DNA of 64,000 bases from Streptomonospora alba. Lineage in GTDB: Bacteria; Actinomycetota; Actinomycetes; Streptosporangiales; Streptosporangiaceae. The DNA lies in the NCBI RefSeq assembly GCF_000826685.1, contig NZ_JROO01000010.1, forward strand, positions 124,001 through 188,000. Reading direction: 5' to 3'. The notes beneath the pieces were generated by a model, which ran no database searches, had not been told where the DNA came from, and saw only the letters and a list, made by a program, of their open reading frames with translations. A program made the position numbers and the translations under genes. The stretch's first letter is position 1. Each line of letters opens with the position of its first letter. Of the stretch, positions 1 through 64,000 are shown piece after piece.

Positions 1-893
1 TCGCCCGCGGGGGTGCCGGCCCCGGGCCCGGCCCCGCTCTCGGTCTCGCCTTCGACGGCAGCCTCGCGGTCGACGCGGACGCGGATGCCCGCGGCCTCGA
101 AGAGGTTCTTCGCGTTCTCCACCTCCGCGGACAGGTTGAGCCGCCGCTGCGCGTAGGCGAGCTCCTTGGTCTGGGCGATGGTGTCGCCGACCAGCTCGTG
201 CACCTCGCTCAGCTCCCGCTCCACCTGGTCGGTGTCTCTGTGTACCAGCTTCCGGGCCAACGCGACCTTCAGCTTCACCACGTGGAGGGTATGGCCCTGG
301 ATGTCGTGCAGGTCGTTGGCGAAACGCACGCGTTCCCGGGCCACGGCCAGCTCCGCGTCGCGCTCCCGGGCCTTCTCCAGTTCTGCGATGAGGTCGGAGA
401 CCATGTGGTCGAGGGTCGCGAAGACGACCCCCACCACGGCGACGCTCAAGGAGCCGACGGAGTATTCGACCAGGGCGCCGGAAACGTCTTCCGGTGTCCT
501 CAGCGTCTTCACGGCGATCACAACCAGGACGAGGGCGACCAGCCCCAGGGCGGCAGCGCGGCGGTGGCGCGGCAGCTGGAAGACGACGACGGTGCCCACG
601 ACGGAGATGCCGAAGGACGCGGACGCGCTGTCCAGCGCCAGTACTCCGAAGATCCACACGGCCGAGGCGACGACCAGGCTGGGAAGCGTGAGGCGATAAT
701 GATGGTCCCCCGACCGTCCCCGGACGGCCAGCACGGCCGCCACCACGCCCAGGACCAGGACTATGACCTGGCCCAGGTTCTCCGCGTTCATCGAGATCAG
801 CAGCGCCCCTACGGCGGAGAGCGACGCGAACACGATGTTGAGGTTGAGCGTCCGCAGTTGTACCTGCGTCACTTCGGTGCGCTCGAACGTCAT
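1..893 (-). CDS. Sensor histidine kinase (NarL-associated type), partial
   Basis: The reading frame is open to the left edge, so the C-terminal ATPase domain is missing. From the ATG at 893, the N-terminal half has several hydrophobic stretches (membrane sensor), followed by an H-box with the residues RFANDLHDIQGH, the HisKA_3 dimerisation/phosphoacceptor motif. It should autophosphorylate on that His and pass phosphate to a LuxR-type regulator, presumably encoded beyond the left edge. The start at 893 has GGAAGG six bases upstream; an in-frame ATG at 974 would add 27 residues and is also possible. It is divergent from the ABC exporter at 1057, an arrangement common for kinase-controlled exporters. 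The family call is firm; the signal is unknown. Confidence 0.85.
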   Translation of the reverse strand, partial: MTFERTEVTQVQLRTLNLNIVFASLSAVGALLISMNAENLGQVIVLVLGVVAAVLAVRGRSGDHHYRLTLPSLVVASAVWIFGVLALDSASASFGISVVGTVVVFQLPRHRRAAALGLVALVLVVIAVKTLRTPEDVSGALVEYSVGSLSVAVVGVVFATLDHMVSDLIAELEKARERDAELAVARERVRFANDLHDIQGHTLHVVKLKVALARKLVHRDTDQVERELSEVHELVGDTIAQTKELAYAQRRLNLSAEVENAKNLFEAAGIRVRVDREAAVEGETESGAGPGAGTPAG

Positions 894-1056
894 GTGGGCC
901 CTTCCGGGAACGAGCAGCGGGGCGCGTCCCAGTATTCTTCCGACCCCGCCGCGCCACCAGTGACCCCATGTCATGTCGTCACCTGGAGAAAGGTCATGGC
1001 GAAGTGGTGACGTGGCCGCACTGCCGGGCAGGCGCGCTGAGGGCTGGAATGGGGAC

Positions 1057-1959
1057 ATGAGCTCCACAGCGACCACACCAGTCATCGACGTCGAACGTCT
1101 GAACGTCGAGTACGGCGACTTCCACGCCGTCAAAGACCTGTCCTTCCAGGTGCAGCGCGGGGAGCTCTACGCCCTGCTCGGCACGAACGGTGCGGGCAAG
1201 ACCTCCGCTCTGGAGACGGTCGAAGGCCACCGCGCCGCCTCCTCGGGCACCGTGCGGGTCTTCGGGCAGAGCCCGCGCGATCGGGCGGCCGTCCGGCCCC
1301 GCACCGGAATCATGCTGCAGGAGAGCGGATTCTCACCGGACCTGACCGTTGCGGAGTCGGTCCGGCTGATCGGCAGGCTCACCCAGCGCACCGACCGGGT
1401 CGAGCGTCTGCTCGACATCGTCGATCTCACGAGCAAGGCCGGGATCAAGGTGTCCCAGCTCTCCGGCGGCGAGAAGCGGCGCCTGGACTTCGCCACCGCC
1501 GTCTACGGGTCCCCGGAACTGGTCTTCTTGGACGAGCCCACCACCGGCCTGGACATCCAGTCCCGGGACCACCTGTGGCACGAAGTGGACCGGCTGCGCG
1601 AGGACGGCTCCACCATCGTCCTCACCACGCACTACCTGGAGGAGGCCCAGCAGCGCGCCGACCGGATCGGGCTCATGCACCGGGGAGTCTTCCACCGTGA
1701 AGGGACCGTCTCCGAACTCACGCGGACCCTGCCCGCCACCGTTCGCTTCTCCCTTCCGTCCTCCGCTCCGGACCTTCCGCTCCCGGCCACGCGCGAGAGT
1801 GACGGAACGTTCCTCGTCGAGACCACCAGTCTGCAGAAGGACCTGCACGTGCTCCTGAACTGGGCACAGGACCGCGCCGTGGAGCTGCGCGAGCTCCAGG
1901 CCGGGCCGACCCGGCTCGACGACGTCTTCCGCTCCATCGGCAGCGAGCAGAACGCGTAG
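1057..1959 (+). CDS. ABC transporter ATP-binding protein (drug/antibiotic exporter type)
   Basis: A 300-residue ATPase with all core motifs: Walker A GTNGAGKTS (residues 42-50), Q-loop MLQES (about 87), signature LSGGE (135-139) and Walker B LVFLDEP (155-161). The C-terminal extension of about 80 residues is typical of ABC-2 exporters of the DrrA/CcmA type. The start at 1057 is preferred over an in-frame start at 973, because homology begins about 8 residues in and GGAATGGGG precedes the ATG. The permease begins 89 bases downstream, so the two form an export unit; the divergent kinase gene suggests signal-dependent control. The substrate cannot be read from sequence. Confidence 0.93.
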   Translation: MSSTATTPVIDVERLNVEYGDFHAVKDLSFQVQRGELYALLGTNGAGKTSALETVEGHRAASSGTVRVFGQSPRDRAAVRPRTGIMLQESGFSPDLTVAESVRLIGRLTQRTDRVERLLDIVDLTSKAGIKVSQLSGGEKRRLDFATAVYGSPELVFLDEPTTGLDIQSRDHLWHEVDRLREDGSTIVLTTHYLEEAQQRADRIGLMHRGVFHREGTVSELTRTLPATVRFSLPSSAPDLPLPATRESDGTFLVETTSLQKDLHVLLNWAQDRAVELRELQAGPTRLDDVFRSIGSEQNA

Positions 1960-2048
1960 ACCGCCGGCCGGTCCGGCCGCCGGCGCCGCTCGCGCCGTCC
2001 GAGCAGTCCGCCACCCACCCCGCACCTTCCGACAAGGGGATTCTCACC

Positions 2049-2765
2049 ATGTTCGCGATCGCTCAGAGCGAGTTGATCCAGGTCTTCCGGAACCGGCTGG
2101 TTCTGGTCACCATGCTCATCGTTCCCGCCGCGTCCAGCGCGTTCTACATGTACTTGCACGACCGCATCCCGGGCCTGGACCTGGGGGCCGTCGCCGCGGT
2201 GCTGATGTTCCTCGTGGTGGCGATGGGGCTTTACACCACCGCCGTGACCACGCTCGCCTCGCGCCGCCAGAACCTCTTCCTCAAGCGTCTGCGCTCCACG
2301 GCGGTGGACGACACCCGCATCCTCTCCGGGCTGCTGCTCCCGGTCACCGCCATCACGATCGTCCAGGTCGCCGTGATCCTGACCGTGCTGTCCGTGGTCG
2401 CCGACCCGCCGGCCGAGCTGCTCCTTTTGGTGGCGGCCGTCCTCGCGACGGTGATCATGATGCTCGGCCTGGCGTTGGCCACAGCCGGGGTGACCAACTC
2501 GCCCGAACACGCCCAGGTGACCACGCTGCCCATCCTCGTCGGTGTACTCGCCGTGTCCGGCTGGGTGGGGTTCAGCGGCACCGAGGAGTTTTCCCTGGTC
2601 AAGCGGATACTCCCCGGCGGCTCCGCCGCCGAACTGGTCGTCAACGCCTGGAACGGCGGGGTCGCCTTCGCGGACTCGCTCGTCCTTCTGGCGCCCACCC
2701 TGGCCTGGGTCGTCGTCGCCGTCGTCCTGGCCACGCGAGTCTTCCGCTGGGAGCCGCGTCGCTGA
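2049..2765 (+). CDS. ABC-2 type transporter permease
   Basis: A 238-residue hydrophobic protein with about six predicted transmembrane segments (for example around residues 18-34, 48-72, 95-117, 125-147, 159-175 and 209-229). It follows the ATPase gene and should form the membrane channel of the same exporter. AAGGGGA lies just upstream of the ATG. Its length and the N-terminal FAIAQSELIQVFRNR match the ABC-2 permease family, which moves drugs, lipids or peptides outward. Confidence 0.9.
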   Translation: MFAIAQSELIQVFRNRLVLVTMLIVPAASSAFYMYLHDRIPGLDLGAVAAVLMFLVVAMGLYTTAVTTLASRRQNLFLKRLRSTAVDDTRILSGLLLPVTAITIVQVAVILTVLSVVADPPAELLLLVAAVLATVIMMLGLALATAGVTNSPEHAQVTTLPILVGVLAVSGWVGFSGTEEFSLVKRILPGGSAAELVVNAWNGGVAFADSLVLLAPTLAWVVVAVVLATRVFRWEPRR

Positions 2766-2859
2766 CGAGCCCGCGAGGGGGCGGTCGGCCGGGTGGTACT
2801 GGCACCTGCGCCCACACACGTCCGCGGCCGCGCTGCGGTCACCGCCCCCGTGGAATTCC

Positions 2860-3170
2860 GCTTCTCCTGTTCCAGCCGTACGCCGGTCTTCGGTCCGGCG
2901 CCGGGACCGTCGCGGGTGCGAACACGCTCTTCTACACCCTCGCGGTGGCGGTGTTCGCGGACCTCGGGCTCCGCGGCCACGTGCGCACCGAGCCTGGCTG
3001 GGGCGGGACGAGGCGCGTGGCGGCGATCGAGGATCGTCCGCCGGCGGACGACATCCTCCGGTCCGCGTGGGACTACCTCGTGGAGAAGCCCCGCGGCGTC
3101 CAGACTGCCCTGGCCGAGAGTCGCCGTCTCCCGCTGCGTCTGCAACGCCGAGTGCGACACCCGAGGAGCA
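2860..3170 (+). pseudogene. Fragment resembling a GPP34 (Golgi phosphoprotein 3-like) domain protein
   Basis: In the frame of codon 2945 the translation includes LLLFQPYAG, then ANTLFYTLAVAVFADLG and RSAWDYLVEKPRG. This looks like the start of an actinobacterial GPP34-family protein (membrane-associated, phosphoinositide-binding fold). No good start codon or ribosome site precedes it, and homology stops near 3170, where the frame runs into an unrelated Excalibur segment in another frame. I call it a decayed remnant. The family assignment rests on pattern recognition alone and is weak. Confidence 0.3.
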
Positions 3171-3441
3171 GCCCGTCGACGAAGACGAGGAGCGGGGACG
3201 AACGGTCAGCCCGGAGCCGGTAGTCCCTGAAACCACGCGCGCCCCCGAGCCCGAACCGGAACCTGAACCCGAGCCTGAGCCTGAGTATGAGCCCGAACCC
3301 GAGCCCGAGCCGGAGCCGGCGCCCCATTACGCGAACTGCGACGCGGCTCGCGCGGCCGGTGCGGCCCCGGTCCATGTCGGCGAGCCCGGGTACGGTCGCC
3401 ATCTCGACCGTGACGGTGACGGGGTCGGCTGCGAAACGTGA
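3067..3441 (+). pseudogene. Excalibur-domain (calcium-binding) protein, 5'-truncated
   Basis: The frame ending at 3441 has a proline/glutamate-rich linker of repeated PE dipeptides (about 3240-3320), then an Excalibur domain. The domain runs from YANCDAARAAG to a terminal DRDGDGVGCE, where the Asp-rich loop binds calcium and the two Cys pair. Such domains usually sit at the C-terminus of secreted actinobacterial proteins after a signal peptide. Here the upstream frame is occupied by the GPP34-like remnant and no signal peptide is visible, so the gene has lost its 5' end. The domain call is good; expression is doubtful. Confidence 0.5.
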
Positions 3442-3981
3442 CGCCCAGGGCCCGGCACTCTCGTGTCGGGCTGCACGCCCGGCGGGTCAGGCGTCGCCGA
3501 ACCGTCGCGGAACGCCCCAACGACCCCGCTGGGCGTGGGCGTGTCGCGGGCCCAGAGCGACAGCGCCTCCTACATGGGGGCGGTGACGATGGACGCATAC
3601 GGGTTCCTGAAAATGGGGGAGGGGTGGTGGCCGTGGTGAGTGCGGCGGCAGCCGCACTCCGCGTTCGCGCGGCGCGGCTATGACGAGGCCGTGGCCCGCT
3701 GCACGGCGGCCAAACCCGTTGAGGGAGTCCGACGAGCACGCCGCGCTCATGCCGGTGGTGGAGGCCCCGTGGTGGGCGTGCGCGCTCGATGAGCGCTTCG
3801 AGTGGATCGGTGACCGAGGGGCCTCCACGCGTGCGATGAGCTTTCGAAAAGCGCCATCCGTCCAAGCAGCCGCCTGGGACGCATGTCTGCCCCTTTGTTC
3901 AAGCCGCTTTTGGTTTCTGCTCGGGTTGCATTGACGCAAGGTGGGGCAGCCCGCTGTGGTGAATCCTACGAACAGCGATAG
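3442..3981. other. Gene-poor stretch
   Basis: No reading frame here has convincing codon use or a recognisable domain. Several short frames end in stops. The composition suggests degraded coding DNA, but I could not name any fragment. Confidence 0.5.
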
Positions 3982-4212
3982 ATGGTGATCGCTATGATCG
4001 AGAAGTTGTCCCAGGCCGGCGTCACCTCCGATATGGCCTACGCCGCAGGGGCTGTCTCCATCGGCCTGAGTGTCTTGGCCTGGTCGGCCTCGAAGGCGAA
4101 GGAAAGAGCCGACACCGATCGTGCCGACCGGTGGGGGATATTCGTTGGCGAATGGGCACCGACGTTCTTCGCGTTGGGCGTCGCACTCCGATTGGAGGAG
4201 ACACGCAAGTAG
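3982..4212 (+). CDS. Small conserved-looking membrane protein
   Basis: A 76-residue protein with a hydrophobic segment around residues 20-37, a charged middle (KAKERADTDRADR) and a second hydrophobic patch (EWAPTFFALGVAL), ending LRLEETRK. The pattern fits a small two-segment membrane protein of unknown role seen in actinomycetes. A second in-frame ATG at 3994 could be the true start; neither has a strong ribosome site. It stands alone between decayed regions. Confidence 0.5.
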   Translation: MVIAMIEKLSQAGVTSDMAYAAGAVSIGLSVLAWSASKAKERADTDRADRWGIFVGEWAPTFFALGVALRLEETRK

Positions 4213-4239
4213 CGCCCGCCCATTGGGGGTGGATAGCGT

Positions 4240-4662
4240 GCCACGGCGCCGGTCTGCGCCGCGAAGGGCGAACGGCCCGTCAGTTGCGGTGTGGGCGCTT
4301 CCGGTGACGCGGTCCTCGGGATTCCGGGCGGTCGGGGTGAAGAACCGCGACACGAGCGCGTGCTCGTCCCCGTCATCGGCCGGTGCGGTGGCGATCAACC
4401 CGCGCCGACCGGTCATGGCGCGGGTCAGGGATGCGAGGTCGGGGCGCAGTGCCTGCACCCGGGTTGCGGTGTCGTAGGCCAGCAGCACGTCGCCCAGCCC
4501 GGTGCGCCCGCTCCAGACGGGTTCGGCGCCTATGGCCGCGCGGGCACCGTCGGGCGGGGCGGCGGCGGACGGCGGGTAGGCGGGCAGGTCGAGCCAGAGG
4601 TAGCCGTCGCCGGGCTCGACGGTGAGCACGCCGGCGCCGGTGCGAAACCGCAGCGGCCCTCA
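4240..4662 (-). pseudogene. PhzF-family isomerase, 3' fragment
   Basis: The minus-strand translation starts GPLRFRTGAGVLTV and continues through YLWLDLPAYPPS, then RPDLASLTRA, RGLIATAP, and the diagnostic EDRVTGSAHT near its end. PhzF-fold isomerases carry DPVTGSAH at this position. The N-terminal half, including the catalytic Glu, is missing, and after VTGSAHTATDGPF the frame loses similarity. It is a dead remnant with no partners nearby. Confidence 0.55.
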
Positions 4663-4832
4663 GCGCGTCCGCACACATAGTGGAGTGTCAGATTTGATCT
4701 GGCCGTTTCCAGGTGCTTCGTCTTCGGTCTGTCCAGTGCGGTACTTTCCGGCACCGGCCGCGAAAATTCCGGGAAAACCGGCCGACGCTCGATATCATCG
4801 GCCCAGAGACGGTCCGATCGGGTCGTCGGGCC

Positions 4833-5087
4833 ATGATCACTGATGTGGTTGCCTTATCAAGACGTGAGCAGAAGGCATCGAGATTGACGGTCGAAGAGTC
4901 CGAGTTCCCTTCGTCGATCGGCAAGGTCGCGCGCCGAGAGTTGGCCGTGCACGGCCTCACCAGGTACGCGCAGTTGGCTGACCGCTCGGAGCGTGAACTG
5001 CTCGACATCCATGGCGTCGGCCCCAAGGCGATCCGCATCCTGCGTGAAGAATTGCGCCTGAGGGGCTTGAGTTTCCGAGATGAGTGA
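4833..5087 (+). CDS. Helix-hairpin-helix domain protein (RNAP alpha-CTD-like)
   Basis: An 84-residue protein whose second half (SSIGKVARRELAVHGL, then ERELLDIHGVGPKAI and LREELRLRGLSF) is a helix-hairpin-helix fold like the RNA polymerase alpha C-terminal domain. GVGPKAI is the hairpin. Such small proteins probably bind DNA non-specifically. The ATG at 4833 is preferred over 4713 because the upstream 40 residues look non-coding. No operon partner is obvious. Confidence 0.6.
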   Translation: MITDVVALSRREQKASRLTVEESEFPSSIGKVARRELAVHGLTRYAQLADRSERELLDIHGVGPKAIRILREELRLRGLSFRDE

Positions 5088-5371
5088 GACCCGGCTCCCG
5101 GACGGTCCAGTGCCAGAGTGGGAGCGGCACCGCGTGGAGTGATCGGCCACTGCTATCGCATCCCTGGGCGACCGTCCCAGGCCGACCAGGCATGCGCCAG
5201 GCGCCTTGGCGTCCGGTCTATCTCGACGCAGCGGGATGCCGAACGCGCACACCGTCAATGAGGGGCGCTACACCCACCGCACGTGCCCGGCCGAGGACGG
5301 GGTTCCCGAAGTCGCGCGAGTCGCCCGGCAGGGGCATCGGATGGCGGGGGATGGGCGAGGTGTAGGAGCAC

Positions 5372-5722
5372 GTGACCCCGACGATGGCAGGAGACGAGAC
5401 GAACGACCGGTCCGCCAATCAGAACAGCCCTGACGACGACACGGACGTGTCCCGGATCAGGGAGGTCTTCACCGAGCTCGAAGCCGCGTTCGCCGCCGCA
5501 CGACGGCGATCCCGGCCGCCCCTGCATTGGGCACCGCAGGGACGGCCGTATCAGTCGGCGCTGGCCGGCCCCGCGAACCGGGACAGCAGCTTGAGTGAGT
5601 CGGCGGCGGAGGAGCCCTCCTCGGTGGTGACCACCGCCACCGACTGCTCCGGTGAGCGGGCAACCGCGAGGAGCTGCTGCGTAACGGTGAGTTCGCCGAC
5701 CAGCGGGTGGCGCAGCCGGTAG
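5372..5722 (+). CDS. Hypothetical protein, doubtful
   Basis: An open frame starting GTG after TAGGAGCAC. Its first 47 residues are acidic then amphipathic (DDDTDVSRIREVFTELEAAF) and look coding. From about 5510 the frame runs antisense to the 3' end of the regulator gene at 5551 and looks random. It may be a truncated small gene. I recognise no family. Confidence 0.25.
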   Translation: MTPTMAGDETNDRSANQNSPDDDTDVSRIREVFTELEAAFAAARRRSRPPLHWAPQGRPYQSALAGPANRDSSLSESAAEEPSSVVTTATDCSGERATARSCCVTVSSPTSGWRSR

Positions 5723-6435
5723 CGGTCCGCCTCGCAGGGCTTGACTCGGTGGTCGCTCCAAAGCTCGGCGAACTCTTCCGACTGGACAGACAGCTCGCCG
5801 ACCAGTGACGCCAGCAGCCCATCCTCCGGGTGGCGGCCCGCGACGAGCCGCAGGCTCCCCACGACCGCTCGTGCCTTGCGCTCCCAGTCGACGTACAGGT
5901 CCCGAGTGTGGGGGTCCAGGAACAGCATCCGCGCCAGGTTCGGCCGGTCCGCGAGGCGGTCCGGTGCGGCCGGGTCCAGGTGCCCGGCGAGCAGCGCATG
6001 GGCCATCGGGTTCCAGGCCAGCACGTCAGTGCGGCGGCCCAGGACCATTGCGGGCACGTCGCCCAGCGAGCGCAACAGGTCGCGGGTAAGGGAGTCGACC
6101 CGCTCCGGCGACGGCCGATTGAGGGGCCGGGGGCGCCGCGCAGCGAGTTCCCGCAGATGCTCGGCCTCGTGTTCGTCCAACCGCAGCGCCCGCGCGATCG
6201 CGTCCAGCACGGCGTCGGAGGCGTTGGCCGAATGCCCCTGCTCCAACCGCGTGTAGTACGACACGCTGACCCCTGCCAACTGCGCGAGCTCCTCGCGCCG
6301 CAGACCGGCCACGCGCCTGCGCCCGGGAAGCGCCGCCGAGCCCACGTCCTCGGGGCGCAACCGTGCCCGCCGCGCCCGCAAGAAGTCGCCCAGCCGGTCC
6401 GCGGCCGTCCACTCGGCCGCCCGAGAAGTCGTCAT
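5551..6435 (-). CDS. XRE-family transcriptional regulator with MmyB-like ligand domain
   Basis: 294 residues. An N-terminal helix-turn-helix (RREELAQLAGVSVSYYTRLEQG, about residues 48-69) is followed by a linker and an MmyB-like ligand-binding domain (from about 110: PAMVLGRRTDVLAWNPMAHALL, later HPLVGELTVTQQLLAVARSPEQ). This is a very common actinomycete regulator that often controls a divergent oxidoreductase or hydrolase. Here the divergent neighbour is the MBL-fold hydrolase at 6580, its likely target. The start is the ATG followed by TTSRAAEWTAADRLGDFL. Confidence 0.9.
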   Translation of the reverse strand: MTTSRAAEWTAADRLGDFLRARRARLRPEDVGSAALPGRRRVAGLRREELAQLAGVSVSYYTRLEQGHSANASDAVLDAIARALRLDEHEAEHLRELAARRPRPLNRPSPERVDSLTRDLLRSLGDVPAMVLGRRTDVLAWNPMAHALLAGHLDPAAPDRLADRPNLARMLFLDPHTRDLYVDWERKARAVVGSLRLVAGRHPEDGLLASLVGELSVQSEEFAELWSDHRVKPCEADRYRLRHPLVGELTVTQQLLAVARSPEQSVAVVTTEEGSSAADSLKLLSRFAGPASAD

Positions 6436-6579
6436 CCCAGCAGCCTAGGCGCGGCTCCCTCGCCTCCGGAACCGCGAGCCTGCCCCTGACGCGGATACGC
6501 ACAGCGGAGGGCTGGCTGCCCCGACACGGGCGACGGATCCTGAGCGGGAAACGACGCCGAGCACGAAGCGGGGCCAGAC

Positions 6580-7494
6580 GTGCAGGAACACAAGCAGGAA
6601 ATCGTGCTGGGTGACGTCACGGTCGCCCGACTCGTGGAGTACTTCGGATCGGTCGACATCGCTCCGCGGACCTTCTTCCCCGAGGCGCCGGAGGAAGCTT
6701 GGCAAAAGCACAGTCCCTGGCTCGCGCCCGACTTCGTCGACGCCGACTCCGACGTCGTCATGAGTGCCATCCAGACCTGGCTGCTGCGCAGCGAGGGCCG
6801 GACCATCCTGATCGACACCGGCGTGGGCAACCACAAGGAACGCCCCTACTCGCCGGTCTGGAGCCGTAGGGAGAGCGACTTCCTGGGCGAGCTGGCCCGG
6901 GCCGGACTCGCGCCCGAGGACGTCGACCTGGTGGTCAACACCCATCTCCACGTCGACCATGTCGGCTGGAACACCCGCCTCGCGGGCCGCGAATGGGTGC
7001 CCACGTTCCCCAATGCCACCTACCTGATGCCGAAGGCGGACTTCGACTTCTGGAATCCGGCGAACGGCCACACCCCGAACCTGGGCCGCGGAAACCAGAA
7101 CGTGTTCGAGGACAGTGTGGCCCCGGTATTCGCGGCCGGGCAGGCGCTGCTGTGGGAGGACGGCCACACCGTCGACGCCAACCTGCACCTGGAGGCCGCG
7201 CCAGGGCACACGCCGGGTTCCTCGGTGGTTCGGATGGCTTCGGGCGGCGACCGCGCGCTCTTCGTCGGGGACCTGGTGCACACCGCGCTGCAGATTGTGG
7301 AGCCCGACGCCAGCAGTTGCTTCTGCGAAGACCCCGCTGAGTCCCGTGCCACCCGGCGCCGGCTGCTGGGCGAGGCCGCCGACACCCGCGCACTACTGTT
7401 CCCCGCCCACCTGGGCGGACACGGCGGAGCAGAGGTCACCCGGGAGGGCGACACGTTCGCCATCGGGGAGTGGGCGCCCTTCGCCCGGATCTGA
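6580..7494 (+). CDS. MBL-fold metallo-hydrolase
   Basis: A 304-residue metallo-beta-lactamase-fold enzyme. The metal-binding motif HLHVDH (H122, H124, D126, H127) is intact, with later ligands around GHTPGSS and the C-terminal HLGGHGG. The family hydrolyses lactones, thioesters or beta-lactam-like bonds; the substrate cannot be read here. It begins with GTG and has a weak ribosome site. It is divergent from the XRE regulator and followed after 88 bases by the carboxylesterase, so it probably shares one regulated transcript with it. Confidence 0.88.
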   Translation: MQEHKQEIVLGDVTVARLVEYFGSVDIAPRTFFPEAPEEAWQKHSPWLAPDFVDADSDVVMSAIQTWLLRSEGRTILIDTGVGNHKERPYSPVWSRRESDFLGELARAGLAPEDVDLVVNTHLHVDHVGWNTRLAGREWVPTFPNATYLMPKADFDFWNPANGHTPNLGRGNQNVFEDSVAPVFAAGQALLWEDGHTVDANLHLEAAPGHTPGSSVVRMASGGDRALFVGDLVHTALQIVEPDASSCFCEDPAESRATRRRLLGEAADTRALLFPAHLGGHGGAEVTREGDTFAIGEWAPFARI

Positions 7495-7582
7495 GGGCCG
7501 ACCGGCTCGTCGCGGCGAGTCGGCACCGGCGGCAGCGTCGCCGAAGCCGGTACCAGCGAACAGCACAGAGCAGGAGTGCGCA

Positions 7583-9022
7583 GTGTCCGATCCGATCGTG
7601 ACGACCACCAAGGGGGCCGTCCGCGGCAGCGCCGACGGCGCCGCGGTCCGCTTCCTTTCCATCCCCTACGCGGCGGCGCCCGCCGGCGCCGACCGGTTCG
7701 CCCCGCCCGAGCCGCCCCTCCCCTGGCCGAACGTGCGCGACGCGACGTCGCCGGGACCCACCGCGCCGCAGCCCCGCCGGGACGCCTTCGGGGAACTGGA
7801 CATGTCCCCCTACTTCGGCCCCGGCTGGGTGCAGGGCGAGGAGTACCTGACCGTGAACATCTGGTCCCCGAACAGGGCCGACCGCAGTCCGGTACTGGTA
7901 TTCGTGCACGGCGGGGGGTTCGTCGCCGGCTCGAACCGTGCCCCTCTGCACGACGGCGAGGCCTTCGCCCGCGACGGCGTCGTCCTCGTAACGCTGAATT
8001 ACCGGCTCGGTGTCGCCGGGTTCCTGGACCTGCCCGGGGCGCCGCGCAACCGGGGGCTGCTCGATGTGTTGGCGGCCTTGCAGTGGGTGCAGCACAACAT
8101 CGCGGCTTTCGGCGGCGACCCCGGAAACGTCACATTGGCGGGCCAATCGGCCGGCGCGACGACGGTCGCGGGTGTGCTGGCCGATCCGCGGGCCGAAAAC
8201 CTGTTCCATCGGGCGATCGTGCAGAGCGGCAGCGGGCTGGGCGCGTTCTCCCCCGAGCAGGGCGCACGGGTGACCCGAGCAGCCGCAGAGACGCTGGGTG
8301 TGGCACCGGACGCGGAGGGCTTCGCCGCGGTGCCCGACGAGGATCTGGTCGCGGTCGTCCCCCGAATCGCGGGACTCGACCTGCGCACGGAACACCGCTT
8401 CGACCCGCTCATGGGACTCAGCCCGTTCAGCCTGGTACTGGACCGCCAACCGGCCGAAAGCCGCCTGGCCGACGTCGACCTACTCGTCGGCACCAACGCC
8501 GAGGAAGGCAACCTCTACCTCGCGCCGCAAGGCGACCTGTCCGCATCGACCGCCGAGGATGTGCATGACACCGCTGCCCGCGCCCACCGCGCCCCCGACC
8601 GGCTCGTCGCGGCCTATCAGGCGCGGCGGCCGGGCGCCGGCCCCGGCGAGCTGCGGTCGGCCATCCTGGGCGACGCGCTGTTCGGCGTCGGTACCCGCAG
8701 GCTCGCCGAGGCGCACGGCGGCGCCCACGTCTACGAATTCGCCTGGAGGTCGAGCGCTCTCGACGGGCAACTCGGGGCGGCGCACGCGATGGAGTTGCCG
8801 TTCGTGTTCGACCGGCTGAACGTTTCAGGGCTGCGCGGCCCGCAGGCGATGACGGGGCCGGACGGGGCGCCGGAAGCGTTGGCCGAGGAGATGCACGCGG
8901 CGTGGACCGGATTCGCCCGCACCGGGGATCCGGGGTGGCCGCGGTTCGGAGCGGGCGGCCGGATCCGCCGGTTCGGTGCGGTTTCGGCGACTACCGAAGC
9001 GCGGGACCTGTCCGCCTGGTAG
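7583..9022 (+). CDS. Carboxylesterase (type B family)
   Basis: 479 residues from a GTG with AGGAG six bases upstream. It has the alpha/beta-hydrolase signature of type B carboxylesterases: oxyanion motif HGGGF (109-113), nucleophile GQSAG (S189), the acid region GTNAEEGN and a C-terminal His in HAMELPFVF. It should hydrolyse ester or carbamate bonds in small molecules; there is no signal peptide, so it is cytosolic. It follows the MBL hydrolase and may act with it in breaking down a lactone or ester compound. Confidence 0.92.
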   Translation: MSDPIVTTTKGAVRGSADGAAVRFLSIPYAAAPAGADRFAPPEPPLPWPNVRDATSPGPTAPQPRRDAFGELDMSPYFGPGWVQGEEYLTVNIWSPNRADRSPVLVFVHGGGFVAGSNRAPLHDGEAFARDGVVLVTLNYRLGVAGFLDLPGAPRNRGLLDVLAALQWVQHNIAAFGGDPGNVTLAGQSAGATTVAGVLADPRAENLFHRAIVQSGSGLGAFSPEQGARVTRAAAETLGVAPDAEGFAAVPDEDLVAVVPRIAGLDLRTEHRFDPLMGLSPFSLVLDRQPAESRLADVDLLVGTNAEEGNLYLAPQGDLSASTAEDVHDTAARAHRAPDRLVAAYQARRPGAGPGELRSAILGDALFGVGTRRLAEAHGGAHVYEFAWRSSALDGQLGAAHAMELPFVFDRLNVSGLRGPQAMTGPDGAPEALAEEMHAAWTGFARTGDPGWPRFGAGGRIRRFGAVSATTEARDLSAW

Positions 9023-9127
9023 GCGGCGCGCACCGTCACCGCCGTCTGCGGCGCGATCAGACCGTGGCCCCCTACTCCGGGATCGCCGTCGGTTGCTGCC
9101 CAACCACACCCCCGCGAGGAGGCACAC

Positions 9128-9480
9128 ATGATCGCCCTCGTCCACACCGGATTGCAGATGCCCCACACCCGCATCCGGGTCACCGGCCTCCACCAGCTCG
9201 AAACCCCGACCGGCGTCACCGGGACCGCACCCCTATGCGAGCAGGACCGGCGGCTCGGCACCATCACCGGCCCCAACGGCGGAGCCGCCCACTACCAACC
9301 CAGCGACCGCCATGCACGCAGGACTTCATCGCCCAATGCCGCAGCCGCGAGAACCATCCTGTCGACGAGGACGCCGTCCTCAGCTCCCTGAGCGATGAGT
9401 ACGGATCCGGCGCACGCGTGGCCCGCGCCGACGCCGACCACATCCACTCGTGCGCAGCTTCGACCGGCGTCCTCGTACGG
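9128..9480 (+). pseudogene. Hypothetical protein disrupted by a frameshift
   Basis: A strong ribosome site (GAGGAGG) precedes an ATG encoding about 60 residues (MIALVHTGLQMPHTRIRVTG onward, to HYQPSDRHA). Near 9315-9325 coding character switches frame, continuing as QDFIAQCRSRENHPVDEDA and ARADADHIHSC. The two halves look like one protein split by a one-base indel. I cannot name the family; it resembles proteins of actinomycete mobile elements. Confidence 0.4.
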
Positions 9481-9613
9481 CCGGGTCCTGGGCCTGCTCA
9501 CCCAGGGGCCCGCCGAGCAGCTTGGCGGCTCGAAGCGTTGCAACCGGACACGTAACAACACTAGGGTGGCTCTTATCTGATATTTGAGTCTTATTTAAGA
9601 ATTGAGGGTCATT

Positions 9614-10273
9614 GTGTTCATTGCTGCCGCGACGGACAGCGTGTCCATTGCTCCGAGCTGGGATCGCCTAGCAGCGGCGGAGACTCACCGTCTGGGGGAG
9701 GTCTCTGCCGCGAACGTGGGCGACGCGCTGCAGCGGATGACCGTCATGGACGGCGGTATCCGACTGTTCACGAAGCGGGCCGTGATGCTCGGCAACGCCC
9801 TGACGGTGGACGTGCGGTCGGGTGACAACCTGGCCATACACCGGGCGCTCGACGAGGCCCGACCGGGCGACGTCCTGGTCGTCAACGGACAAGGTGACAT
9901 GACCCGTGCGCTGGTCGGCGACCTCATCGGCGAGATTATGGTCAATGCCGGGGTTGTCGGCGCGGTGGTCGACGGCGCCGTCCGCGACGTTCAGGCGTTG
10001 TCCGAGATGGGGCTGGCCGTCTACGCGCGGGCGGTCACACCCGCTGGACCTTTCAAGTACGGGCCCGGTGCCATCGGCGCACCGGTGGCGGTAGGCGGCG
10101 TGGCAGTGGCGGCGGGTGACGTGCTCGTCGGTGATACCGACGGCGTCGTCGTCGTTCCACGGCACCGCGTGAGCGAGGTCGTGAACGCGGTCGACGGGAT
10201 CGGCGAGAAGGAGGAGGCGCTCCGCCGGCGTATCCTCGCCGCGCGCTCCGACCATGCGGCAGCGGCCCGATGA
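9614..10273 (+). CDS. RraA-family protein (4-hydroxy-4-methyl-2-oxoglutarate aldolase-like)
   Basis: About 219 residues from the GTG at 9614; a TTG at 9602 would add four. The region GDLIGEIMVNAGVVGAVVDG and DGAVRDVQAL is the active-site belt of the RraA/HMG-aldolase fold, where the Arg-Asp pair binds pyruvate and a divalent metal. Family members cleave 4-carboxy-4-hydroxy-2-oxoacids or act as lyases in catabolic operons. AT-rich sequence at 9555-9600 probably carries the promoter for the run of genes that follows. Its stop overlaps the next start, so the aminotransferase is translationally coupled. Confidence 0.85.
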   Translation: MFIAAATDSVSIAPSWDRLAAAETHRLGEVSAANVGDALQRMTVMDGGIRLFTKRAVMLGNALTVDVRSGDNLAIHRALDEARPGDVLVVNGQGDMTRALVGDLIGEIMVNAGVVGAVVDGAVRDVQALSEMGLAVYARAVTPAGPFKYGPGAIGAPVAVGGVAVAAGDVLVGDTDGVVVVPRHRVSEVVNAVDGIGEKEEALRRRILAARSDHAAAAR

Positions 10274-11409
10274 CCGTCACGCTGCCCGCCTTCCGGATCG
10301 AGGAACTGCGTCGCTGCTCGAGGCGCCCGGCCCTCGCCCCGGCCCCGCAGGGGGCCGTCTCCCTCGCCATGGGCGAGCCGGACCTCCCGACACCGCCGCC
10401 GGTGCTCGAAGCCGCGGCGGCCGCCTTGCGCAGGGGAGAGACCCATTACGCCGACCAGAGAGGCCTGCCTGAACTGCGGGCCGCGCTTGCCTCCAGGTTG
10501 CCTGCGCACCCCGGCCGGCGTTGGAGCGCCGACGACGTCGTGGTCACCCACGGCGCCACCGGCGCGCTGGCGGCCGCCGTGCTTGCGATTGTGGGACCCG
10601 GCGACCGCGTGGTGATTCCGGAGCCCGCCTACTCCCTGTACGCCGACCTGGTCGTCTTCGCCGGGGGTACCGTGGACTTCGTGCCGCTAGGCCCGGACCT
10701 GCACTGGGACCTTGACGCGCTGGCCGCTGCACTTCCCGGCGCCAGAATGATGATCCTCTCGAATCCGTCGAACCCGACCGGCATCGTGCACGGCGAGCAG
10801 GAACTCAAGGCCCTCGGGGAACTCCTCACCGGCTCCGACATCCTGGTTGTCAGCGATGAGGCCTACCACCGGCTGGTCTACCCGGGGCATGTGATGACCT
10901 CTGCGCTGGAGATCGAATCGCTGCGGGACCGGACGTTGTACGTGCAGACGTTCTCCAAGACGTATGCGATGACCGGTTGGAGGGTGGGGTACCTGACCGG
11001 GCCGCGCGAGGTGGTGGACGCGGCGGCGCACGTGCACCGGACCTATAACGGCTCGGTGAATACGGTGGTCCAACACGCGGCCCTTGCCGCCCTTGATCTG
11101 CCGGACGAGGCCGTCGATGCCATGGTCGACAGGTACCAGCACCGTCGCGGGCTCGTGCTTGCGCGGCTGGCCGGCATCGCCGGCCTGCACCTGGTTCCGC
11201 CGGAAGGAGCGTTCTACGGGTTCCTCCGCTACGACGCCGATCTTCCCTCCGATGCGGTCGCCCGAGAACTCGCCGAGCGGGGGGTGCTGGTCCGGTCGGG
11301 CACCGAGTACGGGCCCTCGGGCGAGGGGCACATCCGGATCTCGTTCGCGGCTTCCGAGGACGACCTGCGGACCGGACTGACCCGCATCGTCCATCACCTC
11401 GGCATGTGA
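10270..11409 (+). CDS. Class I/II pyridoxal-phosphate aminotransferase
   Basis: 379 residues with the fold-type I landmarks: NPSNPTG (165-171), SDEAY with Asp196, and the PLP lysine in TFSKTYAMTGWRVG (K230). The start overlaps the preceding stop (ATGA), so it is coupled to the RraA-like gene. It interconverts an amino acid and its 2-oxo acid. With an RraA-type lyase upstream and gamma-glutamyltransferase downstream, the context suggests breakdown of an amino-acid derivative, which is an inference. The C-terminal small-domain Arg in GHIRISFA is present. Confidence 0.92.
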   Translation: MTVTLPAFRIEELRRCSRRPALAPAPQGAVSLAMGEPDLPTPPPVLEAAAAALRRGETHYADQRGLPELRAALASRLPAHPGRRWSADDVVVTHGATGALAAAVLAIVGPGDRVVIPEPAYSLYADLVVFAGGTVDFVPLGPDLHWDLDALAAALPGARMMILSNPSNPTGIVHGEQELKALGELLTGSDILVVSDEAYHRLVYPGHVMTSALEIESLRDRTLYVQTFSKTYAMTGWRVGYLTGPREVVDAAAHVHRTYNGSVNTVVQHAALAALDLPDEAVDAMVDRYQHRRGLVLARLAGIAGLHLVPPEGAFYGFLRYDADLPSDAVARELAERGVLVRSGTEYGPSGEGHIRISFAASEDDLRTGLTRIVHHLGM

Positions 11410-11520
11410 GGTCCTGATGGGATCGGGTGCGTACTACGTACCGATGCGTTCGAGCCGTAGAACCCACCGCGATCGGACGCGATATCCTTTGCGTGCCCTT
11501 CTACCAGGCGAAGGAGGTCC

Positions 11521-12138
11521 GTGTCCGATCAGCAGGCCGCTCCGCGCGGGGGCCGAAAGTTGCGCAGTGACACCCGCCGCAACCGCCGCCGCCTCCTCGA
11601 GGCCGTCGGCGAGCTCGCCAGGGAGGCGCCTGACCAGCTCACCATGCCTGCCATCGCGTCCAGGGCGGAGATCGGTCCGGCGACCGCCTACCGCTACTAC
11701 TCCTCGATGGAGGAGGTTCTCGCGGCCTATGTGCTCAGCGTCGTCGAAGAGCTCCGCGATTTCAGCACGGCATCGAGCGCGGAAGGACGACCGCTGTTCG
11801 ATTCCGTCGTCGGCAAATGGGTGGACCTGCTCGCCGAGCACGGCCCGGCACTGGTGCAGCTTCGATCCCGACGGGGTTACCTGGAACGGCTCCATGCGGG
11901 GAACGAGATCATAGCTACTATGCGGAATGCCTGGCTTCGGCCGGTGCAGGGGCTGCTCGACGACATCGGCCTGTCGCACGAGATGATCGAGTACGCGCTG
12001 TTCATCAGTAACATGATGTTCGATCCGCGGGAGATTCAGGACCTGTTGCAGGAGACGGACCTGTGCCGTCGTGAGGTCGTCACCCGGTTGACCGAGGCCT
12101 ACGGCGGTGCGTTGCGCGGGTGGGCGCGGGCAGGCTGA
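11521..12138 (+). CDS. TetR-family transcriptional regulator
   Basis: 205 residues from a GTG with a near-perfect ribosome site (AAGGAGGT). N-terminal helix-turn-helix: RNRRRLLEAVGELAREAP, then TMPAIASRAEIGPATAYRYY (about residues 19-62). The C-terminal ligand domain is unclassified. It sits inside the catabolic run (9.6-16.6 kb), 111 bases after the aminotransferase, and is the likely local regulator. The ligand is unknown. Confidence 0.9.
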   Translation: MSDQQAAPRGGRKLRSDTRRNRRRLLEAVGELAREAPDQLTMPAIASRAEIGPATAYRYYSSMEEVLAAYVLSVVEELRDFSTASSAEGRPLFDSVVGKWVDLLAEHGPALVQLRSRRGYLERLHAGNEIIATMRNAWLRPVQGLLDDIGLSHEMIEYALFISNMMFDPREIQDLLQETDLCRREVVTRLTEAYGGALRGWARAG

Positions 12139-12731
12139 TCGCCCAGGCGCCGACGGCACCGGCCCGCTCCAGCGGACTCCTCGCCTGACTCTCCGTTCAC
12201 CACGCTCATCACCGGCGACCGGCCGGCGGGCGATCACTCCTTCTACCCGGGAAAGAACCGCCGCCGCGGGATGAATGCCCGGGTCGTGCACCCCCACGGT
12301 GATCCGTGGGTCTCCGGTGTGCTTCCGGGCGCCGTGCACACCACCGGAGTCGCGCGCGTGTGGCGCATCGGGCGCGGATCGCGGCCGCAGACGCGCGATG
12401 GCCCAGGCAACGAACCGGCGCCTCCTCCGCCGGCTGCGGTGCCGCCCCCACCGCGCCACCGAGATCGCCCCGCGGTGCTGGTCCTGTAGCGCCGGGTCGG
12501 CGTCGATGAGCGGGCAGACAGGGCGGCATCCGCGGGTCGGCCCACGGCGTTCGCCGACCCTGCCACCGCGCCCGCTCCCGCAGGATCCGGCCACCCGGCG
12601 GCAGGTAAGCAAGCCCGCACGATTCCCGGCGAACCCTCAGGGGCACGTGCTTGTACCGACACAACATAAATGATAAGTTTCTCTCAAATTATATACGTAT
12701 CTATTGTGCTTGGTTGGCCAGGAGGTCGGCA
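12139..12731. other. Intergenic stretch with hairpin and AT-rich promoter region
   Basis: No gene is recognisable. A perfect hairpin CCCACGG-TGAT-CCGTGGG lies at 12293-12310 without a T tract. The last 60 bases (about 12661-12715) are strikingly AT-rich for this genome and precede the alpha/beta hydrolase gene, so they probably hold its promoter. Confidence 0.5.
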
Positions 12732-13541
12732 GTGGCAAGGCAAGAGGTGGAAGGGGAGCCCGCCGAATCGGCCGGTTCCACCCTCCGGGCGGGTGAGCTT
12801 GAAGTCGGATACATCGATGTCGGCAGCGGTGTGCCCCTCGTGCTCATTCACGGCGGCGAGGGCGACCGCACCGCGTACGCGACGCTCCGCGCGCACCTCG
12901 GTTCAGGAATACGGGCGATCTCCTACGATCAACGCGATTCGGGGATCACCGTGAACCCACCGGTCCCGTATACCTTGGGCGACCTCGGCGACGACGTCGT
13001 CGACCTGCTGGATGCGCTGGGACTCCAGAGTGCGCACCTGCTGGGCACCTCCTTCGGCGGCGCCGTCGCTCAGCACGCCGCACTCCGGCATCCCGAGCGG
13101 GTCGCGTCCCTCACCCTGGTCGCCACCACGCCGAGCTTCGCGCTGGGCGCCGACTCGATCGACAAACTGCTGAACCTGTCCTACGGCGACCTGCGGAACG
13201 CGGTCGACGACTACTTCGTCACCCCCGAAGGCCAGGCCAGGATCGGCGCCCGGGCCGCCCAGACACTCGTCTCCCGTGATCCCGAGCAGCGTGCCCGCCG
13301 CCATGCCGCCGCCCGAGAGCACGAGATCCGGGACCTCCTCGGGGAGATCGCCGCACCCACCCTGATCGTGCACGGGACCGAGGACCTGCTGGCCCCCTAC
13401 GCCGGCGCCGTCCTGATGGAGCAACGGATTCCGAACGCCGAACTGCGTTCGATCGAAGGAGGGCGACACGCTGTCGGGATGGAGTTCGCGGACAGGATCG
13501 CCCTCTGGGCGCGCGAGTTCCTGGGCGTGACCGCGAAGTGA
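12732..13541 (+). CDS. Alpha/beta-fold hydrolase
   Basis: 269 residues. The GTG at 12732 with GGAGG six bases upstream is chosen over an upstream ATG at 12651 that lies in the promoter-like AT-rich tract. The catalytic set is visible: nucleophile GTSFGG (S107), acid in HGTEDLLAP, and His in GGRHAVG; the oxyanion region is HGGEGDR (about 40). The fold covers esterases, lactonases and C-C hydrolases. It is co-directional with the DUF3500 and gamma-glutamyltransferase genes and probably acts in the same degradation route. Confidence 0.9.
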   Translation: MARQEVEGEPAESAGSTLRAGELEVGYIDVGSGVPLVLIHGGEGDRTAYATLRAHLGSGIRAISYDQRDSGITVNPPVPYTLGDLGDDVVDLLDALGLQSAHLLGTSFGGAVAQHAALRHPERVASLTLVATTPSFALGADSIDKLLNLSYGDLRNAVDDYFVTPEGQARIGARAAQTLVSRDPEQRARRHAAAREHEIRDLLGEIAAPTLIVHGTEDLLAPYAGAVLMEQRIPNAELRSIEGGRHAVGMEFADRIALWAREFLGVTAK

Positions 13542-13619
13542 ACGGCGCGATGCAGGCCCGCCTCCGGCGGGCACCGGTGCCAGGCGGCGCGCGCCCGCGA
13601 CAGATGCCGGTCCGCAACC

Positions 13620-14732
13620 ATGACTGACGCGAGCCGCGCTGTCGCGGACCGGATGGCCGAGGCGGCCCAGGCGTGGCTGGACTCCCTCGATGCGGATCAG
13701 CGCGCGGTTGCGGTCGGGCCGCGGCCGGGCGCGGACGGTGCGGTCGAGGCCGAACGCACCACCTGGTTCTACACGCCCACCGATCACGGCGGCCTCACCT
13801 TCCACCAGCAGCGCCCCGCCCAGCACCGCCTGGTGATGCGGCTGGTCGCCAGCGGACTCTCCGAAGCCGGGTACACCACCGTCGCCACCGTGCTCGGACT
13901 GGAGAACGTGCTCGACCGCACCGAAGGCTTCTCGGTGAACTGGGGGAGGGAACGCACCCGCGATCCAAGCATGTACTACCTTCGGGTCTTCGGCGAGCCC
14001 GGCGGATCGCAGCCGTGGGGATGGCGGTTCGGCGGCCACCACGTTTCGCTCAACAACCTCGTGGTTGACGGGCGCGTGGCTGCCACCACGCCGTGCTTCC
14101 TTGGCGCCGACCCGGCCGTGTCGCCGCTACTAGGGGGTGCGGTGCTGCGCCCGCTGGGGACGGCCGAGGATCTGGCCCGCGAGCTGATCCGATCCTTGCG
14201 GCCAGAGCTCGCGACCGAGGCGGTGCTGCTGCCACGCGCTCCCAACGACATCGTGGCGGGCAACACCACCCGGATCGAGGACCGCGTGGTGAGGCGCCGC
14301 GAACTCTGGCGTCCTGGCCAGCACACCCCGGACGGTGCCGAGAACCCGGCAACCGGCCTCTACGGCGCGGACCGGGAGGCGGTGGCGCTCACACCGACGC
14401 CCAGGGGCGTTCCGGGCGCCGAGCTCGACGCCGCGCAGCAGGAGCTGCTGCGTGCCCTGCTGGGCACCTACCTCGAACGCGTCCCGGACGGCGTGTCCCC
14501 GCTGTCCCGCTACGACGACCCGGCGGCGCTAGACGCCGTGCACTTCGCCTGGGCCGGTTCCACCACGCCGGGCGAGCCGCACTACTACCGCTTGCAGGGC
14601 CCCCGCTTGCTCGTCGAATGGACCAACGTTCAGCGCGGTGTCAACCATGCCCACGCCGTGTGGCGCGATCCGGAGTCCGACTTCGGCGGCGACGTCCTCG
14701 CTGCCCACCACACCGCCCATCACGTGCCATAA
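13620..14732 (+). CDS. DUF3500 domain-containing protein
   Basis: A 370-residue protein matching the DUF3500 family by its landmarks: TTWFYTP, HRLVMRLVASGLSEAGY, YYLRVFGEPG, WGWRFGGHHVSLN, HYYRLQGPRLLVEW and a His-rich tail. No enzyme activity is established for the family. The conserved His/Trp motifs suggest a soluble or exported hydrolase or metal-dependent protein, but that is a guess. The gamma-glutamyltransferase begins 9 bases after its stop, so the two are co-transcribed. Confidence 0.85.
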   Translation: MTDASRAVADRMAEAAQAWLDSLDADQRAVAVGPRPGADGAVEAERTTWFYTPTDHGGLTFHQQRPAQHRLVMRLVASGLSEAGYTTVATVLGLENVLDRTEGFSVNWGRERTRDPSMYYLRVFGEPGGSQPWGWRFGGHHVSLNNLVVDGRVAATTPCFLGADPAVSPLLGGAVLRPLGTAEDLARELIRSLRPELATEAVLLPRAPNDIVAGNTTRIEDRVVRRRELWRPGQHTPDGAENPATGLYGADREAVALTPTPRGVPGAELDAAQQELLRALLGTYLERVPDGVSPLSRYDDPAALDAVHFAWAGSTTPGEPHYYRLQGPRLLVEWTNVQRGVNHAHAVWRDPESDFGGDVLAAHHTAHHVP

Positions 14733-14741
14733 GAACGGGAT

Positions 14742-16562
14742 GTGACAGACATGGCCGGTCGACAGCCATCACCGACCGACGCTGCCCCGGACAAGACGCG
14801 CCCCACACTGCGGGGGTCCTTCGGCATGTGCGCGTCGACGCACTGGCTGGCTTCCGCGACGGCCCAGTCCGTATTGGAGCGGGGCGGCAACGCCTTCGAC
14901 GCGGCGACGGCCGGTGCCTTCGTGCTACATGCGGCCGAACCCCATCTCAACGGGCCGGGCGGCGATCTGGTCGCCATGCTCGCAACCGCGTCAGGCTCGT
15001 CTCCGCTCGTGCTGGTGGGACAGGGCCACGCTCCGCAGGGAGCCACGATCGAGCACTTCCGAGCCGAAGGGCTAGACCACGTCCCAGGCGCGGGTGCCTT
15101 GGCCGCAGCCGTCCCGGGCGCCGTCGATTCGTGGCTCTGGCTGCTCGCCGAGTTCGGCACCTGGGAGATCGCCGACGTCTTGGCCTACGCAATCCACTAC
15201 GCGGGGCAGGGAGTTCCGGTCGTACCCCAATTGGCGCGCGTAATGGCCACAGTGGAGGATCTCTTCCGCACGCATTGGCCGACGTCTTACGCGCTGTGGA
15301 TGCCCGGAGGACGGGTCCCCCAACCGCATGAGACTCTCGTCAACCCCGCCTACGCCCGGACCCTGCACCGGCTGATCACCGAGGGTGCCGGCGAGACGAG
15401 GACCGCACGGATCGATTCCGCGCGGCGCGCTTGGCGAACCGGTTTCGTGGCGGGCGCCGTAGCGGAGTTCGTGGCCACGCCCCATCGGCATTCCTCAGGC
15501 GGGGATCACGCCGGGGTGATCACCGCGGCTGACTTCACCGACTTCCTTCCGTCCCTGGAGTCCGCGGTCACCGCGCAGTCCCGGGGGATCACGGTCGCCA
15601 AGGCGGGCCTGTGGTCCCAAGGCCCCGTGCTTCTGCAGGCCCTCAGCATTCTCGACCACTTCGACGACGAACAGATCGATCCGTCGACCGCCGGCGGAAT
15701 CCACACCATCACCGAGGCTTTGAAACTGGCCTTGGCCGACCGCGAAGCGTTCTACGGGCATCTGGACCCTGCGAAGGCGCAGACGATTGTGCGCCATCTG
15801 ATGTCCCCTCGGTACAGCAAGGAGCGCGCCGACCTGATCAGCGCCGTCGCGTCGACCGCGTTCCGGCCCGGTGACATCGGCGTCACACCGTACACACCAC
15901 CGCTCGCCACCGAGAAGCGTGTCGTCCGAGCAAGCGGAGTGGGAGAGCCCACGGTGCAGCAGACCGGGGAGACCCGCGGCGACACCTGCCACATCGACGT
16001 CGTCGATCGCTGGGGGAACTTCATCTCCGCCACACCGTCGGGAGGGTGGCTCCAGTCTTCCCCCGCCGTGCCGGATCTCGGTTTCGCGCTGGGAACACGT
16101 CTTCAGATGGCATGGCTGGACCCGGCTGCCCCGTCATGCCTGGCACCCGGGCGGCGGCCTCGTACGACGCTGAGTCCGACGCTGCTGCTGCGCAACGGCA
16201 GCCCTGTGGGCGCGCTGGGCACGCCGGGCGGTGACAAGCAAGACCAGTGGCAACTGCTGTACCTCGTGCGCACACTCGTTCTCGGGCAGGATCCGCAGGA
16301 GGCGATCGACGCACCCGCGTTCCACACCACCGCGGTGCCGAGTTCGTTCTGGCCGCGGACCTGGACGCCGGGCGGTTTGGTCATCGAGGAACGAGCGGGC
16401 AGGACGGTCATCGACGAGTTGCGCGAACGCGGGCATGACGTGACCGTCGCGGGATCATGGAGCCAGGGTCGGCTGTCGGCCGTCACGCGCGATCCGGATA
16501 GCGGCATCCTCCAGGCGGCGGCGAACCCGCGCGGTGCCCAAGGTTACGCGGCAGGGCGATGA
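14742..16562 (+). CDS. Gamma-glutamyltransferase family protein
   Basis: 606 residues of the Ntn-hydrolase gamma-glutamyltransferase family. The large-subunit start is GGNAFDAATAGAFVLHAAEPH; the self-cleavage nucleophile is the Thr in DTCHIDVVDRWGNF, followed by the small-subunit GALGTPGGDKQ. No clear signal peptide is visible, unlike typical secreted enzymes, so this may be a cytosolic acylase or oxamate-amidohydrolase-like member. It begins with GTG (an ATG at 14751 is possible). It closes the 9.6-16.6 kb run and would cleave a gamma-glutamyl or other amide from the substrate. Confidence 0.88.
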   Translation: MTDMAGRQPSPTDAAPDKTRPTLRGSFGMCASTHWLASATAQSVLERGGNAFDAATAGAFVLHAAEPHLNGPGGDLVAMLATASGSSPLVLVGQGHAPQGATIEHFRAEGLDHVPGAGALAAAVPGAVDSWLWLLAEFGTWEIADVLAYAIHYAGQGVPVVPQLARVMATVEDLFRTHWPTSYALWMPGGRVPQPHETLVNPAYARTLHRLITEGAGETRTARIDSARRAWRTGFVAGAVAEFVATPHRHSSGGDHAGVITAADFTDFLPSLESAVTAQSRGITVAKAGLWSQGPVLLQALSILDHFDDEQIDPSTAGGIHTITEALKLALADREAFYGHLDPAKAQTIVRHLMSPRYSKERADLISAVASTAFRPGDIGVTPYTPPLATEKRVVRASGVGEPTVQQTGETRGDTCHIDVVDRWGNFISATPSGGWLQSSPAVPDLGFALGTRLQMAWLDPAAPSCLAPGRRPRTTLSPTLLLRNGSPVGALGTPGGDKQDQWQLLYLVRTLVLGQDPQEAIDAPAFHTTAVPSSFWPRTWTPGGLVIEERAGRTVIDELRERGHDVTVAGSWSQGRLSAVTRDPDSGILQAAANPRGAQGYAAGR

Positions 16563-17065
16563 GCGCCATCGGGTCCGGCCCTCGCACCAGTGCCGAGCTT
16601 GTTCCACGGCCTGTCATGCCACTGGGCCGGATGCTCGGCGCCACCTTCGCCAGGGGCAGCGTGGTCATCCCCGGCGGGGCCGCCGCCGCTGGGTCCGGTC
16701 GTGGCGCCGGCATCCTTCATCGTCGGCACGGCCGCCGCCGGGCGGGTGCTGCGCACCGCCTCTCCGGGCTGGAGCGGCCGGTGCACGGGGCTGCTGGGCG
16801 CCGTTTGGACCGCTACTGGCCGCTGCGGCGCCCGGCCTGGCGGTAAACGGCGGGCAGCCGCTCGCCCCCGCGCGTTGATCGTGTTCGCGGCGCAGTAGTC
16901 AGGTTCACGAAGGAACGATCTACCAGCCGCCCACCGCTCTCGCGGCCTGACAACCCCATAGAAGCACCCCCGTCCGGTCGCGAAGCAGTCACGAGTGTTC
17001 GGCGGCGACCTCCCGCGGCCAGCGTCGCGTCTGGCGCCGGTTGGCCGGCAGAACACGACTACGGG
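16563..17065. other. Gene-free stretch
   Basis: I see no supportable gene, repeat or terminator. It separates the plus-strand catabolic run from the minus-strand AKR/DUF427 pair. Confidence 0.5.
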
Positions 17066-17359
17066 CTACTCGCTGATGACGACGGAACTATCGAACGCGA
17101 CGAACTTGGCAAAGTCCCTGCCGATCCTCGTGACGGCGTCCGCGTCGGGCGCAATGTACGCCCAAGCGACATCCTTCGGGCCGCCGACGTGGGAGTAATA
17201 CTCGGCCTGCCCCTTCCAGGGGCACGTATACACAGTTGGGCTCGATTCCAGCATCGACCAATTGATAGAGCTCGGCGGGAAATACCAGTTCCCCTCGATC
17301 ATGACGAGTTCTTTGGCGTCCGCAGTCGCGATGGCCCTGTCCCCGAGTGTGGCTTTCAT
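17066..17359 (-). CDS. DUF427 domain-containing protein
   Basis: A 97-residue single-domain protein: MKATLGDRAIATADA, VMIEGNWYFPPSSI, VYTCPWKGQAEYY and the aromatic AWAYIAPDADAV identify DUF427. The family is a small beta-barrel of unknown function, often beside oxidoreductases. The ATG at 17359 follows GAAAGGACGAC, a good ribosome site, and is preferred over 17395. It lies 32 bases after the aldo/keto reductase stop on the same strand, so it is the second gene of that operon. Confidence 0.88.
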   Translation of the reverse strand: MKATLGDRAIATADAKELVMIEGNWYFPPSSINWSMLESSPTVYTCPWKGQAEYYSHVGGPKDVAWAYIAPDADAVTRIGRDFAKFVAFDSSVVISE

Positions 17360-17391
17360 GTCGTCCTTTCGATGAAATCGATGGATACTTC

Positions 17392-18402
17392 TCACGGCTG
17401 GGCGAATCGATTCTTCTCTACCCGTTCACGCTCCGACCACATTTCGTGGGGGTATCCCAACTTCGGCGCGCTCACCTTGTCCAGCCATTCAAGCTGACGC
17501 GTTGAGATATCCAGCTCGCTGGCCGCGAGGTTAGACGTGAGCTGATCTACGCTCCTCGGTCCAACGATGGGGATCACCCCCTTCGACATCGACCACTTGA
17601 TCGCTACCCGCTCTGGAGTCGTATCGAGCTCCCGAGCGACGCTCTCGACAGCATCCAGAATAGTCGTCTTGGCGGGGGCGTCTTCCTTGTGAAGGAACTG
17701 GCTGATCGAGCTCTGTGCGCGACCTGTTGCGCCCCGCCGATACTTGCCCGTCAGAAGGCCACCCCCGAGAGGCGAGAACCCGAGGACGCCCAAGCCAAAG
17801 GCTTCTGCCATCGGCACCAACTCCCGGTCGGCGCTACGCTCGACGAGACTGTACTCGGCCTGAATCGCCACTAGAGGGGCCCAACCCTGCTGCTGCGCTA
17901 GGGTAACTCCCGTTGCCACACGCCATGCGGGGAAACTCGAAAGGCCGGCATACAGAATCTTGCCGGCGCGCGTCAGATCATCGAAGGCTCGCAATATTTC
18001 TTCGACGGATGTGGATTCGTCGGCCACGTGGGCCCAGAGCACGTCCACCCGGTCGGTGCCCAGTCGACGCAAGCTCTGCTCCAGAGACTGGACCATCGCT
18101 TTTCGGCTGTTCCCGGTCAATTGGAGGCCGCTGCCCGCTGAAGACCCCATAGTGTACTTTGTCGCCAGAACTATGTCCTCGCGATCCGAGGATATGATAT
18201 CTGAGAGGTACTCCTCAGCCTCCCCCGACTGATAGTTGGAAGCGGTATCAATGAAGTTTCCTCCCGCTTCTCTATAGGTGTCATACATCGCTCGAGCCTC
18301 GGGCGCATGCGCCCCATGCCCCCAGCCCATGCCAAAATTTCCTGTCCCCAGCGACAGTTCCGATACTCGCAGCCCCGATCTTCCGAGAAATCGGTATCGC
18401 AT
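17392..18402 (-). CDS. Aldo/keto reductase
   Basis: 336 residues with the AKR catalytic tetrad visible: D52 and Y57 in NFIDTASNYQSGE, K82 in LATKYTM, H125 in LWAHV. It reduces aldehydes or ketones using NADPH. The start at 18402 is chosen because homology begins MRYRFLGRSGLRVSEL; a longer frame to 18567 would overlap the divergent AraC gene. Its gene is divergent from that regulator, the classic layout for substrate-induced control. Codon use is slightly less GC-biased than its neighbours, a weak sign of transfer. Confidence 0.92.
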   Translation of the reverse strand: MRYRFLGRSGLRVSELSLGTGNFGMGWGHGAHAPEARAMYDTYREAGGNFIDTASNYQSGEAEEYLSDIISSDREDIVLATKYTMGSSAGSGLQLTGNSRKAMVQSLEQSLRRLGTDRVDVLWAHVADESTSVEEILRAFDDLTRAGKILYAGLSSFPAWRVATGVTLAQQQGWAPLVAIQAEYSLVERSADRELVPMAEAFGLGVLGFSPLGGGLLTGKYRRGATGRAQSSISQFLHKEDAPAKTTILDAVESVARELDTTPERVAIKWSMSKGVIPIVGPRSVDQLTSNLAASELDISTRQLEWLDKVSAPKLGYPHEMWSERERVEKNRFAQP

Positions 18403-18498
18403 ACGTCTCTTTACTCCTCGCGTCGATCCGGCATGAGTAGGCTCCTCACACCTGGCAGCTCCCGCCGCCAGACACCCATCGTTCCCATCGCTGGGCGT

Positions 18499-18511
18499 AT
18501 AGTCCATAACA
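18499..18511 (+). promoter_or_regulatory. Likely -10 box and leaderless start of the AraC gene
   Basis: TATAGT at 18499-18504 lies seven bases before the ATG at 18511, and there is no Shine-Dalgarno sequence. That spacing would put transcription start at or next to the start codon, giving a leaderless mRNA, which is common in actinomycetes. Confidence 0.4.
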
Positions 18512-19554
18512 TGGAGTCCAGTAGTATTTACCGATCGTCCAGCACTGAGGTCCCCCTCGATGCACATGACCCCTTCCGGGACGCCCTAGCGCTGGCGCGA
18601 CCCCGGACCGTCGCTCCCGTCCCGCTCCACGCGACGGCGCCGTGGAGCGCTCAGTTCTCCCCATTCCCACACATCAAGCTCGGCGTGATAGTGGAAGGCG
18701 AGTGCTGGCTGTGCGTCGACGGACTGGAACCTCTTTTCCTGAGCACGGGCGATTTCTATCTTCTCGGAAATCCACCCCCTTATGGCCTCGGGAGCTCGAT
18801 TGAGGCAGCCCGAGCCCGCGACTCGAAGGGTCCGCCCCGCCAGGAAATTTCCGCGAGTAGACCCGAGATCCCTCAAGGCTCCGTCATCTACACATGCAGC
18901 GTCGACTTCGAGTTTCAAGATTCCGATGCATCGATCCTATTTTCATCGCTCCCTCCGGCTATGCTTGTTAAAGCAGGCGATACCGACGGAAGACTGCTCT
19001 GGAATATTGCGACCCTACTCGTCTCCGAGATCGAGACGCAAAAGGCGGGCCGCTCTCTTGTCCTTGAGCATCTAGCCCAGATTCTTCTGGTGCATATGTT
19101 GAGGTCGCACGCCGGTTCGTCCCATGAGCCCCTGGGATGGCTTGCGTCGGTTGCCGACGACGGGATCGGGGCAGCGTTACGAGCTATACATGCTGAACCG
19201 CGCCATCGCTGGACTCTCGAAGAACTCGCTAAAATTGCGATGATGTCGAGATCAGCTTTCGCTGCGAACTTCAGAAATAGAGTAGGAAGGCCTCCTTCGG
19301 ATTACCTCATTGAATGGCGAATGCAGCTGGCGCGTGCCGCGCTGCGCACGGAGGACTCCCTTGCGGCCATAGCAGCGGCCATCGGATACCAGTCCGAAAG
19401 TGCTTTCAGTACCGCTTTTCGGCGCGTTGTGGGGATGTCACCACGAGAGTTCCGCGTCTCACTGCGTGCGCAGGAGAGGGGTCGTAGGTCCGGTAATTCT
19501 GTCCCGGTGGGGCCGTCCGAGGTCTACAATCTGGATTCCAGATACGGCGACTGA
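18511..19554 (+). CDS. AraC-family regulator with cupin_6 ligand domain
   Basis: 347 residues. The N-terminal cupin_6 domain (about 30-190; KLGVIVEGECWLCVDG, LSTGDFYLLGNPPPYGL) senses a small molecule. The C-terminal pair of AraC helix-turn-helices (about 245-335) includes WTLEELAKIAMMSRSAFAAN and the hallmark IGYQSESAFSTAFRRVVGMSPREF. Divergent from the aldo/keto reductase and DUF427 operon, it is their probable activator. The last 96 bases overlap the extended 3' end of the convergent MFS gene. Confidence 0.9.
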   Translation: MESSSIYRSSSTEVPLDAHDPFRDALALARPRTVAPVPLHATAPWSAQFSPFPHIKLGVIVEGECWLCVDGLEPLFLSTGDFYLLGNPPPYGLGSSIEAARARDSKGPPRQEISASRPEIPQGSVIYTCSVDFEFQDSDASILFSSLPPAMLVKAGDTDGRLLWNIATLLVSEIETQKAGRSLVLEHLAQILLVHMLRSHAGSSHEPLGWLASVADDGIGAALRAIHAEPRHRWTLEELAKIAMMSRSAFAANFRNRVGRPPSDYLIEWRMQLARAALRTEDSLAAIAAAIGYQSESAFSTAFRRVVGMSPREFRVSLRAQERGRRSGNSVPVGPSEVYNLDSRYGD

Positions 19555-21138
19555 GCCTGGATCAGGGATCGATTCATTTCTGATCGTCAAGTGCGCCTGC
19601 CCCCCGCGGCGGCCTGAGCCCGCACGGCGCCTGGGCCCACTTCGTCGCCACCGCGGCAGCTGCGGCGTGCCTCCAAGACGGCCACCCCGTGGCTCCGACC
19701 CGCGCGCTAAGCGCGTGGGGCCGCGCCGCGGTGACGTCGCACCAAGTTGGACGGCCAGGACGATCGCGATCACGAATGCGCCGAGGGCGACCGCGATGTA
19801 GCTGAACACGCCCGTAGCGGAGTTCTCCGTGGATCCGCCGACGACCACGGTGGTGGCTTCGAGCACCGCCGAACCCACGAAGTTCAACACCACCGAACCG
19901 ATCGCGACCATGACCACGACCAGGCTGGACACGCCGCCCTGGCGGTCGGCGGAGGCCAGGGCGCCGGCCATGTTGAAACCGGACGTCATAAGCGCGCCCG
20001 CCGCAAGGCCCAGCACGAAGACGAAGAAGACCGCCGCGCCGAACCGGGAAACCCCCAGGAACATGCCGGCGGTCCCCGCCGTGCCCAGTGCCGCTCCGGC
20101 AGCCAGGGTCGCGGCCGGCCCGATGCGTGTCGCGAGCGCTCCGGCCACCGGTCCGCCGACCATGACCCCGCCGGCCGGCAAGGCGAATATCAGGGCGAGC
20201 GATCCCTGCTCGGCGAGGCCGTACCCGAGGCGGAGACTCCCCGGGACGTCACCGACGATGCCGATGAGTTGGAGCATGCTCTGGTAGGCGCCGGTGCCGA
20301 GGACGACCACGAGGAGCGTGAGCACCAGCGGCCCGCGGAGGTCGCGGACGTCGATCACGGGTTCGGGTTTGCGGCTCGTAACCAGGAACCATCGGGCCAG
20401 AGCCGCGGCGCCGGCGCCCAGGAGGGCGAGCGGGCCGACGGCGAACCAGCCGAACTGCGTCCCGAGACTGATGTAGCTGAGCACCGCTGCCAAGCCTCCG
20501 CCGAGGAGCAGGGCTCCGGTGACGTCGATCCTGCCCCGGATCCTGACCGGGGATTCGGGGATGAGGACGCGCACGCCGATCGCCATGGCGAGTGCGACGG
20601 CCGCCGAGAGCAGAAACAGGCTCTGGAAGCCGAACCGCGCGGCCAGCGCCTCGACGAAGAACGAGTCGAAGAGGCTGAGGACCGCGGAGCCGGAGGTCAC
20701 AATACCCACGGCGACCATCGCGATACGGGGTGCGCAGGCATCGCGAATGAGCGCCACCGTGAGGAACATGGCTGCCACGGCCGCCCCGTGCAGCATGCGC
20801 CCGGCGACGAACAGCCAGAGGGCGGGGGCGGCGGCGCACACCAGCGCCCCCGCGCAGCTGATGAGCAGCGTCACCCCGAGCACTTTCCGTTTCCCGTGGA
20901 TGTCGGCGCTCTTGCCGAGCACCGGGGCCCACATCGCTCCCGCCAGCATCGCGCTGGCGCTGAGCCAGGCCGCCTGGTCGGTGTCGAAGTGGTCGAGCAT
21001 GTCGGAGAGGACCACCAGGGGCGCCCCGATCGCCGTGTCGGCCATGAAGTTGACCAGGATCAGGACGGCCAACTGGCCCGCGAGCAACGGGTTCCACCGC
21101 GTGTGCTGTCGGCCCCTACAATGTCGTCGTCGACGCAT
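19459..21138 (-). CDS. MFS transporter (DHA2-like), C-terminus probably extended
   Basis: About 559 residues with roughly 14 hydrophobic segments; motif A-like GKSADIHGKRKV follows TM2, as in drug:H+ antiporters. It should export small molecules using the proton gradient. The membrane part ends near AIVLAVQLGA; the remaining about 95 residues are Arg/Gly-rich, and the last 96 bases run antisense to the AraC gene, so the native stop was probably lost. The start at 21138 is chosen because NPLLAGQLAVLILVNFM begins the family homology soon after. The upstream Lrp-like fragment on the other strand suggests a rearrangement here. Confidence 0.8.
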   Translation of the reverse strand: MRRRRHCRGRQHTRWNPLLAGQLAVLILVNFMADTAIGAPLVVLSDMLDHFDTDQAAWLSASAMLAGAMWAPVLGKSADIHGKRKVLGVTLLISCAGALVCAAAPALWLFVAGRMLHGAAVAAMFLTVALIRDACAPRIAMVAVGIVTSGSAVLSLFDSFFVEALAARFGFQSLFLLSAAVALAMAIGVRVLIPESPVRIRGRIDVTGALLLGGGLAAVLSYISLGTQFGWFAVGPLALLGAGAAALARWFLVTSRKPEPVIDVRDLRGPLVLTLLVVVLGTGAYQSMLQLIGIVGDVPGSLRLGYGLAEQGSLALIFALPAGGVMVGGPVAGALATRIGPAATLAAGAALGTAGTAGMFLGVSRFGAAVFFVFVLGLAAGALMTSGFNMAGALASADRQGGVSSLVVVMVAIGSVVLNFVGSAVLEATTVVVGGSTENSATGVFSYIAVALGAFVIAIVLAVQLGATSPRRGPTRLARGSEPRGGRLGGTPQLPRWRRSGPRRRAGSGRRGGQAHLTIRNESIPDPGSVAVSGIQIVDLGRPHRDRITGPTTPLLRTQ

Positions 21139-21338
21139 GGCTGCACTCGACGGCCGAAGCCCACGACCTCGAACATCGGATGCGGCGGATGCTGCCCGCA
21201 CTGCAGATCGTGGACAGGACCGTGGTCCTGCACACCGTCAAGCTGCTCGGCCGCATCCTGGACGCCGAGGGCAGGGCGGTGCGGTCCGTGCCGCTCTTGG
21301 CCGACGACATCCTGGACGGTGAGGGGGCGACGCCCTAA
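21105..21338 (+). pseudogene. Lrp/AsnC-family regulator, C-terminal fragment
   Basis: This frame has no start codon at its head. The translation reads GPYNVVVDAWLHSTAEAH, then LPALQIVDRTVVLHTVKLLG and RILDAEGRAV. That is the ligand-binding (RAM) half of an AsnC/Lrp regulator; the DNA-binding half is absent. AsnC regulators are often divergent from exporters, so this may be the broken former regulator of the adjacent MFS gene. Confidence 0.6.
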
Positions 21339-21365
21339 GGCGGCTTCATAGGCGACGGTCGCCCC

Positions 21366-21549
21366 GTGTCTGAAATCATCACTATCCGACCTCGGCCCCC
21401 GCTGCGCGCCCGGTACCTGTGCCAGAGCCTGGATCTGCCCATCGTGTCCAAGAACGTCGAGAACACGCGCTCCAAGCTCAAACGCCTGGTCAACCGCGGC
21501 CTTCCTCGTGGAGACCGAGCCGGGCTTGTTCACCCAGCCGCGCCCCTAG
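21366..21549 (+). pseudogene. Small IS-associated HTH-like ORF, frameshifted
   Basis: GTG start, then [19 protein letters not shown] and [11 protein letters not shown]; after a one-base shift near 21503 it continues [15 protein letters not shown] and stops. The pattern (RSKLKRLV followed by LxETEPGLF) matches small wHTH proteins often found upstream of actinomycete insertion sequences. It is broken, and no transposase follows. Confidence 0.45.
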
Positions 21550-21713
21550 ATGTGATGTCCCGACTCGCGATGTTCCGGAATGTTCCCGAAAATTGCTTGA
21601 CGTCGAGCGCGTTATCGCTCACATTCAGCGGCAAGGGCAGCGACGCCCCGGCCTTCCGGGTGGGTCTGTCGCATCGGAGTCACGTCCAGGCATGCGTCAG
21701 GCCGCCCGGCGAA

Positions 21714-21729
21714 ATGTTAGCGCTAACAT
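21714..21729. promoter_or_regulatory. Perfect LacI-type operator upstream of the arabinofuranosidase
   Basis: ATGTTAGCGCTAACAT is a perfect 16-base palindrome with the central GCGC typical of LacI/GalR-family operators that control sugar-degradation genes in actinomycetes. It lies 78 bases before the GH62 start. No LacI gene is in the window, so the repressor must be encoded elsewhere. Confidence 0.65.
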
Positions 21730-21806
21730 CCCCCAGTGCAGGCCTAGAGCTCGCGCCGGCCCCCTCCAGGCGGACCGTGCAGCTCCAGGCTTCGAAAGGA
21801 AGGACC

Positions 21807-23309
21807 ATGTCTACGTTGCGTAGGTTTCCGATCGCGCCGCCCTTGCGACTGCGAGGGGTCCTGCGAGCCATCATCGCCGGCGTGATGGTCACGGTGGTCG
21901 GCAGTGCTGGCACCGTGGTCGAACCGACACCCGCCGCGGCCGCGACAGTCGACACGAACGCGTCATACGTGCTGGTGAACCGCGAGAGCGGCAAAGCGTT
22001 GGATGTGTACAACCGGGCCACCGACAACGGGACGCGGATCACCCAGTGGCCCCGGAACGACCAGCACCAGCAGCAGTGGCGGTTCGTCGACTCCGGCGAC
22101 GGTTATTACCGTTTGCAATCACGGATTTCGGACAAGGTGCTTGACGTCTACAACTGGTCGACCGCCAACGGTGCCGATATCGTCCAGTGGACCGACTACA
22201 ACCAGGCCAACCAACAGTTCCGGTTGGAAGACTCGCCCGGCGGCTACGTCCGGTTGATCAACCGGCACAGCGGTAAGGCCGTAGAGGTACAGGGCGCCTC
22301 GAACGCTGACGGTGCCGACATCGTGCAGGCCGACGACTCGGGTGGCGACCACCAGCAGTGGCGACTCGTCCGGATCGACGACGAGGGGGCGGACGACACG
22401 TGCGCTCTTCCCTCGACGTACGACTGGACATCGACCGGCCCGCTGGCGCAGCCGAGGCAGGGATGGGCTTCGCTCAAGGACTTCACCCACGCCCCCTACA
22501 ACGGCCAGCATCTCGTCTATGCGACGAACCACGACACGGGATCGTCATGGGGCTCGATGAACTTCGACCTCTTCAACGACTGGTCCGGAATGGACTCGGC
22601 CGGCCAGAACCCGATGCCCTTCGCCGCCGTCGCACCGACTCTCTTCTACTTCGCCCCCGGGGACGTCTGGGTGCTCGCCTACCAGTGGGGCGGACCCGCC
22701 TTCTCCTACCGGACATCAACCGATCCCGCCGACGTGAACAGCTGGTCGCAGGCGCAGACCCTCTTCGACGGAAGCATCGCCGACTCCGACACAGGCCCCA
22801 TCGATCAGGCGCTCATCGGCGACAGCACGGACATGTACCTGTTCTTCGCCGGAGACAACGGCAGAATCTACCGGGACAGTATGCCTATCGGCGACTTCCC
22901 GGGCAGCTTCGGCTCGACCTCGACGACCATCATGTCCGACAGCACCAACGACCTGTTTGAAGCGGTCCAGGTCTACAACGTCGAGGGCCAGGACCAATAC
23001 CTCATGATCGTCGAAGCGATCGGCGCGCAAGGAGACCGCTACTTCCGCTCGTTCACAGCCGACAGCCTGGACGGCACGTGGACACCGCAGGCCACCACCG
23101 AAAGCAACCCCTTCGCCGGCCAGGCCAACAGCGGCGCCACCTGGACCGACGACATCAGCCACGGCGAGCTGATCCGCACCGACCCCGATCAGACCATGAC
23201 CGTCGATCCCTGCAACATGCAGTTCCTCTACCAGGGGCGCTCCCCCGAGTCCGGCGGCGACTACGGTCTCCTGCCGTATCGGCCAGGTCTGCTGACACTG
23301 CAGCGCTGA
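21807..23309 (+). CDS. Secreted GH62-type alpha-L-arabinofuranosidase with N-terminal ricin-B lectin (CBM13-like) domain
   Basis: 500 residues. An N-terminal signal peptide has a basic start and a hydrophobic core ending near PAAAAT (about 48). A ricin-type beta-trefoil domain follows (about 50-195) with three repeats of the KALDVYN / QQWR type. The catalytic part (about 205-500) begins [18 protein letters not shown] and has the GH62 five-bladed propeller features [36 protein letters not shown] and DGTWTPQ. It releases arabinose side chains from arabinoxylan outside the cell. GAAAGGAAGGACC precedes the ATG. The palindrome at 21714 suggests sugar-responsive repression. Confidence 0.9.
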
Positions 23310-23572
23310 CAGGCAGCGTGGGACTGCGGGGGTCGGCTCGTCGTCGGTGGCGACGTTGAGTGCCTCCCAACACGAGAGGATGCGGTGGCGTAGGTCGAAT
23401 CCGGAGCGTCGCCCTGCGAAAGCAGGGTATCGGCGGTGCACCCGCGGGTGGAGTCGCCGTTTGGCGGTCGGTCCGACCGCGCCGCCGCTCCCGCACAGCG
23501 CTAGGCGGTGGTTCCGCTTAGGGTCTGTTTTCTGGAATCGGGAGTGAGGCAGGGCCCGCCCTGGCACACTCG

Positions 23573-23640
23573 GTGCTCGTGTCCGGTCGTTTTGAACTCA
23601 CCGATGCCGAGTGGGCCCGGACGGACCTGGACGAGACGGG
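23573..23640 (+). pseudogene. IS5-type transposase N-terminal scrap
   Basis: About 17 codons (VSGRFELTDAEWAR) match the usual N-terminus of actinomycete IS5-family transposases, then similarity ends abruptly. It marks a past insertion or deletion junction just before the 176-bp repeat. Confidence 0.45.
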
Positions 23641-23761
23641 GGTGGAAGTGGCCCACCTTCGCCTCGCCCAGAGGTCCCGGCGGCGACCAGCTGATCCGCC
23701 GCCAGGGCGGAGAGTGGACCCTGTACCTGCCCGGCACCGTGTCGCCTGGGAACGGAGGGCC

Positions 23762-23937
23762 GCCGGAAGACCCGGCTGGCCTGCCCGCCCCCGCCTGAGC
23801 GCCGCGGCCGAGTGGTCCCGGCGCATCCACCGATCGGTTGATGCGCGAATCCGCCAAAGTCCGGGCCTGACGGGCGATCCGCGCGGCGGTCCGCCCGGGG
23901 GATGCTCACGCCATGCCGATCATCGAAGTCAGCGAAC
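23762..23937. repeat. Inverted repeat copy A (176 bp)
   Basis: This segment is the reverse complement of 29237-29412 with only three differences by my alignment. It contains the 3' end of an upstream reading frame, an intergenic region with a palindromic operator, and the first eight codons (MPIIEVSE) of an ABC-transporter ATPase gene. In this copy the reading frame stops after 27 codons, overlapping the start of the sensor kinase gene. Confidence 0.9.
23821..23846. promoter_or_regulatory. TetR-type palindromic operator (copy A)
   Basis: A 26-base near-perfect palindrome centred on ACCGATCGGT, flanked by GCGCAT and ATGCGC arms, one mismatched pair. The same site is at 29328-29353. It lies 67 bases before the ABC-type start codon and fits a TetR-family operator. 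Confidence 0.5.
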
Positions 23938-23986
23938 GTAGCGGGCACGGTGGCCGCCACGTTCTTCCGCTGGGAGTGACCAAGGC

Positions 23987-25303
23987 ATGGAAATGAGCGG
24001 CCGGCAGACGTACAGTACGATGAAGCCTCGCCCGAACTGGGAATCCGGGTGGGACTGGATCCTGACTCTGGCTCCCTGGATACTGCTGGCAGTACCGCTG
24101 GCCATCAACCTGGCCTTCACTCGCCAAGACTGGGGGCAGCAGGGCGTGACCCTGGCCTTGGTCGCAGTCGCGGCCTTCTGGGTGTACATCGGGCACACGA
24201 GAAAATCGGCGGAGCAACGCGAACGCCTCCTGCCCATGCTGGTGTACTTCGTCGGGCTACTCGCCGTGGCCGCCGCGCTCATGCAACGCGACCACATGTT
24301 CCTGATGTTCACGATCGCCGGCTTTTTCCACGCGTTCTATCTGAAGCCGGTGTTCCTGGGCGTCACGGGTGTGTTCGCCACCTCTCTGCTCCTCCACACC
24401 GCCACCGCTCTCGACACTAGCGACCTCACTGCGCAGGGCGTGGGCACCTACATCGCGATCGTGCTGATCCAGACCGCGGCCGTGAGCCTGGGCATCGTGT
24501 TCAGCGCCAAAGCGGCCGAGCAGGACCGCGAGCGCGAGGAGACGCTGGCCAAGCTGAAGGAGGCGCTGGAGGAAAACGCCGGGCTGCACGCCCAGTTGCT
24601 CACTCAGGCCCGGGAGGCGGGGGTGTTGGACGAGCGCCAGCGCATGGCGCGGGAGATCCACGACACCCTTGCCCAAGGGCTCACCGGCATCATCACCCAG
24701 GTCCAAACCGCTCAGTGGATCTGGCAGGACCCGCAGCAGGCCCGCCGGCACTTGGACCGCGCGCTGGCCCTGGCCAGGGACAGCCTGGCCGAGGCCCGCC
24801 GCGCGGTGCAAGCGCTGCGCCCACAGGACCTGGCCGAAGCGCATCTGCCCGACGCGCTGGAGACCTTGGTGCGCCGATGGGACGTGGAGAACGATGCGCA
24901 CGCGACGGTCGCGGTCACGGGGGAACGTGTGCCGCTGAGTCCGGCGATCGAGGTGGCGCTGTACCGCATGGCCCAGGAGGCGCTGACCAACGTGGCCAAG
25001 CACGCCGAGGCGTCTCGGGTGGGGGTGACCCTGTCCTATCTTGACGACGTGGTGTTGCTGGACGTCCGCGACGACGGCAGGGGCATAGGGGCCGCCCGCG
25101 GAGCAGGGGTCGGCATCAACAGCATGACCCAGCGCATCCGCGGCGTGGGCGGCAGTGTCGAGCTCGAGAGCACCTTGGGCGAGGGCACCGCGGTGAGCGC
25201 CAGCGTGCCCGCGATCACGGTGGGTGCCTCCCCCGACCGGTCTCCCTCCACTGAATATGAGCCTCCCGTCGGCCTTTCCTCCGTTCCTGGAGCTACTCGA
25301 TGA
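23987..25303 (+). CDS. Sensor histidine kinase, NarL/DesK-type
   Basis: 438 residues. Six hydrophobic segments (about 28-170) form the membrane sensor, followed by a coiled coil (AEQDREREETLAKLKEALEE). The H-box is RQRMAREIHDTLAQG (phosphoacceptor His about 224), and the HATPase part has N-box LTNVAKHAEAS and G-box DDGRGIG. It phosphorylates the adjacent response regulator, whose start overlaps its stop. Its own start codon sits just downstream of repeat copy A, so its original promoter may have been replaced by the repeat's operator region. Confidence 0.93.
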   Translation: MEMSGRQTYSTMKPRPNWESGWDWILTLAPWILLAVPLAINLAFTRQDWGQQGVTLALVAVAAFWVYIGHTRKSAEQRERLLPMLVYFVGLLAVAAALMQRDHMFLMFTIAGFFHAFYLKPVFLGVTGVFATSLLLHTATALDTSDLTAQGVGTYIAIVLIQTAAVSLGIVFSAKAAEQDREREETLAKLKEALEENAGLHAQLLTQAREAGVLDERQRMAREIHDTLAQGLTGIITQVQTAQWIWQDPQQARRHLDRALALARDSLAEARRAVQALRPQDLAEAHLPDALETLVRRWDVENDAHATVAVTGERVPLSPAIEVALYRMAQEALTNVAKHAEASRVGVTLSYLDDVVLLDVRDDGRGIGAARGAGVGINSMTQRIRGVGGSVELESTLGEGTAVSASVPAITVGASPDRSPSTEYEPPVGLSSVPGATR

Positions 25304-25923
25304 TCAAGGTCTTGATCGCCGACGACCACCCGGTATTCCGTGACGGGGTGCGCGGGGTCTTCGCCGCCGAGGCCGACATCGAGGTGGTCGGGGAGGCGGC
25401 CAACGGACACGAGGCGGTGGAGCGGGCGGCCGAACTGGGCGTAGACGTGGTACTGATGGACTTGCGGATGCCGGAGATGGACGGTGTGCAGGCAATCGCC
25501 GCAATCGCCACCCGCGCGCCCGGCGCGCGAACGCTGGTGCTCACCACATTCGACGGCGAGAGCGACGTGCTGCCCGCGATCGAGGCGGGGGCGGCCGGAT
25601 ACCTGCTCAAGGACGCCCCCACCGAGGAACTCCTGCGCGCAGTGCGTGCGGTACGCCGCGGGGAATCCGTGCTCGCGCCCACCATAGCCGGACGCCTCAT
25701 GGCCCAGGTGCGCACCCCGACCGGGGGGCGGATTGTCAGCGACCGCGAGCTGGAGGTGCTGCGCTTGGTGGCCGACGGCGCATCCAACCGCACCGCCGCA
25801 GCGCGCCTGTTCGTCAGTGAGGCCAGCATTAAGACCCACCTGCAACACATCTACGACAAGCTGGGGGTGCGCGACCGCGCCGCTGCCGTCGCCGAGGCCT
25901 ACCGCCGCGGCGTGCTGAGGTGA
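25300..25923 (+). CDS. Response regulator, NarL/LuxR type
   Basis: 207 residues: a receiver domain with acidic pocket ADDHP, phospho-acceptor Asp in VVLMDLRMPEMDG (about residue 54) and Lys in LLKDAPTEEL, then a LuxR helix-turn-helix (VSDRELEVLRLVADGASNRT and SEASIKTHLQHIYDKLG). ATGA overlap couples it to the kinase. In this kind of pair the target is usually a nearby ABC exporter; here the neighbouring ABC gene is reduced to fragments. Confidence 0.95.
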   Translation: MIKVLIADDHPVFRDGVRGVFAAEADIEVVGEAANGHEAVERAAELGVDVVLMDLRMPEMDGVQAIAAIATRAPGARTLVLTTFDGESDVLPAIEAGAAGYLLKDAPTEELLRAVRAVRRGESVLAPTIAGRLMAQVRTPTGGRIVSDRELEVLRLVADGASNRTAAARLFVSEASIKTHLQHIYDKLGVRDRAAAVAEAYRRGVLR

Positions 25924-26159
25924 GCGGGTGGCGAGGTTGGTAGACGGACGTAGAGGGGCGCCGTTGCCATCGCGTACTCAGTTGGCGCACCGTTGTCGCG
26001 GCCGACACGTGACTGCCCCGTGCTGGCCGCGGCGGCCAGCCTGGTCCAGGCGGTCGCCACGGTCCGGCATGGCTCGCTCCTGCGAAGGCGATACGGTCGG
26101 GCTCCGCCCGCCACGAACACCTACAGCGGTACCGGCCGCTCTTCAGAGGCGGGACTCTA

Positions 26160-26526
26160 GTTCTGCGGGACGTCATTGACGAACACGATCCCGTCGTTGC
26201 TAGCCGTGTGGGCCGGGGCGAGCGGGGAGTAACCGTAGTTAGGGGACACGCGGGGGCGGGCGGGGGCGTAGCCTGCCTTCTCGACGAGCGCGCCGTAGGC
26301 GGTGGCGAAGGCGCCCCAGATCGCGGCGGCCTCAGGGGCGTCGAGTTCGGCGGGCCGGCGGATGACCCTGTTCGCTGCCAGCGTGACGTACTCGGCATAG
26401 TCCCGCTGACGTTCGTGTCGGGGATGGCGGCGATGACGACCGGAGTATCCGTCGGCACGCCGGTGAGTCCCTCGCCCATGGCGTCAATCCCGGTTCCTGC
26501 CGAGGCGTTCACTGCTGGGGGAGTAG
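26160..26526 (-). pseudogene. Zinc-type (MDR) alcohol dehydrogenase/quinone reductase, internal fragment
   Basis: Minus-strand translation: AMGEGLTGVPTDTPVVIAA, then after a one-base shift DYAEYVTLAANRVIRRP and IWGAFATAYGALVEKAG, as in medium-chain dehydrogenases. It breaks off after AYGALVE into unrelated sequence. It lies directly behind a C-terminal fragment of a similar enzyme. Confidence 0.45.
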
Positions 26527-26670
26527 GCATAGCTTCCCCTGAGCGTGCTCGCCGAGGCTGACCCGCAGTGCACTGCGCCAGTCATCGAGCGCGAATGTGT
26601 CTGCAATCGGCAGTAGGAACCGCCCTTCGGCGGCCGTCTGGGCGAACTCGTAGATGAAGCCAGCGCTCCT
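26509..26670 (-). pseudogene. MDR-family dehydrogenase, C-terminal fragment
   Basis: Minus strand: YEFAQTAAEGRFLLPIADTF, ALDDWRSALRVSLG, ending QGKLCLLPQQ and a stop, matching the C-terminus of zinc-type oxidoreductases. The rest of the gene upstream was replaced by an IS630 transposase fragment on the other strand, indicating disruption by that element. Confidence 0.5.
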
Positions 26671-26730
26671 GGTTGCTCCGCGTGTTCGGGCGCTCGGCGT
26701 ACTGCCGCGGGCGGTGCAGCAGCGGCTGGC

Positions 26731-26989
26731 CCGCCGCCCCCGCTTCCATGTGCACATCACCCCGACCGGTTCCTCCGGGAACAACCGAGTCGAGTGCTGG
26801 TTCGCCTCTCTCGCCGCCGAGCTCGCCCGTCGCGGCGTGCACACGAGCGTGGCCGCGCTGGAGAAGGACGTGCGCGCGTGGACCGAGGAGTGTAACGACG
26901 ATCGCCCGTTCGTCTCGCGCGAGCTCGCCGAAGAGATCCTCGACTCCCTCGCCCGATATCTACTACGGATTTCAGACGCAGGACATTAG
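26731..26989 (+). pseudogene. IS630-family transposase, C-terminal fragment
   Basis: The plus-strand frame reads PRFHVHITPTGSSGNNRVEC, RRGVHTSVAALEKDVRAW and ends RYLLRISDAGH. This matches the end of the DDE domain of IS630 transposases (HxHxTPTxSSWLNxVExWF), including the final catalytic Glu region. The N-terminal two thirds are missing. Its end abuts the acyltransferase stop. Confidence 0.65.
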
Positions 26990-28170
26990 AACACCCGCTT
27001 GGCGCCCGGTAGGCGCCGCAGCAGGTAGGCGGCACCCCAGCACAGCGGCAGGCAGAGTGCGGCCACGACGGCGAAGTCAGCGACTGCCGGGACCTCCCAG
27101 GGGGAGAGCCCGTAGTTCAGTCCGACGATCACCAGCGGGTGCAGGAAGTAGACCGCGTAGGCCTGGTCGGAGAGGAACGCACCGCCGACCGTACGGCGGT
27201 TGAACAGCCGCTGGAACAGGGCCAGGAGCGCAAGCACGGCGCTCACGGCGAGGGTGCTCTCCACGGCCGCCACCATGAGCGACTGCCAGCTGCCGGGCAC
27301 GAGCGACTCCTCGTACATCGTGCCCATCAGCAGTATGTAGACCGGCGCCATGGCCACCGCGGCACACGCCCCGGCACGGCCCGCCCAGCGCGGGACCGTG
27401 TTGAGCCAGCCCTTGCGGAAGGCCAGCACGCCTGCGGCGAACATGAGGGCGTACTGCGGAAGGTAGCCGGGGGTGGGCAGTCCCGTGACCTGCCAGGTAG
27501 CGTCGACCGGCACTGCGATCCGCCACAGGTAGGTGGCCGCCGCCAGGACCGCTAGAAAGCCGATGACCGCCGCCGGTCCGGGCATGGCAGCCGAGTGCGC
27601 AGGCGCGGGTACGGTCGGGCGCGGCGGTCGGATGCGCCTGACCAGCGCATATACCAGGGAGAAGACCAGCAATACCTCGAGGAACCACATCGGACCCAGA
27701 CCCCACGTCGCCAAGTAGAAGCGCCAATACGGCTCGGGGCTGGAGTCACCCAGGTAGGTCCCGAGGTGGAGCGCGGGGTGCAGGAGCAGCAGGTAGGCCG
27801 CCAGGGGCACCCCCAACCGCACCAGCCTGCCGCGTAGGAAGGTGCGGGCGCCCTTGCTGTCGTGGGAGCCGGGCGTGAAGAACCCGGAGATCAGGAAGAA
27901 GAACCCCATGGAGAAGGTCTGATTGAGCGCGACGAAGACGTCGATCAGCCCGCTGCCGGGGTCGGTGTAGTACCAGCTCGGGATGGTGCTGTAGGCCATG
28001 GCGGCGTGGTGCAGCACCACCAGCACCGTCAGGGTCGCGCGCAGGTGGTCCAGGTAGTACAGGCGCGGGCGGCGTGGAGCGGGGGCCGCGGCCGGGGAGT
28101 CGGCGCGGGCCGGTGGCGGTGAGAGGGCCTGCGCCTGCGGGGGTGAGGCGGTGGGCCGTTCCGGTGCCAT
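26986..28170 (-). CDS. Acyltransferase family 3 membrane protein
   Basis: 394 residues; after a proline/alanine-rich cytosolic start, about ten transmembrane segments begin at RLYYLDHLRATLTVLVVLHHAAM. The HH pair of that segment and GFFFLISGFFTP are hallmarks of acyltransferase 3 enzymes, which move acyl groups onto exopolysaccharides, antibiotics or peptidoglycan at the membrane. Upstream at 28231-28266 are two tandem palindromic sites, and the neighbouring TetR gene is inactivated, so the gene may now be derepressed. The substrate is unknown. Confidence 0.88.
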   Translation of the reverse strand: MAPERPTASPPQAQALSPPPARADSPAAAPAPRRPRLYYLDHLRATLTVLVVLHHAAMAYSTIPSWYYTDPGSGLIDVFVALNQTFSMGFFFLISGFFTPGSHDSKGARTFLRGRLVRLGVPLAAYLLLLHPALHLGTYLGDSSPEPYWRFYLATWGLGPMWFLEVLLVFSLVYALVRRIRPPRPTVPAPAHSAAMPGPAAVIGFLAVLAAATYLWRIAVPVDATWQVTGLPTPGYLPQYALMFAAGVLAFRKGWLNTVPRWAGRAGACAAVAMAPVYILLMGTMYEESLVPGSWQSLMVAAVESTLAVSAVLALLALFQRLFNRRTVGGAFLSDQAYAVYFLHPLVIVGLNYGLSPWEVPAVADFAVVAALCLPLCWGAAYLLRRLPGAKRVF

Positions 28171-28230
28171 GATTCTCCGATCGGGTGGGTGTGTACTGGG
28201 CGGGAGAGACAGCGGGTCACTAGCCGGGTT

Positions 28231-28266
28231 TTGTCCGAAGAGACAGTTTTTTGTCCAACCGGACAG
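28231..28266. promoter_or_regulatory. Two tandem palindromic operators before the acyltransferase gene
   Basis: TTGTCCGAAGAGACAG (28231-28246) and TTGTCCAACCGGACAG (28251-28266) are the same imperfect palindrome repeated at a 20-base interval, two helical turns apart. They lie 60-95 bases before the acyltransferase start. This is a typical arrangement for a dimeric TetR repressor binding cooperatively. Confidence 0.5.
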
Positions 28267-28489
28267 CCTTTAGGTCGTGCGGAGCTACGAGCCCACGAGT
28301 CGACCCTGAAACGGGCTCAGGACAGCGGCGGCGGGCGGCGCAGTTGTGCGCCGGTCGAAGGGCGCGTTCGGAGCGCGGACCTGTCGGGCGGTTCAGCCGG
28401 GGAGGTTCGCGGGGCCGGCATGTGTGGCGCGATCGAAAAGCTCGACCAGTTCGGCGGCGTGGGCTTCCAGACTCTGGTCCGGATGGCCC

Positions 28490-29032
28490 TCAGTACTCGA
28501 ACATGCCGTCGATGGAGGCCTGGAGGGACACCGCCGTGACGTGTACGTCGAAGCCGCGAAAGACGCCCCGCTCCCGCCCGGCGCGCAGGCATTCCTCGAT
28601 TCCCTCATAGAGCCGTTCGGAGGGTGCGGCCCGGGGCACGCGGACGCCCACGGGGGACTGCATGCCGTTGAAGATGCCCGCCAGACCCAGCAGTTGGTCG
28701 TGGTGCTCGCGCATGTAGTCGGCCACGGCCGGGATGTGGGTCCGCAGCGCCGCACGCTCGTCGGGCGCCTTCGCGAGGTGGGACAGGACGAAATGCCCGA
28801 CGGAAGAGTAGACGTGCTCGACGGCCTTCTCCATCAGCTCGTCCTTGTCGGAGAAGTGGTAGGGGATGACGCCCTTGCTGATACCGGCCTACTCCGCGAT
28901 GCGTGCCGGCGACGCGTTGGCGTAACCCGCCTCGGCGACCGTGCTGATGGCCGCGGAAGCGATCTGCGCGCGCCGCGCCTCCTCGACGAAGGTGCGCTTG
29001 CGCCGGCCGTCCGGGCGCGAATCTGACCCCAT
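28490..29032 (-). pseudogene. TetR-family regulator with in-frame TAG
   Basis: Reading from the ATG at 29032, a TetR helix-turn-helix (AISTVAEAGYANASPARIAE, then AGISKGVIPYHFSDKDEL) is interrupted at codon 48 by TAG (28889-28891), where the family normally has Glu or Lys. The rest continues intact for 132 codons to TGA at 28490 (EHVYSSVGHFV onward, ending DGMFEY). A single GAG to TAG change would explain it. An internal ATG at 28834 would give only a ligand domain. The adjacent tandem operators were probably its sites. Confidence 0.8.
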
Positions 29033-29089
29033 TGACCGTGAACACACCAGCGGGTCGGAGAGCAGCCCCGCGCAGCGCCGAGCCCCCGT

Positions 29090-29261
29090 GCCACACGGGC
29101 GTGTGCAGCCCTTGGACGCATTCCACAGTGGTGGTCTCGCCGGCCCCGTTGGGACTCAGAATCCCGAAGATCTCCCCTTCGGCCACGGTGAACGACACTT
29201 CGTCTATCGCGACGGTTTCCCCGTAGCGCTTGTGCGGTTCGCTGACTTCGATGATCGGCAT
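29090..29261 (-). pseudogene. ABC transporter ATPase, N-terminal fragment with altered Walker A
   Basis: From the ATG at 29261: MPIIEVSEPHKRYGETVAID, then EGEIFGILSPNGAGETTT. Walker A should be GPNGAGKTT; the catalytic Lys is Glu (residue 42) and the first Gly is Ser. Similarity ends about codon 55 (VQGLHTPV), after which the frame runs into the TetR gene. The first eight codons and the upstream 150 bases are duplicated in inverted orientation at 23762-23937. Confidence 0.75.
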
Positions 29262-29412
29262 GGCGTGAGCATCCCCCGGGCGGACCGCCGCGCGGATCGC
29301 CCGTCAGGCCCGGACTTTGGCGGATTCGCGCATCAACCGATCGGTGGATGCGCCGGGACCGCTCGGCCGCGGCGCTCAGGCGGGGGCGGGCAAGCCGGCC
29401 GGGTCTTCCGGC
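29237..29412. repeat. Inverted repeat copy B (176 bp)
   Basis: Reverse complement of 23762-23937 with three mismatches. This copy keeps the natural context: promoter with a 26-base palindrome (29328-29353) and the start of the ABC ATPase gene, so it is probably the original, and copy A a product of duplication with inversion. Confidence 0.9.
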
Positions 29413-29529
29413 ACGGTCACCTCTCCCCTCAGGGGCATGATTTGGAAGTTCGTTGCATAGTTATGTTGGGACGCCACAGCGGTGTGTAGGACGCTGAGGT
29501 GAGATGGCGGCTTGGCAGAAGCCGGTCGT

Positions 29530-29765
29530 CCGCGTGAGCGCATCATGCTGACCGCCGAGGAGGCCGCCGAGTTGCCGTAGGCGGCGTCCAGGCCGAACCA
29601 CGCGTGGATGACGAACGCCGTGCAGGCGCCGACCATCGTGAACTCGCCGTGCGCCATGTTGATGACGCCCGTCTGGCCGAATGTGAAGTTCAGGCCGAGG
29701 GCGGCGAGGAGCAGTACAGTGCCGATTGCCAGACCGATCGGCACCTGGTCCAGGATCGCGTCCAT
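29530..29765 (-). pseudogene. Branched-chain amino acid/urea ABC permease (LivH/UrtB type), N-terminal fragment
   Basis: From the ATG at 29765: DQVPIGLAIGTVLLLAALGL, then FTFGQTGVINMAHGEFTMVG and TAFVIHAWFGLDAAYG. The GQxGVINMAHGEF motif is diagnostic of UrtB/LivH permeases. After about 70 codons it fuses to unrelated sequence. It follows a UrtA-like fragment on the same strand, as in a urea transporter operon. Confidence 0.65.
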
Positions 29766-29873
29766 GGGGGTGCATGGCCTTCTGCGTCAGGGGCCCGGGA
29801 GTCCGCCGGGTCCGGGTGGGTCGGGCCGCGTGTGCCCGAGGGCGGCGGTTGCGGACACCGTTGTCCGAGGTGT

Positions 29874-29897
29874 GGCACCCCTTCGGGAAGGGGTGCC
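29874..29897. terminator. Strong hairpin between the UrtA-like and UrtB-like remnants
   Basis: GGCACCCCTT-CGGG-AAGGGGTGCC has a perfect 10-bp stem and a four-base loop. It lies in the gap between substrate-binding and permease genes, where ABC operons often carry a stem-loop that lowers downstream expression or protects the upstream message. There is no T tract. Confidence 0.5.
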
Positions 29898-29999
29898 GCC
29901 AAGGAGGCGGGCCCGCCACGCCGCGGAGGGGAGTCGCGGTCCTTCGGGGACGAACGCGGCGGGCCCGCGTGGCGGGGGCGCAGCCCTCCCTTGCTCGAC

Positions 30000-30222
30000 C
30001 TCGGTGATCCTCGGCCCAACCGTAGCCGTCGAGGTAGGGGGCGGGCTCGATGCGGTCCTCGGACGTCCACACCTCGTCGATCAGCCCTTCCTCGTTGATC
30101 AGGCCGACGCGCGTGGTTATGCCGATGCTGGTTTGGCATCGATGGTGATGGGGCCTTCGGGCGGCTCGCGCTCGATCCCGTCCAGGGCGCCGCGGATGCT
30201 GTCGAGATCGCATGCACATATC
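30000..30222 (-). pseudogene. Urea/amide ABC substrate-binding protein (UrtA-like), C-terminal fragment
   Basis: Minus strand in two frames: IRGALDGIEREPPEGPITID, then after a shift TTRVGLINEEGLIDEVWTSE and RIEPAPYLDGYGWAEDH. This matches the end of UrtA/FmdD-type binding proteins (EAPEGxVTID, then a variable loop, then a proline-rich aromatic tail). Most of the gene is missing. With the UrtB-like fragment it shows that a urea or short-chain amide importer was once here. Confidence 0.5.
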
Positions 30223-30487
30223 GGCTCCCGTGACCGCCTATCCGCTCGACGGCGTGGACGACCGGGCGACGACATCCACCTGGGCTGCCCACGCCTCGTC
30301 GAAGGAGCAGCCATGAGATTCATCGCCGGAGGCGTAGCCGAATCCGGTGTGGCCGACACGCTGCGTCCGCTCCCCAAAGAGGGGGACACAGTCGGCACCG
30401 ACATGGATGCGGCGACCCTGCTGAGGATTCCCGCGAACGCGGTTTCCGTGCAGGCGAGGGCCCGCAGGCTGCCCGGGCCGGCGACGA
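30223..30487. other. Short unassigned stretch with an orphan ORF start
   Basis: On the plus strand GAAGGAGCAGCC precedes an ATG at 30313 (MRFIAGGVAESGVADTL, about 58 codons of plausible coding), which then runs antisense into the transporter gene. It looks like the 5' stub of a truncated gene; I do not recognise it. Confidence 0.3.
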
Positions 30488-31789
30488 TCACCACCAGCCG
30501 AAGGCCGCCCAGACGAGTAGGGGGCCGACAGCGACCGAGGCCAGGCCGTAGAAGAGCAGTTGGCGGAACAGCCGCGCGCGGGTCTCCTCCGGGGCCGCGC
30601 CGAGGATCAGGCCGCCAGTGATGCCGAGCGGGTTGATGTCGACCACCACCGAGGACAACGCCACCGCGAGTAGTGCCCCGACGGGCGGGACGCCCGACTC
30701 CACTACGGCGGGCACGAGCGGCATCGCCGTCACGAAGACCGCGATCGAACTCGCCGCGAACGAGGTGATGCCAGCGATGTAGCACAGCAAGAGCAGGGTG
30801 AGCATCGCCGAACTCTCGATGGTGAGCAGTTCGCTGATTCGCTCGAACGCGCCGAGTTCCTGCATGACGCCGATATAGGTGAGGAGCCCGCCGATGAGCA
30901 GGACGACGCCCCACGGCATCCGCGCCACTGCCGGGCCCGGATCGATGCGAAGCAACAGGAGTTGGAGGCACGCAGCGGTGAGGCCGAGGTAGCCGATGTT
31001 CATGTCGAAGCCGACCGACAGGACCAGGACGGCCGCCATGCCGCCCAGCGTCACGAGACGGACCATCGAGCTCGGCGCCCCCGCCGACTCGGCGGCCTCG
31101 TCCGGCGCGGCACCTCCGCCCGGCCGCCCGGGGACCGGACTACCCTCGGGTTCGCCGCGGAGCAGCGCGGTCCCCGTCGGCAGGAGCCGCCGGAGCCGGG
31201 CCACGACCAGCGCTCCGATGCAGACGGCCGCACCGGCGGCCAGGGAGCCGGCCAGCAGGGTGAGCGGGGCGTGATCGGGCAGGGCGATGCCGTTGGCGGC
31301 GGCCTGCTGCCGGGCCGTCACACCGTACACGGCCAGCGGCGACAGCAGCCCACTGAGAATGCCCATGATGCCCAGTAGCGCCATCATCAGCGGCGGCAGC
31401 CCGTAGCGTCCCGCCAGCCCCAGGGCGATGGGCGCCACGATCGCCGTGGCCGCGGCGGGCAGCGTGCCGAAGGCCGCCAGCAGCGCACCGGCGACGAACG
31501 GGACCAGGGCGACGAGGACGACCCGCCCGCCGACCAGCCGCAGGAGGCCGTCCAGCAACCAATCGAGGGTGCCGTTGATCTTGGCGACCGCGAACAGCGC
31601 GGTCACGCCGACGATCAGCACGAAGAAATCACCCGGGAAGAAGCCGGTGACGTCTTCGGAGGCGACCCCGGCTGCGAGGCCGACAAGGAACGCCGCGGCG
31701 AAGGCCGCCATCCCGAGGTTGAACCCGGGCAGGGCGGTGGCGGCGAAGAGGACGAGGAGGACGACGATGGAAGCATCGGCGATCGTCAT
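30488..31789 (-). CDS. Dicarboxylate carrier (MatC-like, SLC13/ion-transporter superfamily)
   Basis: 433 residues with about 12 hydrophobic segments and a Gly/Pro/Ala-rich central loop (about 210-232). The N-terminal part resembles the MatC dicarboxylate-carrier domain, and the two pseudo-symmetric re-entrant motifs are present (TLPAAATAIVAP; AASSIAVFVTAMPLVPA). It imports a dicarboxylate or related organic acid. It lies 16 bases after the CoA-transferase stop, in the same operon, so its substrate is probably the acid activated by that enzyme. Confidence 0.85.
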   Translation of the reverse strand: MTIADASIVVLLVLFAATALPGFNLGMAAFAAAFLVGLAAGVASEDVTGFFPGDFFVLIVGVTALFAVAKINGTLDWLLDGLLRLVGGRVVLVALVPFVAGALLAAFGTLPAAATAIVAPIALGLAGRYGLPPLMMALLGIMGILSGLLSPLAVYGVTARQQAAANGIALPDHAPLTLLAGSLAAGAAVCIGALVVARLRRLLPTGTALLRGEPEGSPVPGRPGGGAAPDEAAESAGAPSSMVRLVTLGGMAAVLVLSVGFDMNIGYLGLTAACLQLLLLRIDPGPAVARMPWGVVLLIGGLLTYIGVMQELGAFERISELLTIESSAMLTLLLLCYIAGITSFAASSIAVFVTAMPLVPAVVESGVPPVGALLAVALSSVVVDINPLGITGGLILGAAPEETRARLFRQLLFYGLASVAVGPLLVWAAFGWW

Positions 31790-31805
31790 GGGGGGTCCTT
31801 CCGGC

Positions 31806-32987
31806 TCAGACGACGCCGCGGTCGCGAAGGTCGTCGATCTCCTGCCCGGTCAGGCCGAGCAGCTCATGCAGGATCTCGGCTGTGTGCTCGCCCACCTCCG
31901 GCGCCGAGGGGCCGGTACGCCCTTCGAATCCGGAGAACCGCCCCGCGGGGGCCTGGACCAGCCGGCGGCGGCCGTGGGCGTCCTCAACCGCGACGATCGA
32001 GCCGCGCTCGCGGATGTGGGGGTCGGCGCACACCTGCTCGGCCGAGTTGACCGGGCCGGCGGCGATGCCGGCAGCGTCCAGCCGCGCCAGCAGCGGCGCG
32101 AGATCATGCTCGCCGACGAACGCGGCGACACGGGCCTCAACCTCGGCCCGGTGCTCGATGCGAGAGCCCATCGAGCGGTGGATCGCGAGGTCCGGGGCGT
32201 CCATCACCTCGACCAGCCGCTCCCACATGCGGTCGGTCGAGGCGGGGATGGCCACCCAGTGGCCGTCGCGGGTGCGGTACAGGTCGTTGGGGCTGATGTG
32301 GGGGTTGCGGTTGCCCTGGCGCTGCACACTGTCGCCGGTGGCGCTGTAATCCACGACGAAGTCCTCCATCATCCGCAGCAGCGGTTCGTACAGCGGGATG
32401 TCGGCCAGTTGCGCCTCTCCGGTGAGGTCGCGCTGGCGCAGCGCGAGCAGGGCGGCGAACGCGGCGTAGATGCCGGTGACTCCGTCTGCGACCGGGTAGC
32501 CCGCGAAGGTCGGCGGGCCGTCCGGGGTTCCGGTGCGGTAGGTGAGCCCGGCGAACCCCTCGGCCACGCGGGCGAATCCGGGTCGGTCGGCGTAGGGGCC
32601 CGTCCGCCCGAAGGCGGTTACGTGCACCATGACGAGATCGGGGCGGTAGGCGCGCAGGTCCTCGAAGTCGACACCGAACCGCCGCAGGGTCTCCGGGCGG
32701 AAGTTGGTGACGACGATGTCGACCTCACGTGCCAGGCGTCTGACGACATCGGCGGCGCCCGAACGGTGCAGGTCGATCGTCACGCTACGTTTGGTGCGCC
32801 CCAGCAGAGCCCAGCTCGCCGAGGTGTCGCCGTCCAGCGGGGGATACCGGCGGGCCGGGTCGCCCGTGCCCGGCTGTTCGACCTTGATGACGTCGGCCCC
32901 GAACTCGCCCAGAAGCGTCGCCGTCAGGGGACCGGCCAGGATGGTGGACAGATCGAGGACGGTTACACCGGCGAGCGGCTGGGACAT
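31806..32987 (-). CDS. CaiB/BaiF-family (class III) CoA-transferase
   Basis: 393 residues, the usual length. It begins PLAGVTVLDLSTILAGPLTA and has EFGADVIKVEQPGTGDPAR and DIVVTNFRPETLRRFG. The catalytic Asp is expected in the ADIPLYEP segment (about residue 195), the place of the family's VDVS motif. It transfers CoA from a donor such as succinyl-CoA to a carboxylic acid. With the dicarboxylate carrier downstream and the divergent LysR regulator, it forms an uptake-and-activation unit for an organic acid. Confidence 0.92.
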   Translation of the reverse strand: MSQPLAGVTVLDLSTILAGPLTATLLGEFGADVIKVEQPGTGDPARRYPPLDGDTSASWALLGRTKRSVTIDLHRSGAADVVRRLAREVDIVVTNFRPETLRRFGVDFEDLRAYRPDLVMVHVTAFGRTGPYADRPGFARVAEGFAGLTYRTGTPDGPPTFAGYPVADGVTGIYAAFAALLALRQRDLTGEAQLADIPLYEPLLRMMEDFVVDYSATGDSVQRQGNRNPHISPNDLYRTRDGHWVAIPASTDRMWERLVEVMDAPDLAIHRSMGSRIEHRAEVEARVAAFVGEHDLAPLLARLDAAGIAAGPVNSAEQVCADPHIRERGSIVAVEDAHGRRRLVQAPAGRFSGFEGRTGPSAPEVGEHTAEILHELLGLTGQEIDDLRDRGVV

Positions 32988-33078
32988 GTCAGGGATTTCC
33001 TTTCACCATGCTTGTGATGCGGGGCACACCGGCCCATGGGTCGAGCATGGTCGTCGCTATTACCTGCACGGAAGACGG

Positions 33079-33106
33079 GAACACCTTTGACGCGCGAAAG
33101 GTGTTC
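33079..33106. promoter_or_regulatory. Dyad operator between CoA-transferase and LysR genes
   Basis: GAACACCTTT and AAAGGTGTTC are perfect 10-bp inverted arms around an eight-base centre, ending 16 bases before the LysR start. Position and symmetry fit the autoregulatory and activation site of the LysR protein controlling both directions. Confidence 0.65.
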
Positions 33107-33122
33107 TCTTTATGTTGGCGCC

Positions 33123-34043
33123 ATGAGGGTGGAGCGTGCGCGGTATCTGCTGGCGGCAGTGGAGACCGGATCGCTGCGGGCGGCCGCGGAACGGTGCGGC
33201 GTCAGCCAGCCGACACTGGGGGAGCAGGTGTCGCTTCTGGAGGAGGAGCTCGACGTCGTCCTGCTGACCCGCAGCCGCCGCGGCGTGCGCCCAACAGCCG
33301 CCGGACAGGCCATGATCGAACCTCTCACGCGGCTTGTCGCCGCGGAGGACGCCGCGCTCAGGACCGCGGCGGACTCCGGCGGGGCCTACCAGGGCCGGGT
33401 GGCGATCGGCGCGATATCCGTGGTGGCAGAGACCCTCGTCGCCCCGGTGGTCGCCCGCTTGCGCCAAGAGCACGCCGACCTGCGGTTCAGCGTCATCGAG
33501 GCCTCCTCCGGCGACATCGAGTCGCGGGTGCTGGGCGGCGACCTGGACTTCGGGGTGATCACGGCTCCCGCCGCTCCCGCGGCTGGCGGGCTGCGCCGAT
33601 CACCGCTGCTGCGCGTGCCCGTGGGGGCGGTGGTGCATCGCGATCATCTGCTGACCCGGCGGAGCGAACTCGTGTGGGACGACCTCGCGACCTGGCCTAT
33701 CGTCACCATGCGCGCGGGGACCGTGATGTGGGAGCGGCTGCAGGAGAACGTCGCCGATCCCGACGTCGTCGTGCAGGCCATGTCGGCCCGGTTGGTAAAG
33801 GTGATGGTGCGGCACGGCGCGGGGATCGGCGTGCTCGCCCCCTTCGAGACCTCCACCGACGTGGATGGTCTGCGCTGGATCCCGATACGCGGTGCGGAGC
33901 CGGTCGACATCTGCCTCGTGCAGCGGGGCAGCAGCCGTCCGTCCCCCTCGGCGCTGATCGTCCGCCGCCTCGTTGAGGAGCGGGCCGCCGAACTCCTCGG
34001 CGGCGCCGAGGACGTCACAGGCGGCAGTGGCGACCCACGGTAG
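33123..34043 (+). CDS. LysR-family transcriptional regulator
   Basis: 306 residues. Winged helix-turn-helix at 1-60 (RYLLAAVETGSLRAAAERCG, VSQPTLGEQVSLLEEEL) and a two-lobe effector domain from about 88. The ATG at 33123 is the conventional start; a longer frame to 33036 would run through the operator. Divergent from the CoA-transferase and carrier operon, it should activate it in response to the acid or its CoA ester, probably through the dyad at 33079-33106. Confidence 0.93.
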   Translation: MRVERARYLLAAVETGSLRAAAERCGVSQPTLGEQVSLLEEELDVVLLTRSRRGVRPTAAGQAMIEPLTRLVAAEDAALRTAADSGGAYQGRVAIGAISVVAETLVAPVVARLRQEHADLRFSVIEASSGDIESRVLGGDLDFGVITAPAAPAAGGLRRSPLLRVPVGAVVHRDHLLTRRSELVWDDLATWPIVTMRAGTVMWERLQENVADPDVVVQAMSARLVKVMVRHGAGIGVLAPFETSTDVDGLRWIPIRGAEPVDICLVQRGSSRPSPSALIVRRLVEERAAELLGGAEDVTGGSGDPR

Positions 34044-34204
34044 ACCCCGTGCGTCCGGGCGAGCTGCTGTCGTAGCGCGCGCACTCGGTGAACTGCAGGC
34101 TGTCAGGGCCCGGCCTGACGTCACCGTTCGCCCGGGCAGGCGCTGCGGCTTGACGTGTCTCCGGCAACGAACGGCCGCTTGAGCGGACAGCGGCATGATC
34201 ACGG

Positions 34205-34700
34205 ATCGCTCAAACCAGGTGGGATGCTCCGTCGGCGGTGGTGACGAGCATGAGCTTGGCGCCCCGCTAGAAGGCGTGGTGGGAGGCGTCGCGGCCGTAT
34301 CCGGCGATCCCGCCCAGCCGGGAGCGGTTGACCGTGACGCGGGAGGCGCCGCAGCGCAGCGGGGTGCCGTCCATCAGCCGCAGGTTCTCGTGCCAGGTGG
34401 GCACCGCCCGGGCCCGGCCAGGTGGAGGCGGCGAGCAGGGCCGGGGCGGCATCGCGCAGGTGGCGGTTGCACTCGGACTGGCCGGGCAGGCGGGGGGACA
34501 GGTGGCCGATCCGGTCGGGTGCGGCGCGCATCCAGTGGCGTTCGGAGTCGCAGTCGAGCAGGACGTGGGCGATGGCCACGCCGGTGGGGGCAGCGGGGCG
34601 TTACGGTGGCACACGAGGGCCTCCTGAGTATCGGCGTAGGTGTCGCAATCCACACCGGGATCAGGAGGCCCTCCTTATGGTCAACCGCTGTTGGGGGCGT
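34205..34700 (-). pseudogene. IS982-family transposase, frameshifted remnant
   Basis: The minus strand in alternating frames reads MAIAHVLLDCDSERHWMRAA, IGHLSPRLPGQSECNRHLR, then WHENLRLMDGTPLRCGASRV and GGIAGYGRDASHHAF. The DGTPLRCGASRxTVxRS motif and GYGxxASHxxF are typical of the IS982 DDE domain. At least two frameshifts and a stop disrupt it, and both ends are missing. Confidence 0.6.
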
Positions 34701-34920
34701 GTCGGCTGTTACCAACGTGCCGGGACATCACATCTAGCGCGAGTCAGACTCATTACTGCGGTGACCGTCGGCCAAGCTCTTCCTGCCACGAGGCCGCTGC
34801 TCCCGATAGGTGCCTTGGTGCGCCCCAGGTATGCGGGTTGTGTCGGAGGGGGACTCGAACCTTACGTACATGCCCCTGAACCTGTCTGCGGACCTGGCGC
34901 TGGACGGGCGGTGACCCGCA

Positions 34921-35238
34921 ATGGACTCTTCCCGCTGGTCCCGCTGGACAACCATCGCCGCCGTTCTCTTGCTGGCCGCGATCACGGCCGTGGTCTCCTA
35001 CTCCCACATGTACGAGCTGGCCCAGCGCCATGGCGACCCTCGTGGCGCGCGGCCCTGTTCCCGCTGTCGGTCGACGGGATGATTGTCGCGTCGTCGATGG
35101 CGTTGCTGGCCGACGCCCGCCACAGTCGGCGCGGCGGGCCTATTGCCGTGGACGCTGCTGATCCTGGGCAGCGTCGCGAGCCTCGCCGCGAACATCGCGG
35201 TCGCCGGTCTGAGCTTCCCCCGGAGCGTGGACGCTTGA
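34921..35238 (+). pseudogene. DUF2637 (conjugative-element) protein, frameshifted and truncated
   Basis: From the ATG at 34921: MDSSRWSRWTTIAAVLLLAA, SYSHMYELAQRHGD; after a shift, RAALFPLSVDGMIVASSMAL and, after another, LPWTLLILGSVASLAANIAV. This is the start of a DUF2637 membrane protein, which occurs beside replication and integrase genes in actinomycete integrative conjugative elements (pSAM2 type). The C-terminal half is missing. Confidence 0.6.
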
Positions 35239-35263
35239 GGTGAGGGCAGGCGTGAGCGTCGAG

Positions 35264-36115
35264 TCAGAGGACTATGTCGGCCAGGCGGGTGATCTCGTCG
35301 AGGTCGTCGGTTCCGGGGCCCAGGATCAGTTCGTCGGCGCCCAGGGCCTCGAACTGCTGGACGGTGTCGCGCAGTGATCCCGCGTCGGTGTGCACGTTAT
35401 CGACGACGATGTCCTGGTATTCGGCGGTAGCGGCGTAGTAATCGGCGATGTTGGCCCGACCGCGGCCGGGATCGCCTAGCGCGAAGTAGTTGTGGGCGAC
35501 CAGCCGGGGCTGTCCCACCCGCCCGGCCGCCTGCCACGCGGCACGGGCAGCGTCGAAAGCGCCGGATGCCAGGGCCGCCGGCACCGATCCGGCTATGTAA
35601 CCGTCCGACGACTCGGCCATCCGGCGGTAGGCGGCCGGGGTCATTGCGCCGAACAGCAGCGGCACCTGCCGTCCTCCGGCCGGAACCGCCGGGTTCGGGC
35701 TTCCCGGAACGGGTTCGCCCGCCCACATCGACCGGTAGGTCGCCAGATCGCGGTCCATCCGGGCGCCTCGGTCCCGCGGTCCGTGCCCGGGCACGACGAA
35801 GTCGTCCTCCCGGATGCCCACCCCGATGCCGAGGGTGAGCCGGCCGCCGGAGACCCCGTCGATCGACGCTGCCTCCTTGGCCAGCAGCGCGCCCGGCCAC
35901 GTGGTAGCCAGCAGCACCTGGCTGAGCAACCCGATCGTGGTGGTGGCACCGGCGGCCGCGGCCAAGGCGACGGTGTCCATCACGCCCGGATAGGCGACCC
36001 TGCCGGCGGTTCCCAGGGTGGCGAAGCCCGCTTCCTCCGCTCGGCGGGCCCAGGCGGGAATCACCGGGGCGTGGACATCGCGGACCTGGTTGGGTAGTCC
36101 GATGCCAATGCGCAT
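35264..36115 (-). CDS. LLM-class flavin/F420-dependent oxidoreductase
   Basis: 283 residues of the luciferase-like monooxygenase family: MRIGIGLPNQVRDVHAP, then TIGLLSQVLLATTWPGALLA, SGGRLTLGIGVGIREDDF and DGYIAGSVP. The TIM-barrel enzyme uses FMN or F420 as cofactor for oxidation or reduction of small molecules. The ATG at 36115 follows AAGGAG with seven-base spacing. It is the second gene behind the SARP regulator on the same strand (101-base gap), so it may be under its control. Confidence 0.92.
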   Translation of the reverse strand: MRIGIGLPNQVRDVHAPVIPAWARRAEEAGFATLGTAGRVAYPGVMDTVALAAAAGATTTIGLLSQVLLATTWPGALLAKEAASIDGVSGGRLTLGIGVGIREDDFVVPGHGPRDRGARMDRDLATYRSMWAGEPVPGSPNPAVPAGGRQVPLLFGAMTPAAYRRMAESSDGYIAGSVPAALASGAFDAARAAWQAAGRVGQPRLVAHNYFALGDPGRGRANIADYYAATAEYQDIVVDNVHTDAGSLRDTVQQFEALGADELILGPGTDDLDEITRLADIVL

Positions 36116-36216
36116 CGAGGCGCTCCTTAGCTGATACGGGTGTCGACGGTGCACGGGCCGTGCACCGGCCCGCCTCGCGATCTTGGCCAGGCGCCCATAC
36201 ACCCGGGTTGCAACCA

Positions 36217-38922
36217 TCAGACAGCGCGCGCCGGGGCGGTCAGGACGGCGACGGCGTCGTCGAGTGTCGGCGGCTGTGAGGGAGGGGCGCCTTCGTACCA
36301 GCCGTGCGGCATGACCGACTGGAGGTAGGTGCCGGCCGGCCGGATGCCGCTGCGCGCCTGGTGGAAATGGACGACGTCGCGAAGCAGCGCGGCGCCTGCC
36401 GGATCGCCCGCCGCGTCCAGGGCCAGGGCCCCGTTGTGCAGCACGGCCAGCTGGTTGCTCAGGTCGCCTTCGGTGAGGAAGCGCCGCAGCGAGGTCCGCA
36501 GCAGCGGCAGCGCTTCGCCGTCCCTCGCGTCGACCAGGGTCTGGGCCAGCATCAGTTCGCTGAGCGCGGCCGTCCAGACCAGCCCGGAGGCGTCGGCGAG
36601 CCGCACGGCGGCCCGCAGCCGGCGCCGGCCGTCGGCGATCCGGCCGGCCATGACGAGGGCGGCGCCCCACGCCATCGCGGTCGCCGCGATCAGCCAGGTG
36701 GTCCGCGTCTCGGTGGCGATGGCGTGCGCCTCGGCCGACGCGGTCAGCGCGATCGCCGGGTCGCCTCCCGGCAGCTGGACCAGAGCCTGGTAGTAGCGGA
36801 CCTCGGCGAGCAGGCTGCGATGCCCCGGTTCCGAGCCCACCGCCAGGAACGCCTCGGACAGCATGCGCCGCGCCGTGGTGACGTCGCCGGTGAAGTAGAA
36901 CAGGCTGGCCGACGAGGCCTTGGCCCGCACGACGTCGCCGAGCGGGGCGTCCGGTGCGGCGGCCAGGGCCGCGGCCAGCGTCCGGTTGCCCTCGTCGAGC
37001 AGGCCGCTGCGGATCCAGAACCACATGAGCCGCGCGGCCGTACGCAATGCCTCGACCGGGGCATGCGTCAGGTCGTACGCGAGCCCCGCGCGCAGGTTCG
37101 GCAACTCCAGACGCAGCGCCGCCATCGTGGTCGCGGACCGCTCGCCCTGCAGATCGCCCGCGGCCCGGGCGACCAGCTCGCGGACCCAGACGGCATGGGC
37201 GGCCCGGGTCGCCGCCGGATCTGGGTCCACGGACCGGCAGTACGCCCGGATCGTCTCCAGCATCCGGTAGCGCGCCGTGCTGCCGCCGGTCTCGGCGGTG
37301 ACCACGGACTGGTCGACCAGCGAGACGAGCGCGCCGAGCCCGGCGGTGGCGGAGGCCGCGGCCTCCAAGGGAAAGCCACCCTCGTACGGCCAGAGCCGCA
37401 CCGCGAGGTCGCGCTCGTCGCCGGAGAGAAGATCGAAGCTCCACGCGACGGCCTCCTGCAACGTCGCGTGCGAGGTCATCGTGCCGTGCGGGATCCGGCC
37501 CAGCACGGTGAAACGGTCGTCCAGCTGCTCGATCAGCCCCCGTACGCCGAAAGTCCGCACCCGCGCCGCCGCCAGTTCCAGGGCCAGCGGCAGGCGGTCC
37601 AGCGCGTCGGCGAGGCGGCGCAGATCCCGGCGGTCGGCGTCCTGCTCGACCCAGCCGGGCCGGCCCGCGCGGATGCGATCGGTCAGCAGCGCCACGGCGT
37701 CGTCGGCGGCCAGCGGCCCGAGCGGCAGACTGTGCTCGCCGTCGACGCCGAGCGGGCCACGGCTGGTGGCCACCACCCGCAACGCGGGAACCCGGTCGAG
37801 CAGGTCGACAACGAGCCGGGCCGCCTCACCGGCCAGGTGCTCGCAGTTATCGAGCACCAAGGGCTCCCCGTGCAGACGCAGCCGTTTGACGAGCGCCTCG
37901 TACGGGTCCCCGGCGGACCCGGTGGCGTCGACCGCCGCGGCGACCGCCGAGACCAGGTGGGCGGGGTCTGCCACATCGGCGAGTCGGACGACGGCGCCCC
38001 GCCCGGCCCATTCCACGGCCAGGCGGGTCTTGCCCGACCCGGCGGGCCCGACGACGGTGACGAGCCGATGCATGCCGACGAGCCGGTCCAGCAGGGCAAG
38101 ATCGGCGTCGCGGCCGATGAACGACGACAGCGGCCGATCACCGGGCGTCGCGGCCGCGACACCGGTGGCCGCCAGGGCCGGGTCCTGCGCCAGGATGCGG
38201 CCTTCAATCCGCCGCAACTCCGGTCCGGGGTCGACACCCAGTTCCTCGGCCAGCAGGGTCCGGACCCGGCGCACCGCGTTCAGGGCGTCGGCCTGGCGCC
38301 CCGAGCGGTAGAGCGCCAGCGCGAGCAACTGCCAACGGCGTTCGCGGTAGGGCTCGGCGTGCACAAGCCGCTCGAGCATGGCCACCGCACCGGCGTGGTC
38401 GCCGGTGGCCAGCAGCGCCGCGGCGCCCTCCTCCTGGGCGCTGGCGCGCTGTTCCACCAGGGCGGCACGGATCGCGGTCGTCGACGCGTCGTCGGCCAGA
38501 TCCTCGTACGGTGTCCCGCGCCACAACCGCAGCGCCGCTTCGAAGGCCTCGTGCGCATCGGCGTGGCGGTCGCCGTCCACCAACGCACGGGCGCGGACGA
38601 GGTGGCCGCGAAACCGTTCGACGTCGGTGTCGTCGGCAAGGAGCCGATAGCCACCGGGGGAGCGCTGCAACGCCGTGCCCGGCAGCACCCGGCGCAGCCG
38701 GGAGACGTACACCTGCAGGGCGCTAGCGGGATTGCGTGGCTGGCTTTCACCCCACAGTCCTTCGGCCAGGCTGTCATCCGAGACCGGCCGCCCTTCCGCG
38801 GCGATCAGGATCGCCAGCAGCCTGCGGGGCAGCCGACCCCCGACGTGGACCGGCTGATCTCCCGCACGGACCTCGAACGGACCCAGCACCGCGAACGTCG
38901 ACACCGCACCATGTAAGCCCAT
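36217..38922 (-). CDS. SARP/AfsR-type regulator (BTAD plus NB-ARC ATPase)
   Basis: 901 residues. The N-terminal winged-helix DNA-binding domain (about 8-92; LPRRLLAILIAAEGRPVSDD) and bacterial transcriptional-activation domain (about 99-243) are those of SARP proteins. An NB-ARC-like ATPase follows with Walker A VVGPAGSGKTR (about 291-300) and Walker B-like PLVLDNCEH. The C-terminal 300 residues are helical, TPR-like. AfsR-type regulators integrate signals to switch on secondary metabolism. Its downstream partner is the LLM oxidoreductase. Start is the ATG at 38922; a GTG at 38904 is an alternative. Confidence 0.9.
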   Translation of the reverse strand: MGLHGAVSTFAVLGPFEVRAGDQPVHVGGRLPRRLLAILIAAEGRPVSDDSLAEGLWGESQPRNPASALQVYVSRLRRVLPGTALQRSPGGYRLLADDTDVERFRGHLVRARALVDGDRHADAHEAFEAALRLWRGTPYEDLADDASTTAIRAALVEQRASAQEEGAAALLATGDHAGAVAMLERLVHAEPYRERRWQLLALALYRSGRQADALNAVRRVRTLLAEELGVDPGPELRRIEGRILAQDPALAATGVAAATPGDRPLSSFIGRDADLALLDRLVGMHRLVTVVGPAGSGKTRLAVEWAGRGAVVRLADVADPAHLVSAVAAAVDATGSAGDPYEALVKRLRLHGEPLVLDNCEHLAGEAARLVVDLLDRVPALRVVATSRGPLGVDGEHSLPLGPLAADDAVALLTDRIRAGRPGWVEQDADRRDLRRLADALDRLPLALELAAARVRTFGVRGLIEQLDDRFTVLGRIPHGTMTSHATLQEAVAWSFDLLSGDERDLAVRLWPYEGGFPLEAAASATAGLGALVSLVDQSVVTAETGGSTARYRMLETIRAYCRSVDPDPAATRAAHAVWVRELVARAAGDLQGERSATTMAALRLELPNLRAGLAYDLTHAPVEALRTAARLMWFWIRSGLLDEGNRTLAAALAAAPDAPLGDVVRAKASSASLFYFTGDVTTARRMLSEAFLAVGSEPGHRSLLAEVRYYQALVQLPGGDPAIALTASAEAHAIATETRTTWLIAATAMAWGAALVMAGRIADGRRRLRAAVRLADASGLVWTAALSELMLAQTLVDARDGEALPLLRTSLRRFLTEGDLSNQLAVLHNGALALDAAGDPAGAALLRDVVHFHQARSGIRPAGTYLQSVMPHGWYEGAPPSQPPTLDDAVAVLTAPARAV

Positions 38923-39005
38923 GTCGCCGACAGCGGCAAATGGCGCGGCGGCCGCCGTTCCGCGTTGTAGGCGGCTTGAAAGGCACGTCCTCGAAGCTGC
39001 TTCCC

Positions 39006-39680
39006 ATGCACAACGAGAAGATGGCCGACAGCCGCGACATGATCGGCGCGCACGACGCCATGCGGCGGGAATTCGGCGCTATGCCCGCCCTGATCGCCGG
39101 CGTTCCGGCGGGTGACGCGGACGGCACCGACGTCGTCGCCCGCCACGTCCTGATGATGGTCGACTTCCTGCACGCCCACCACACCAGCGAGGACGACCAT
39201 GTGTGGCCCCGGCTGCGGGAGCGTTGCCCCGACGACGTCGAGCCCCTCATCGAGACGATGGACCGGCAGCACGCCTTCATCGACGGCGAACTGGAGGCGC
39301 TCGCCGCGGGCGGCCGGCGTTGGCGGGCCTCCGCCGACGCCACCGACCGGGATGCCGTCGCCGCCGTCGCGGAGCGTCTGCTGCCGGCGCTGTACGAGCA
39401 TCTGGAGCTGGAGGAGGAGCGGATCCTGCCGCTCATCGATCGCTACCTGACCGAACGCGAGTGGAAGGCGGCCGTCGAGGCGTCCTTCGGCAAGGTGACC
39501 TTCGCGCGGCGTCTGCTGATGCTGGGCATGGCCCTGAACGAGGCGAGCGAGGAGCAGGCCCAGCTCCTGCGGGCCGCCGTCCCCGCCGTCGTCTGGCACG
39601 TCGGCCGCCCGATCGGGAGCCGTCTCTATCGCACCCACCGTCGGCGCCTGGCCTCCGCGAGCCGGGGTTCGGCTCTCTGA
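39006..39680 (+). CDS. Hemerythrin (HHE) domain-containing protein
   Basis: 224 residues. Iron ligands of a hemerythrin-like four-helix bundle are spread as in the family: IGAHDAMRREF, HAHHTSEDDHVWP, DRQHAFIDGEL and LYEHLELEEERI. Such proteins bind a di-iron centre and sense or scavenge O2 or NO. The start at 39006 is chosen; an ATG at 39021 is possible. It is divergent from the AfsR-type gene with an 83-base gap. Confidence 0.85.
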   Translation: MHNEKMADSRDMIGAHDAMRREFGAMPALIAGVPAGDADGTDVVARHVLMMVDFLHAHHTSEDDHVWPRLRERCPDDVEPLIETMDRQHAFIDGELEALAAGGRRWRASADATDRDAVAAVAERLLPALYEHLELEEERILPLIDRYLTEREWKAAVEASFGKVTFARRLLMLGMALNEASEEQAQLLRAAVPAVVWHVGRPIGSRLYRTHRRRLASASRGSAL

Positions 39681-39821
39681 TCCTCGACCACCGATTTGGC
39701 GCCGCTCCGGGCGCTGCCCGTGGAGTCGGGGACTTCGCCCTGGAGGGCCGCCGCCACCTCACCTTTCTGGAACTGGCCAACCTCCGCTCCGGTCGGCCTC
39801 GCGCCGCTGCCTACGGTCCCG

Positions 39822-40089
39822 AATCTGCGCTGTGTGGATCTCACTCGGGCCGACGTTGCGGGCCTTAGGGTACTGGGCGACCCCGCCAGCCGGCGCACTG
39901 TGGAACTGGACTGGACCAGTGCCGCCGTGCTTCGCCGACACTGGTCCCAGCAGAGGGCCGAGGCCACCGCCATGGGGGACGGGTGGCACGACAGTGGCTA
40001 TGTCTTCACCGACGGCCGCGGCGCAGCCATCGCGCCCGATCGGCACAGCCGGATCTTTCGTCGATTGAACCAGGAGAGCGGCCTAGGAA
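39822..40089 (+). pseudogene. Tyrosine recombinase (phage-type integrase), internal fragment
   Basis: The plus-strand frame reads ASRRTVELDWTSAAVLRRHW, then DSGYVFTDGRGAAIAPDRHS and FRRLNQESGL. This is the stretch just before the catalytic HxxR box in actinomycete integrases; that box and the Tyr are missing. Together with the DUF2637 remnant it indicates a lost integrative element. Confidence 0.6.
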
Positions 40090-40344
40090 CTGTGACTCCC
40101 GAGCCCCACGGACGTGGGGACGGACAGATGTTCGGCCGCGCCAAGCCCGCTCTCCTGTGTAAGCGCCTTCTCCGCCTCGCGGGAGGAGCGGGCGTCACGA
40201 ACTTTGCGACAGAGCCGGCATGTACTGACCGCTGTCAGCCGCAGTCCGGCGCGGGGAGCGCTCACCGCGCTTCCGACTCAGCCATTGCGGCCCTGATCGG
40301 CCCCTACGGCCACAGGAGCGGGACTCATTCGCGGTCGGTGGGAC

Positions 40345-40989
40345 TCAGCCGTTGGTCGGCGGCCCTGGTCCAGTCGCGGCGTACCGGGCGGCGATGGTGC
40401 GGACGGCCTCGTCGACCACCTGAGCCACGCGTTCGGTGCTCACCTCCCAGCCCGGCACGAGGAGTGTCGGCCAGAAGACGTAGTTGGAGATCATGCCCAG
40501 GAACTGGGTGGCGGCGAGGTCCACGTCTTCGACCCGCACCGTCCCCGCCTCGTGCTCGGCTAGGAGGTAGCCGCGTACGGACTCGAAGTAGGGCATCTTC
40601 CCGCGCGAGAACTGCGCATTGGCGAGTTCGGGGAATCGCGGCAGCTCGGCGATGACGATTCGGAACAGGTCGGTCATCCGGGGCTGGCTCAACAGCTCGG
40701 CGTAGCGGCGACCGATGGTGCTGAGCCCGTCCACGATGTTGCCTGCCGGCGGAGGATCCTCTTCGCCAGCGGTTGACCAGGACTCGGTGACCATGGCGTC
40801 GAACAGGGCGGCCTTGGTCGGAAACTGCTTGAACAAGGTGGCCCGCGAGACCCCCGAGCGCTCTGCGATCCGCGCCAGCGACGTCCGGTCGTAGCCCAAC
40901 TCGAGGAACAGTGCGGTCGCGGCCGTCAAGATCAGTGCGCGCTTCTCCTGGGCGATGCGCTGGTGGTACGTCGATGCGACCTTGCTCAT
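40345..40989 (-). CDS. TetR-family transcriptional regulator
   Basis: 214 residues. N-terminal helix-turn-helix (KRALILTAATALFLELGYDR, then ARIAERSGVSRATLFKQFPTK). The ATG at 40989 (MSKVASTYHQRI) is preferred; a longer frame to 41064 would cross the promoter and operator. It is divergent from the SDR and nitroreductase operon, and a palindrome at 41054-41071 lies between them, so it is very probably the repressor of that operon. Confidence 0.9.
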   Translation of the reverse strand: MSKVASTYHQRIAQEKRALILTAATALFLELGYDRTSLARIAERSGVSRATLFKQFPTKAALFDAMVTESWSTAGEEDPPPAGNIVDGLSTIGRRYAELLSQPRMTDLFRIVIAELPRFPELANAQFSRGKMPYFESVRGYLLAEHEAGTVRVEDVDLAATQFLGMISNYVFWPTLLVPGWEVSTERVAQVVDEAVRTIAARYAATGPGPPTNG

Positions 40990-41014
40990 GGACCGAGCAT
41001 ACGAGGTGAGTGGC

Positions 41015-41043
41015 TTGACTCGCCACTGTCGCCGACCTAGTCT
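41015..41043 (+). promoter_or_regulatory. Sigma70-like promoter of the SDR operon
   Basis: TTGACT (41015-41020), a 17-base spacer, then TAGTCT (41038-41043). The predicted start site (about 41050) is immediately before the TetR palindrome, so bound repressor would block initiation. Confidence 0.5.
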
Positions 41044-41053
41044 CAAGTAGATG

Positions 41054-41071
41054 GTGAGTCGCACGGCTCAC
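41054..41071. promoter_or_regulatory. TetR operator in the SDR/TetR divergent region
   Basis: GTGAGTCGCACGGCTCAC is an 18-base palindrome with two internal mismatched pairs, ending 62 bases before the SDR start. A related weaker half-site (GTGAG then CTCGCCAC) lies at about 41006-41025. Confidence 0.55.
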
Positions 41072-41133
41072 CACTGGCCGCCGTTCATCACTGGTGATCC
41101 CGGTCAGCCACCCACGTACCGAAGGAACAACTG

Positions 41134-41913
41134 ATGCCCCGCTTCGACGACCAGACCGTGCTCGTGACCGGTGGGACCGGCGGTCAGGGATCGAGCCACG
41201 TACGCGCCTTTCACGCGGAGGGAGCGAACGTGGTGATCGGCGACATCGACGCCGAACGCGGCGCCGCTCTCGCCGACGAGCTCGGGACCCGCGCTCGCTT
41301 CACCCACCTCGACGTCACCGACGAGAGCTCGTGGTCCGCCGCTGTGCTAGCCGCCGAGAGCGCCTTCGGCGCCCTGAACGTGCTCGTCAACAACGCGGGC
41401 GTGCAGAACCCGCCGGCAACGATCGAAAACACGGACCAGGCCACGTGGTCGCGCATCCTCGACATCAACCTCACAGGGACCTTCCTCGGCATCAAGGTCG
41501 CCGCCCCCGCTCTGCGCCGCGCAACAGGGGGAGCCATCGTCAACATCGCCTCGACGATGGGCCTGGGCGGCACGGCGCACTACGCGCCGTACGTCGCCGG
41601 CAAGTGGGCCGTGCGAGGCCTCACCCAAACGGCAGCACTCGAGCTCGGCCGCGACCACATCCGCGTGAACACCATCCACCCCGGCGTGATCGCGACCTCC
41701 TTCATCCACGAACCAGCAGCCGGCGCCACCGCGGCAATCGCCGACTTCTACTCACCCGAGCCGTTCGCCATCCCCCGGCTCGGGGAGCCGACCGACGTCA
41801 CCCGGCTTCTCCTGTTCCTCACGTCATCAGACGCGTCGTTCATCACGGGGTCGGAGTACGTCATCGACGGTGGACTCCTCCTCGGGCCCGCCCTTCAGAC
41901 CGAGACCGCATGA
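41134..41913 (+). CDS. Short-chain dehydrogenase/reductase
   Basis: 259 residues with the classical SDR motifs: TGGTGGQG (12-19) for NAD(P) binding, NNAG (86-89), S140 and the YVAGK active site (Y153, K157). Asp37 after the second strand suggests NAD preference. It oxidises or reduces an alcohol/ketone. GAAGGA precedes the ATG. Its stop overlaps the next start (ATGA), so it is coupled to the nitroreductase gene; both are under the divergent TetR protein. The C-terminal DGGLLLGPA is the usual SDR ending. Confidence 0.93.
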   Translation: MPRFDDQTVLVTGGTGGQGSSHVRAFHAEGANVVIGDIDAERGAALADELGTRARFTHLDVTDESSWSAAVLAAESAFGALNVLVNNAGVQNPPATIENTDQATWSRILDINLTGTFLGIKVAAPALRRATGGAIVNIASTMGLGGTAHYAPYVAGKWAVRGLTQTAALELGRDHIRVNTIHPGVIATSFIHEPAAGATAAIADFYSPEPFAIPRLGEPTDVTRLLLFLTSSDASFITGSEYVIDGGLLLGPALQTETA

Positions 41914-42386
41914 GCACTCCGGACACGACCGGATGGAACGACTCCGCACGGGACGCGTCTTTATCCCACCTGCCCGAGCACATCCGGCGAGCCATCGAGA
42001 TCACACCCGCCGCAGGCACCGGCGAACGGATCATCGACATCACGACACTGGGGCGCCGCACCGGCCGGCCGCGCCGCATCGAGATCTTCTTCTACCGAGC
42101 TGTGGGCGTCACCTACCTGTGTAGCGGCGCCGGCGGGGCTGCTACCGACTGGCATGCGAACCTTCTCGCCAATCCCACCTTCACCTTCCACCTCAAGAAC
42201 GGGATCCGTGCAGATCTGCCTGCACGGGCCACGCCGGTCACCGCCCCAGCCGAACGTCAGGCCGTGCTGGCGGAGATCGTCGCGGATCTCAATCAGCCCC
42301 ACGACCCCGGCACCATCCGGCCGACTCGGCTCGAAGACTGGGCCGACAGCCGGCTGATGCGCATCAGCTTCCGCCATCGGCCGTGA
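41910..42386 (+). CDS. Nitroreductase/quinone reductase family protein (Ddn/DUF385-like)
   Basis: 158 residues: ERIIDITTLGRRTGRPRRIE, FFYRAVGVTYLCSGAGG and DWHANLLANPTFTFHLKNG are the core of the deazaflavin (F420)-dependent nitroreductase fold. These enzymes reduce quinones or nitro compounds with F420H2. Coupled to the SDR gene by an ATGA overlap. A role in handling a quinone or xenobiotic with the SDR is inferred from context. Confidence 0.88.
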   Translation: MSTPDTTGWNDSARDASLSHLPEHIRRAIEITPAAGTGERIIDITTLGRRTGRPRRIEIFFYRAVGVTYLCSGAGGAATDWHANLLANPTFTFHLKNGIRADLPARATPVTAPAERQAVLAEIVADLNQPHDPGTIRPTRLEDWADSRLMRISFRHRP

Positions 42387-42447
42387 TCGCGGACCCCTCG
42401 ACAGAGGACCTGCTCCCAGGGGCTGGGGGCTTAGTCGCGGTTAGAGC

Positions 42448-42841
42448 GGCTCTTCGCCGGATGAGGGTGTAGCTGTGGCGCGGCGGCCCCGGATAGATGT
42501 CGAGGTGCTAAAGGGCAAGGCTCCTACACGCTCATCCTGAAAACCGCCGCCGTGGCCGGGACCTGATGACCGCACTGATCGACTCAATCGGCCATGCTGT
42601 CCCGGCCGCTCTTGTCGAGGTCGTCACGCTCGGTCGGATACTGAAGAAGCGTGCCGACGACGTGCTCGCCTATTTCGACTGACCCGGCACCAGCAACGGG
42701 CCCATGGAGGCGATCAACGGCTGCCTCGAACACCTCCGCGGCTCAGCGCTCGGGTTCCGCAACCTCACCAACCACATCGCCAGAAGCCTGCTCGAGACCG
42801 GCGGGTTCGGACCACGACTACACCTCAACCCGTGAAGAGCC
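42448..42841 (+). mobile_element. Internally deleted ISL3-family element with terminal inverted repeats
   Basis: Left end GGCTCTTCGCCGG and right end (read inward) GGCTCTTCACGG match as terminal inverted repeats. Between them remains the C-terminal part of an ISL3 transposase (TALIDSIGHAVPAALVEVV, ADDVLAYFD, stop, then PGTSNGPMEAINGCLEHLRG, LTNHIARSLLETGGF). A TGA replaces the usual Arg codon after YFD, and the N-terminal three quarters are deleted. The remnant is 394 bases and sits 67 bases beyond the end of the biosynthetic operon. Confidence 0.65.
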
Positions 42842-42908
42842 GGAAAACCCATGCTCGTGCGCACTGCGCTTTCGCAGTCGCATTCGCGCCACCCTGCGCC
42901 GCCTGAGA

Positions 42909-45900
42909 TCACGCGAGGAGGGCGGCTATGCGGCTGATGTAGTCGTCGCGTCCGATGAATCCGCCGGCTCGGCCGGGTGGTACGGCGAGTCCGTCGACGA
43001 GGATCCCGAGGCGATCGGCGACGTCTTCCGCCGCCGTCGTGCGGGCGGTGCGGAGGAGGTCGGCGTCGCCGGGAAGCAGCGACCCCTGATTGAGGTGCCA
43101 GGCGGCGGAGTCGAGGACGACGTCGAGCCCATGGAGGCGTCGAGCCGATTCGAGCGCGCTTCGCCACGGACCGCTCATGGCGGCGAGGAGGCGGTCGAAC
43201 TCCTCGAGAGTGCGTCGTGTGAGGTGGACTCGGGCAAGCTCCTCGATCTCGGCGAGGTAGGGGTTGGGATCGCCGGGGTCGACGCGGTGGCTGAGTTGGT
43301 CGGCGAGAACGCGCTCGTGCAGGGAAACGAGGCGCAGTGTCGAGCGCGCGTCGCTCGTTCCGGGGCCGTCGGGCGCGGGGACGGGTGAGGTGTCGGTTCC
43401 GTCGAGGAGCTGTTTCCCAGCCTCAAGCAGCAGGAGCCGGGTGTCGCCTCCGGCCGCGTGGAAGGATTTGGCCATGTCCTCGTAGGCGGTGATGCGATTG
43501 GTGTGCAGTACGCCTTGGAAGCCGCACAGCCGCCGGCAGGTGGCGGTGACAGACTCCACCGTGGTGGCCGCAGCGGCTTTGGCGAGGGTGCGGTCGCGGT
43601 TGGCGGCGAGCCAGGGCGCATAGGCGGTGCCGCTGTCCGTCGCGCGCGGCTCGGCGGTGTTGGTGCCGAGGCGTTCGTCGGTGAAGTCGCGACGCACCTT
43701 CTCGACGTAGGAACCTGTGGCGTAGACACGTGCGATCGCCGAGGCGAGATCGCTGCTGTGGGTGGTGAACGTGAGCGCGGGGGTTCCCGGATCGCCGATG
43801 ATCCGCTGCGCGTTGTAGCGGAAGGCGATGGCGACCGCGGCGCGGGCGGCCGAGGCGAGGGCGACGGCGGCGAAGACGACGGCGGCGTTGACTCCTCCCA
43901 GGGACCGGGCGAGCCGCTGCGTCGGCGTCAGGGGATCGGTGACGCCGCCGCCGGTGATGACGGCGGTGTCGCGGAGCCAGTAGCCGAACGGGATCTCGGC
44001 GTCCCGGAAGCGGATCACCGAGTAGTCGAGTGGCACCGGCGCTCCGCCGGGCAGGATCGTCACATCGGCTCGGGGGTGCGGGAAGCGGAACGCGAACGCG
44101 TGGATTCCGTGGTCGGAGTCGTCGACGACGAGGCGGGCGTTGACGACCGCGGTGCGTCCGAGTCCGGTCCAGCCGACGTTGGGCATGATCTTCAGCGCAG
44201 CATCCTCGGGGGTGTGGAGCGTGAAGGTACCGCGCTCGCGGTCGTAGCGGGCCTCGGTGCGGATGGTGGTCTGGGATCCGCCGCGTCCGAGTTCGGTGGC
44301 GACGATCGCGCCGGGGGCGTCCATGGTGTCGAGGTCGGCGGTAAGGGCGTCCAGATCGTCGTCGGTGTGCCCGCATTCGACCAGAGCGGTTGTGGCGACG
44401 CCGTAGTGCACCATGGCGGCGTGCATCATGGCGGGATCGACGATTCCAGCCCATTCCATACCGGCCAGCAGGCGCATGGGGGAGTCGTGCAGCGCTCGGG
44501 CCGGCCCCAGGGCTCGGCCGAACGCCTGGAGGCGATGGTAGACGGCGCTGACGCCGGTGAGGTTCCAAGAGAACTCGGGCAGGTCGAGGAGTTCGTCGAG
44601 TTCGGCCCACACGGGCATGCGGTCGTGGAAGAGCGGATGCAGGGGCATTTCACCACCTCGATGTGCCGGTCGCGGCGAAGGTCGGGCAGGTGTTGCGGAA
44701 ATCGCCGCCGTTTCCCGGTCCGGTGGCGGGGAGGGCTCGTCTCCCAGTTCGGTGTACCAGTAGCGCTGCAGATTCCAGGTGCGCTTGGGAAGTCGCGGAC
44801 GCGCCGCGGTCTGGTCGGGCGGGGCGGCGAGGACGGCGTGGGCGTTGGCTCCGGAGAGTCCGAAAGAGGAGACGGCCGCCCGGCGACGGCCGTCCACGGG
44901 CCAGGGTTCGCAGGCGGTCGGCACGCGAAGCGCCGAGCCGTCCCAGTCGATGGCGGGCGCGAGGGCTGAGAGGTGCAGGGAAGCGGGCACCTGCCCGTGT
45001 TCGAGGGCGAGGACCGCCTTGAGGAAACCCGCGAGCCCGGCGACGGGTTCGAGGTGGCCGATGTTGGTCTTGACGGATCCGACGAGACACGGGCGCGCGT
45101 TGCCGCCGTAGACCTCGTGGAGGGCGGCGAGTTCGATGTCGTCGCCGGTACGGGTCCCCGGGCCGTGGGCCTCGACATAGGCGATCTCGCCGGGGCGGCG
45201 TCCCGCGTCGGCCAGGGCTTTGCGCATCATGCGAACCTGGCCCGGGCCGCTGGTGGCGACGATATTTCGGCCGGAGCGGCCGTTGGCGTTGACCGCGCTG
45301 CCTTCGACGACGGCGTGGATCGGATCGCCGTTGTGCAGGGCGTCGGAGAGGCGCCGCAGGAGGACGGCGGCGACGCCTTCGCCGCGAGGGTAACCGTCGG
45401 CGTCGACGCTGGCGAACGCGGAACGCCCGTGGGGCGAAAGGGCTTTCGCGAGGCCGTGGGAGGGTCCCCCATGGGGGTTGAGGATCAGGTGCGTTCCGGC
45501 GGCGACCGCGGTGTCGACTTCGCCGCTTCGGAGCGCCCGGCAGGCGGTGTGGACAGCGGTCAACGACGCCGAGCACGAGGTGTCGAGCGTGAGGCTGGGG
45601 CCTTGGAGGTCGAAGAAGTGCGACACCCGTCCGGACAGGAAGCTCTTGAGCCCTCCGCCGGACAGCGTGTACATGTTCGGCGGCTCAGCGGAGGTCGAAA
45701 GGTCCCAGTAGTCGGAATGGGACTCGCCGACCCAGATCCCGCTGCGCGGCCCCGCGAGGTCGGCGGCCGAGAGTCCGGCGTCGTCGAAGGACTCCTGGAC
45801 GGTCATGAGTAGCAAACGCAGGCGCGGATCCGAGCGGTGGGCCTCACGAGGGCCGAACCCGAAATGCCGGGCGTCGAACCGGTCGACGCCGTCGACGAAT

Positions 45901-46787
45901 CCGCCTGCGTTCATGATCTGCGGCTCTTCGTCGTCGCGGACGCGGTCGGCCGGGACGGGGCCGACGGCGCTGCGGCCGGTACGGAGCAGTTCCCAAAAGG
46001 AGGCGGGGTCGGCGGCTCCGGGGAACCGGCAGGCCATACCGATCACGGCGACGGGATCGGTGCGATGCCGGTCGACGGTGTCGCGCACGACGATGCGGAT
46101 CGATTCGTCGGGTTGTTCGGTGACGAGGAAATGGCCGGCGTCGACGAGATCGACGGAGATGTCAGCGTGGGTCGTCTCGCTCCATTCCGTCAGGCTGCCG
46201 GGGTCGAACAGCGGGTCCCGCCTGCCGCAGACGGCCGTGATGGGACAGGTCAGCGTGTACGGCGCGGGCCGGTAGCGACCCACGGCCGCGGCGTCGGCGC
46301 GGATGGCGTCGACGTTGGCACGGACCGCGTCGCGGGCGGATTCGGGGGCCCCGCCCAGCCGGATGACCTCGTCGACTACACCGTCGTCGGAGAGTTCGTG
46401 CTGGGAGGAGAACCGGCTCGGAGGCAAGTGGGGAGGCGGCGCGGAGAGGACGAACAATCGTTCGGGGCCGGTGCCGTGGCGTTGGCTGAGCAGGGCGGCC
46501 ACGGCGTGCGCGAGCCAGGCTCCCATCGAGTGGCCGAGGAAGTAGTAGGGCCCGTTCAGGAGGGGGATGACGTCGGAGGCGATGCCTTCGGCGAGTGTGT
46601 GCAGGGATGTGACGAGCGGCTCGTGTCGCCGCGGGCCTCTCCCGGGCAGCAGCACCGGGAGCACGTCTATACCGGGAACCCGCCAGTCCCCGAATAGGGA
46701 CGAAGGCGCGCCCGAGTAGGGGAAGCAGAGCAGGTGCTGGTCGGCGGCGGGGTCGGGGGTGTGTGCGAGCCACGGAGTCGACGCCAC
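42909..46787 (-). CDS. Thioesterase-ketosynthase-acyl-CoA-oxidase-like fusion protein
   Basis: 1292 residues with three domains. (1) Residues 1-240 are a type II thioesterase: LLCFPYSGAPSSLF, nucleophile GHSMG (S87), D191 in GRRDPLF, H219 in AGHFLV. (2) Residues 244-660 are a PKS-type ketosynthase: DPVAVIGMACRFPGA, C405 in DTSCSAS, H541 in EAHGPGT (usually EAHGTGT), H578 in KTNIGH; a post-KS linker LPKRTWNLQRYWY follows. (3) Residues about 716-1292 resemble an acyl-CoA oxidase: ALKIMPNVGWTGLGRTAVV, FRDAEIPFGYWL, GFQGVLHTNRITAY, then AAGGDTRLLLLEAG where acyl-CoA oxidases carry the catalytic Glu. No AT, KR, DH or ACP domain is present, so chains must come on a separate ACP. The GTG start has AAGGAG. 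It is the last gene of the operon. I know no characterised protein with this order. Confidence 0.88.
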   Translation of the reverse strand: MASTPWLAHTPDPAADQHLLCFPYSGAPSSLFGDWRVPGIDVLPVLLPGRGPRRHEPLVTSLHTLAEGIASDVIPLLNGPYYFLGHSMGAWLAHAVAALLSQRHGTGPERLFVLSAPPPHLPPSRFSSQHELSDDGVVDEVIRLGGAPESARDAVRANVDAIRADAAAVGRYRPAPYTLTCPITAVCGRRDPLFDPGSLTEWSETTHADISVDLVDAGHFLVTEQPDESIRIVVRDTVDRHRTDPVAVIGMACRFPGAADPASFWELLRTGRSAVGPVPADRVRDDEEPQIMNAGGFVDGVDRFDARHFGFGPREAHRSDPRLRLLLMTVQESFDDAGLSAADLAGPRSGIWVGESHSDYWDLSTSAEPPNMYTLSGGGLKSFLSGRVSHFFDLQGPSLTLDTSCSASLTAVHTACRALRSGEVDTAVAAGTHLILNPHGGPSHGLAKALSPHGRSAFASVDADGYPRGEGVAAVLLRRLSDALHNGDPIHAVVEGSAVNANGRSGRNIVATSGPGQVRMMRKALADAGRRPGEIAYVEAHGPGTRTGDDIELAALHEVYGGNARPCLVGSVKTNIGHLEPVAGLAGFLKAVLALEHGQVPASLHLSALAPAIDWDGSALRVPTACEPWPVDGRRRAAVSSFGLSGANAHAVLAAPPDQTAARPRLPKRTWNLQRYWYTELGDEPSPPPDRETAAISATPARPSPRPAHRGGEMPLHPLFHDRMPVWAELDELLDLPEFSWNLTGVSAVYHRLQAFGRALGPARALHDSPMRLLAGMEWAGIVDPAMMHAAMVHYGVATTALVECGHTDDDLDALTADLDTMDAPGAIVATELGRGGSQTTIRTEARYDRERGTFTLHTPEDAALKIMPNVGWTGLGRTAVVNARLVVDDSDHGIHAFAFRFPHPRADVTILPGGAPVPLDYSVIRFRDAEIPFGYWLRDTAVITGGGVTDPLTPTQRLARSLGGVNAAVVFAAVALASAARAAVAIAFRYNAQRIIGDPGTPALTFTTHSSDLASAIARVYATGSYVEKVRRDFTDERLGTNTAEPRATDSGTAYAPWLAANRDRTLAKAAAATTVESVTATCRRLCGFQGVLHTNRITAYEDMAKSFHAAGGDTRLLLLEAGKQLLDGTDTSPVPAPDGPGTSDARSTLRLVSLHERVLADQLSHRVDPGDPNPYLAEIEELARVHLTRRTLEEFDRLLAAMSGPWRSALESARRLHGLDVVLDSAAWHLNQGSLLPGDADLLRTARTTAAEDVADRLGILVDGLAVPPGRAGGFIGRDDYISRIAALLA

Positions 46788-46811
46788 GGCCCACTCCTTT
46801 CCGGGCGGGGA

Positions 46812-47573
46812 CTAGAACTGGCTGAATCCGCCGTCGACGCTGATCGCCGTCCCCGAGATGGCGGAGCCCTGGGGGGAGGCGAGAAGGGCGACGAGGGCGG
46901 CGACTTCGGCGGGGTCGACGATGCGGCCGAGGTCGCCGGTGTAGTGCTGGGCGGCGGTGGCGAAGTCGGCGCCGGCGGTTTCGATCGCGCCTTGCAGCTC
47001 GCGGGGGATCATCTCGGTGTCGGTCATGCCGGGGCAGACGGCGTTGACGCTGACGCCGCGGGCGGTGACCTCCTTGGCGAGGGTTTTGGTGAATCCGATG
47101 AGTGCGTGTTTGGAGGCGGTGTAGCCGGGAAGTCCAGCGACTCCGGTCTTGCCCGCGATAGAGGACATGTTGACGATCCGCCCGTAGCCCCGAGGCAGCA
47201 TGTGCCGCAATGCCGAGCGGCACGCCCAGAACGCCGAGTTGACGTTGAGGGTGAAGGCGCGGTCCAGGGTGTCGTCGTCGAGTTCGGTGACGGGACGTCC
47301 GTGGTCGGTGACGCCTCCGGCGTTGTTGACGAGTACGTCGATGCGGCGGTGATCGTCCACGGTCTGCTCGATGAGACGAGCGACCTGCGCGGGGTCGGTG
47401 GCGTCGCACTCGACGTAGCGGACACGGCTTCCGCCCAGGTCGGCGACCGCGTCGCGGCCGCGCTCGGGTGACCGGCCCGCGATGACGACGGTGGCACCGT
47501 CGGCGAGAAGCTTTTCTGCGCAGGCGAGCCCGATGCCTGCTGTGCCACCCGTGATGATTGCGACGTTTCCCAT
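46812..47573 (-). CDS. FabG-type 3-oxoacyl-ACP reductase (SDR)
   Basis: 253 residues: TGGTAGIG (8-15), NNAG (83-86), S138, and Y151/K155 in GYTASKHA; the ending SGTAISVDGGFSQF is typical. AGRSP after the second strand suits NADPH. It should reduce the 3-oxoacyl chain made by the ketosynthases in the same operon. AAGGAG with eight-base spacing precedes the ATG at 47573. It lies 20 bases after the FabF-like gene and 24 before the fusion gene. Confidence 0.92.
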   Translation of the reverse strand: MGNVAIITGGTAGIGLACAEKLLADGATVVIAGRSPERGRDAVADLGGSRVRYVECDATDPAQVARLIEQTVDDHRRIDVLVNNAGGVTDHGRPVTELDDDTLDRAFTLNVNSAFWACRSALRHMLPRGYGRIVNMSSIAGKTGVAGLPGYTASKHALIGFTKTLAKEVTARGVSVNAVCPGMTDTEMIPRELQGAIETAGADFATAAQHYTGDLGRIVDPAEVAALVALLASPQGSAISGTAISVDGGFSQF

Positions 47574-47593
47574 CGAAGCGGCTCCTTGTGAGG

Positions 47594-48826
47594 TTAGGCG
47601 GTGGTGAAGGCGAGGACGGCGTTGTGGCCGCCGAAGCCGAAGCTGCTGGAAATGGCGTTTTCCAGCGTCTGTGAACGGGCGTCGCCGATGACGAGGTCGA
47701 GGTCCTCGGCGCCTTTGCACGGTGTGGCGAGATTCGCTACGGGCGGCACGGTTCGGGTGTGTACCGCGAGCACGGTGTAGGCGGCCTCGATGGCGCCGGC
47801 CGCCCCCATCGTGTGGCCGGTGACGCCCTTCGTGGAGGTCACCACAGCGGTCGGTGCTGTGGCGGCCACGACCCCCGCCTCGACCGCGTCGCCCGTGGGG
47901 GTGGAGGTGGCGTGGGCGTTGACATGGGCGATGTCCCGTGGGGAGAGGCCGCCGTCGCGGCACGCCTGTGCGATCGCCTCCTTGGCGCCGCGGCCGTCGG
48001 GGGCGGGCGAAGTGATGTGGTACGCATCCGACGTGGTTCCGTACCCGGCCAACTTGGCGTAGCGGCTGATGCCGCGGGCGGCGGCATCGGACTCTCGTTC
48101 GAGCACGAGGACTCCCGCCCCCTCGCCCATGACGAACCCGTCGTGTTCGGCGTCAAAGGGCCGCGAAGCCTGGGCGGGCGGGAACCGGCTCCCCCGCGAC
48201 AAGGCCCGCAGCTTGTCGAATCCCGCCACCTGCAGCGGCGTTACGCTGGCGTCGGTGCCGCCGGCGACGACGACGTCGGCGGCACCTGAGCGCAGCAGCC
48301 CCAGTGCGGTGCCGATCGCCGTCGCGCCCGAGGCGCAGGCGGTGGAGACGACCACGGCCGGACCGGTGGTGCCCAGCTCGATCGACAGGATGCCAGCAAC
48401 CATGTTCGCCAGGGCGTTGGGCAGAAACCGGGCGTTGACGGCGTCCGGGCCCTCGGCCATGAGCCGTGCGTGGTTGTCTTCGAGCGTCTGCACCCCGCCG
48501 AACGCGGTCCCCATAACGACGGCCACGCGGGCCTCTTGCACCGCAGTCTGCGTGAGGCGGGCGTCGCCGAGGGCTTCTTGCGCTGCGACCAGAGCGAACT
48601 GCGTGCTGCGATCGTACCGGCGGGAGAGGCGCCGGCCGGTGAGGCGGCCGGCGTCGAATCCGCCCGGAACGGTACTGGCGAATCCGACAGGTGCGTGCGC
48701 GAGGGAGTCGAGGGCGCCGGCGGTCGGAATCCCGGAACAGACGGCCCTCCAGTTGGAGGCACGTCCGACGCCGGCGGGAGTGACGAGCCCAACGCCGGTG
48801 ACCGCGACCGGAGGGCTATCCGTCAC
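47594..48826 (-). CDS. FabF-type 3-oxoacyl-ACP synthase (ketosynthase II)
   Basis: 410 residues with an intact decarboxylating triad: C164 in STACASGA, H305 in NAHATSTPTGD and H338 in GHTMGAAGAIEA. The ends MxxxPVAVTGVGLVTPAG and SFGFGGHNAVLAF are canonical. It extends an acyl chain with malonyl-ACP. Because Cys is present it is a true synthase and not a chain-length-factor partner. GTG start; its first 11 bases overlap the ACP gene, so the two are coupled. It has a second, different ketosynthase for company in the fusion protein. Confidence 0.93.
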   Translation of the reverse strand: MTDSPPVAVTGVGLVTPAGVGRASNWRAVCSGIPTAGALDSLAHAPVGFASTVPGGFDAGRLTGRRLSRRYDRSTQFALVAAQEALGDARLTQTAVQEARVAVVMGTAFGGVQTLEDNHARLMAEGPDAVNARFLPNALANMVAGILSIELGTTGPAVVVSTACASGATAIGTALGLLRSGAADVVVAGGTDASVTPLQVAGFDKLRALSRGSRFPPAQASRPFDAEHDGFVMGEGAGVLVLERESDAAARGISRYAKLAGYGTTSDAYHITSPAPDGRGAKEAIAQACRDGGLSPRDIAHVNAHATSTPTGDAVEAGVVAATAPTAVVTSTKGVTGHTMGAAGAIEAAYTVLAVHTRTVPPVANLATPCKGAEDLDLVIGDARSQTLENAISSSFGFGGHNAVLAFTTA

Positions 48827-49067
48827 GGTGCTCAGCTCCCGCCTTCCCGGAGACGACGCCGACTACCTGCTCGACGGTGCTCTGTGTGGTCAGTTCGTCT
48901 TCACCGATCCTGATGCCGAACTTGTGCTGGAGGATGTCGCCGAGTTCGACGGCGGCGACGGAATCGACCCCGATATCCTCAAGGGTGTTCCCAGGAATTA
49001 TCTCGTCGGCTGGTATATCGAATTCCTCGCTCAGGATTCCGGATACCTCTGCGGATATATCAAGCAA
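48816..49067 (-). CDS. Acyl carrier protein
   Basis: 83 residues from a TTG with AAAGGAA upstream. LEDIGVDSVAAVELGDILQ carries the phosphopantetheine Ser (S36) in the GVDS motif; the rest is the acidic four-helix ACP fold. It is the only carrier protein in the operon and must serve both ketosynthases, the reductase and perhaps the oxidase-like domain. It is the first gene of the operon, and the following KS gene overlaps its end. Confidence 0.92.
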   Translation of the reverse strand: MLDISAEVSGILSEEFDIPADEIIPGNTLEDIGVDSVAAVELGDILQHKFGIRIGEDELTTQSTVEQVVGVVSGKAGAEHRDG

Positions 49068-49572
49068 TCTGATTCCTTTCGCGAAATGCCGGTTCGGTGG
49101 CGTGCTCGTCAGGTATCGACGTCCCTACGCACGTCTCCGGTGTACGAACGAAGCGAAAATCCGTACCTGTTCGTCCCTGGAAACATCCCCATTCCACCGT
49201 GCGCGGTCCGCAGAACGGAAGGGAGAGCGCGGGCGAACGTGTCAATGCCCAGGGGTGGACTCAACAGGTTCATTGCGTTCGCGGCGTTTCGTCGCTGAAT
49301 ACCTTCGGGAAAACCCGGTGTGCGGATTGCGCGCCCGCTCCCACGCCGGGGGCGGCCGCATCCCCCGGGACCGCGTCCGGCTCTGCTCGAGGCTTGCTGC
49401 CATCGACCCGGCGGCGCGGATTCACGCGGTGGGCACCAAGGGCGCGGGCCTCCCGCGAGCCGTCCAGCGCCGCGATCCGCGGTCATGAACGTCATGAAGG
49501 CTCATCCCGTGCCCCCCTCGCGGTTTCCGTTCCTAACCCGTCGTCGAGGCGGCGACCTCTAGTGCCCTAGAC
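49068..49572. other. Divergent promoter region of the biosynthetic operon
   Basis: About 500 bases between the ACP gene (minus) and the IspH-like gene (plus). I see no gene. GC drops at both ends (49070-49150 and 49570-49740), consistent with promoters in both directions, but I cannot assign boxes. Confidence 0.5.
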
Positions 49573-50547
49573 GTGTCCTTTTCAGGAAATACAAGGCCAA
49601 ACCATGCAATGTGGACTCGTTTCTTTTGTGGGAGATCGCCCTATTTGGACCACGAACCCATTCGGAAAAACATGCGGCTGCGGTTTCACTCGTTTTCGAT
49701 CGGCGATAACTATATCGCTGGAGGGCGGTCCGCCGGCGGTCGATTGAGTTCCAGAAGATATGTGAGGGCTGGTGTGGGAAGAACACGGATATTGGTGTGG
49801 CTCGCCGCGTCCGGTGTGCGCAAGGGCGAAATCGTCGTATTGCAGTGCTTCCGTGATCCCCACCGGGGTTGGGTGCCCTGTCCGGCGGCGCCGCTGGTCG
49901 CCGCCCATGCGGACGGCCGAGGACGCGAGGTGCGCACGTATGAACTCGACATGGCCCCTGAGGCCGGAGAAGACGCGACTGTCTGCGCTGCCAGCTATAT
50001 CGATCCCCGGACCGGTCTTCCTGTCGGTGTTGCGATCGGTGCCCGCTCCGACGATGCCGGGGCGATGGCGATCGCGCGCGACGTCACGGAGTCCTGGATG
50101 GCCGTCATGCGGTCACGGCGCCTACTCCTGTGTGACCGGAGTTGTGGGTCCGGGTGCGCGCGAATCGATTCGTCCGACGTCGTCTTCGTGCTCGGGGACG
50201 CTCCTGCAGCGGAGGCCTGCGGCATTGCCGTTCGACCTGAGCACCCGCGTGCGGCGGTACACGTCGTCGACGACCGCATGGTCGTCGCACCGGAATGGCT
50301 CGCCGGACGCAGGGATGTCGGAGTGGTTCTGGGGGAGAACGTCCGCCCCACGCTCGTTCGCACACTGCTCAGTGCCCTCGACGGCGTGGGACCGGTGGTC
50401 GTCGACCACTGTGTGCCCCGGGCCGGCGGGGCGGGCGTCCAGGCGCCGACGTCGGTCGACGCGCGAGGCGATGCGCGTCACCGCGTTCCGGTATCGGGAC
50501 GCCAAAGTGCGGTGGCCCGCGCCAGTAGTCCGCGTGCGACCTCATGA
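49573..50547 (+). CDS. Degenerate IspH/LytB-like protein (start uncertain)
   Basis: The open frame allows 324 residues, but the first 60-75 come from AT-richer DNA and may be untranslated; in-frame GTG/TTG codons near 49762-49792 are alternatives. By eye the core resembles IspH (HMBPP reductase). VPCPAAPLVAAHADGRG sits like the family's ATCPLVxKVHxEAR Cys, LLLCDRSCGSGCARI like ICYATQNRQ, and the C-terminus VHVVDDRMVVAPEWLAGRRD, VGVVLGENVRPTLVRTLL like the end of IspH. The N-terminal PRGFCAGV motif is not visible, so a normal 4Fe-4S site is unlikely. It is divergent from the ACP-KS operon. Its 3' end overlaps the regulator gene by 70 bases. Confidence 0.4.
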   Translation: MSFSGNTRPNHAMWTRFFCGRSPYLDHEPIRKNMRLRFHSFSIGDNYIAGGRSAGGRLSSRRYVRAGVGRTRILVWLAASGVRKGEIVVLQCFRDPHRGWVPCPAAPLVAAHADGRGREVRTYELDMAPEAGEDATVCAASYIDPRTGLPVGVAIGARSDDAGAMAIARDVTESWMAVMRSRRLLLCDRSCGSGCARIDSSDVVFVLGDAPAAEACGIAVRPEHPRAAVHVVDDRMVVAPEWLAGRRDVGVVLGENVRPTLVRTLLSALDGVGPVVVDHCVPRAGGAGVQAPTSVDARGDARHRVPVSGRQSAVARASSPRATS

Positions 50548-51818
50548 GCGGCGTGGGGCCGGACACGGGACCGCAGGACGGCGAGTGCCGATCGAGCCCG
50601 TCCGCTGCGAATCGAGGGATAGATATCCAGGAAGCGGTGCCAGCTCGACACCGCTTGTTCGAGTTGTCCCTGATCCAGGTGGTGCTCGGCAAGGCGCGCG
50701 CAGATGAGAGCTGTCGAGCGTCGCTCGCACGCCGGGCGCCACTGCACGGCGTTCGTGAAATCGAGAGTGGCGCCGGACCGGTCCCCCAATAGGCTTCGGA
50801 CAACGGCGCGCTGGTGGGCGAACGCTGCCCAGTGGTAGGTGACCGTTCCGGGGCCGCTCGTCGCCGCCTCCATGTACCGCTCGGCCGAGCTGAGGCAGGA
50901 GAGCGCCGCGTCCCGGTTGTCCCTACCGGCGTGGGCGACGGCGAGCTGGCCATGAAGGAAAGCGCTCGACGCGTCGTCGGTGCCGCGCGCAGCGGCATCG
51001 ACGGCCGCGCCGGCGAGATCGAGCGCCTGGTGGCGATGTCCGAGATGCCACGCCTGCACGCTCATCGCACGCAGCGTCACCGCATACCCCCACGCGTCGG
51101 CACCTTCAGCCGCGAGCAGGAGGGAAGCCCGGTAAAACCGTTGCGAAATACCGTGCTCCTCCAGATCGAAATAGGCGAAGCCGCACAGGTAGCTGAGCCT
51201 CGCAGACGTGCGAAGCAGCCGGCGCCGTGTGTCGGTACTGCCCGGAGAGCGCAACCAGGGGGCAACGGTGCGGTGAAGGTATTCGCCGAGGAACGGGGCG
51301 ACCCTTGACGCGCCGTGTACCGCCTCGGTTCTGGAGAAGATCTCCAGCATCTCCTCGCTGGTCTCGAGCTCGTCCTCTCCCACAGGTCCCGAATACGGGG
51401 TTTGGCGGTGTGCCGGCGGGAATTCGGTGGCGGGGCGCCACACGGGAACGTCCAGGTCGTGCAGGTTGAAGACGTATCGATGATCCCATCCGCTCTCGGC
51501 GGAGGAGCCGAGCCTCTCGAGCTGGGTCACCGCGTCGCCGCCGTCCTGCTCTGCGGAGCCGCCGCCGGCGAATCCCGCGTCTGCCGCGGTGACCGTTCGG
51601 CCCAGACTCCGTGACAGGACTTCCGCCACGAGGTCGGGCACAGGCCACCGAGGACGGGTCCCCGACCGCCACTGACTCACCGAGGCGCGCCCGTACCTCA
51701 GGCCCACCCCCATCTCCGCACCTATCGCGTTGACCTTCTTCGCCAACTCCTCGCCGCTCAATCGTGCTTCCTGCTGTAGCCGGATCAGACTCTGATTCGA
51801 GACTGGTTCGTCCACCAT
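50478..51818 (-). CDS. XRE-type regulator with TPR-like C-terminus
   Basis: 446 residues. The N-terminal helix-turn-helix (LIRLQQEARLSGEELAKKVN, then YGRASVSQWRSGTRPRWPVP) is followed by a long helical TPR-like region (about 170-430). Such proteins are common pathway regulators at actinomycete biosynthetic loci, where the TPR part senses a signal or peptide. It is convergent with the IspH-like gene and likely regulates the 42.9-49.1 kb operon. The ATG is preceded by a weak ribosome site and an AT-rich region (51840-51990). Confidence 0.85.
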   Translation of the reverse strand: MVDEPVSNQSLIRLQQEARLSGEELAKKVNAIGAEMGVGLRYGRASVSQWRSGTRPRWPVPDLVAEVLSRSLGRTVTAADAGFAGGGSAEQDGGDAVTQLERLGSSAESGWDHRYVFNLHDLDVPVWRPATEFPPAHRQTPYSGPVGEDELETSEEMLEIFSRTEAVHGASRVAPFLGEYLHRTVAPWLRSPGSTDTRRRLLRTSARLSYLCGFAYFDLEEHGISQRFYRASLLLAAEGADAWGYAVTLRAMSVQAWHLGHRHQALDLAGAAVDAAARGTDDASSAFLHGQLAVAHAGRDNRDAALSCLSSAERYMEAATSGPGTVTYHWAAFAHQRAVVRSLLGDRSGATLDFTNAVQWRPACERRSTALICARLAEHHLDQGQLEQAVSSWHRFLDIYPSIRSGRARSALAVLRSRVRPHAAHEVARGLLARATALWRPDTGTR

Positions 51819-52679
51819 GACCGACCGTCCGTAGGGATCGCTGTGGAAGCATGGCCAATTGGCCGGAGAAACGTGAAACGACTGTTCCGTCGATGTTCGT
51901 AATGAAGTATACCGCTTTTATTGCGCTTGACCGCGATAGGTGAATAAAGCCACGCATCGAAAGGGTGACATATTTGTTGTGGTGATGTAAGTAAACGCTA
52001 ACCGGAGTCGGTGAAGCCCTGACTGGGTCGTGATCTGGGCGGTCAGCCCTTCCCAGTACAGACCACCGACCCGCGCATCAACCCGGTGCGGCAAGGGCGG
52101 CGGCAAGAGGCGGCACAGCGGCACCCCGCGTCGCCGCGGGAGCGGACCATCGTCCGGAGCCGAAGCGCCGGACCCATGCCAGAGCCTGTGCGGCCCCTGA
52201 ATTCCGCTGCCTGGAGGCGGATCGTCCAGCGGGCTGCCGATTCGCGCCAACCCGTCCGGGGCCTGGGCCCGTATAGGTGCCCGTGCCGGGTGCCCGGGTT
52301 CGGTCTGCCCGCGTTAGCAGTGGGCTGCACCCGCACGAACCTCACCCCTCCGCTTAATCCGAAGAGCCACTCGAGCCTTAGCCGTGCCGACGGTAGATAC
52401 ACGACAAGAGTACCCGGATTCATCCCTCGAGGTGCTGTGCCTCCTTCAGGCCGGGATGACCTCCGAAACGCAGGAGAGGCGACAAATCTGTTTATTCCGC
52501 TTCAGGTTGTTGACGCGTTCATCGAATTCTTCTCTTTCGTTCTCCGGTTGCTTTGGATTTCCTGGGGAGGCGAACCCTGGATCGATGTGATTGATGCAGG
52601 CGTCGAGAGCATCTTCTGGAGAGTTGGGTTGCCCTTTCCGGTGGTTCGGATGTTCGCTGGCCTGATTGGCCGTGCAGCC
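51819..52679. other. Gene-poor stretch beyond the regulator
   Basis: 51819-51990 is AT-rich and probably holds the regulator's promoter. The remainder shows only frames with poor codon character. On the minus strand near 52000-52100, VGGLYWEGLTAQITTQSG looks like a transposase scrap, but I cannot place it in a family. Confidence 0.4.
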
Positions 52680-53303
52680 GGTATGTGTGGCCGTAAAATC
52701 CTCGTAGTCGAAGAAATCTCGAAGTTACGTGCCGCAGCGTCCGATTCGGTGACAGTGTATGGCCGCTCTGCCTTCCATGAAGGATCGGAAATCTGTTCCC
52801 GTTGATGCGGCCGAGCAGCTGCGCCATACGACGGTTCACGGCGTGATTTGGCTGACCGAATGGCTGTCCCGTACCAGCCGGCCGGGTACCGGTATTGCCC
52901 CCGGCGAACTGCGGACGCTCGTAGAGAACGTCGATCTCGAAGTCCCCTTGGTTAGCACGGCGGCTCACTGGCCGAACTCGAGCGCCTCTATCTCGCTGTA
53001 CCTGGGAGACCCCGCTGGTCTCCTTGTCGCTGATCTGTACGCCCGGAGCTTCTGAAGCACAGGAGTGGTCGTCCTCGTCGATACCAAGGATGATGACTCC
53101 TCCGGCCGTGTCGGCCAGCGCAGCGACGTCGGAGCACACTCGCGCTTGCCCGCGTCCGTGCGTTCGTACAGGTCGCGCTTGTAGTCGAGATCGAAGTTCT
53201 CGGGGACGTTGTTGGTGACCAGAAAGAGCACGTTGGCATAGGTGGCCTCGGCAACTCCGTTGCCGATGAGGGCTTCCAGCCGGGCGGAGCGCAATGTGGT
53301 CAT
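52680..53303 (-). pseudogene. Schlafen AlbA_2-type putative DNA-binding protein, frameshifted
   Basis: From the ATG at 53303: LRSARLEALIGNGVAEATYA, FDLDYKRDLYERTDAGKREC; then in a second frame DVAALADTAGGVIILGIDED; then another shift and, near the end, FPILHGRQSG and VTESDAAARNFE. The order (LDYKRxLY, then DVxALANTxGGxIxxGI, then RHGxxTxxLxESD) is that of AlbA_2/Schlafen-fold proteins, often associated with defence or regulation. At least three shifts make it dead. Confidence 0.5.
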
Positions 53304-53707
53304 GCTCCCAGGATGTTCGCCCGAGCTCCCCAGCACAGCGGTTCCCCTTGCTGGAAGAGCCGGCAGCCCTGGCCGCACTCATCGCCGACCAGGTGGAGAC
53401 GGGGTCGCCGACATCGGGGAGCATCCCGCGGTGACTTCGGGCGCCGTGCCCCCGGGATCAGGCCTTCCGCCATCGGGGGGCCTGGTCCCGGTAGGTGTGC
53501 GCACCGGAGGGGCGCCAGCCAGCCACTCCGACAAGGGTGGCCGCATGCGGACACCCCCTGGACGGTGGACCTTGGGCGAGCGTGTTGCCCAGCCTCGAAG
53601 GTGTCAAGAGCGCCCGTTCTGTCGAGAGATATAAACGTTTGGTGATCTTTCTTTGCGCTCAGTAACCCCCGTGAACCCTCCCCTTCCCCCAACTCAAAGG
53701 AGAGACG
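53304..53707. other. Upstream region of the halocin-like gene
   Basis: No gene is recognised in 53304-53600. The last 100 bases are AT-richer (AGATATAAACG at about 53626-53636) and should contain the promoter; AAAGGAG lies just before the TTG start. Confidence 0.5.
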
Positions 53708-54508
53708 TTGCAACGCATCCTTCGTAAGCCGGTGGCGATGGCTATCGCTCCGCTGACACTGGCATTCCTAGTGGGAGGGATGACGCCCTCCATGGCGGCG
53801 GCCCCGGAAGCCAAGGTCCCAGCAGGAGGTCAGGGCTCTGCCGCCACGCCTGCTAGCAATGCGGATGGGGCGTGCTCGACCGAGGAGTCCTCGGCGGGAG
53901 CGCTGACCGAGATGACCCTGGTCGAGGACCAGGAAGCGCGCGACCTGCCGGGTGCGGTCTCCGAGGCCGTGAAGAACGGAGAGATCTCCGTCCAGGCTCC
54001 GCAGAGTGCGTTGTCCCACGGGCAGACCAAGGTCTACACCGTGGATGCTGAGGACAAGGACACTACGTTCACCTCAGTGACCATCCCCGTCGGCGGGGAC
54101 TACAGCATGTTGAGCAACCTCACGGTTCTCTTCAACGAGAGCGGAGACATCGTCCAGTACGGCGAGACGCTCATCAGTGAGAACGACGCCGGAAACTTCA
54201 ACATCACGAGTTTCACGGACGGCGAGCTCGTGAACAGCAACGACACGGATCTGCCCTACATGACAGACGCCCAGCTGCAGCAGGATGCGGCCAGCGGTGA
54301 AGCGATGGCTACGGCGGGGGCCGGATCTACGGCCGCCTGCGTCGCGGCCGTTCTTGGCGTAAGTGGCGCCACCGCGTATCTTATCGTGGGTGCCTGCACA
54401 GGCGCGTGCACGGTTCCCGGGGTGGGAACGGCGGTATGTGTCGCGTGCATCGGCGCCTACGCCACTGTCGGTGGAGCGTCGATCACCGCCGTCGCCAGCT
54501 GCTTCTAG
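53708..54508 (+). CDS. Secreted protein with Cys-rich hydrophobic C-terminus (halocin C8-like bacteriocin candidate)
   Basis: 266 residues from a TTG with an excellent AAAGGAG site. A signal peptide (about 1-31: basic RKPVAMA, hydrophobic APLTLAFLVGGM, cleavage near SMAAA) shows export. The middle (about 60-205) is acidic and soluble. The last 60 residues (207-266) are Gly/Ala/Val-rich and hydrophobic with six Cys (211, 230, 234, 244, 247, 265), two in CTGAC and CVAC. That layout (signal, acidic domain, Cys-rich hydrophobic C-terminal peptide) resembles halocin-C8-type precursors, in which the C-terminal peptide is the toxin and the N-terminal part gives immunity. The similarity is structural, judged by eye. 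A small membrane protein follows after 10 bases. Confidence 0.6.
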   Translation: MQRILRKPVAMAIAPLTLAFLVGGMTPSMAAAPEAKVPAGGQGSAATPASNADGACSTEESSAGALTEMTLVEDQEARDLPGAVSEAVKNGEISVQAPQSALSHGQTKVYTVDAEDKDTTFTSVTIPVGGDYSMLSNLTVLFNESGDIVQYGETLISENDAGNFNITSFTDGELVNSNDTDLPYMTDAQLQQDAASGEAMATAGAGSTAACVAAVLGVSGATAYLIVGACTGACTVPGVGTAVCVACIGAYATVGGASITAVASCF

Positions 54509-54518
54509 TGAGTCCATA

Positions 54519-54725
54519 ATGGTGAAGAAGACGTGGATGTTCGTGATTAGCCTGGTCGGGATGGCCATGTCGGCTGCCGTGTTGATCTTGTTCATCCCGC
54601 CGCTGTTTCGCTCGGGCGAGCAGGGCAGCGTCTGGGCTGTCGGGGTGCTCACGTGCCTCACCGTGGCCTTCGCAGTGGGGACGCGGTACTGGCGTCCATC
54701 GACGTCGGCCTCGGACGGCAGATAG
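54519..54725 (+). CDS. Small two-helix membrane protein, possible immunity or export partner
   Basis: 68 residues: basic MVKKTW, then two transmembrane segments (about 6-28 and 39-56) joined by the loop FRSGEQGS, with a hydrophilic tail. It starts 10 bases after the halocin-like gene, so it is almost certainly co-transcribed. Small membrane proteins next to bacteriocin genes often confer immunity, but nothing in the sequence proves that. Confidence 0.6.
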   Translation: MVKKTWMFVISLVGMAMSAAVLILFIPPLFRSGEQGSVWAVGVLTCLTVAFAVGTRYWRPSTSASDGR

Positions 54726-54741
54726 TCCGGGCCGGGCCCAC

Positions 54742-54793
54742 GAAGGTCGTGGCAGACACTCGATGGGACCTCTTAGCATCTGTCACGACCTTC
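54742..54793. terminator. Long hairpin after the two-gene operon
   Basis: GAAGGTCGTGGCAGA (54742-54756) and TCTGTCACGACCTTC (54779-54793) form a 15-bp stem with one mismatch and a 22-base loop, 16 bases after the stop of the small membrane protein. There is no T tract; it could be a terminator or an old insertion-sequence end. Confidence 0.4.
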
Positions 54794-55098
54794 GCCTGGG
54801 CGGAGTCGACGACAACGAGCACGCCCGCCACCTCGCGTGAGAAGGACAAGCGCGGCCTTTCGGCGGTACTGGGAGCTGTCGGCGATCGCGGCGCTGTGCG
54901 ACGCGCGACCGGCACCCAGCCGCTCGCGTCCGAGGCGCTGGCCCGGGTCAGCGACGAACTCCACGCGGCGCTGGGCAACCTGGAGCTGGTGCTGGACCTT
55001 GGCAAGGGGGCCCGCCCGCCTGAGCGAGGACGGGCAGCCACCCCAGCCAGTCGTCACCCAGGGGTAACCAATCGGTCTGCGTCGGCGCGGGTCGAGAT
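54794..55098. other. Unassigned stretch
   Basis: One plus-strand frame (PLASEALARVSDELHAALGN, about 54922-54981) looks coding but has no start and no family I recognise; it may belong to the gene truncated by the IS3 remnant downstream. Confidence 0.3.
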
Positions 55099-55316
55099 GA
55101 ACCTCGGCCGAAGACCTCGGTATCAGCCGCTCGTGCCTGCAGAACCGGGTCGCCCAGGCCGCCGCCGAGGAGAAAGCGGCCGGCGAGGCCGCCCGGCCCA
55201 AAAAGTGCGGAAAAGAAGGAACCCGCCGAGCTGCGCCGCCGCAACAAGCAACTGGAAGGCGAAAACCAGATCCTCAAGCGGGCCGCAGCTTATTTTGCCA
55301 GTGAGACGAAGAGCCG
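55099..55316 (+). pseudogene. IS3-family OrfA, C-terminal fragment
   Basis: The plus strand reads DLGISRSCLQNRVAQAAAEE, then after a one-base shift ELRRRNKQLEGENQILKRAA and YFASETKS, the standard OrfA helix-turn-helix exit and leucine-zipper region. OrfB is absent. It is inserted directly before the LysR fragment. Confidence 0.7.
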
Positions 55317-55328
55317 AGTTCCCTCGAG

Positions 55329-55835
55329 TTGGACCGGCTGTGCCGCCGGGGTGCGCTGGACCTCGCATTGATGGCGGCGTGCGACCAGAGTCCCGACAGC
55401 GCCCACCGCCTGGGTGACGAGGAGTTCGTCGTGGTCCTGGGCACGGGGCACCCTGAGCTCGCCGCGGACCGCGTCGAATTGCGCGACCTGGCGGAGCAGG
55501 AGTGGGTGAGGTTCGATCACGACAGCGCGCTCGACGGCGTGCTGCTGAATGCGCTGCGGGACAACGGGATAGCCCCGGCAACGGCCGCGCGCGTGTCCCA
55601 GACGGCGACGGCCGTGCGCTGGGCCGCCCACGGACTCGGGGCGACGCTCGCTCCGGCCTCCGCGGTGCCCGCCGGATACGAGCACCTCGTGCGCCCGGTG
55701 TCCCCCGCCGTGTCCCAACCCGTCGTCGCAGTGATCCGCCGTGACGCGGGACCGGGCGAGACGGCCCTGCTCGAGCTCCTGCGTCGAGAGACCTGGGGGC
55801 GACCCGCTGCCGCCGCTGCCCGGTCCATGCTCTGA
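55329..55835 (+). pseudogene. LysR-family regulator, C-terminal effector-domain fragment
   Basis: 168 codons: GALDLALMAACDQSPDSAHR, LGDEEFVVVLGTGHPELAAD, AATAARVSQTATAVRWAAHG and LGATLAPASAVPAGYEHLV are the second half of a LysR effector domain. The DNA-binding half is missing, cut off by the IS3 remnant, so the product would be inactive as a regulator. Confidence 0.7.
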
Positions 55836-55959
55836 CGGCCCGACACCCGCTCCCTCCCCGAGATCACCGGCTACGCCGCCCGGCGGCGAGCGGGGAGTGG
55901 TCCCCGCCGCGCGGAAGGGGACGGCACCGTTGTCGTCCCCCGCCCCTAGAGTCCCGCAC

Positions 55960-57620
55960 ATGACGCAGAAACCCTTCGGTGTACACGCCGACGAGAACGG
56001 ACGCGCTGACAGTTCAACCCGACTCGATCGGTTGCGAGCGCGGCTGGAGACCGCCGAGCCCGCCGAGGCCCGCGAGGCCGTCCTGGAACTCATGCACCTC
56101 TCCGCGGCGGGCGATGGCGGCGAAGCCCTGAAACTGGCCGTACGGTTCAGCTGCAGAGCCGACTACTCGGACGAGGAGCTGCTTCGGCTGTGGTCGACGG
56201 TCGAGGGCGACCCGGATGGATTCTGCGAGCACCTGCTCGCCCCGGCGTACTGTGCCGGCAAGGCCATCCGACGACTCGTGGAACTGTCGGTCCCCGGTGA
56301 TGGCGGGGAAGCCCTGAAACTGGCCGCCCGGTTCGTCAGCAAGGACCGGTATGCCTCCAGTCTGCTCCTGCGGCTGTGGAAGAGGGTCCGCGACCCGGAC
56401 GGATTCGCCCAGCACCTGCTCGCCCCGGCGTTCCGTCACGAGTGCAGGACCGAGCTGCGGCTGTTCCATGCCGGGTCGCTGACCGGCCTGCGGCATCTCA
56501 CGATGCTCACCAAGCTCCGCCTCGCACATTGCAAGAAGATCGACCTGACCGAGGTCGGCGAACTCGCCGAGCTTACCGACCTCGAACTCACGACTGCACG
56601 AGCATCACGGACCTTACCCCGATCGGTCGGCTCACCCGGCTCACCCGGTTCGAGCTGAACGGATTCGGATCGAGATCCGTGGACCTTACCCCGATCGGCC
56701 GGCTCACCCGGCTCACCCGGCTCGTAGTGGACGTCGGATCCTTCGAGGACACTGAGCCGTTACTGAACCTCGGGCGCCTCCGCGAGCTGAACCTCAAGTG
56801 GGCCAATGCGCGCTCCGTGCACGGTTTCGGCCGGGCCTTCCCCGCCTTGGAATCGCTGAAGCTCCAGGGCCGGGGCTTCAGGGACATGGACGGCCTCCGC
56901 GCTATTCCACACCTCACCCACCTCGCACTGAGCCACCTCGACCAGCTCCGCGACCTCTCGCCGTTCGCCGCGATGCCCAGACTCGAGTCCCTGCGCATCG
57001 AGAATTGTGAGAACCTGACGACGCTGGACGGGCTCGGGCCCCATCCACGGCTGGCGGAACTGGCGATCGACAGCTGCCACAGCCTGCACAGCCTCGACGG
57101 CCTCGGTGACCAACCGGAACTGCACACGGTGAAGTTGTTCGGAGGCCGCTCGCTGACCGATCTCGGCGGTCTCGCCCGACTGCCCGCGCTGCATACCCTG
57201 TACATCAACGGTACGGACCTCAGCGACATCGACGAGCTGGCCGGATCTCCGCTGGTCGAACTGCGCCTCCTCTGGATGAAGGGCCTGGAGTCGCTCAGCT
57301 CCCTGCAGCACTGCCCCGGACTGAAGAGACTGACCCTGTGGGGTTGTCCGCGCGTCGAGGACATACCCGATTCCCTCGAATCGCTGTCCCTAACCGCTGC
57401 GGACTGGAAGAAGCACCTGTCCCGGATCGCCGGCCAGGAGAACCTCCGATTCCTCGAGCTGGTGGCCCCTCCGGAAGACGTCTCCCCGCTGCTCGGCATG
57501 CCGTCGCTGACGCACCTCCGGGTCCACGCGAGGTCCGGGATCATCACGGACTCGGGAACCCTTGATCCCGTGGTAGGCGAACTCAGGAAACGCGGCGTGA
57601 GCGTCGCCATCGGCCGCTGA
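55960..57620 (+). pseudogene. Leucine-rich-repeat protein split by a frameshift
   Basis: The first part (55960 to about 56595) encodes a helical region with two copies of a 60-residue unit sharing GDGGEALKLA, LLRLW and DPDGFxxHLLAPA, then the first LRRs (LTMLTKLRLAHCKKIDLTEV). Between about 56592 and 56600 a one-base deletion shifts the frame. The second part continues CTSITDLTPIGRLTRLTRF with about 14 more LRR units to a stop at 57620. A near-identical 24-codon unit is duplicated at 56609 and 56681. As one protein it would have about 550 residues, cytosolic, probably for protein binding. A sequencing error is possible because both halves are otherwise clean. Confidence 0.75.
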
Positions 57621-57693
57621 GCCAGCCCGGCCCGCTGTGTGGAACCGGCTCGGCGGCCCCCGCTGCACGACCCTCCAACCCAAGGTGCTGCCC

Positions 57694-58566
57694 ATGACTT
57701 TTGAAGCACAGGATGAACTCGCCCGATTCCGCTCGATGGCCCTCGCAGAGGGCATCCCCCAGGACGAAGTCGAGCGGTGGATCGCCACCGCCCGCCCGTG
57801 CGCGAAACTGGAATCGAGAAGTGACGGGCCGGTCGCGGGCCGGCTCGGCGGCCCGTTGATGCTCCCCGCCGACGCCCCTGACCCCTGGTGCGGGCTCGCC
57901 GCCACCGTCGACCTCGCCGCACTGCCCGAGGAGGCGACGGACCTCCCTCTGCCGACCGATGGCCAGCTTCTGCTGTTCGCCATCCCCGATCCCCAGCTGA
58001 TGGGCTGCCAATCGCTGGGCAGTGCGCTCTACATCCCCGCAGGTACACCGGTCGAGGAGCGCCAAGTGGATCTCGACCCGGCACCGTGCGACGGCGAAGA
58101 CTACGGCGAGTTCCCGGAGGGCCGGCTTCGCCTGGAAACCGACCTGTCCCTACCTTTCCACTCTACGGTTCACGACCCCGGTCCTCCTCCTGTCACCATG
58201 CGGTTCCCGGGGGACCATTTGACCGTGGACCAATGCCGGGCCTGGGGGGACATGTTTATGGAATGGGCAGACGAGTCGCAGGGCCTCTTCTCTCCCGGAC
58301 TCCGGATCGGCGGCTACGCCCAGGACGAATACCAGGACGAGGACCCCGCCGTAATGGCTGGATGGGAGGCGGCACGAGCGGAGAGCAAAGGCGATCTGCC
58401 GGCATCTGAGGCCGACATACGCCCTGAGAACTGGGTGTGCCTCGCTCAGTGGTCTCATGCGATCGAGGGCTTGGAGATGTCGTTCTTCTCCTGGTCGATC
58501 GCCCGGCAGGATCTGGCCGCAGGACGCTTCGACCGGGTCTACGCCACCATGACCTGGAATCCGTAG
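57694..58566 (+). CDS. DUF1963 (YwqG-like) protein
   Basis: 290 residues: RLGGPLMLPADAPDPWCG, LPLPTDGQLLLFAIPD and the C-terminal WSIARQDLAAGRFDRVYATM are the DUF1963 landmarks. The family has no established function; members often neighbour LRR or SMI1/KNR4-type proteins, as here with the LRR gene 73 bases upstream. The ATG at 57694 is chosen over a longer frame at 57637, because DELARFRSMALAEGIP begins the usual N-terminus. Confidence 0.85.
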   Translation: MTFEAQDELARFRSMALAEGIPQDEVERWIATARPCAKLESRSDGPVAGRLGGPLMLPADAPDPWCGLAATVDLAALPEEATDLPLPTDGQLLLFAIPDPQLMGCQSLGSALYIPAGTPVEERQVDLDPAPCDGEDYGEFPEGRLRLETDLSLPFHSTVHDPGPPPVTMRFPGDHLTVDQCRAWGDMFMEWADESQGLFSPGLRIGGYAQDEYQDEDPAVMAGWEAARAESKGDLPASEADIRPENWVCLAQWSHAIEGLEMSFFSWSIARQDLAAGRFDRVYATMTWNP

Positions 58567-58832
58567 CGCACACCGGGAACGGCCGAGACCCGGCCCCGAG
58601 GCCCGCGGGCCCCTGGCTGCTCTGTCCCCGAACACATCCGGCGGTTTCGCGAGTCGGCTCGATGCCCCGGGGCCGGGCCACGCCTGCCGTCGGCGGTGCA
58701 GGCCGATGGGCATCCGCGCCCGGGACGAGCGGGGGATGTCCGCCCCGCGGCCCTGCACCTTTCGATGGCACCGCCCAGTCTCGGTCCTTCGCGTCTCGTG
58801 GTGGAATCCACCGCAGCGGCAGCCTTGCCGGT

Positions 58833-59790
58833 ATGACGATCTCGAACCCCACACCGGCACCTGCCGCCTCCGGCGGCCGGTCCCGCGCCGGCGGCGTGCT
58901 CGAACCGCTGCGCCGCCATCCCCTGCTCAGCTTCTTCGTGCTCGCCAACCTGATGAGCTGGACCGCCTGGACACCTTACGTCCTGCCCCAGAACGGGCTG
59001 GGCGTGTGGGACTACCGCTTCCCCGAATTCCTCGGGACCTCCCAGCTCGCCGGCGTGCTGCTCGGGGGCCTACCTGGGTCCGATCGCCTCGGCGCTGCTC
59101 GTCACCGCTGTCGCCGACGGGCGGGCCGGGCTGCGGAGCTGGCTCGGGCGGATGTGGCGCTGGAGGGTCCGCTGGCACTGGTACGCAGTGACCCTGCTCG
59201 GTGTGCCGGCGGCGGTGCTGGCCACCGGATGGATCTACTCCGGAGGGCAGGTGAGCGCACCGTCGATGATGGCGGTCGCCGCCTATGTCCCCGCCCTGCT
59301 CCTCCGGATTCTCACCACCGGACTCGCCGAGGAGCCCGGCTGGCGCGACTTCGCCCTGCCCCGCATGCAGCGCCGGTTCGGTCCGCTATTCGGGACGATG
59401 CTCCTCGGCCCGTTGTGGGCGGTGTGGCATCTGCCGCTGTTCCTCACCGAGTGGGGCGGCTGGCCGGATGCGAGCTGGACCCGCCCGGCGGCGTTCCTGA
59501 TCTTCTGCCTCGCATTCAACATCATCATGACCTGGGTGTTCAACCGCACCGGTGAAAGCATGCCGCTGGCCATGCTGGCCCACGTCAGCGTCAACAACTT
59601 CGCCTCGGTCATATGGATCGATATGTTTCCTGCACTCGACGGGGATGCCTCAATGAACGCGATGGCCCTCGGCTCGGTCGTCGCCGCGGTGCTGATCCTG
59701 CTGGGAACCGGCGGCCGACTGGGCTACCGGGCCCCGACCGGCGCCGACCCGCTCCGAGCGGGATCGATCCCGGGCGGCGGGTTGAGCGAC
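58833..59790 (+). pseudogene. CPBP-family intramembrane metalloprotease with a frameshift
   Basis: From the ATG at 58833 the first frame encodes HPLLSFFVLANLMSWTAW onward to QLAGVLLG. At a run of five G (59064-59068) the frame changes and continues AYLGPIASALLVTAVADG, then the catalytic motif GLAEEPGWRDFALP and LWAVWHLPLF (Glu pair and His for the metal). Removing one G restores a single 300-residue CPBP/CAAX-protease-like protein with about eight membrane segments. No stop follows where the family normally ends, about 59760, so the frame reads on to 60873. It may be a pseudogene or a homopolymer sequencing error. Confidence 0.75.
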
Positions 59791-59795
59791 CGCAT

Positions 59796-59821
59796 GCGTC
59801 CCGGGGCTCGCCCCGGGACGC
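59796..59821 (+). terminator. GC-rich hairpin after the CPBP gene
   Basis: GCGTCCCGGGG and CCCCGGGACGC pair perfectly (11 bp) around a CTCG loop, exactly where the CPBP gene would be expected to end. No T tract follows, as is usual for actinomycete terminators. Confidence 0.55.
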
Positions 59822-60389
59822 CGTGCCTCCCGGGGCACCCGCTCGGCCGGGGCCGGACGGTGCGACGCACCGCGGGCCGAATACCGCGATCGGCGTGTCG
59901 ACTGCCGCGCATTCTGGCGTCCACGAGTACCCATGTCGAGTCCGGTGTGGTCGCGCTGGATCACAAAAGCGCCCTCCAATTGCGCCGCTCGGGGTTCAAA
60001 TTTCGTCGTTACCTGCTATTTTTCCCTCCAGAGTGTCAATGTCGCTTGAAAAGGGGCTCTGGCACAGATTCGGTGAAGCCTCGCGCTCTTCCGATCAGGC
60101 GGCGAGCACGCGCCCCGAGATGGCCGGGCGCGAAGATGCCCGCGGCCACGGTGATCACGCGGGAGATGGTCGTCAGAGCGGGCTTGGTGGGAGAATGGGC
60201 GGGCAACGGAGCTCCTGGGGACAGTTCGTCTTGGTCGACTTCCTGTCTTACAGGGCTTTGTGCCTGCGGCCGCCTCTTCTGCAGTGCCCCTTGCGTAATC
60301 CTCGGAAACGCTAACTACCCGGCCGTGGGGGGAAGCTCCGACTGGGCGGAAGCGGGCGTGCCCAGCCGTCGGCACGGGAAAGGTCGAGT
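59822..60389. other. Gene-free stretch
   Basis: No supportable gene. A locally AT-rich patch (about 59995-60050) contrasts with the flanks, but I see no promoter or repeat to name. Confidence 0.5.
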
Positions 60390-61031
60390 TCAGTCCCGAC
60401 CCAGCTCGGTGCAGATACAAGCGTTGTTGCCGTCCGGATCGGCCAGCACGATAAAGGCCGGGGCATTGCTGTCGTCGACGACGCGTCCGCCTGCGGCAAC
60501 CGCTGCAGCAACCCGCCGGTCGGCGGCTTCCGGCGGGACCGTGAGGTCGAGGTGGAAGCGCTGCCGGTCGGGCGCCACGGAATCGGTCGTCTGGAACCAC
60601 AACGGCGGGAGCTCTCCTGAGGGGTCGGCGAGACCGCTACCCGCCTCACCACCGAGCAGGGCTGCCCAGAACGGCCGCACCGTGTCCGATACGGGCGTGT
60701 CCAGGGCCAGTTCGAGCACCTGTGCCTGCTCGGGACGCGAGACCAGCCCGTGGTCGGATGCGAGCGCGCTGATCTGCTCAGCGAGCCGGATATCCCGTTC
60801 TGCGACCCCTCCGACGTCGCGGCTGCGCAACACGAACCGGACATGCCCCGCACGCACATCGGCGTCGGGATGATGACCGACCGCCTCGGCGAGTTGAGCT
60901 ACAGCCGCGACGAACGCAGCACCCGCTCCGAACGAACCGGTCTCGAACCGAGCACGCAGCGTCCCCAGCAACCACCGCCAATCTGCCAGATCAACCTCCC
61001 GGACCCCAAGACGAGCGGGCTTCCGCACCAT
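60390..61031 (-). CDS. Pterin-4a-carbinolamine dehydratase/VOC fusion protein
   Basis: 213 residues. The N-terminal half (about 8-95) has the PCD fold motifs: DWRWLLGTLRARFETGSF, then AEAVGHHPDADVRAGHVRFV, where the His-His-Pro triad is catalytic. The C-terminal half (about 100-213) is a glyoxalase/VOC domain (VLELALDTPVSDTVRPFW, RFHLDLTVPPEAADRRV, ending IVLADPDGNNACI). This fusion is a known type in actinomycetes; its substrate is not established. It stands alone. Confidence 0.88.
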   Translation of the reverse strand: MVRKPARLGVREVDLADWRWLLGTLRARFETGSFGAGAAFVAAVAQLAEAVGHHPDADVRAGHVRFVLRSRDVGGVAERDIRLAEQISALASDHGLVSRPEQAQVLELALDTPVSDTVRPFWAALLGGEAGSGLADPSGELPPLWFQTTDSVAPDRQRFHLDLTVPPEAADRRVAAAVAAGGRVVDDSNAPAFIVLADPDGNNACICTELGRD

Positions 61032-61380
61032 GCCACCTCAGCTTCCGAGGGTCGACTACGCGGCTCCGGCCAATCCTGGCACCCATCACCCGACTCGGCG
61101 GACGCTTCCGGTCGGAGCACCAGTTGATTACAGCACACGTATCCGGGAGCCGGACACCACGATGTGAACCGTCCCAAGATCTGCACGCCACCCGGCGGTC
61201 AGCGGCCGCGCCGAGGCGGAACACACGCTCGAAGGCACCTCACACAGGTGGATGCCCGGGCGAGCGGGGCCGGGAGGCGAAGTTCCTCCCGGCCACCCGG
61301 CTCACGTGGCGGTGGATCCGGTGGTGGCGGGCAGGCGGCTGAGGCCGCACAGGAAGACGCGCTGGTCCTCGCCTAAGTCT
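61032..61380. other. Gene-free stretch
   Basis: I see no gene or named site; short frames only. It merges into the mosaic of fragments at 61381-61693. Confidence 0.5.
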
Positions 61381-61500
61381 ACGGGCCCTCGGGGCGCCAT
61401 TCGGGGAGCCGAACTCGTCGGTCTCCAGGCCTTCGAAGAAGGCGGTGGTCTCGGCGCGGCTGCGGAACCGGCCGCCGCCCAGGCTCGTGAGCACGATCTC
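61381..61500 (-). pseudogene. SAM-dependent methyltransferase (DUF574-like), C-terminal scrap
   Basis: Minus strand: GGGRFRSRAETTAFFEGLET, then EWRPEGP and stop in an adjacent frame. The pattern RxRxExxxFFxGLE followed by WRPxGP is the end of actinomycete SMT/DUF574 methyltransferases. Only about 40 codons remain. Confidence 0.4.
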
Positions 61501-61693
61501 CTCGCTGGATCGGGCTTTGTCGCGCTTCGTGAATCCGCAGGTCAGTTCGGTGCAGATCTCGCCTTTGCGGTAGGCAATCACGAGCAGGGCCTGGTGGCCG
61601 GCGGAGAGCCGGCGCCACCGGGTTCCGCGCTGTCTTGCGGTGGCGGCGTAGCGCTTCGGCGAGCACGCCGAGCGCGCGGCTGGACACGTTCAT
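61500..61693 (-). pseudogene. IS5-type transposase, N-terminal scrap
   Basis: Minus strand: SSRALGVLAEALRRHRK, then in another frame AYRKGEICTELTCGF, matching the start of actinomycete DDE transposases (LGVLADALRRHR, then LAHLRxGxTYAxLAxGF). It is fused without a gap to the methyltransferase scrap, marking a deletion junction. Confidence 0.5.
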
Positions 61694-62297
61694 CCCGGAG
61701 GGTTAGGAGAGCATATGAAGCTCCTGGTTGGACGGTTTGATCTAGGTAGTCGCCCGTCTACCGGGAGCTTCACGTGTTCGTGGCCACGCCACGCCCTACA
61801 CCTCCTGAACAATCCGCACGCCAGGTTGGCAAAGGCTCACTTTTTCAACTGCAGCCACACCAACACAGCGATGATCTTTTAGGGCGCGTCCAAACGTCCA
61901 CTCGATCTCCCCAGGGCTTTCTGGCCAGCACGAACGCTCGAGTAACCGGACTTTCCGCTGGCCCTGGGGCTGCAGTGTCTGCTATGTCAAAAATTGGCGA
62001 TCATGGGAATAGTTTGCGCAGGTCAGAGGCCCACTATTTCTCTGTTTCTCTCATTCTGCGATCTCTTGCCGTTGCCAACGGGTCAGCAGGGTTGACAGCG
62101 CACAGGAGTGTCCATGACACTCGGAGTGCACAGTAGAAACGCCATCGAAAAAAATTTTCGGGTCTGGAGATGTCAGGCGTTCGCTGTGCTTCTCTGGCTG
62201 GATTGATGTTTAGTGTGGCCATTTTTTCCGTAGGTATTCGACAGTTTCCGGCTGCTCGAGAATCTGTGTTTCGACGTGCTGTATCGGAGAAACCGGT
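61694..62297. other. Long AT-richer leader upstream of the NRPS locus
   Basis: No gene is recognised. 61700-61770 resembles an IS5-type end (short inverted segments around GAAGCTCC and GGGAGCTTC). From about 61980 to 62290 the GC content falls well below the local average, as expected for the promoter and 5' UTR of the MbtH-NRPS genes. Confidence 0.5.
62106..62122. promoter_or_regulatory. Palindromic operator candidate before mbtH-like gene
   Basis: GAGTGTC-CAT-GACACTC has perfect 7-bp arms and lies 176 bases before the MbtH-type start, within the AT-rich leader. It may bind a pathway regulator encoded beyond the right edge. Confidence 0.4.
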
Positions 62298-62543
62298 ATG
62301 ACTGAACTGCTCGACGATCCGCGCTTCGATCACGTAGTACTCGTGAACAACCAACGGCAGCACAGTCTGTGGCCTGCGTCGGTCGCAACGCCCCAGGGGT
62401 GGGTGCCGGCGTATGGTCCGGCTTCCAGGGGAGACTGCCTCGACTACGTGCGGCAGCACTGGGCCGACATCCGCCCCGCGAACGTCCCGGACACCCGGTG
62501 CGACCACCGATCCCCAGGCACCGGGGGCCGCCTTGAGCGATGA
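62298..62543 (+). CDS. MbtH-family protein
   Basis: 81 residues: DDPRFDHVVLVNNQRQHSLW, then GWVPAYGPASRGDCLDYVRQ and HWADIRP contain the conserved S-L-W and D-C-L-x-Y-V residues of MbtH proteins. They bind NRPS adenylation domains and are needed for their folding and activity. GGAGA precedes the ATG. The NRPS gene begins inside its last codons. The C-terminal tail (PDTRCDHRSPGTGGRLER) is longer than usual and non-conserved. Confidence 0.95.
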   Translation: MTELLDDPRFDHVVLVNNQRQHSLWPASVATPQGWVPAYGPASRGDCLDYVRQHWADIRPANVPDTRCDHRSPGTGGRLER

Positions 62544-64000
62544 GCAGCAGGCCGGGACCGCCGTTCCCGACTCCACGCGACTGTCCTTCGGTCAGGAGCG
62601 GTTGTGGCTGCTACAGCAGCTCGACCCGGCCAGCACCGCGTACAACGTCCCGCTCGCGCTGCGTTTCCACGACGGCCTCGACCCGGAAGCGCTCGACCGG
62701 GCGCTCGGCGCGCTCGTGCAGGAGCATCCCGTGCTCCGATGGGTGTTCGCCGTGGACTCCTCGGGCACGCCGGTCGCCAGGCCGGTGCCGTACTTCCGTG
62801 TTCCGGTGGAACGACGGAGCACCGGTCCCGGCGAGGACGACTGGCGGGCGCACGCGGACGAACTGGCCGCCGAGCCGTTCGACCTCACGGCGGGCCCCCC
62901 GGTGCGTGCGATGGTGGTCGAATGCGCCGACGGGTCGGCCGTGCTGTGTCTGGTAATCCACCACATCGTCTTCGACGGCCGGTCGGCCCAGGTCCTGACC
63001 GACGATCTGACGGCCCTTTACCGGTCGAGGACACCGCCGGCGCGCGAGGCGACGTATGAGGATTTCGTCGCTTGGCAGCGTTCGGCCGCGAGCGCCGATT
63101 CGGTCGCCGAGCACCTGCAGTACTGGCGGCGGGAGCTCGACGGATTCGAGCGGTTACGGCTGCCGACCGACCGCCCACGAGCGCCCGGCCTCGGATATGC
63201 GGGCGATCATGTCGAATTTGAACTGCCCGCCGAGCTGACGGCGGAACTGCGTGCGTTTGCGTTGCAGCATTGGTCTGCGGTTTCCAGCGCAGTGGCGGCC
63301 CTGTTCCAGGTGCTGATGTCCATCCACGCCGGGCAGGAGGACGTGACGATCGGATCGGTGCTGTACGGCCGCGACGACCGCCGCTTCTCCGACGTCATCG
63401 GCTTCTTCGTGAACACGGTGGTGTTGCGCACCCGCATCGAACGCTCGACGTCGTTCCGCGAACTGCTCCGGCAGGCGCACGGCAAGGTAATGGCGGCACA
63501 CACCCATCAGCGGGCGCCGTTCGAGCAGGTGGTCGCGGCGGTCCAGACGGAACGGGAACCGGGCCGCAATGCGATTTTCGACGTCGTGTTCGTCCACCAC
63601 GGGGAGTTGTCCGCACCCGATGAGAACGACCGGATCACCCCTCTGCCGTGGACGGTCGGGACCACCCGGTTCGACCTGGAACTGGCCACCTACGTGCGGA
63701 ACGGCGTGCTGCACGGCACGTTGACGTTTCGCTCGGGTCTTTTCCACCGCTCCACCGCGACGCGGCTGGCCGACCGGTTCGCCCGGCTTGTAGAACAGGC
63801 GCTCGACCAGCCGGACCAGCCGCTCTCCCGGCTGGACCTGCACTGCGCGGCGGAGAGCCGTCGCCGGGAGGAGCGCTGGCGCGCTACCGAACGCCCGGTC
63901 GCCACTCGGTCGCTTGGAGCTCTGCTGGAAGCGGAGGTCGCACGAACGCCCGACGCAGTCGCCGTGGTCGCGCCGGACACCCGGCTTACCTACGGGCAGC
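62533..64000 (+). CDS. Nonribosomal peptide synthetase, N-terminal part (C-A), runs off the window
   Basis: Open to the right edge; 489 codons seen. The TTG at 62533 (LSDEQQAG) after GGGGGCCGCC is the only sensible start and overlaps the MbtH gene by 11 bases. A condensation domain spans about 15-430: RLSFGQERLWLLQQL, active-site HHIVFDG (143-149), GFFVNTVVLRTRI, RAPFEQVV. From about 460 an adenylation domain begins (LLEAEVARTPDAVAVV, TYGQ). A C domain at the very N-terminus means this protein either receives a chain from another enzyme or uses an acyl starter. The A-domain specificity lies outside the window. Confidence 0.93.
   Translation, partial: MSDEQQAGTAVPDSTRLSFGQERLWLLQQLDPASTAYNVPLALRFHDGLDPEALDRALGALVQEHPVLRWVFAVDSSGTPVARPVPYFRVPVERRSTGPGEDDWRAHADELAAEPFDLTAGPPVRAMVVECADGSAVLCLVIHHIVFDGRSAQVLTDDLTALYRSRTPPAREATYEDFVAWQRSAASADSVAEHLQYWRRELDGFERLRLPTDRPRAPGLGYAGDHVEFELPAELTAELRAFALQHWSAVSSAVAALFQVLMSIHAGQEDVTIGSVLYGRDDRRFSDVIGFFVNTVVLRTRIERSTSFRELLRQAHGKVMAAHTHQRAPFEQVVAAVQTEREPGRNAIFDVVFVHHGELSAPDENDRITPLPWTVGTTRFDLELATYVRNGVLHGTLTFRSGLFHRSTATRLADRFARLVEQALDQPDQPLSRLDLHCAAESRRREERWRATERPVATRSLGALLEAEVARTPDAVAVVAPDTRLTYGQ

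Follow-up and report, generated by a model that had tools for sequence, protein, structure and literature searches.

How does a single chain come to carry a thioesterase (TE), a ketosynthase (KS) and a domain resembling acyl-CoA oxidases (ACOX), and what could such a chain do? The question is raised by a gene of Streptomonospora alba that lies in a stretch of 64,000 nucleotides, here called the window (Table 1). The original prediction placed the three domains in one 1292-residue chain, and Pfam, profile and fold comparisons agree that all of them are present there. The catalytic residues that it named, S87/D191/H219 and C405/H541/H578, were also found. In an alignment of seven TE-KS sequences S87, H219, C405, H541 and H578 are invariant, and D191 is replaced by Glu in Prauserella shujinwangii. 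Within the KS part, Pfam recognises ketoacyl-synt at residues 244-483 (5.8e-68), Ketoacyl-synt_C at 491-606 and KAsynt_C_assoc at 611-665. The match of ACOX_C_alpha1 (PF22924) to residues 977-1128 is weak (8.6e-9), yet above its cut-off. Omega values of 0.14-0.43 across the TE, KS and ACOX domains (0.25 for the last) indicate purifying selection. An AlphaFold2 model of the TE-KS part, which was built from six close sequences only and had a pLDDT of 36.8, was left out of the analysis.

Table 1. Features of the fused gene and its surroundings, with positions counted from the first nucleotide of the window
Feature	Position	Strand	Evidence
Fused TE-KS-ACOX protein, 1292 aa, GTG start	42909..46787	-	ORF call, Pfam, homologous fusions
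Thioesterase domain, residues 18-233	46089..46736	-	Pfam PF00975 2.2e-33
AT-less PKS-type ketosynthase domain, residues 244-665, C405/H541/H578	44793..46058	-	Pfam, alignment
WNLQRYWYTE (WNLRRYWY) after the KS, like the post-AT linker motif of PKS modules	44748..44777	-	Conserved in TE-KS alignment
Pro-rich linker of 33 residues, derived junction	44649..44747	-	Third-position GC, omega, junction comparison
GAGGTGG...ATG at codon 714, apparently the former ribosome site and start codon of the ACOX gene	44646..44660	-	Junction comparison
ACOX-like domain, residues 714-1292, complete ACOX fold	42912..44648	-	AlphaFold2 model, structure match
Gly1113 at the catalytic Glu position of acyl-CoA oxidases	43449..43451	-	Alignment with AtACX1, clade comparison
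Ketoreductase (FabG-like SDR), 253 aa	46812..47573	-	Pfam, NCBIfam
FabF-type ketosynthase, 410 aa, Cys/His/His present	47594..48826	-	Pfam, NCBIfam
Acyl carrier protein (ACP), 83 aa, Ser in GVDSVAAVEL	48816..49067	-	NCBIfam acyl carrier protein models
NsdA-family TPR regulator, upstream of the operon	50478..51818	-	NF053720 2.3e-89

A chain of this kind could be an artefact of sequencing or assembly that joins separate genes, and in Pseudonocardiaceae the same genes are indeed separate. However, the same fused frame without a stop is present over its full length in three genomes at 90-93% identity: the one studied here, a second one of the same genus (G005, 93%) and one of another genus (G011, 90%), whose matching contig belongs to Nocardiopsaceae bacterium YIM 96095. 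This rules out assembly errors at 42909-46787, which the original prediction had named as a possible flaw; with the purifying selection on top, an artefact is extremely improbable. The operon is present with the two genes unfused in Amycolatopsis alkalitolerans, A. orientalis DSM 43388, Prauserella flavalba, P. shujinwangii and Sciscionella sediminilitoris. There, the TE-KS protein ends in a sequence of the RYW(Y/S) type, and the TGA of its gene overlaps the ATG of the ACOX gene (ATGA). The three fused proteins group as a single clade of the ACOX tree, and this clade falls inside the proteins encoded by separate genes, so that, judged from these sequences, the fusion is the derived state. As this clade nests within a Pseudonocardiaceae group, the tree also suggests lateral transfer. 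The A. alkalitolerans locus and the record labelled A. orientalis DSM 43388 (the pair L054/L058) are 99.7-100% identical over the operon and the upstream genes, and their downstream flanks differ, next to a recombinase gene. This near-identity reflects either a recent transfer or a labelling problem.

The junction itself still bears traces of the former gene boundary. The linker has an omega of 1.3, that is, it is unconstrained, in contrast to the values in the domains, and its third-position GC, over 24 codons, is unlike that of coding DNA. Codon 714 still has GAGGTGGTGAA ATG, or a close variant of it, in each of the three fused genes. No stop is left at the junction, so a ribosome finishing TE-KS must run on into ACOX, and the internal start could yield free ACOX in addition. 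The fusion would hold the oxidase and the KS together, and the internal start may add a supply of free oxidase. Since the chain arose by fusion, and the closest relatives have two separate genes in its place, the order of its domains carries little mechanistic meaning. The fusion is thus real, conserved and derived, and the ACOX clade that lacks the catalytic Glu, described below, is the more interesting part of the finding.

A TE in front of a KS was part of the arrangement for which the original prediction knew no matching assembly-line architecture, but this order is not unique. Nocardiopsaceae bacterium YIM 96095 encodes a second TE-KS chain, of the order TE-KS-AT-ACP (L135:7302-11189, minus strand), and an N-terminal TE on an NRPS-PKS has been described for Entotheonella and more than 50 other bacteria (PMC12858407). 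The TE-KS-AT-ACP protein resembles the fusion in having the TE before the KS, with 38.6% identity over TE-KS, and differs from it in having its own AT and ACP. It has an AurF-type N-oxygenase and an MFS transporter as neighbours. Further TE-KS matches, in Methylosinus and on contig C36 of G011, turned out to be separate genes with a stop between them. In the literature searched we found nothing matching a TE-KS-ACOX protein or an ACOX/KASIII/AfsA cluster. The TE of the fusion has the PF00975 domain with Ser-Asp-His expected of a type II thioesterase, but it is not free-standing, as TE is joined to KS in 8/8 loci. The KS resembles those of modular and AT-less (trans-AT-like) polyketide synthases, with an intact Cys-His-His triad and about 45% identity to modular PKS KS domains. 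Unlike a modular type I PKS, the chain lacks an AT and an ACP and has its TE at the N terminus. The motif that follows the KS is similar to YPFQRxRYW, which we take to be the post-AT linker motif. Because of this motif and the likeness to modular KS domains, the KS plausibly originated, as far as its sequence tells, in a PKS module that lost its AT and ACP.

The fused ORF closes an operon with the order ACP–FabF-type KS–KR–[TE-KS]–ACOX, where KR is the ketoreductase. The compact operon that had been predicted is borne out: all genes lie on one strand, ACP and KS overlap by 11 bases, and gaps of 20 and 24 bases separate KS from KR and KR from the fusion. The statement that an ACP is absent holds for the chain but not for the operon, which has its own ACP gene. 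No AT gene is found in the operon. The core of the operon is kept in seven further loci, or six if the near-identical Amycolatopsis pair is counted as one, and an ACP orthologue heads all seven (7/7). The FabF-type KS is 66-71% and the KR 74-79% identical to the counterparts in the Pseudonocardiaceae operons. The flanks are mostly different, and apart from those of the Amycolatopsis pair, the few that are shared comprise the NsdA gene. It also adjoins the operon in the second genome of the genus (G005, 90%) and in P. shujinwangii (43%), and its product is possibly the operon's regulator. Because the flanks are so little shared, the operon looks self-contained. An SDR, an F420-dependent reductase and a TetR gene are also adjacent (40345-42386), but nothing equivalent adjoins the operon in G005, and they were excluded. 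The related loci compared share no DH, ER or P450 gene next to the operon, which makes the product hard to predict.

The original prediction had asked for a model of the fold, and that of the ACOX part turned out to be a complete ACOX fold. The AlphaFold2 model (pLDDT 84.4) aligns with Yarrowia ACOX1 (5y9d) over 558 of 579 residues, with a Z of 32.5 and an rmsd of 3.0, and a profile built from this part and related proteins matches acyl-CoA oxidases of plants, animals and yeast along the greater part of its length (4.3e-48 for AtACX1). The residues T118, E119, R282, G376 and G379 (domain numbering) in the flavin-region motifs are invariant, and these conserved motifs alone suggest that FAD is bound. 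The domain thus shares the full-length fold and the flavin-region motifs with the peroxisomal-type oxidases AtACX1, rat ACOX-II and Yarrowia ACOX1. It differs from them in that the catalytic Glu of their YEG/FEG motif is Gly, and in its location with ACP, KS and KR rather than with beta-oxidation genes. The motif AGG at residues 1112-1114 is of the xGG type that replaces YEG/FEG in the decarboxylating benzylmalonyl-CoA dehydrogenase IaaF and in 3-sulfinopropionyl-CoA desulfinase (PMC8360864). In IaaF, YEG is changed into GGG, and loss of the 2-carboxyl group has been proposed to replace proton abstraction, with O2 as acceptor; the motif of the desulfinase is AGG (PMC8360864). The desulfinase (5ahs) is among the best fold matches outside the oxidases. 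However, IaaF and the desulfinase belong to other branches of the superfamily, use CoA substrates and have no KS genes, whereas the domain studied here is a full-length ACOX.

Across the loci the position of the catalytic residue holds either Glu, in canonical ACOX and Aco-type proteins, or Gly, rarely Ala or Thr. The loss of Glu corresponds to one branch of the ACOX tree (SH-aLRT 100, 27 versus 22 rows), and Trp937, Tyr1102, Asp940, Tyr922 and Ser838 are also characteristic of the Glu-less clade. One of the two patterns in the genome scan behind the Pseudonocardiaceae loci was the AGG motif itself, and loci from score-based searches were therefore also used to check the Glu/Gly split. A KS or KASIII gene lies within 8 kb of the Glu-less ACOX gene in 46 of 53 loci, an AT gene in 29/53 and an AfsA-type gene in 11/53, counts that include some near-duplicates; several of the loci without KS or KASIII are at contig ends. 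Glu-bearing loci have a KS or KASIII gene in 5/17 and an ScbR-type receptor in 7/17, near-duplicates included. As five Glu-bearing loci are also near a KS, the link between Glu loss and KS is strong but not exclusive. In L138, L140, L141 and L151 a Glu-bearing ACOX gene lies directly beside a KS, a third context that is distinct from the avenolide loci. Two kinds of neighbourhood of the Glu-less gene meet in a plasmid cluster of Streptomyces violaceusniger, which has KASIII, AfsA-type, Glu-less ACOX, SDR, ACP and FabF-type KS genes. In an Actinomadura-like genus (g72; L048, L049, L063-L093) most genomes carry the Glu-less gene, which in the Actinomadura loci examined is usually beside an AT gene with KASIII nearby. 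We found no reaction or product for any member of the clade in the literature searched.

An ACOX relative with a known biological role is the avenolide synthase Aco, which serves the butenolide autoregulators of Streptomyces and shares 29% identity with the ACOX of the fusion; the Aco-type protein compared was identified by its ScbR/P450 neighbourhood. Aco-type proteins keep the Glu and adjoin ScbR receptors and a P450. The ACOX of the fusion does neither, and the missing Glu and the different neighbourhood exclude it from that group. This kinship could nevertheless mean that the domain is an ordinary desaturase with a relocated base, as in isovaleryl-CoA dehydrogenase, and that the unsaturated chain cyclises to a butenolide-like signal. 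Tyr1102, Asp940 or Tyr922, conserved in the clade, could serve as the base, and AfsA-type genes and the NsdA-family regulator are found at related or adjacent loci. We consider this unlikely: the Glu that Aco retains is gone in the whole clade, no Glu was seen at the isovaleryl-type position when the alignment was inspected by eye, and neither a P450 nor an ScbR receptor is conserved beside the operon. Plain acyl-CoA-oxidase-style desaturation, one option of the original prediction, is doubtful too, since Gly stands in the place of the catalytic Glu and the clade as a whole has lost that residue.

We propose instead, with about an even chance of being right, that the locus is a self-contained mini polyketide/fatty-acid synthase operon with base-independent, carrier-tethered flavin oxidation. 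The anatomy of this operon is firm; the reaction type, the order of steps, the loading of the ACP, the product and the role of the TE are inferred. The cell's own malonyl transferase, an AT assumed to come from primary metabolism, would load the ACP. Chain extension would fall to the FabF-type KS together with the AT-less KS in the fused protein, and reduction to the KR, as their intact active sites suggest; the ACOX-like domain, with its complete fold, would bind FAD and oxidise the ACP-bound chain. The TE may then release or lactonise the product; the loading or proofreading put forward in the original prediction is a possible role of the TE as well. Since the catalytic Glu is Gly, the oxidation is probably not begun by a Glu taking the alpha proton; most likely, the alpha carbanion or enolate would come from the substrate itself: the substrate may lose an alpha-carboxyl group, which is what has been put forward for benzylmalonyl-CoA dehydrogenase, or it may be a beta-ketoacyl chain. 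By analogy, the ACP-bound substrates may be 2-carboxyacyl or 3-oxoacyl groups. As the product we expect a small oxidised acid or lactone, possibly a signal. The predicted combination of a thioesterase with elongation and flavin oxidation of a carrier-bound acyl group is a fair reading, and the operon contributes the ACP that the chain lacks, along with another KS and a KR. The domain order, being derived by fusion, is of little weight here.

Two further readings of the ACOX domain have to be weighed. It might be a flavin monooxygenase hydroxylating the alpha carbon of a beta-ketoacyl-ACP, which the KASIII or KS adjoining most clade members would make; to our knowledge, there are also monooxygenases of the ACAD fold that lack the Glu. 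The full ACOX fold including the C-terminal domain is retained, however, and the operon shows no flavin reductase, so that this reading is decidedly unlikely. The missing Glu could also mean that the domain is catalytically dead and acts as a scaffold or a binding partner for acyl-ACP. Against this, the domain is under purifying selection, its flavin-region motifs are retained and the clade is widespread, and such a role is very improbable.

On its own the fusion is a curiosity of one lineage, yet it identifies a thioesterase, an AT-less ketosynthase and a Glu-less ACOX as partners. Such a set points to small biosynthetic operons that form an uncharacterised family; most of the examined Actinomadura loci have an AT-ACOX-KASIII version of them. 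More tentatively, and with the chances somewhat against it, the Glu-less clade of the ACOX fold may represent a new class of carrier-tethered, base-free flavin oxidases, decarboxylative or enolate-dependent, which would act in KASIII/AT/AfsA or ACP/KS/KR pathways of actinomycetes, some of them hormone-like, and which is here fused to TE-KS. If decarboxylative or enolate oxidation does take place on a carrier protein, it would extend natural-product assembly by one kind of reaction and possibly reveal a family of signals outside Streptomyces. Gly1113 offers a direct test position, consisting of a single residue.

Two other regions of the window deserve mention. An NRPS condensation domain lies at its end (62413-64000), where genes of PKS/NRPS size run beyond it (also in L050); this region is about 13 kb upstream of the operon and shows no sign of belonging to it. 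At 53708-54508, on the plus strand, a secreted-looking protein of 266 residues is encoded, which has no Pfam match and a Cys-rich hydrophobic C-terminal peptide, and which recalls precursors of the halocin C8 type.

Follow-up and report, generated by a model that had tools for sequence, protein, structure and literature searches.

The type II PKSs of nonactin and pamamycin have no chain-length factor; they work with discrete KSs and KRs and an ACP, and their clusters contain no AT. Dissociated acyl-ACP sub-clusters are known from lipopeptide pathways: that of CDA consists of fabF3, fabH4, hxcO and hcmO, that of cystargamide of ctmA-D, and this set is proposed to make a 2,3-epoxy-acyl-ACP (PMC9136287). 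In avenolide synthesis, Aco is an acyl-CoA oxidase, which acts with Cyp17 (PMC7670052).

The operon described here lies on the minus strand of contig C2 of a 5.9-Mb actinobacterial genome, within an analysed stretch of 64,000 nucleotides (the window). Judging by its sequences, it appears to be a variant of the sub-clusters known from lipopeptide pathways, to which a KR and a TE-KS have been added. With CDA and cystargamide it shares a dedicated ACP adjoining a FabF-type KS, and an acyl-CoA-oxidase/dehydrogenase-like enzyme for ACP-bound short chains. It differs from them by its KR and TE-KSb, by the lack of a KAS-III (FabH) among the genes and listed neighbours of the six operons we found, and by the lack of a linked acyl-accepting NRPS in the flanks of four of these loci (L010, L012, L013 and L049); between the window operon and the start of the nearby NRPS there are 10.8 kb, and this NRPS is not common to the other loci. 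Like the avenolide system, it is a small pathway with an acyl-CoA oxidase at its centre, a likeness drawn from the description of that system, but it has an ACP/KS set, and no P450 or ArpA-type receptor was seen there. The likeness to nonactin and pamamycin, which we take to lie in the discrete KSs, the KR, the ACP and the missing AT, is offset by the many more KSs and KRs of those clusters and their lack of an ACOX. The initial annotation called the locus a candidate for an undescribed one. The papers and plasmid records searched, a scope that does not include a BGC reference library (MIBiG), contained no product cluster that matches it, and literature searches for the exact gene combination found none; the module of ACP, FabF and ACOX, however, had already been described for CDA and cystargamide.

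Gene content and organization of the operon

Read 5' to 3' on the minus strand, the genes encode an ACP, a first ketosynthase (KSa), a KR and a TE-KS-ACOX protein. The ACP (48816-49067, 83 aa; Pfam PP-binding, 7.4e-12) starts at a TTG codon with AAGGA upstream, carries the phosphopantetheine Ser in GVDSVAAVEL, and has an orthologue in all six species. KSa (47594-48826, 410 aa; ketoacyl-synt, 8e-50) is a FabF-type ketosynthase with an intact Cys-His-His active site, and the solved structures closest to it are those of FabF/KAS-II. Its sequence is nearer to those of ACP-paired KSs from other specialised clusters (48 to 53% identity), which such ACP-KSa pairs serve, than to that of the second FabF-like KS encoded in the same genome (42%). 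The KR, a FabG-like SDR ketoreductase (46812-47573, 253 aa; adh_short, 2e-60), has orthologues that are 76 to 93% identical.

The fourth gene (42909-46787) encodes a protein of 1292 aa in three parts. The TE domain (residues 1-238, 46074-46787; Thioesterase, 2.2e-33 over residues 18-233) has a GHSMG motif that is invariant in the six species. It is followed by a type I-like ketosynthase, KSb (44748-46073; ketoacyl-synt, 6e-68), and by an ACOX-like flavoprotein domain (42909-44747; Pfam ACOX_C_alpha1, 9e-9). KSb keeps Cys405, His541 (in an invariant HGPGT) and His578, and is followed by an invariant RTWNLxRYWY. This tail looks like the linker found after the AT in modular PKSs, and KSb is therefore probably the descendant of a modular PKS that lost its AT. 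It has neither an AT nor an ACP in cis, and so does not form the KS-AT-ACP module of a modular type I PKS. KSa and KSb are 28% identical and both keep the Cys-His-His set; neither is the Cys-less CLF partner of a type II PKS KS/CLF pair.

The genes and their Pfam matches thus agree with the initial annotation, which had listed one ACP, two unlike KSs and one KR, with no AT, DH or ER within the operon. They also bear out the single transcript that it proposed for the core genes from their spacing: ACP and KSa overlap by 11 bp, 20 nt separate KSa from KR, and 24 nt separate KR from TE-KS-ACOX, which supports co-transcription. None of the operon genes contains a TTA codon. A malonyl transferase was expected to be borrowed from fatty-acid synthesis, and a FabD-FabH-AcpP-FabF set, recognized by sequence and position rather than by a family search, is present on contig C46 of the same genome, so that malonyl transfer can come from there.

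Conservation, gene fusion and mobility

A scan of 84,980 species genomes by short patterns, which is sensitive to close relatives only, yielded five operon loci: one in Nocardiopsaceae bacterium YIM 96095, two in Amycolatopsis records (99.9% identical over 15.9 kb) and one in each of two Prauserella species. Among the 341 genomes of the window's family, a full-length ACOX was found only in the window genome, in its congener G250 and in YIM 96095, and it was absent from four other congeners. From these searches the operon appears rare and patchily distributed. Gene order (ACP, KSa, KR, TE-KS, ACOX) and spacing are nevertheless the same in the window and in the five other species, with gaps of 20 to 27 nt, a recurrence beyond what chance would give. 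TE-KS and ACOX are encoded separately in Amycolatopsis and Prauserella, by genes that overlap by 4 bp; the single protein of the window, G250 and YIM 96095 is therefore a fusion, specific to that lineage.

Purifying selection is indicated by dN/dS values of 0.15 to 0.35 for the enzymes and 0.29 to 0.43 for the ACP. The whole fused protein gives 0.21 against that of G250 (L049), and its ACOX part 0.31 to 0.35 against Amycolatopsis and Prauserella. No frameshift or stop was found in any of the six operons. The proposal that all six genes of the locus are co-conserved held for the core four, whose order, spacing and selection extend to five other species; it failed for the IspH-like gene, found in one congener only, and for the TPR regulator, which adjoins the operon in three of the six species.

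Homology to G250 is unbroken from 42901 to 51850, except for a short gap near 49.6 kb, and homology to YIM 96095 spans 42902-49077. IS pieces lie outside these edges in the window, in L049 and in L013; with the sharpness of the edges, they make the unit look mobile. In the window, one such piece is the C-terminal remnant of an ISL3 transposase (42683-42835, plus strand; Pfam PF01610, 8.7e-6; NCBIfam ISL3, 3.8e-8), just beyond the sharp edge of the conserved block, which lies at 42901-42902 in the comparisons with L049 and L050. The IS remnant that had been taken as the end of the unit is therefore real, but its place is on the 3' side. In Prauserella flavalba, genes that resemble transposases by sequence stand on both sides of the operon, and in Amycolatopsis a dnd system follows it. 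Since the flanks in the other species, as inspected visually and with a gene caller of our own making, have no NRPS, ligase or transporter in common, the operon looks complete in itself.

Neighbouring genes

Upstream of the operon lies a gene for an XRE/TPR-like regulator of the NsdA family (50478-51818, minus strand, 446 aa; NCBIfam NF053720, 300.9 bits for a cut-off of 75). An orthologue stands beside the operon in G250 (L049), a relative (43%) directly upstream of it in Prauserella shujinwangii (L012), and another member of the family adjoins the related L064 cluster. The gene is not found in the operon flanks of Amycolatopsis or P. flavalba, so that adjacency holds in three of the six species, the contig of YIM 96095 ending too near to judge. 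As the window genome has eight NsdA-family genes above cut-off, one adjacency means little, and it is the recurrence across separate lineages that suggests a link; control of the operon by this regulator may be envisaged. The regulator that was said to complete the unit is thus present, and was seen beside the operon in three species.

The 3' end of this gene overlaps an ORF on the plus strand, divergent from the operon (about 49774-50547, 257 aa, with a putative start). It is coding, with indels in multiples of three relative to L049 and enriched third-position changes (31/21/46), as expected from the initial annotation, which called it an IspH-like gene. The likeness, however, is limited to residues 133-210 (about 80 residues, before the tail), which resemble the C-terminal lobe of IspH and not the full tri-lobed protein (LytB): the NCBIfam IspH match (E 1.5e-4) is far under the cut-off, and no IspH/LytB (LYTB) match was obtained in Pfam. 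The AlphaFold model of the protein has a pLDDT of 44, and apart from the window genome the ORF is known from G250 only. A LytB-lobe protein encoded at L055:7018-7365 (115 aa) shares 32% identity with its product across about 100 aa; the gene for it is 1.5 kb distant from a KAS-III-KR-AfsA-ACOX operon, to which it may be linked.

A remnant of a PLP-dependent decarboxylase of the diaminobutyrate/lysine type is found at 52834-53010 (plus strand; 66% over 56 aa). The intact gene adjoins the operon in G250 (L049:18369-19793; Pyridoxal_deC, 1.5e-60), and DesA-like decarboxylases occur near ACOX operons in L049, L051, L054 and L065. As a pathway gene it was set aside and kept as a lead, being part of a siderophore-like set in L054 and absent in Amycolatopsis and Prauserella.

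The ACOX-like domain

An AlphaFold2 model of the ACOX part, built from 12 sequences, has a pTM of 0.84, and acyl-CoA oxidases rank first when it is submitted to Foldseek (best 5y9d, TM 0.78). The FAD motif, TELGRGG, is kept and is invariant in the six species. The catalytic Glu in the EG(D/E)N of canonical acyl-CoA or acyl-ACP oxidases, in contrast, is replaced by Gly (HAAGGDT) in all six operons; in the HMMER alignment, the Gly of the window stands opposite the Glu of WEGDN in Yarrowia ACOX3. The domain had been expected to supply the missing unsaturation. Its fold and FAD motif are in keeping with this, but with Gly in place of the catalytic Glu a double bond from this source is possible, though weakened, and should not be assumed.

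The loss is not peculiar to the operon. Among 40 aligned ACOX sequences, 36 have Gly, Ala or Thr at this position and four keep the Glu: L018 and L068, which belong to ACP-KS-ACOX trios, L058, the genome's own housekeeping-like ACOX, and L052. As L018 and L052 are one gene, the Glu-keeping rows represent three distinct genes. The trios thus differ from the window operon at this residue in L052 and L068 (HxcO and CtmB are outside the alignment); such a trio stands alone in L052 and on a plasmid of Streptomyces anthocyanicus. The ACOX-like clade of the window occupies 67 places in 64 of the 341 genomes of the family (E <= 1e-30), and all 36 of its aligned distinct sequences lack the catalytic Glu.

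In the ACOX tree the six operons group together (100/100), next to ACOXs linked to AfsA; support is weaker, and branches are long, for L064 and L026. These nearest relatives (33 to 38% identity) belong to operons in which consecutive genes encode KAS-III, KR, an AfsA-hotdog protein and ACOX (L051 and L054-L057; L053 has the same set without KR), AfsA being above the Pfam cut-off in the three loci tested and identified by tblastn in the rest. L064, on Streptomyces violaceusniger pSTRVI02, combines KAS-III, AfsA, ACOX, two SDRs, an ACP and a KSa relative (46 to 48%). Both kinds of locus have, like the window operon, a Glu-less ACOX of the same wider clade and an adjoining SDR; they differ by their KAS-III and AfsA hotdog, and they have no TE-KSb. 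The ACOX relative of Burkholderia plantarii has no biosynthetic neighbours.

Residue 414 in the numbering of the model, part of a YE motif, was considered as a relocated base: it is Glu in the window clade and in the clade linked to AfsA, and not in the trios that keep the catalytic Glu. We do not claim it, because ordinary acyl-CoA dehydrogenases, too, have an acidic residue at the corresponding place.

Proposed pathway and alternatives

We consider it about an even bet that the four genes form a self-contained, horizontally moving type II-like pathway for an acyl or polyketide chain. The dedicated ACP would be charged by the host, through its PPTase and malonyl transfer by FabD. KSa would join an acyl starter from fatty-acid synthesis to malonyl-ACP, the KR would reduce the 3-keto group, and the ACOX-like flavoprotein would oxidise the chain on the ACP, by desaturation or oxygenation. 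KSb would then perform one more condensation, or an acyl transfer, and the fused TE would release the product, for which the best reading is a small oxidised hydroxy- or keto-acyl metabolite, possibly a signal. The substrate, the number of cycles and the order of steps are putative. Conserved gene order, purifying selection, the intact Ser of the ACP, the Cys-His-His of the KSs and the GxSxG of the TE argue for such a pathway; the absence of DH, ER, AT and KAS-III from the operon and the loss of the oxidase Glu argue against it. Because of this loss, the domain may lack activity, or may oxidise the chain otherwise than by desaturation.

Could the product be a diffusible autoregulator of the butenolide or gamma-butyrolactone kind, with the ACOX-like domain in the role of Aco and the NsdA-type protein as local regulator? 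The operon is small and stands alone, its nearest ACOX relatives are in AfsA-containing operons (L051, L053-L057), L064 unites such genes with an ACP and a KSa relative beside an NsdA-family gene, and avenolide synthase Aco, compared by role, is an acyl-CoA oxidase (PMC7670052). Yet the six operons contain neither an AfsA domain nor a P450, the listed genes in or beside the window operon include no AfsA match and no P450, and no ArpA/ScbR-type receptor was seen beside it. The sole TetR gene that the window has nearby is separated from the operon by the IS remnant and encodes an AefR-like C-terminal domain, and NsdA-family genes, of which the genome has eight, are common; we find an autoregulator unlikely.

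It seems still harder to credit that the operon primes some other assembly line with an unusual acyl-ACP, perhaps that of the NRPS/PKS genes from position 62602 of the window. ACP, FabF and ACOX are indeed the make-up of the CDA and cystargamide acyl sub-cluster, and the NRPS/PKS locus begins 10.8 kb off, but the stretch in between is rich in remnants, the operon has its own TE, and its neighbours in G250 and in Amycolatopsis and Prauserella are IS, dnd, catabolic or sugar genes and not NRPS. The Gly in place of the catalytic Glu throughout the clade might also mean that the ACOX domain has lost catalysis or has a structural role, so that the operon yields a plain 3-hydroxy- or 3-keto-fatty acid; or the operon may be decaying, in keeping with the truncated genes nearby in the window. 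An invariant FAD motif across six species, the dN/dS of the fused protein (0.21) and of its ACOX part (0.31 to 0.35), and open reading frames free of frameshifts and stops in all six operons make this improbable.

More speculatively, the Glu-less clade may act on beta-oxygenated chains bound to a carrier protein and catalyse not alpha,beta-desaturation but another reaction, such as oxygenation. The window operon would then be the smallest mobile unit built around such an enzyme, and its product, a small acyl metabolite or signal, would belong to a new class; we find this idea possible but doubtful. If the self-contained pathway proposed above is correct, four genes would be enough for a complete carrier-bound route to a small oxidised acyl compound, in a set small enough for one-step expression, and the operon would draw attention to a Glu-less ACOX-like clade that is widespread in the family (67 places, 64 of 341 genomes).

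Neighbourhood of the operon and of its relatives

Several ACOX operons have a gene for a DesA-like PLP decarboxylase nearby (L051:13821-15401, L065:18727-19272). It is a remnant in the window (52834-53010), where it overlaps a broken Schlafen/AlbA_2-like gene (52519-53457, a weak match), and is intact in the congener (L049:18369-19793). In Amycolatopsis, dnd DNA-phosphorothioation genes come directly after the operon (L010:16438-22411; DndA and DndC confirmed). The product of an ORF at window 53708-54508 is bacteriocin-like in appearance: its N-terminus resembles a signal peptide, and its C-terminus is hydrophobic and rich in Cys. It gave no family match, and a relative (34%) is found on an Arthrobacter agilis plasmid. 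The window ends in the start of a large NRPS/PKS locus with a condensation domain (62602-64000, continuing on the same contig to about C2:205998; L021).

AfsA-linked ACOX operons

An operon encoding a KAS-III, a KR, an AfsA-hotdog protein and an ACOX lacking the catalytic Glu recurs across genomes of the same family (L051:7035-11357, L054:7291-11612, L055:8871-13403, L056:7032-11523, L057:2086-6426, and, without the KR, L053:8360-11711). These operons look like an autoregulator- or butenolide-type pathway. Near that of L055, a 115 aa protein (L055:7018-7365) consists solely of the C-terminal LytB/IspH lobe (Pfam 3.3e-10).

The cluster on Streptomyces violaceusniger plasmid pSTRVI02 (L064:4965-14490), which an NsdA-family gene adjoins, combines KAS-III, AfsA protein, ACOX, two SDRs, ACP and FabF-type KS, together with a second, truncated KAS-III gene. 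It is a bridge between the AfsA-linked and ACP-linked ACOX sets.
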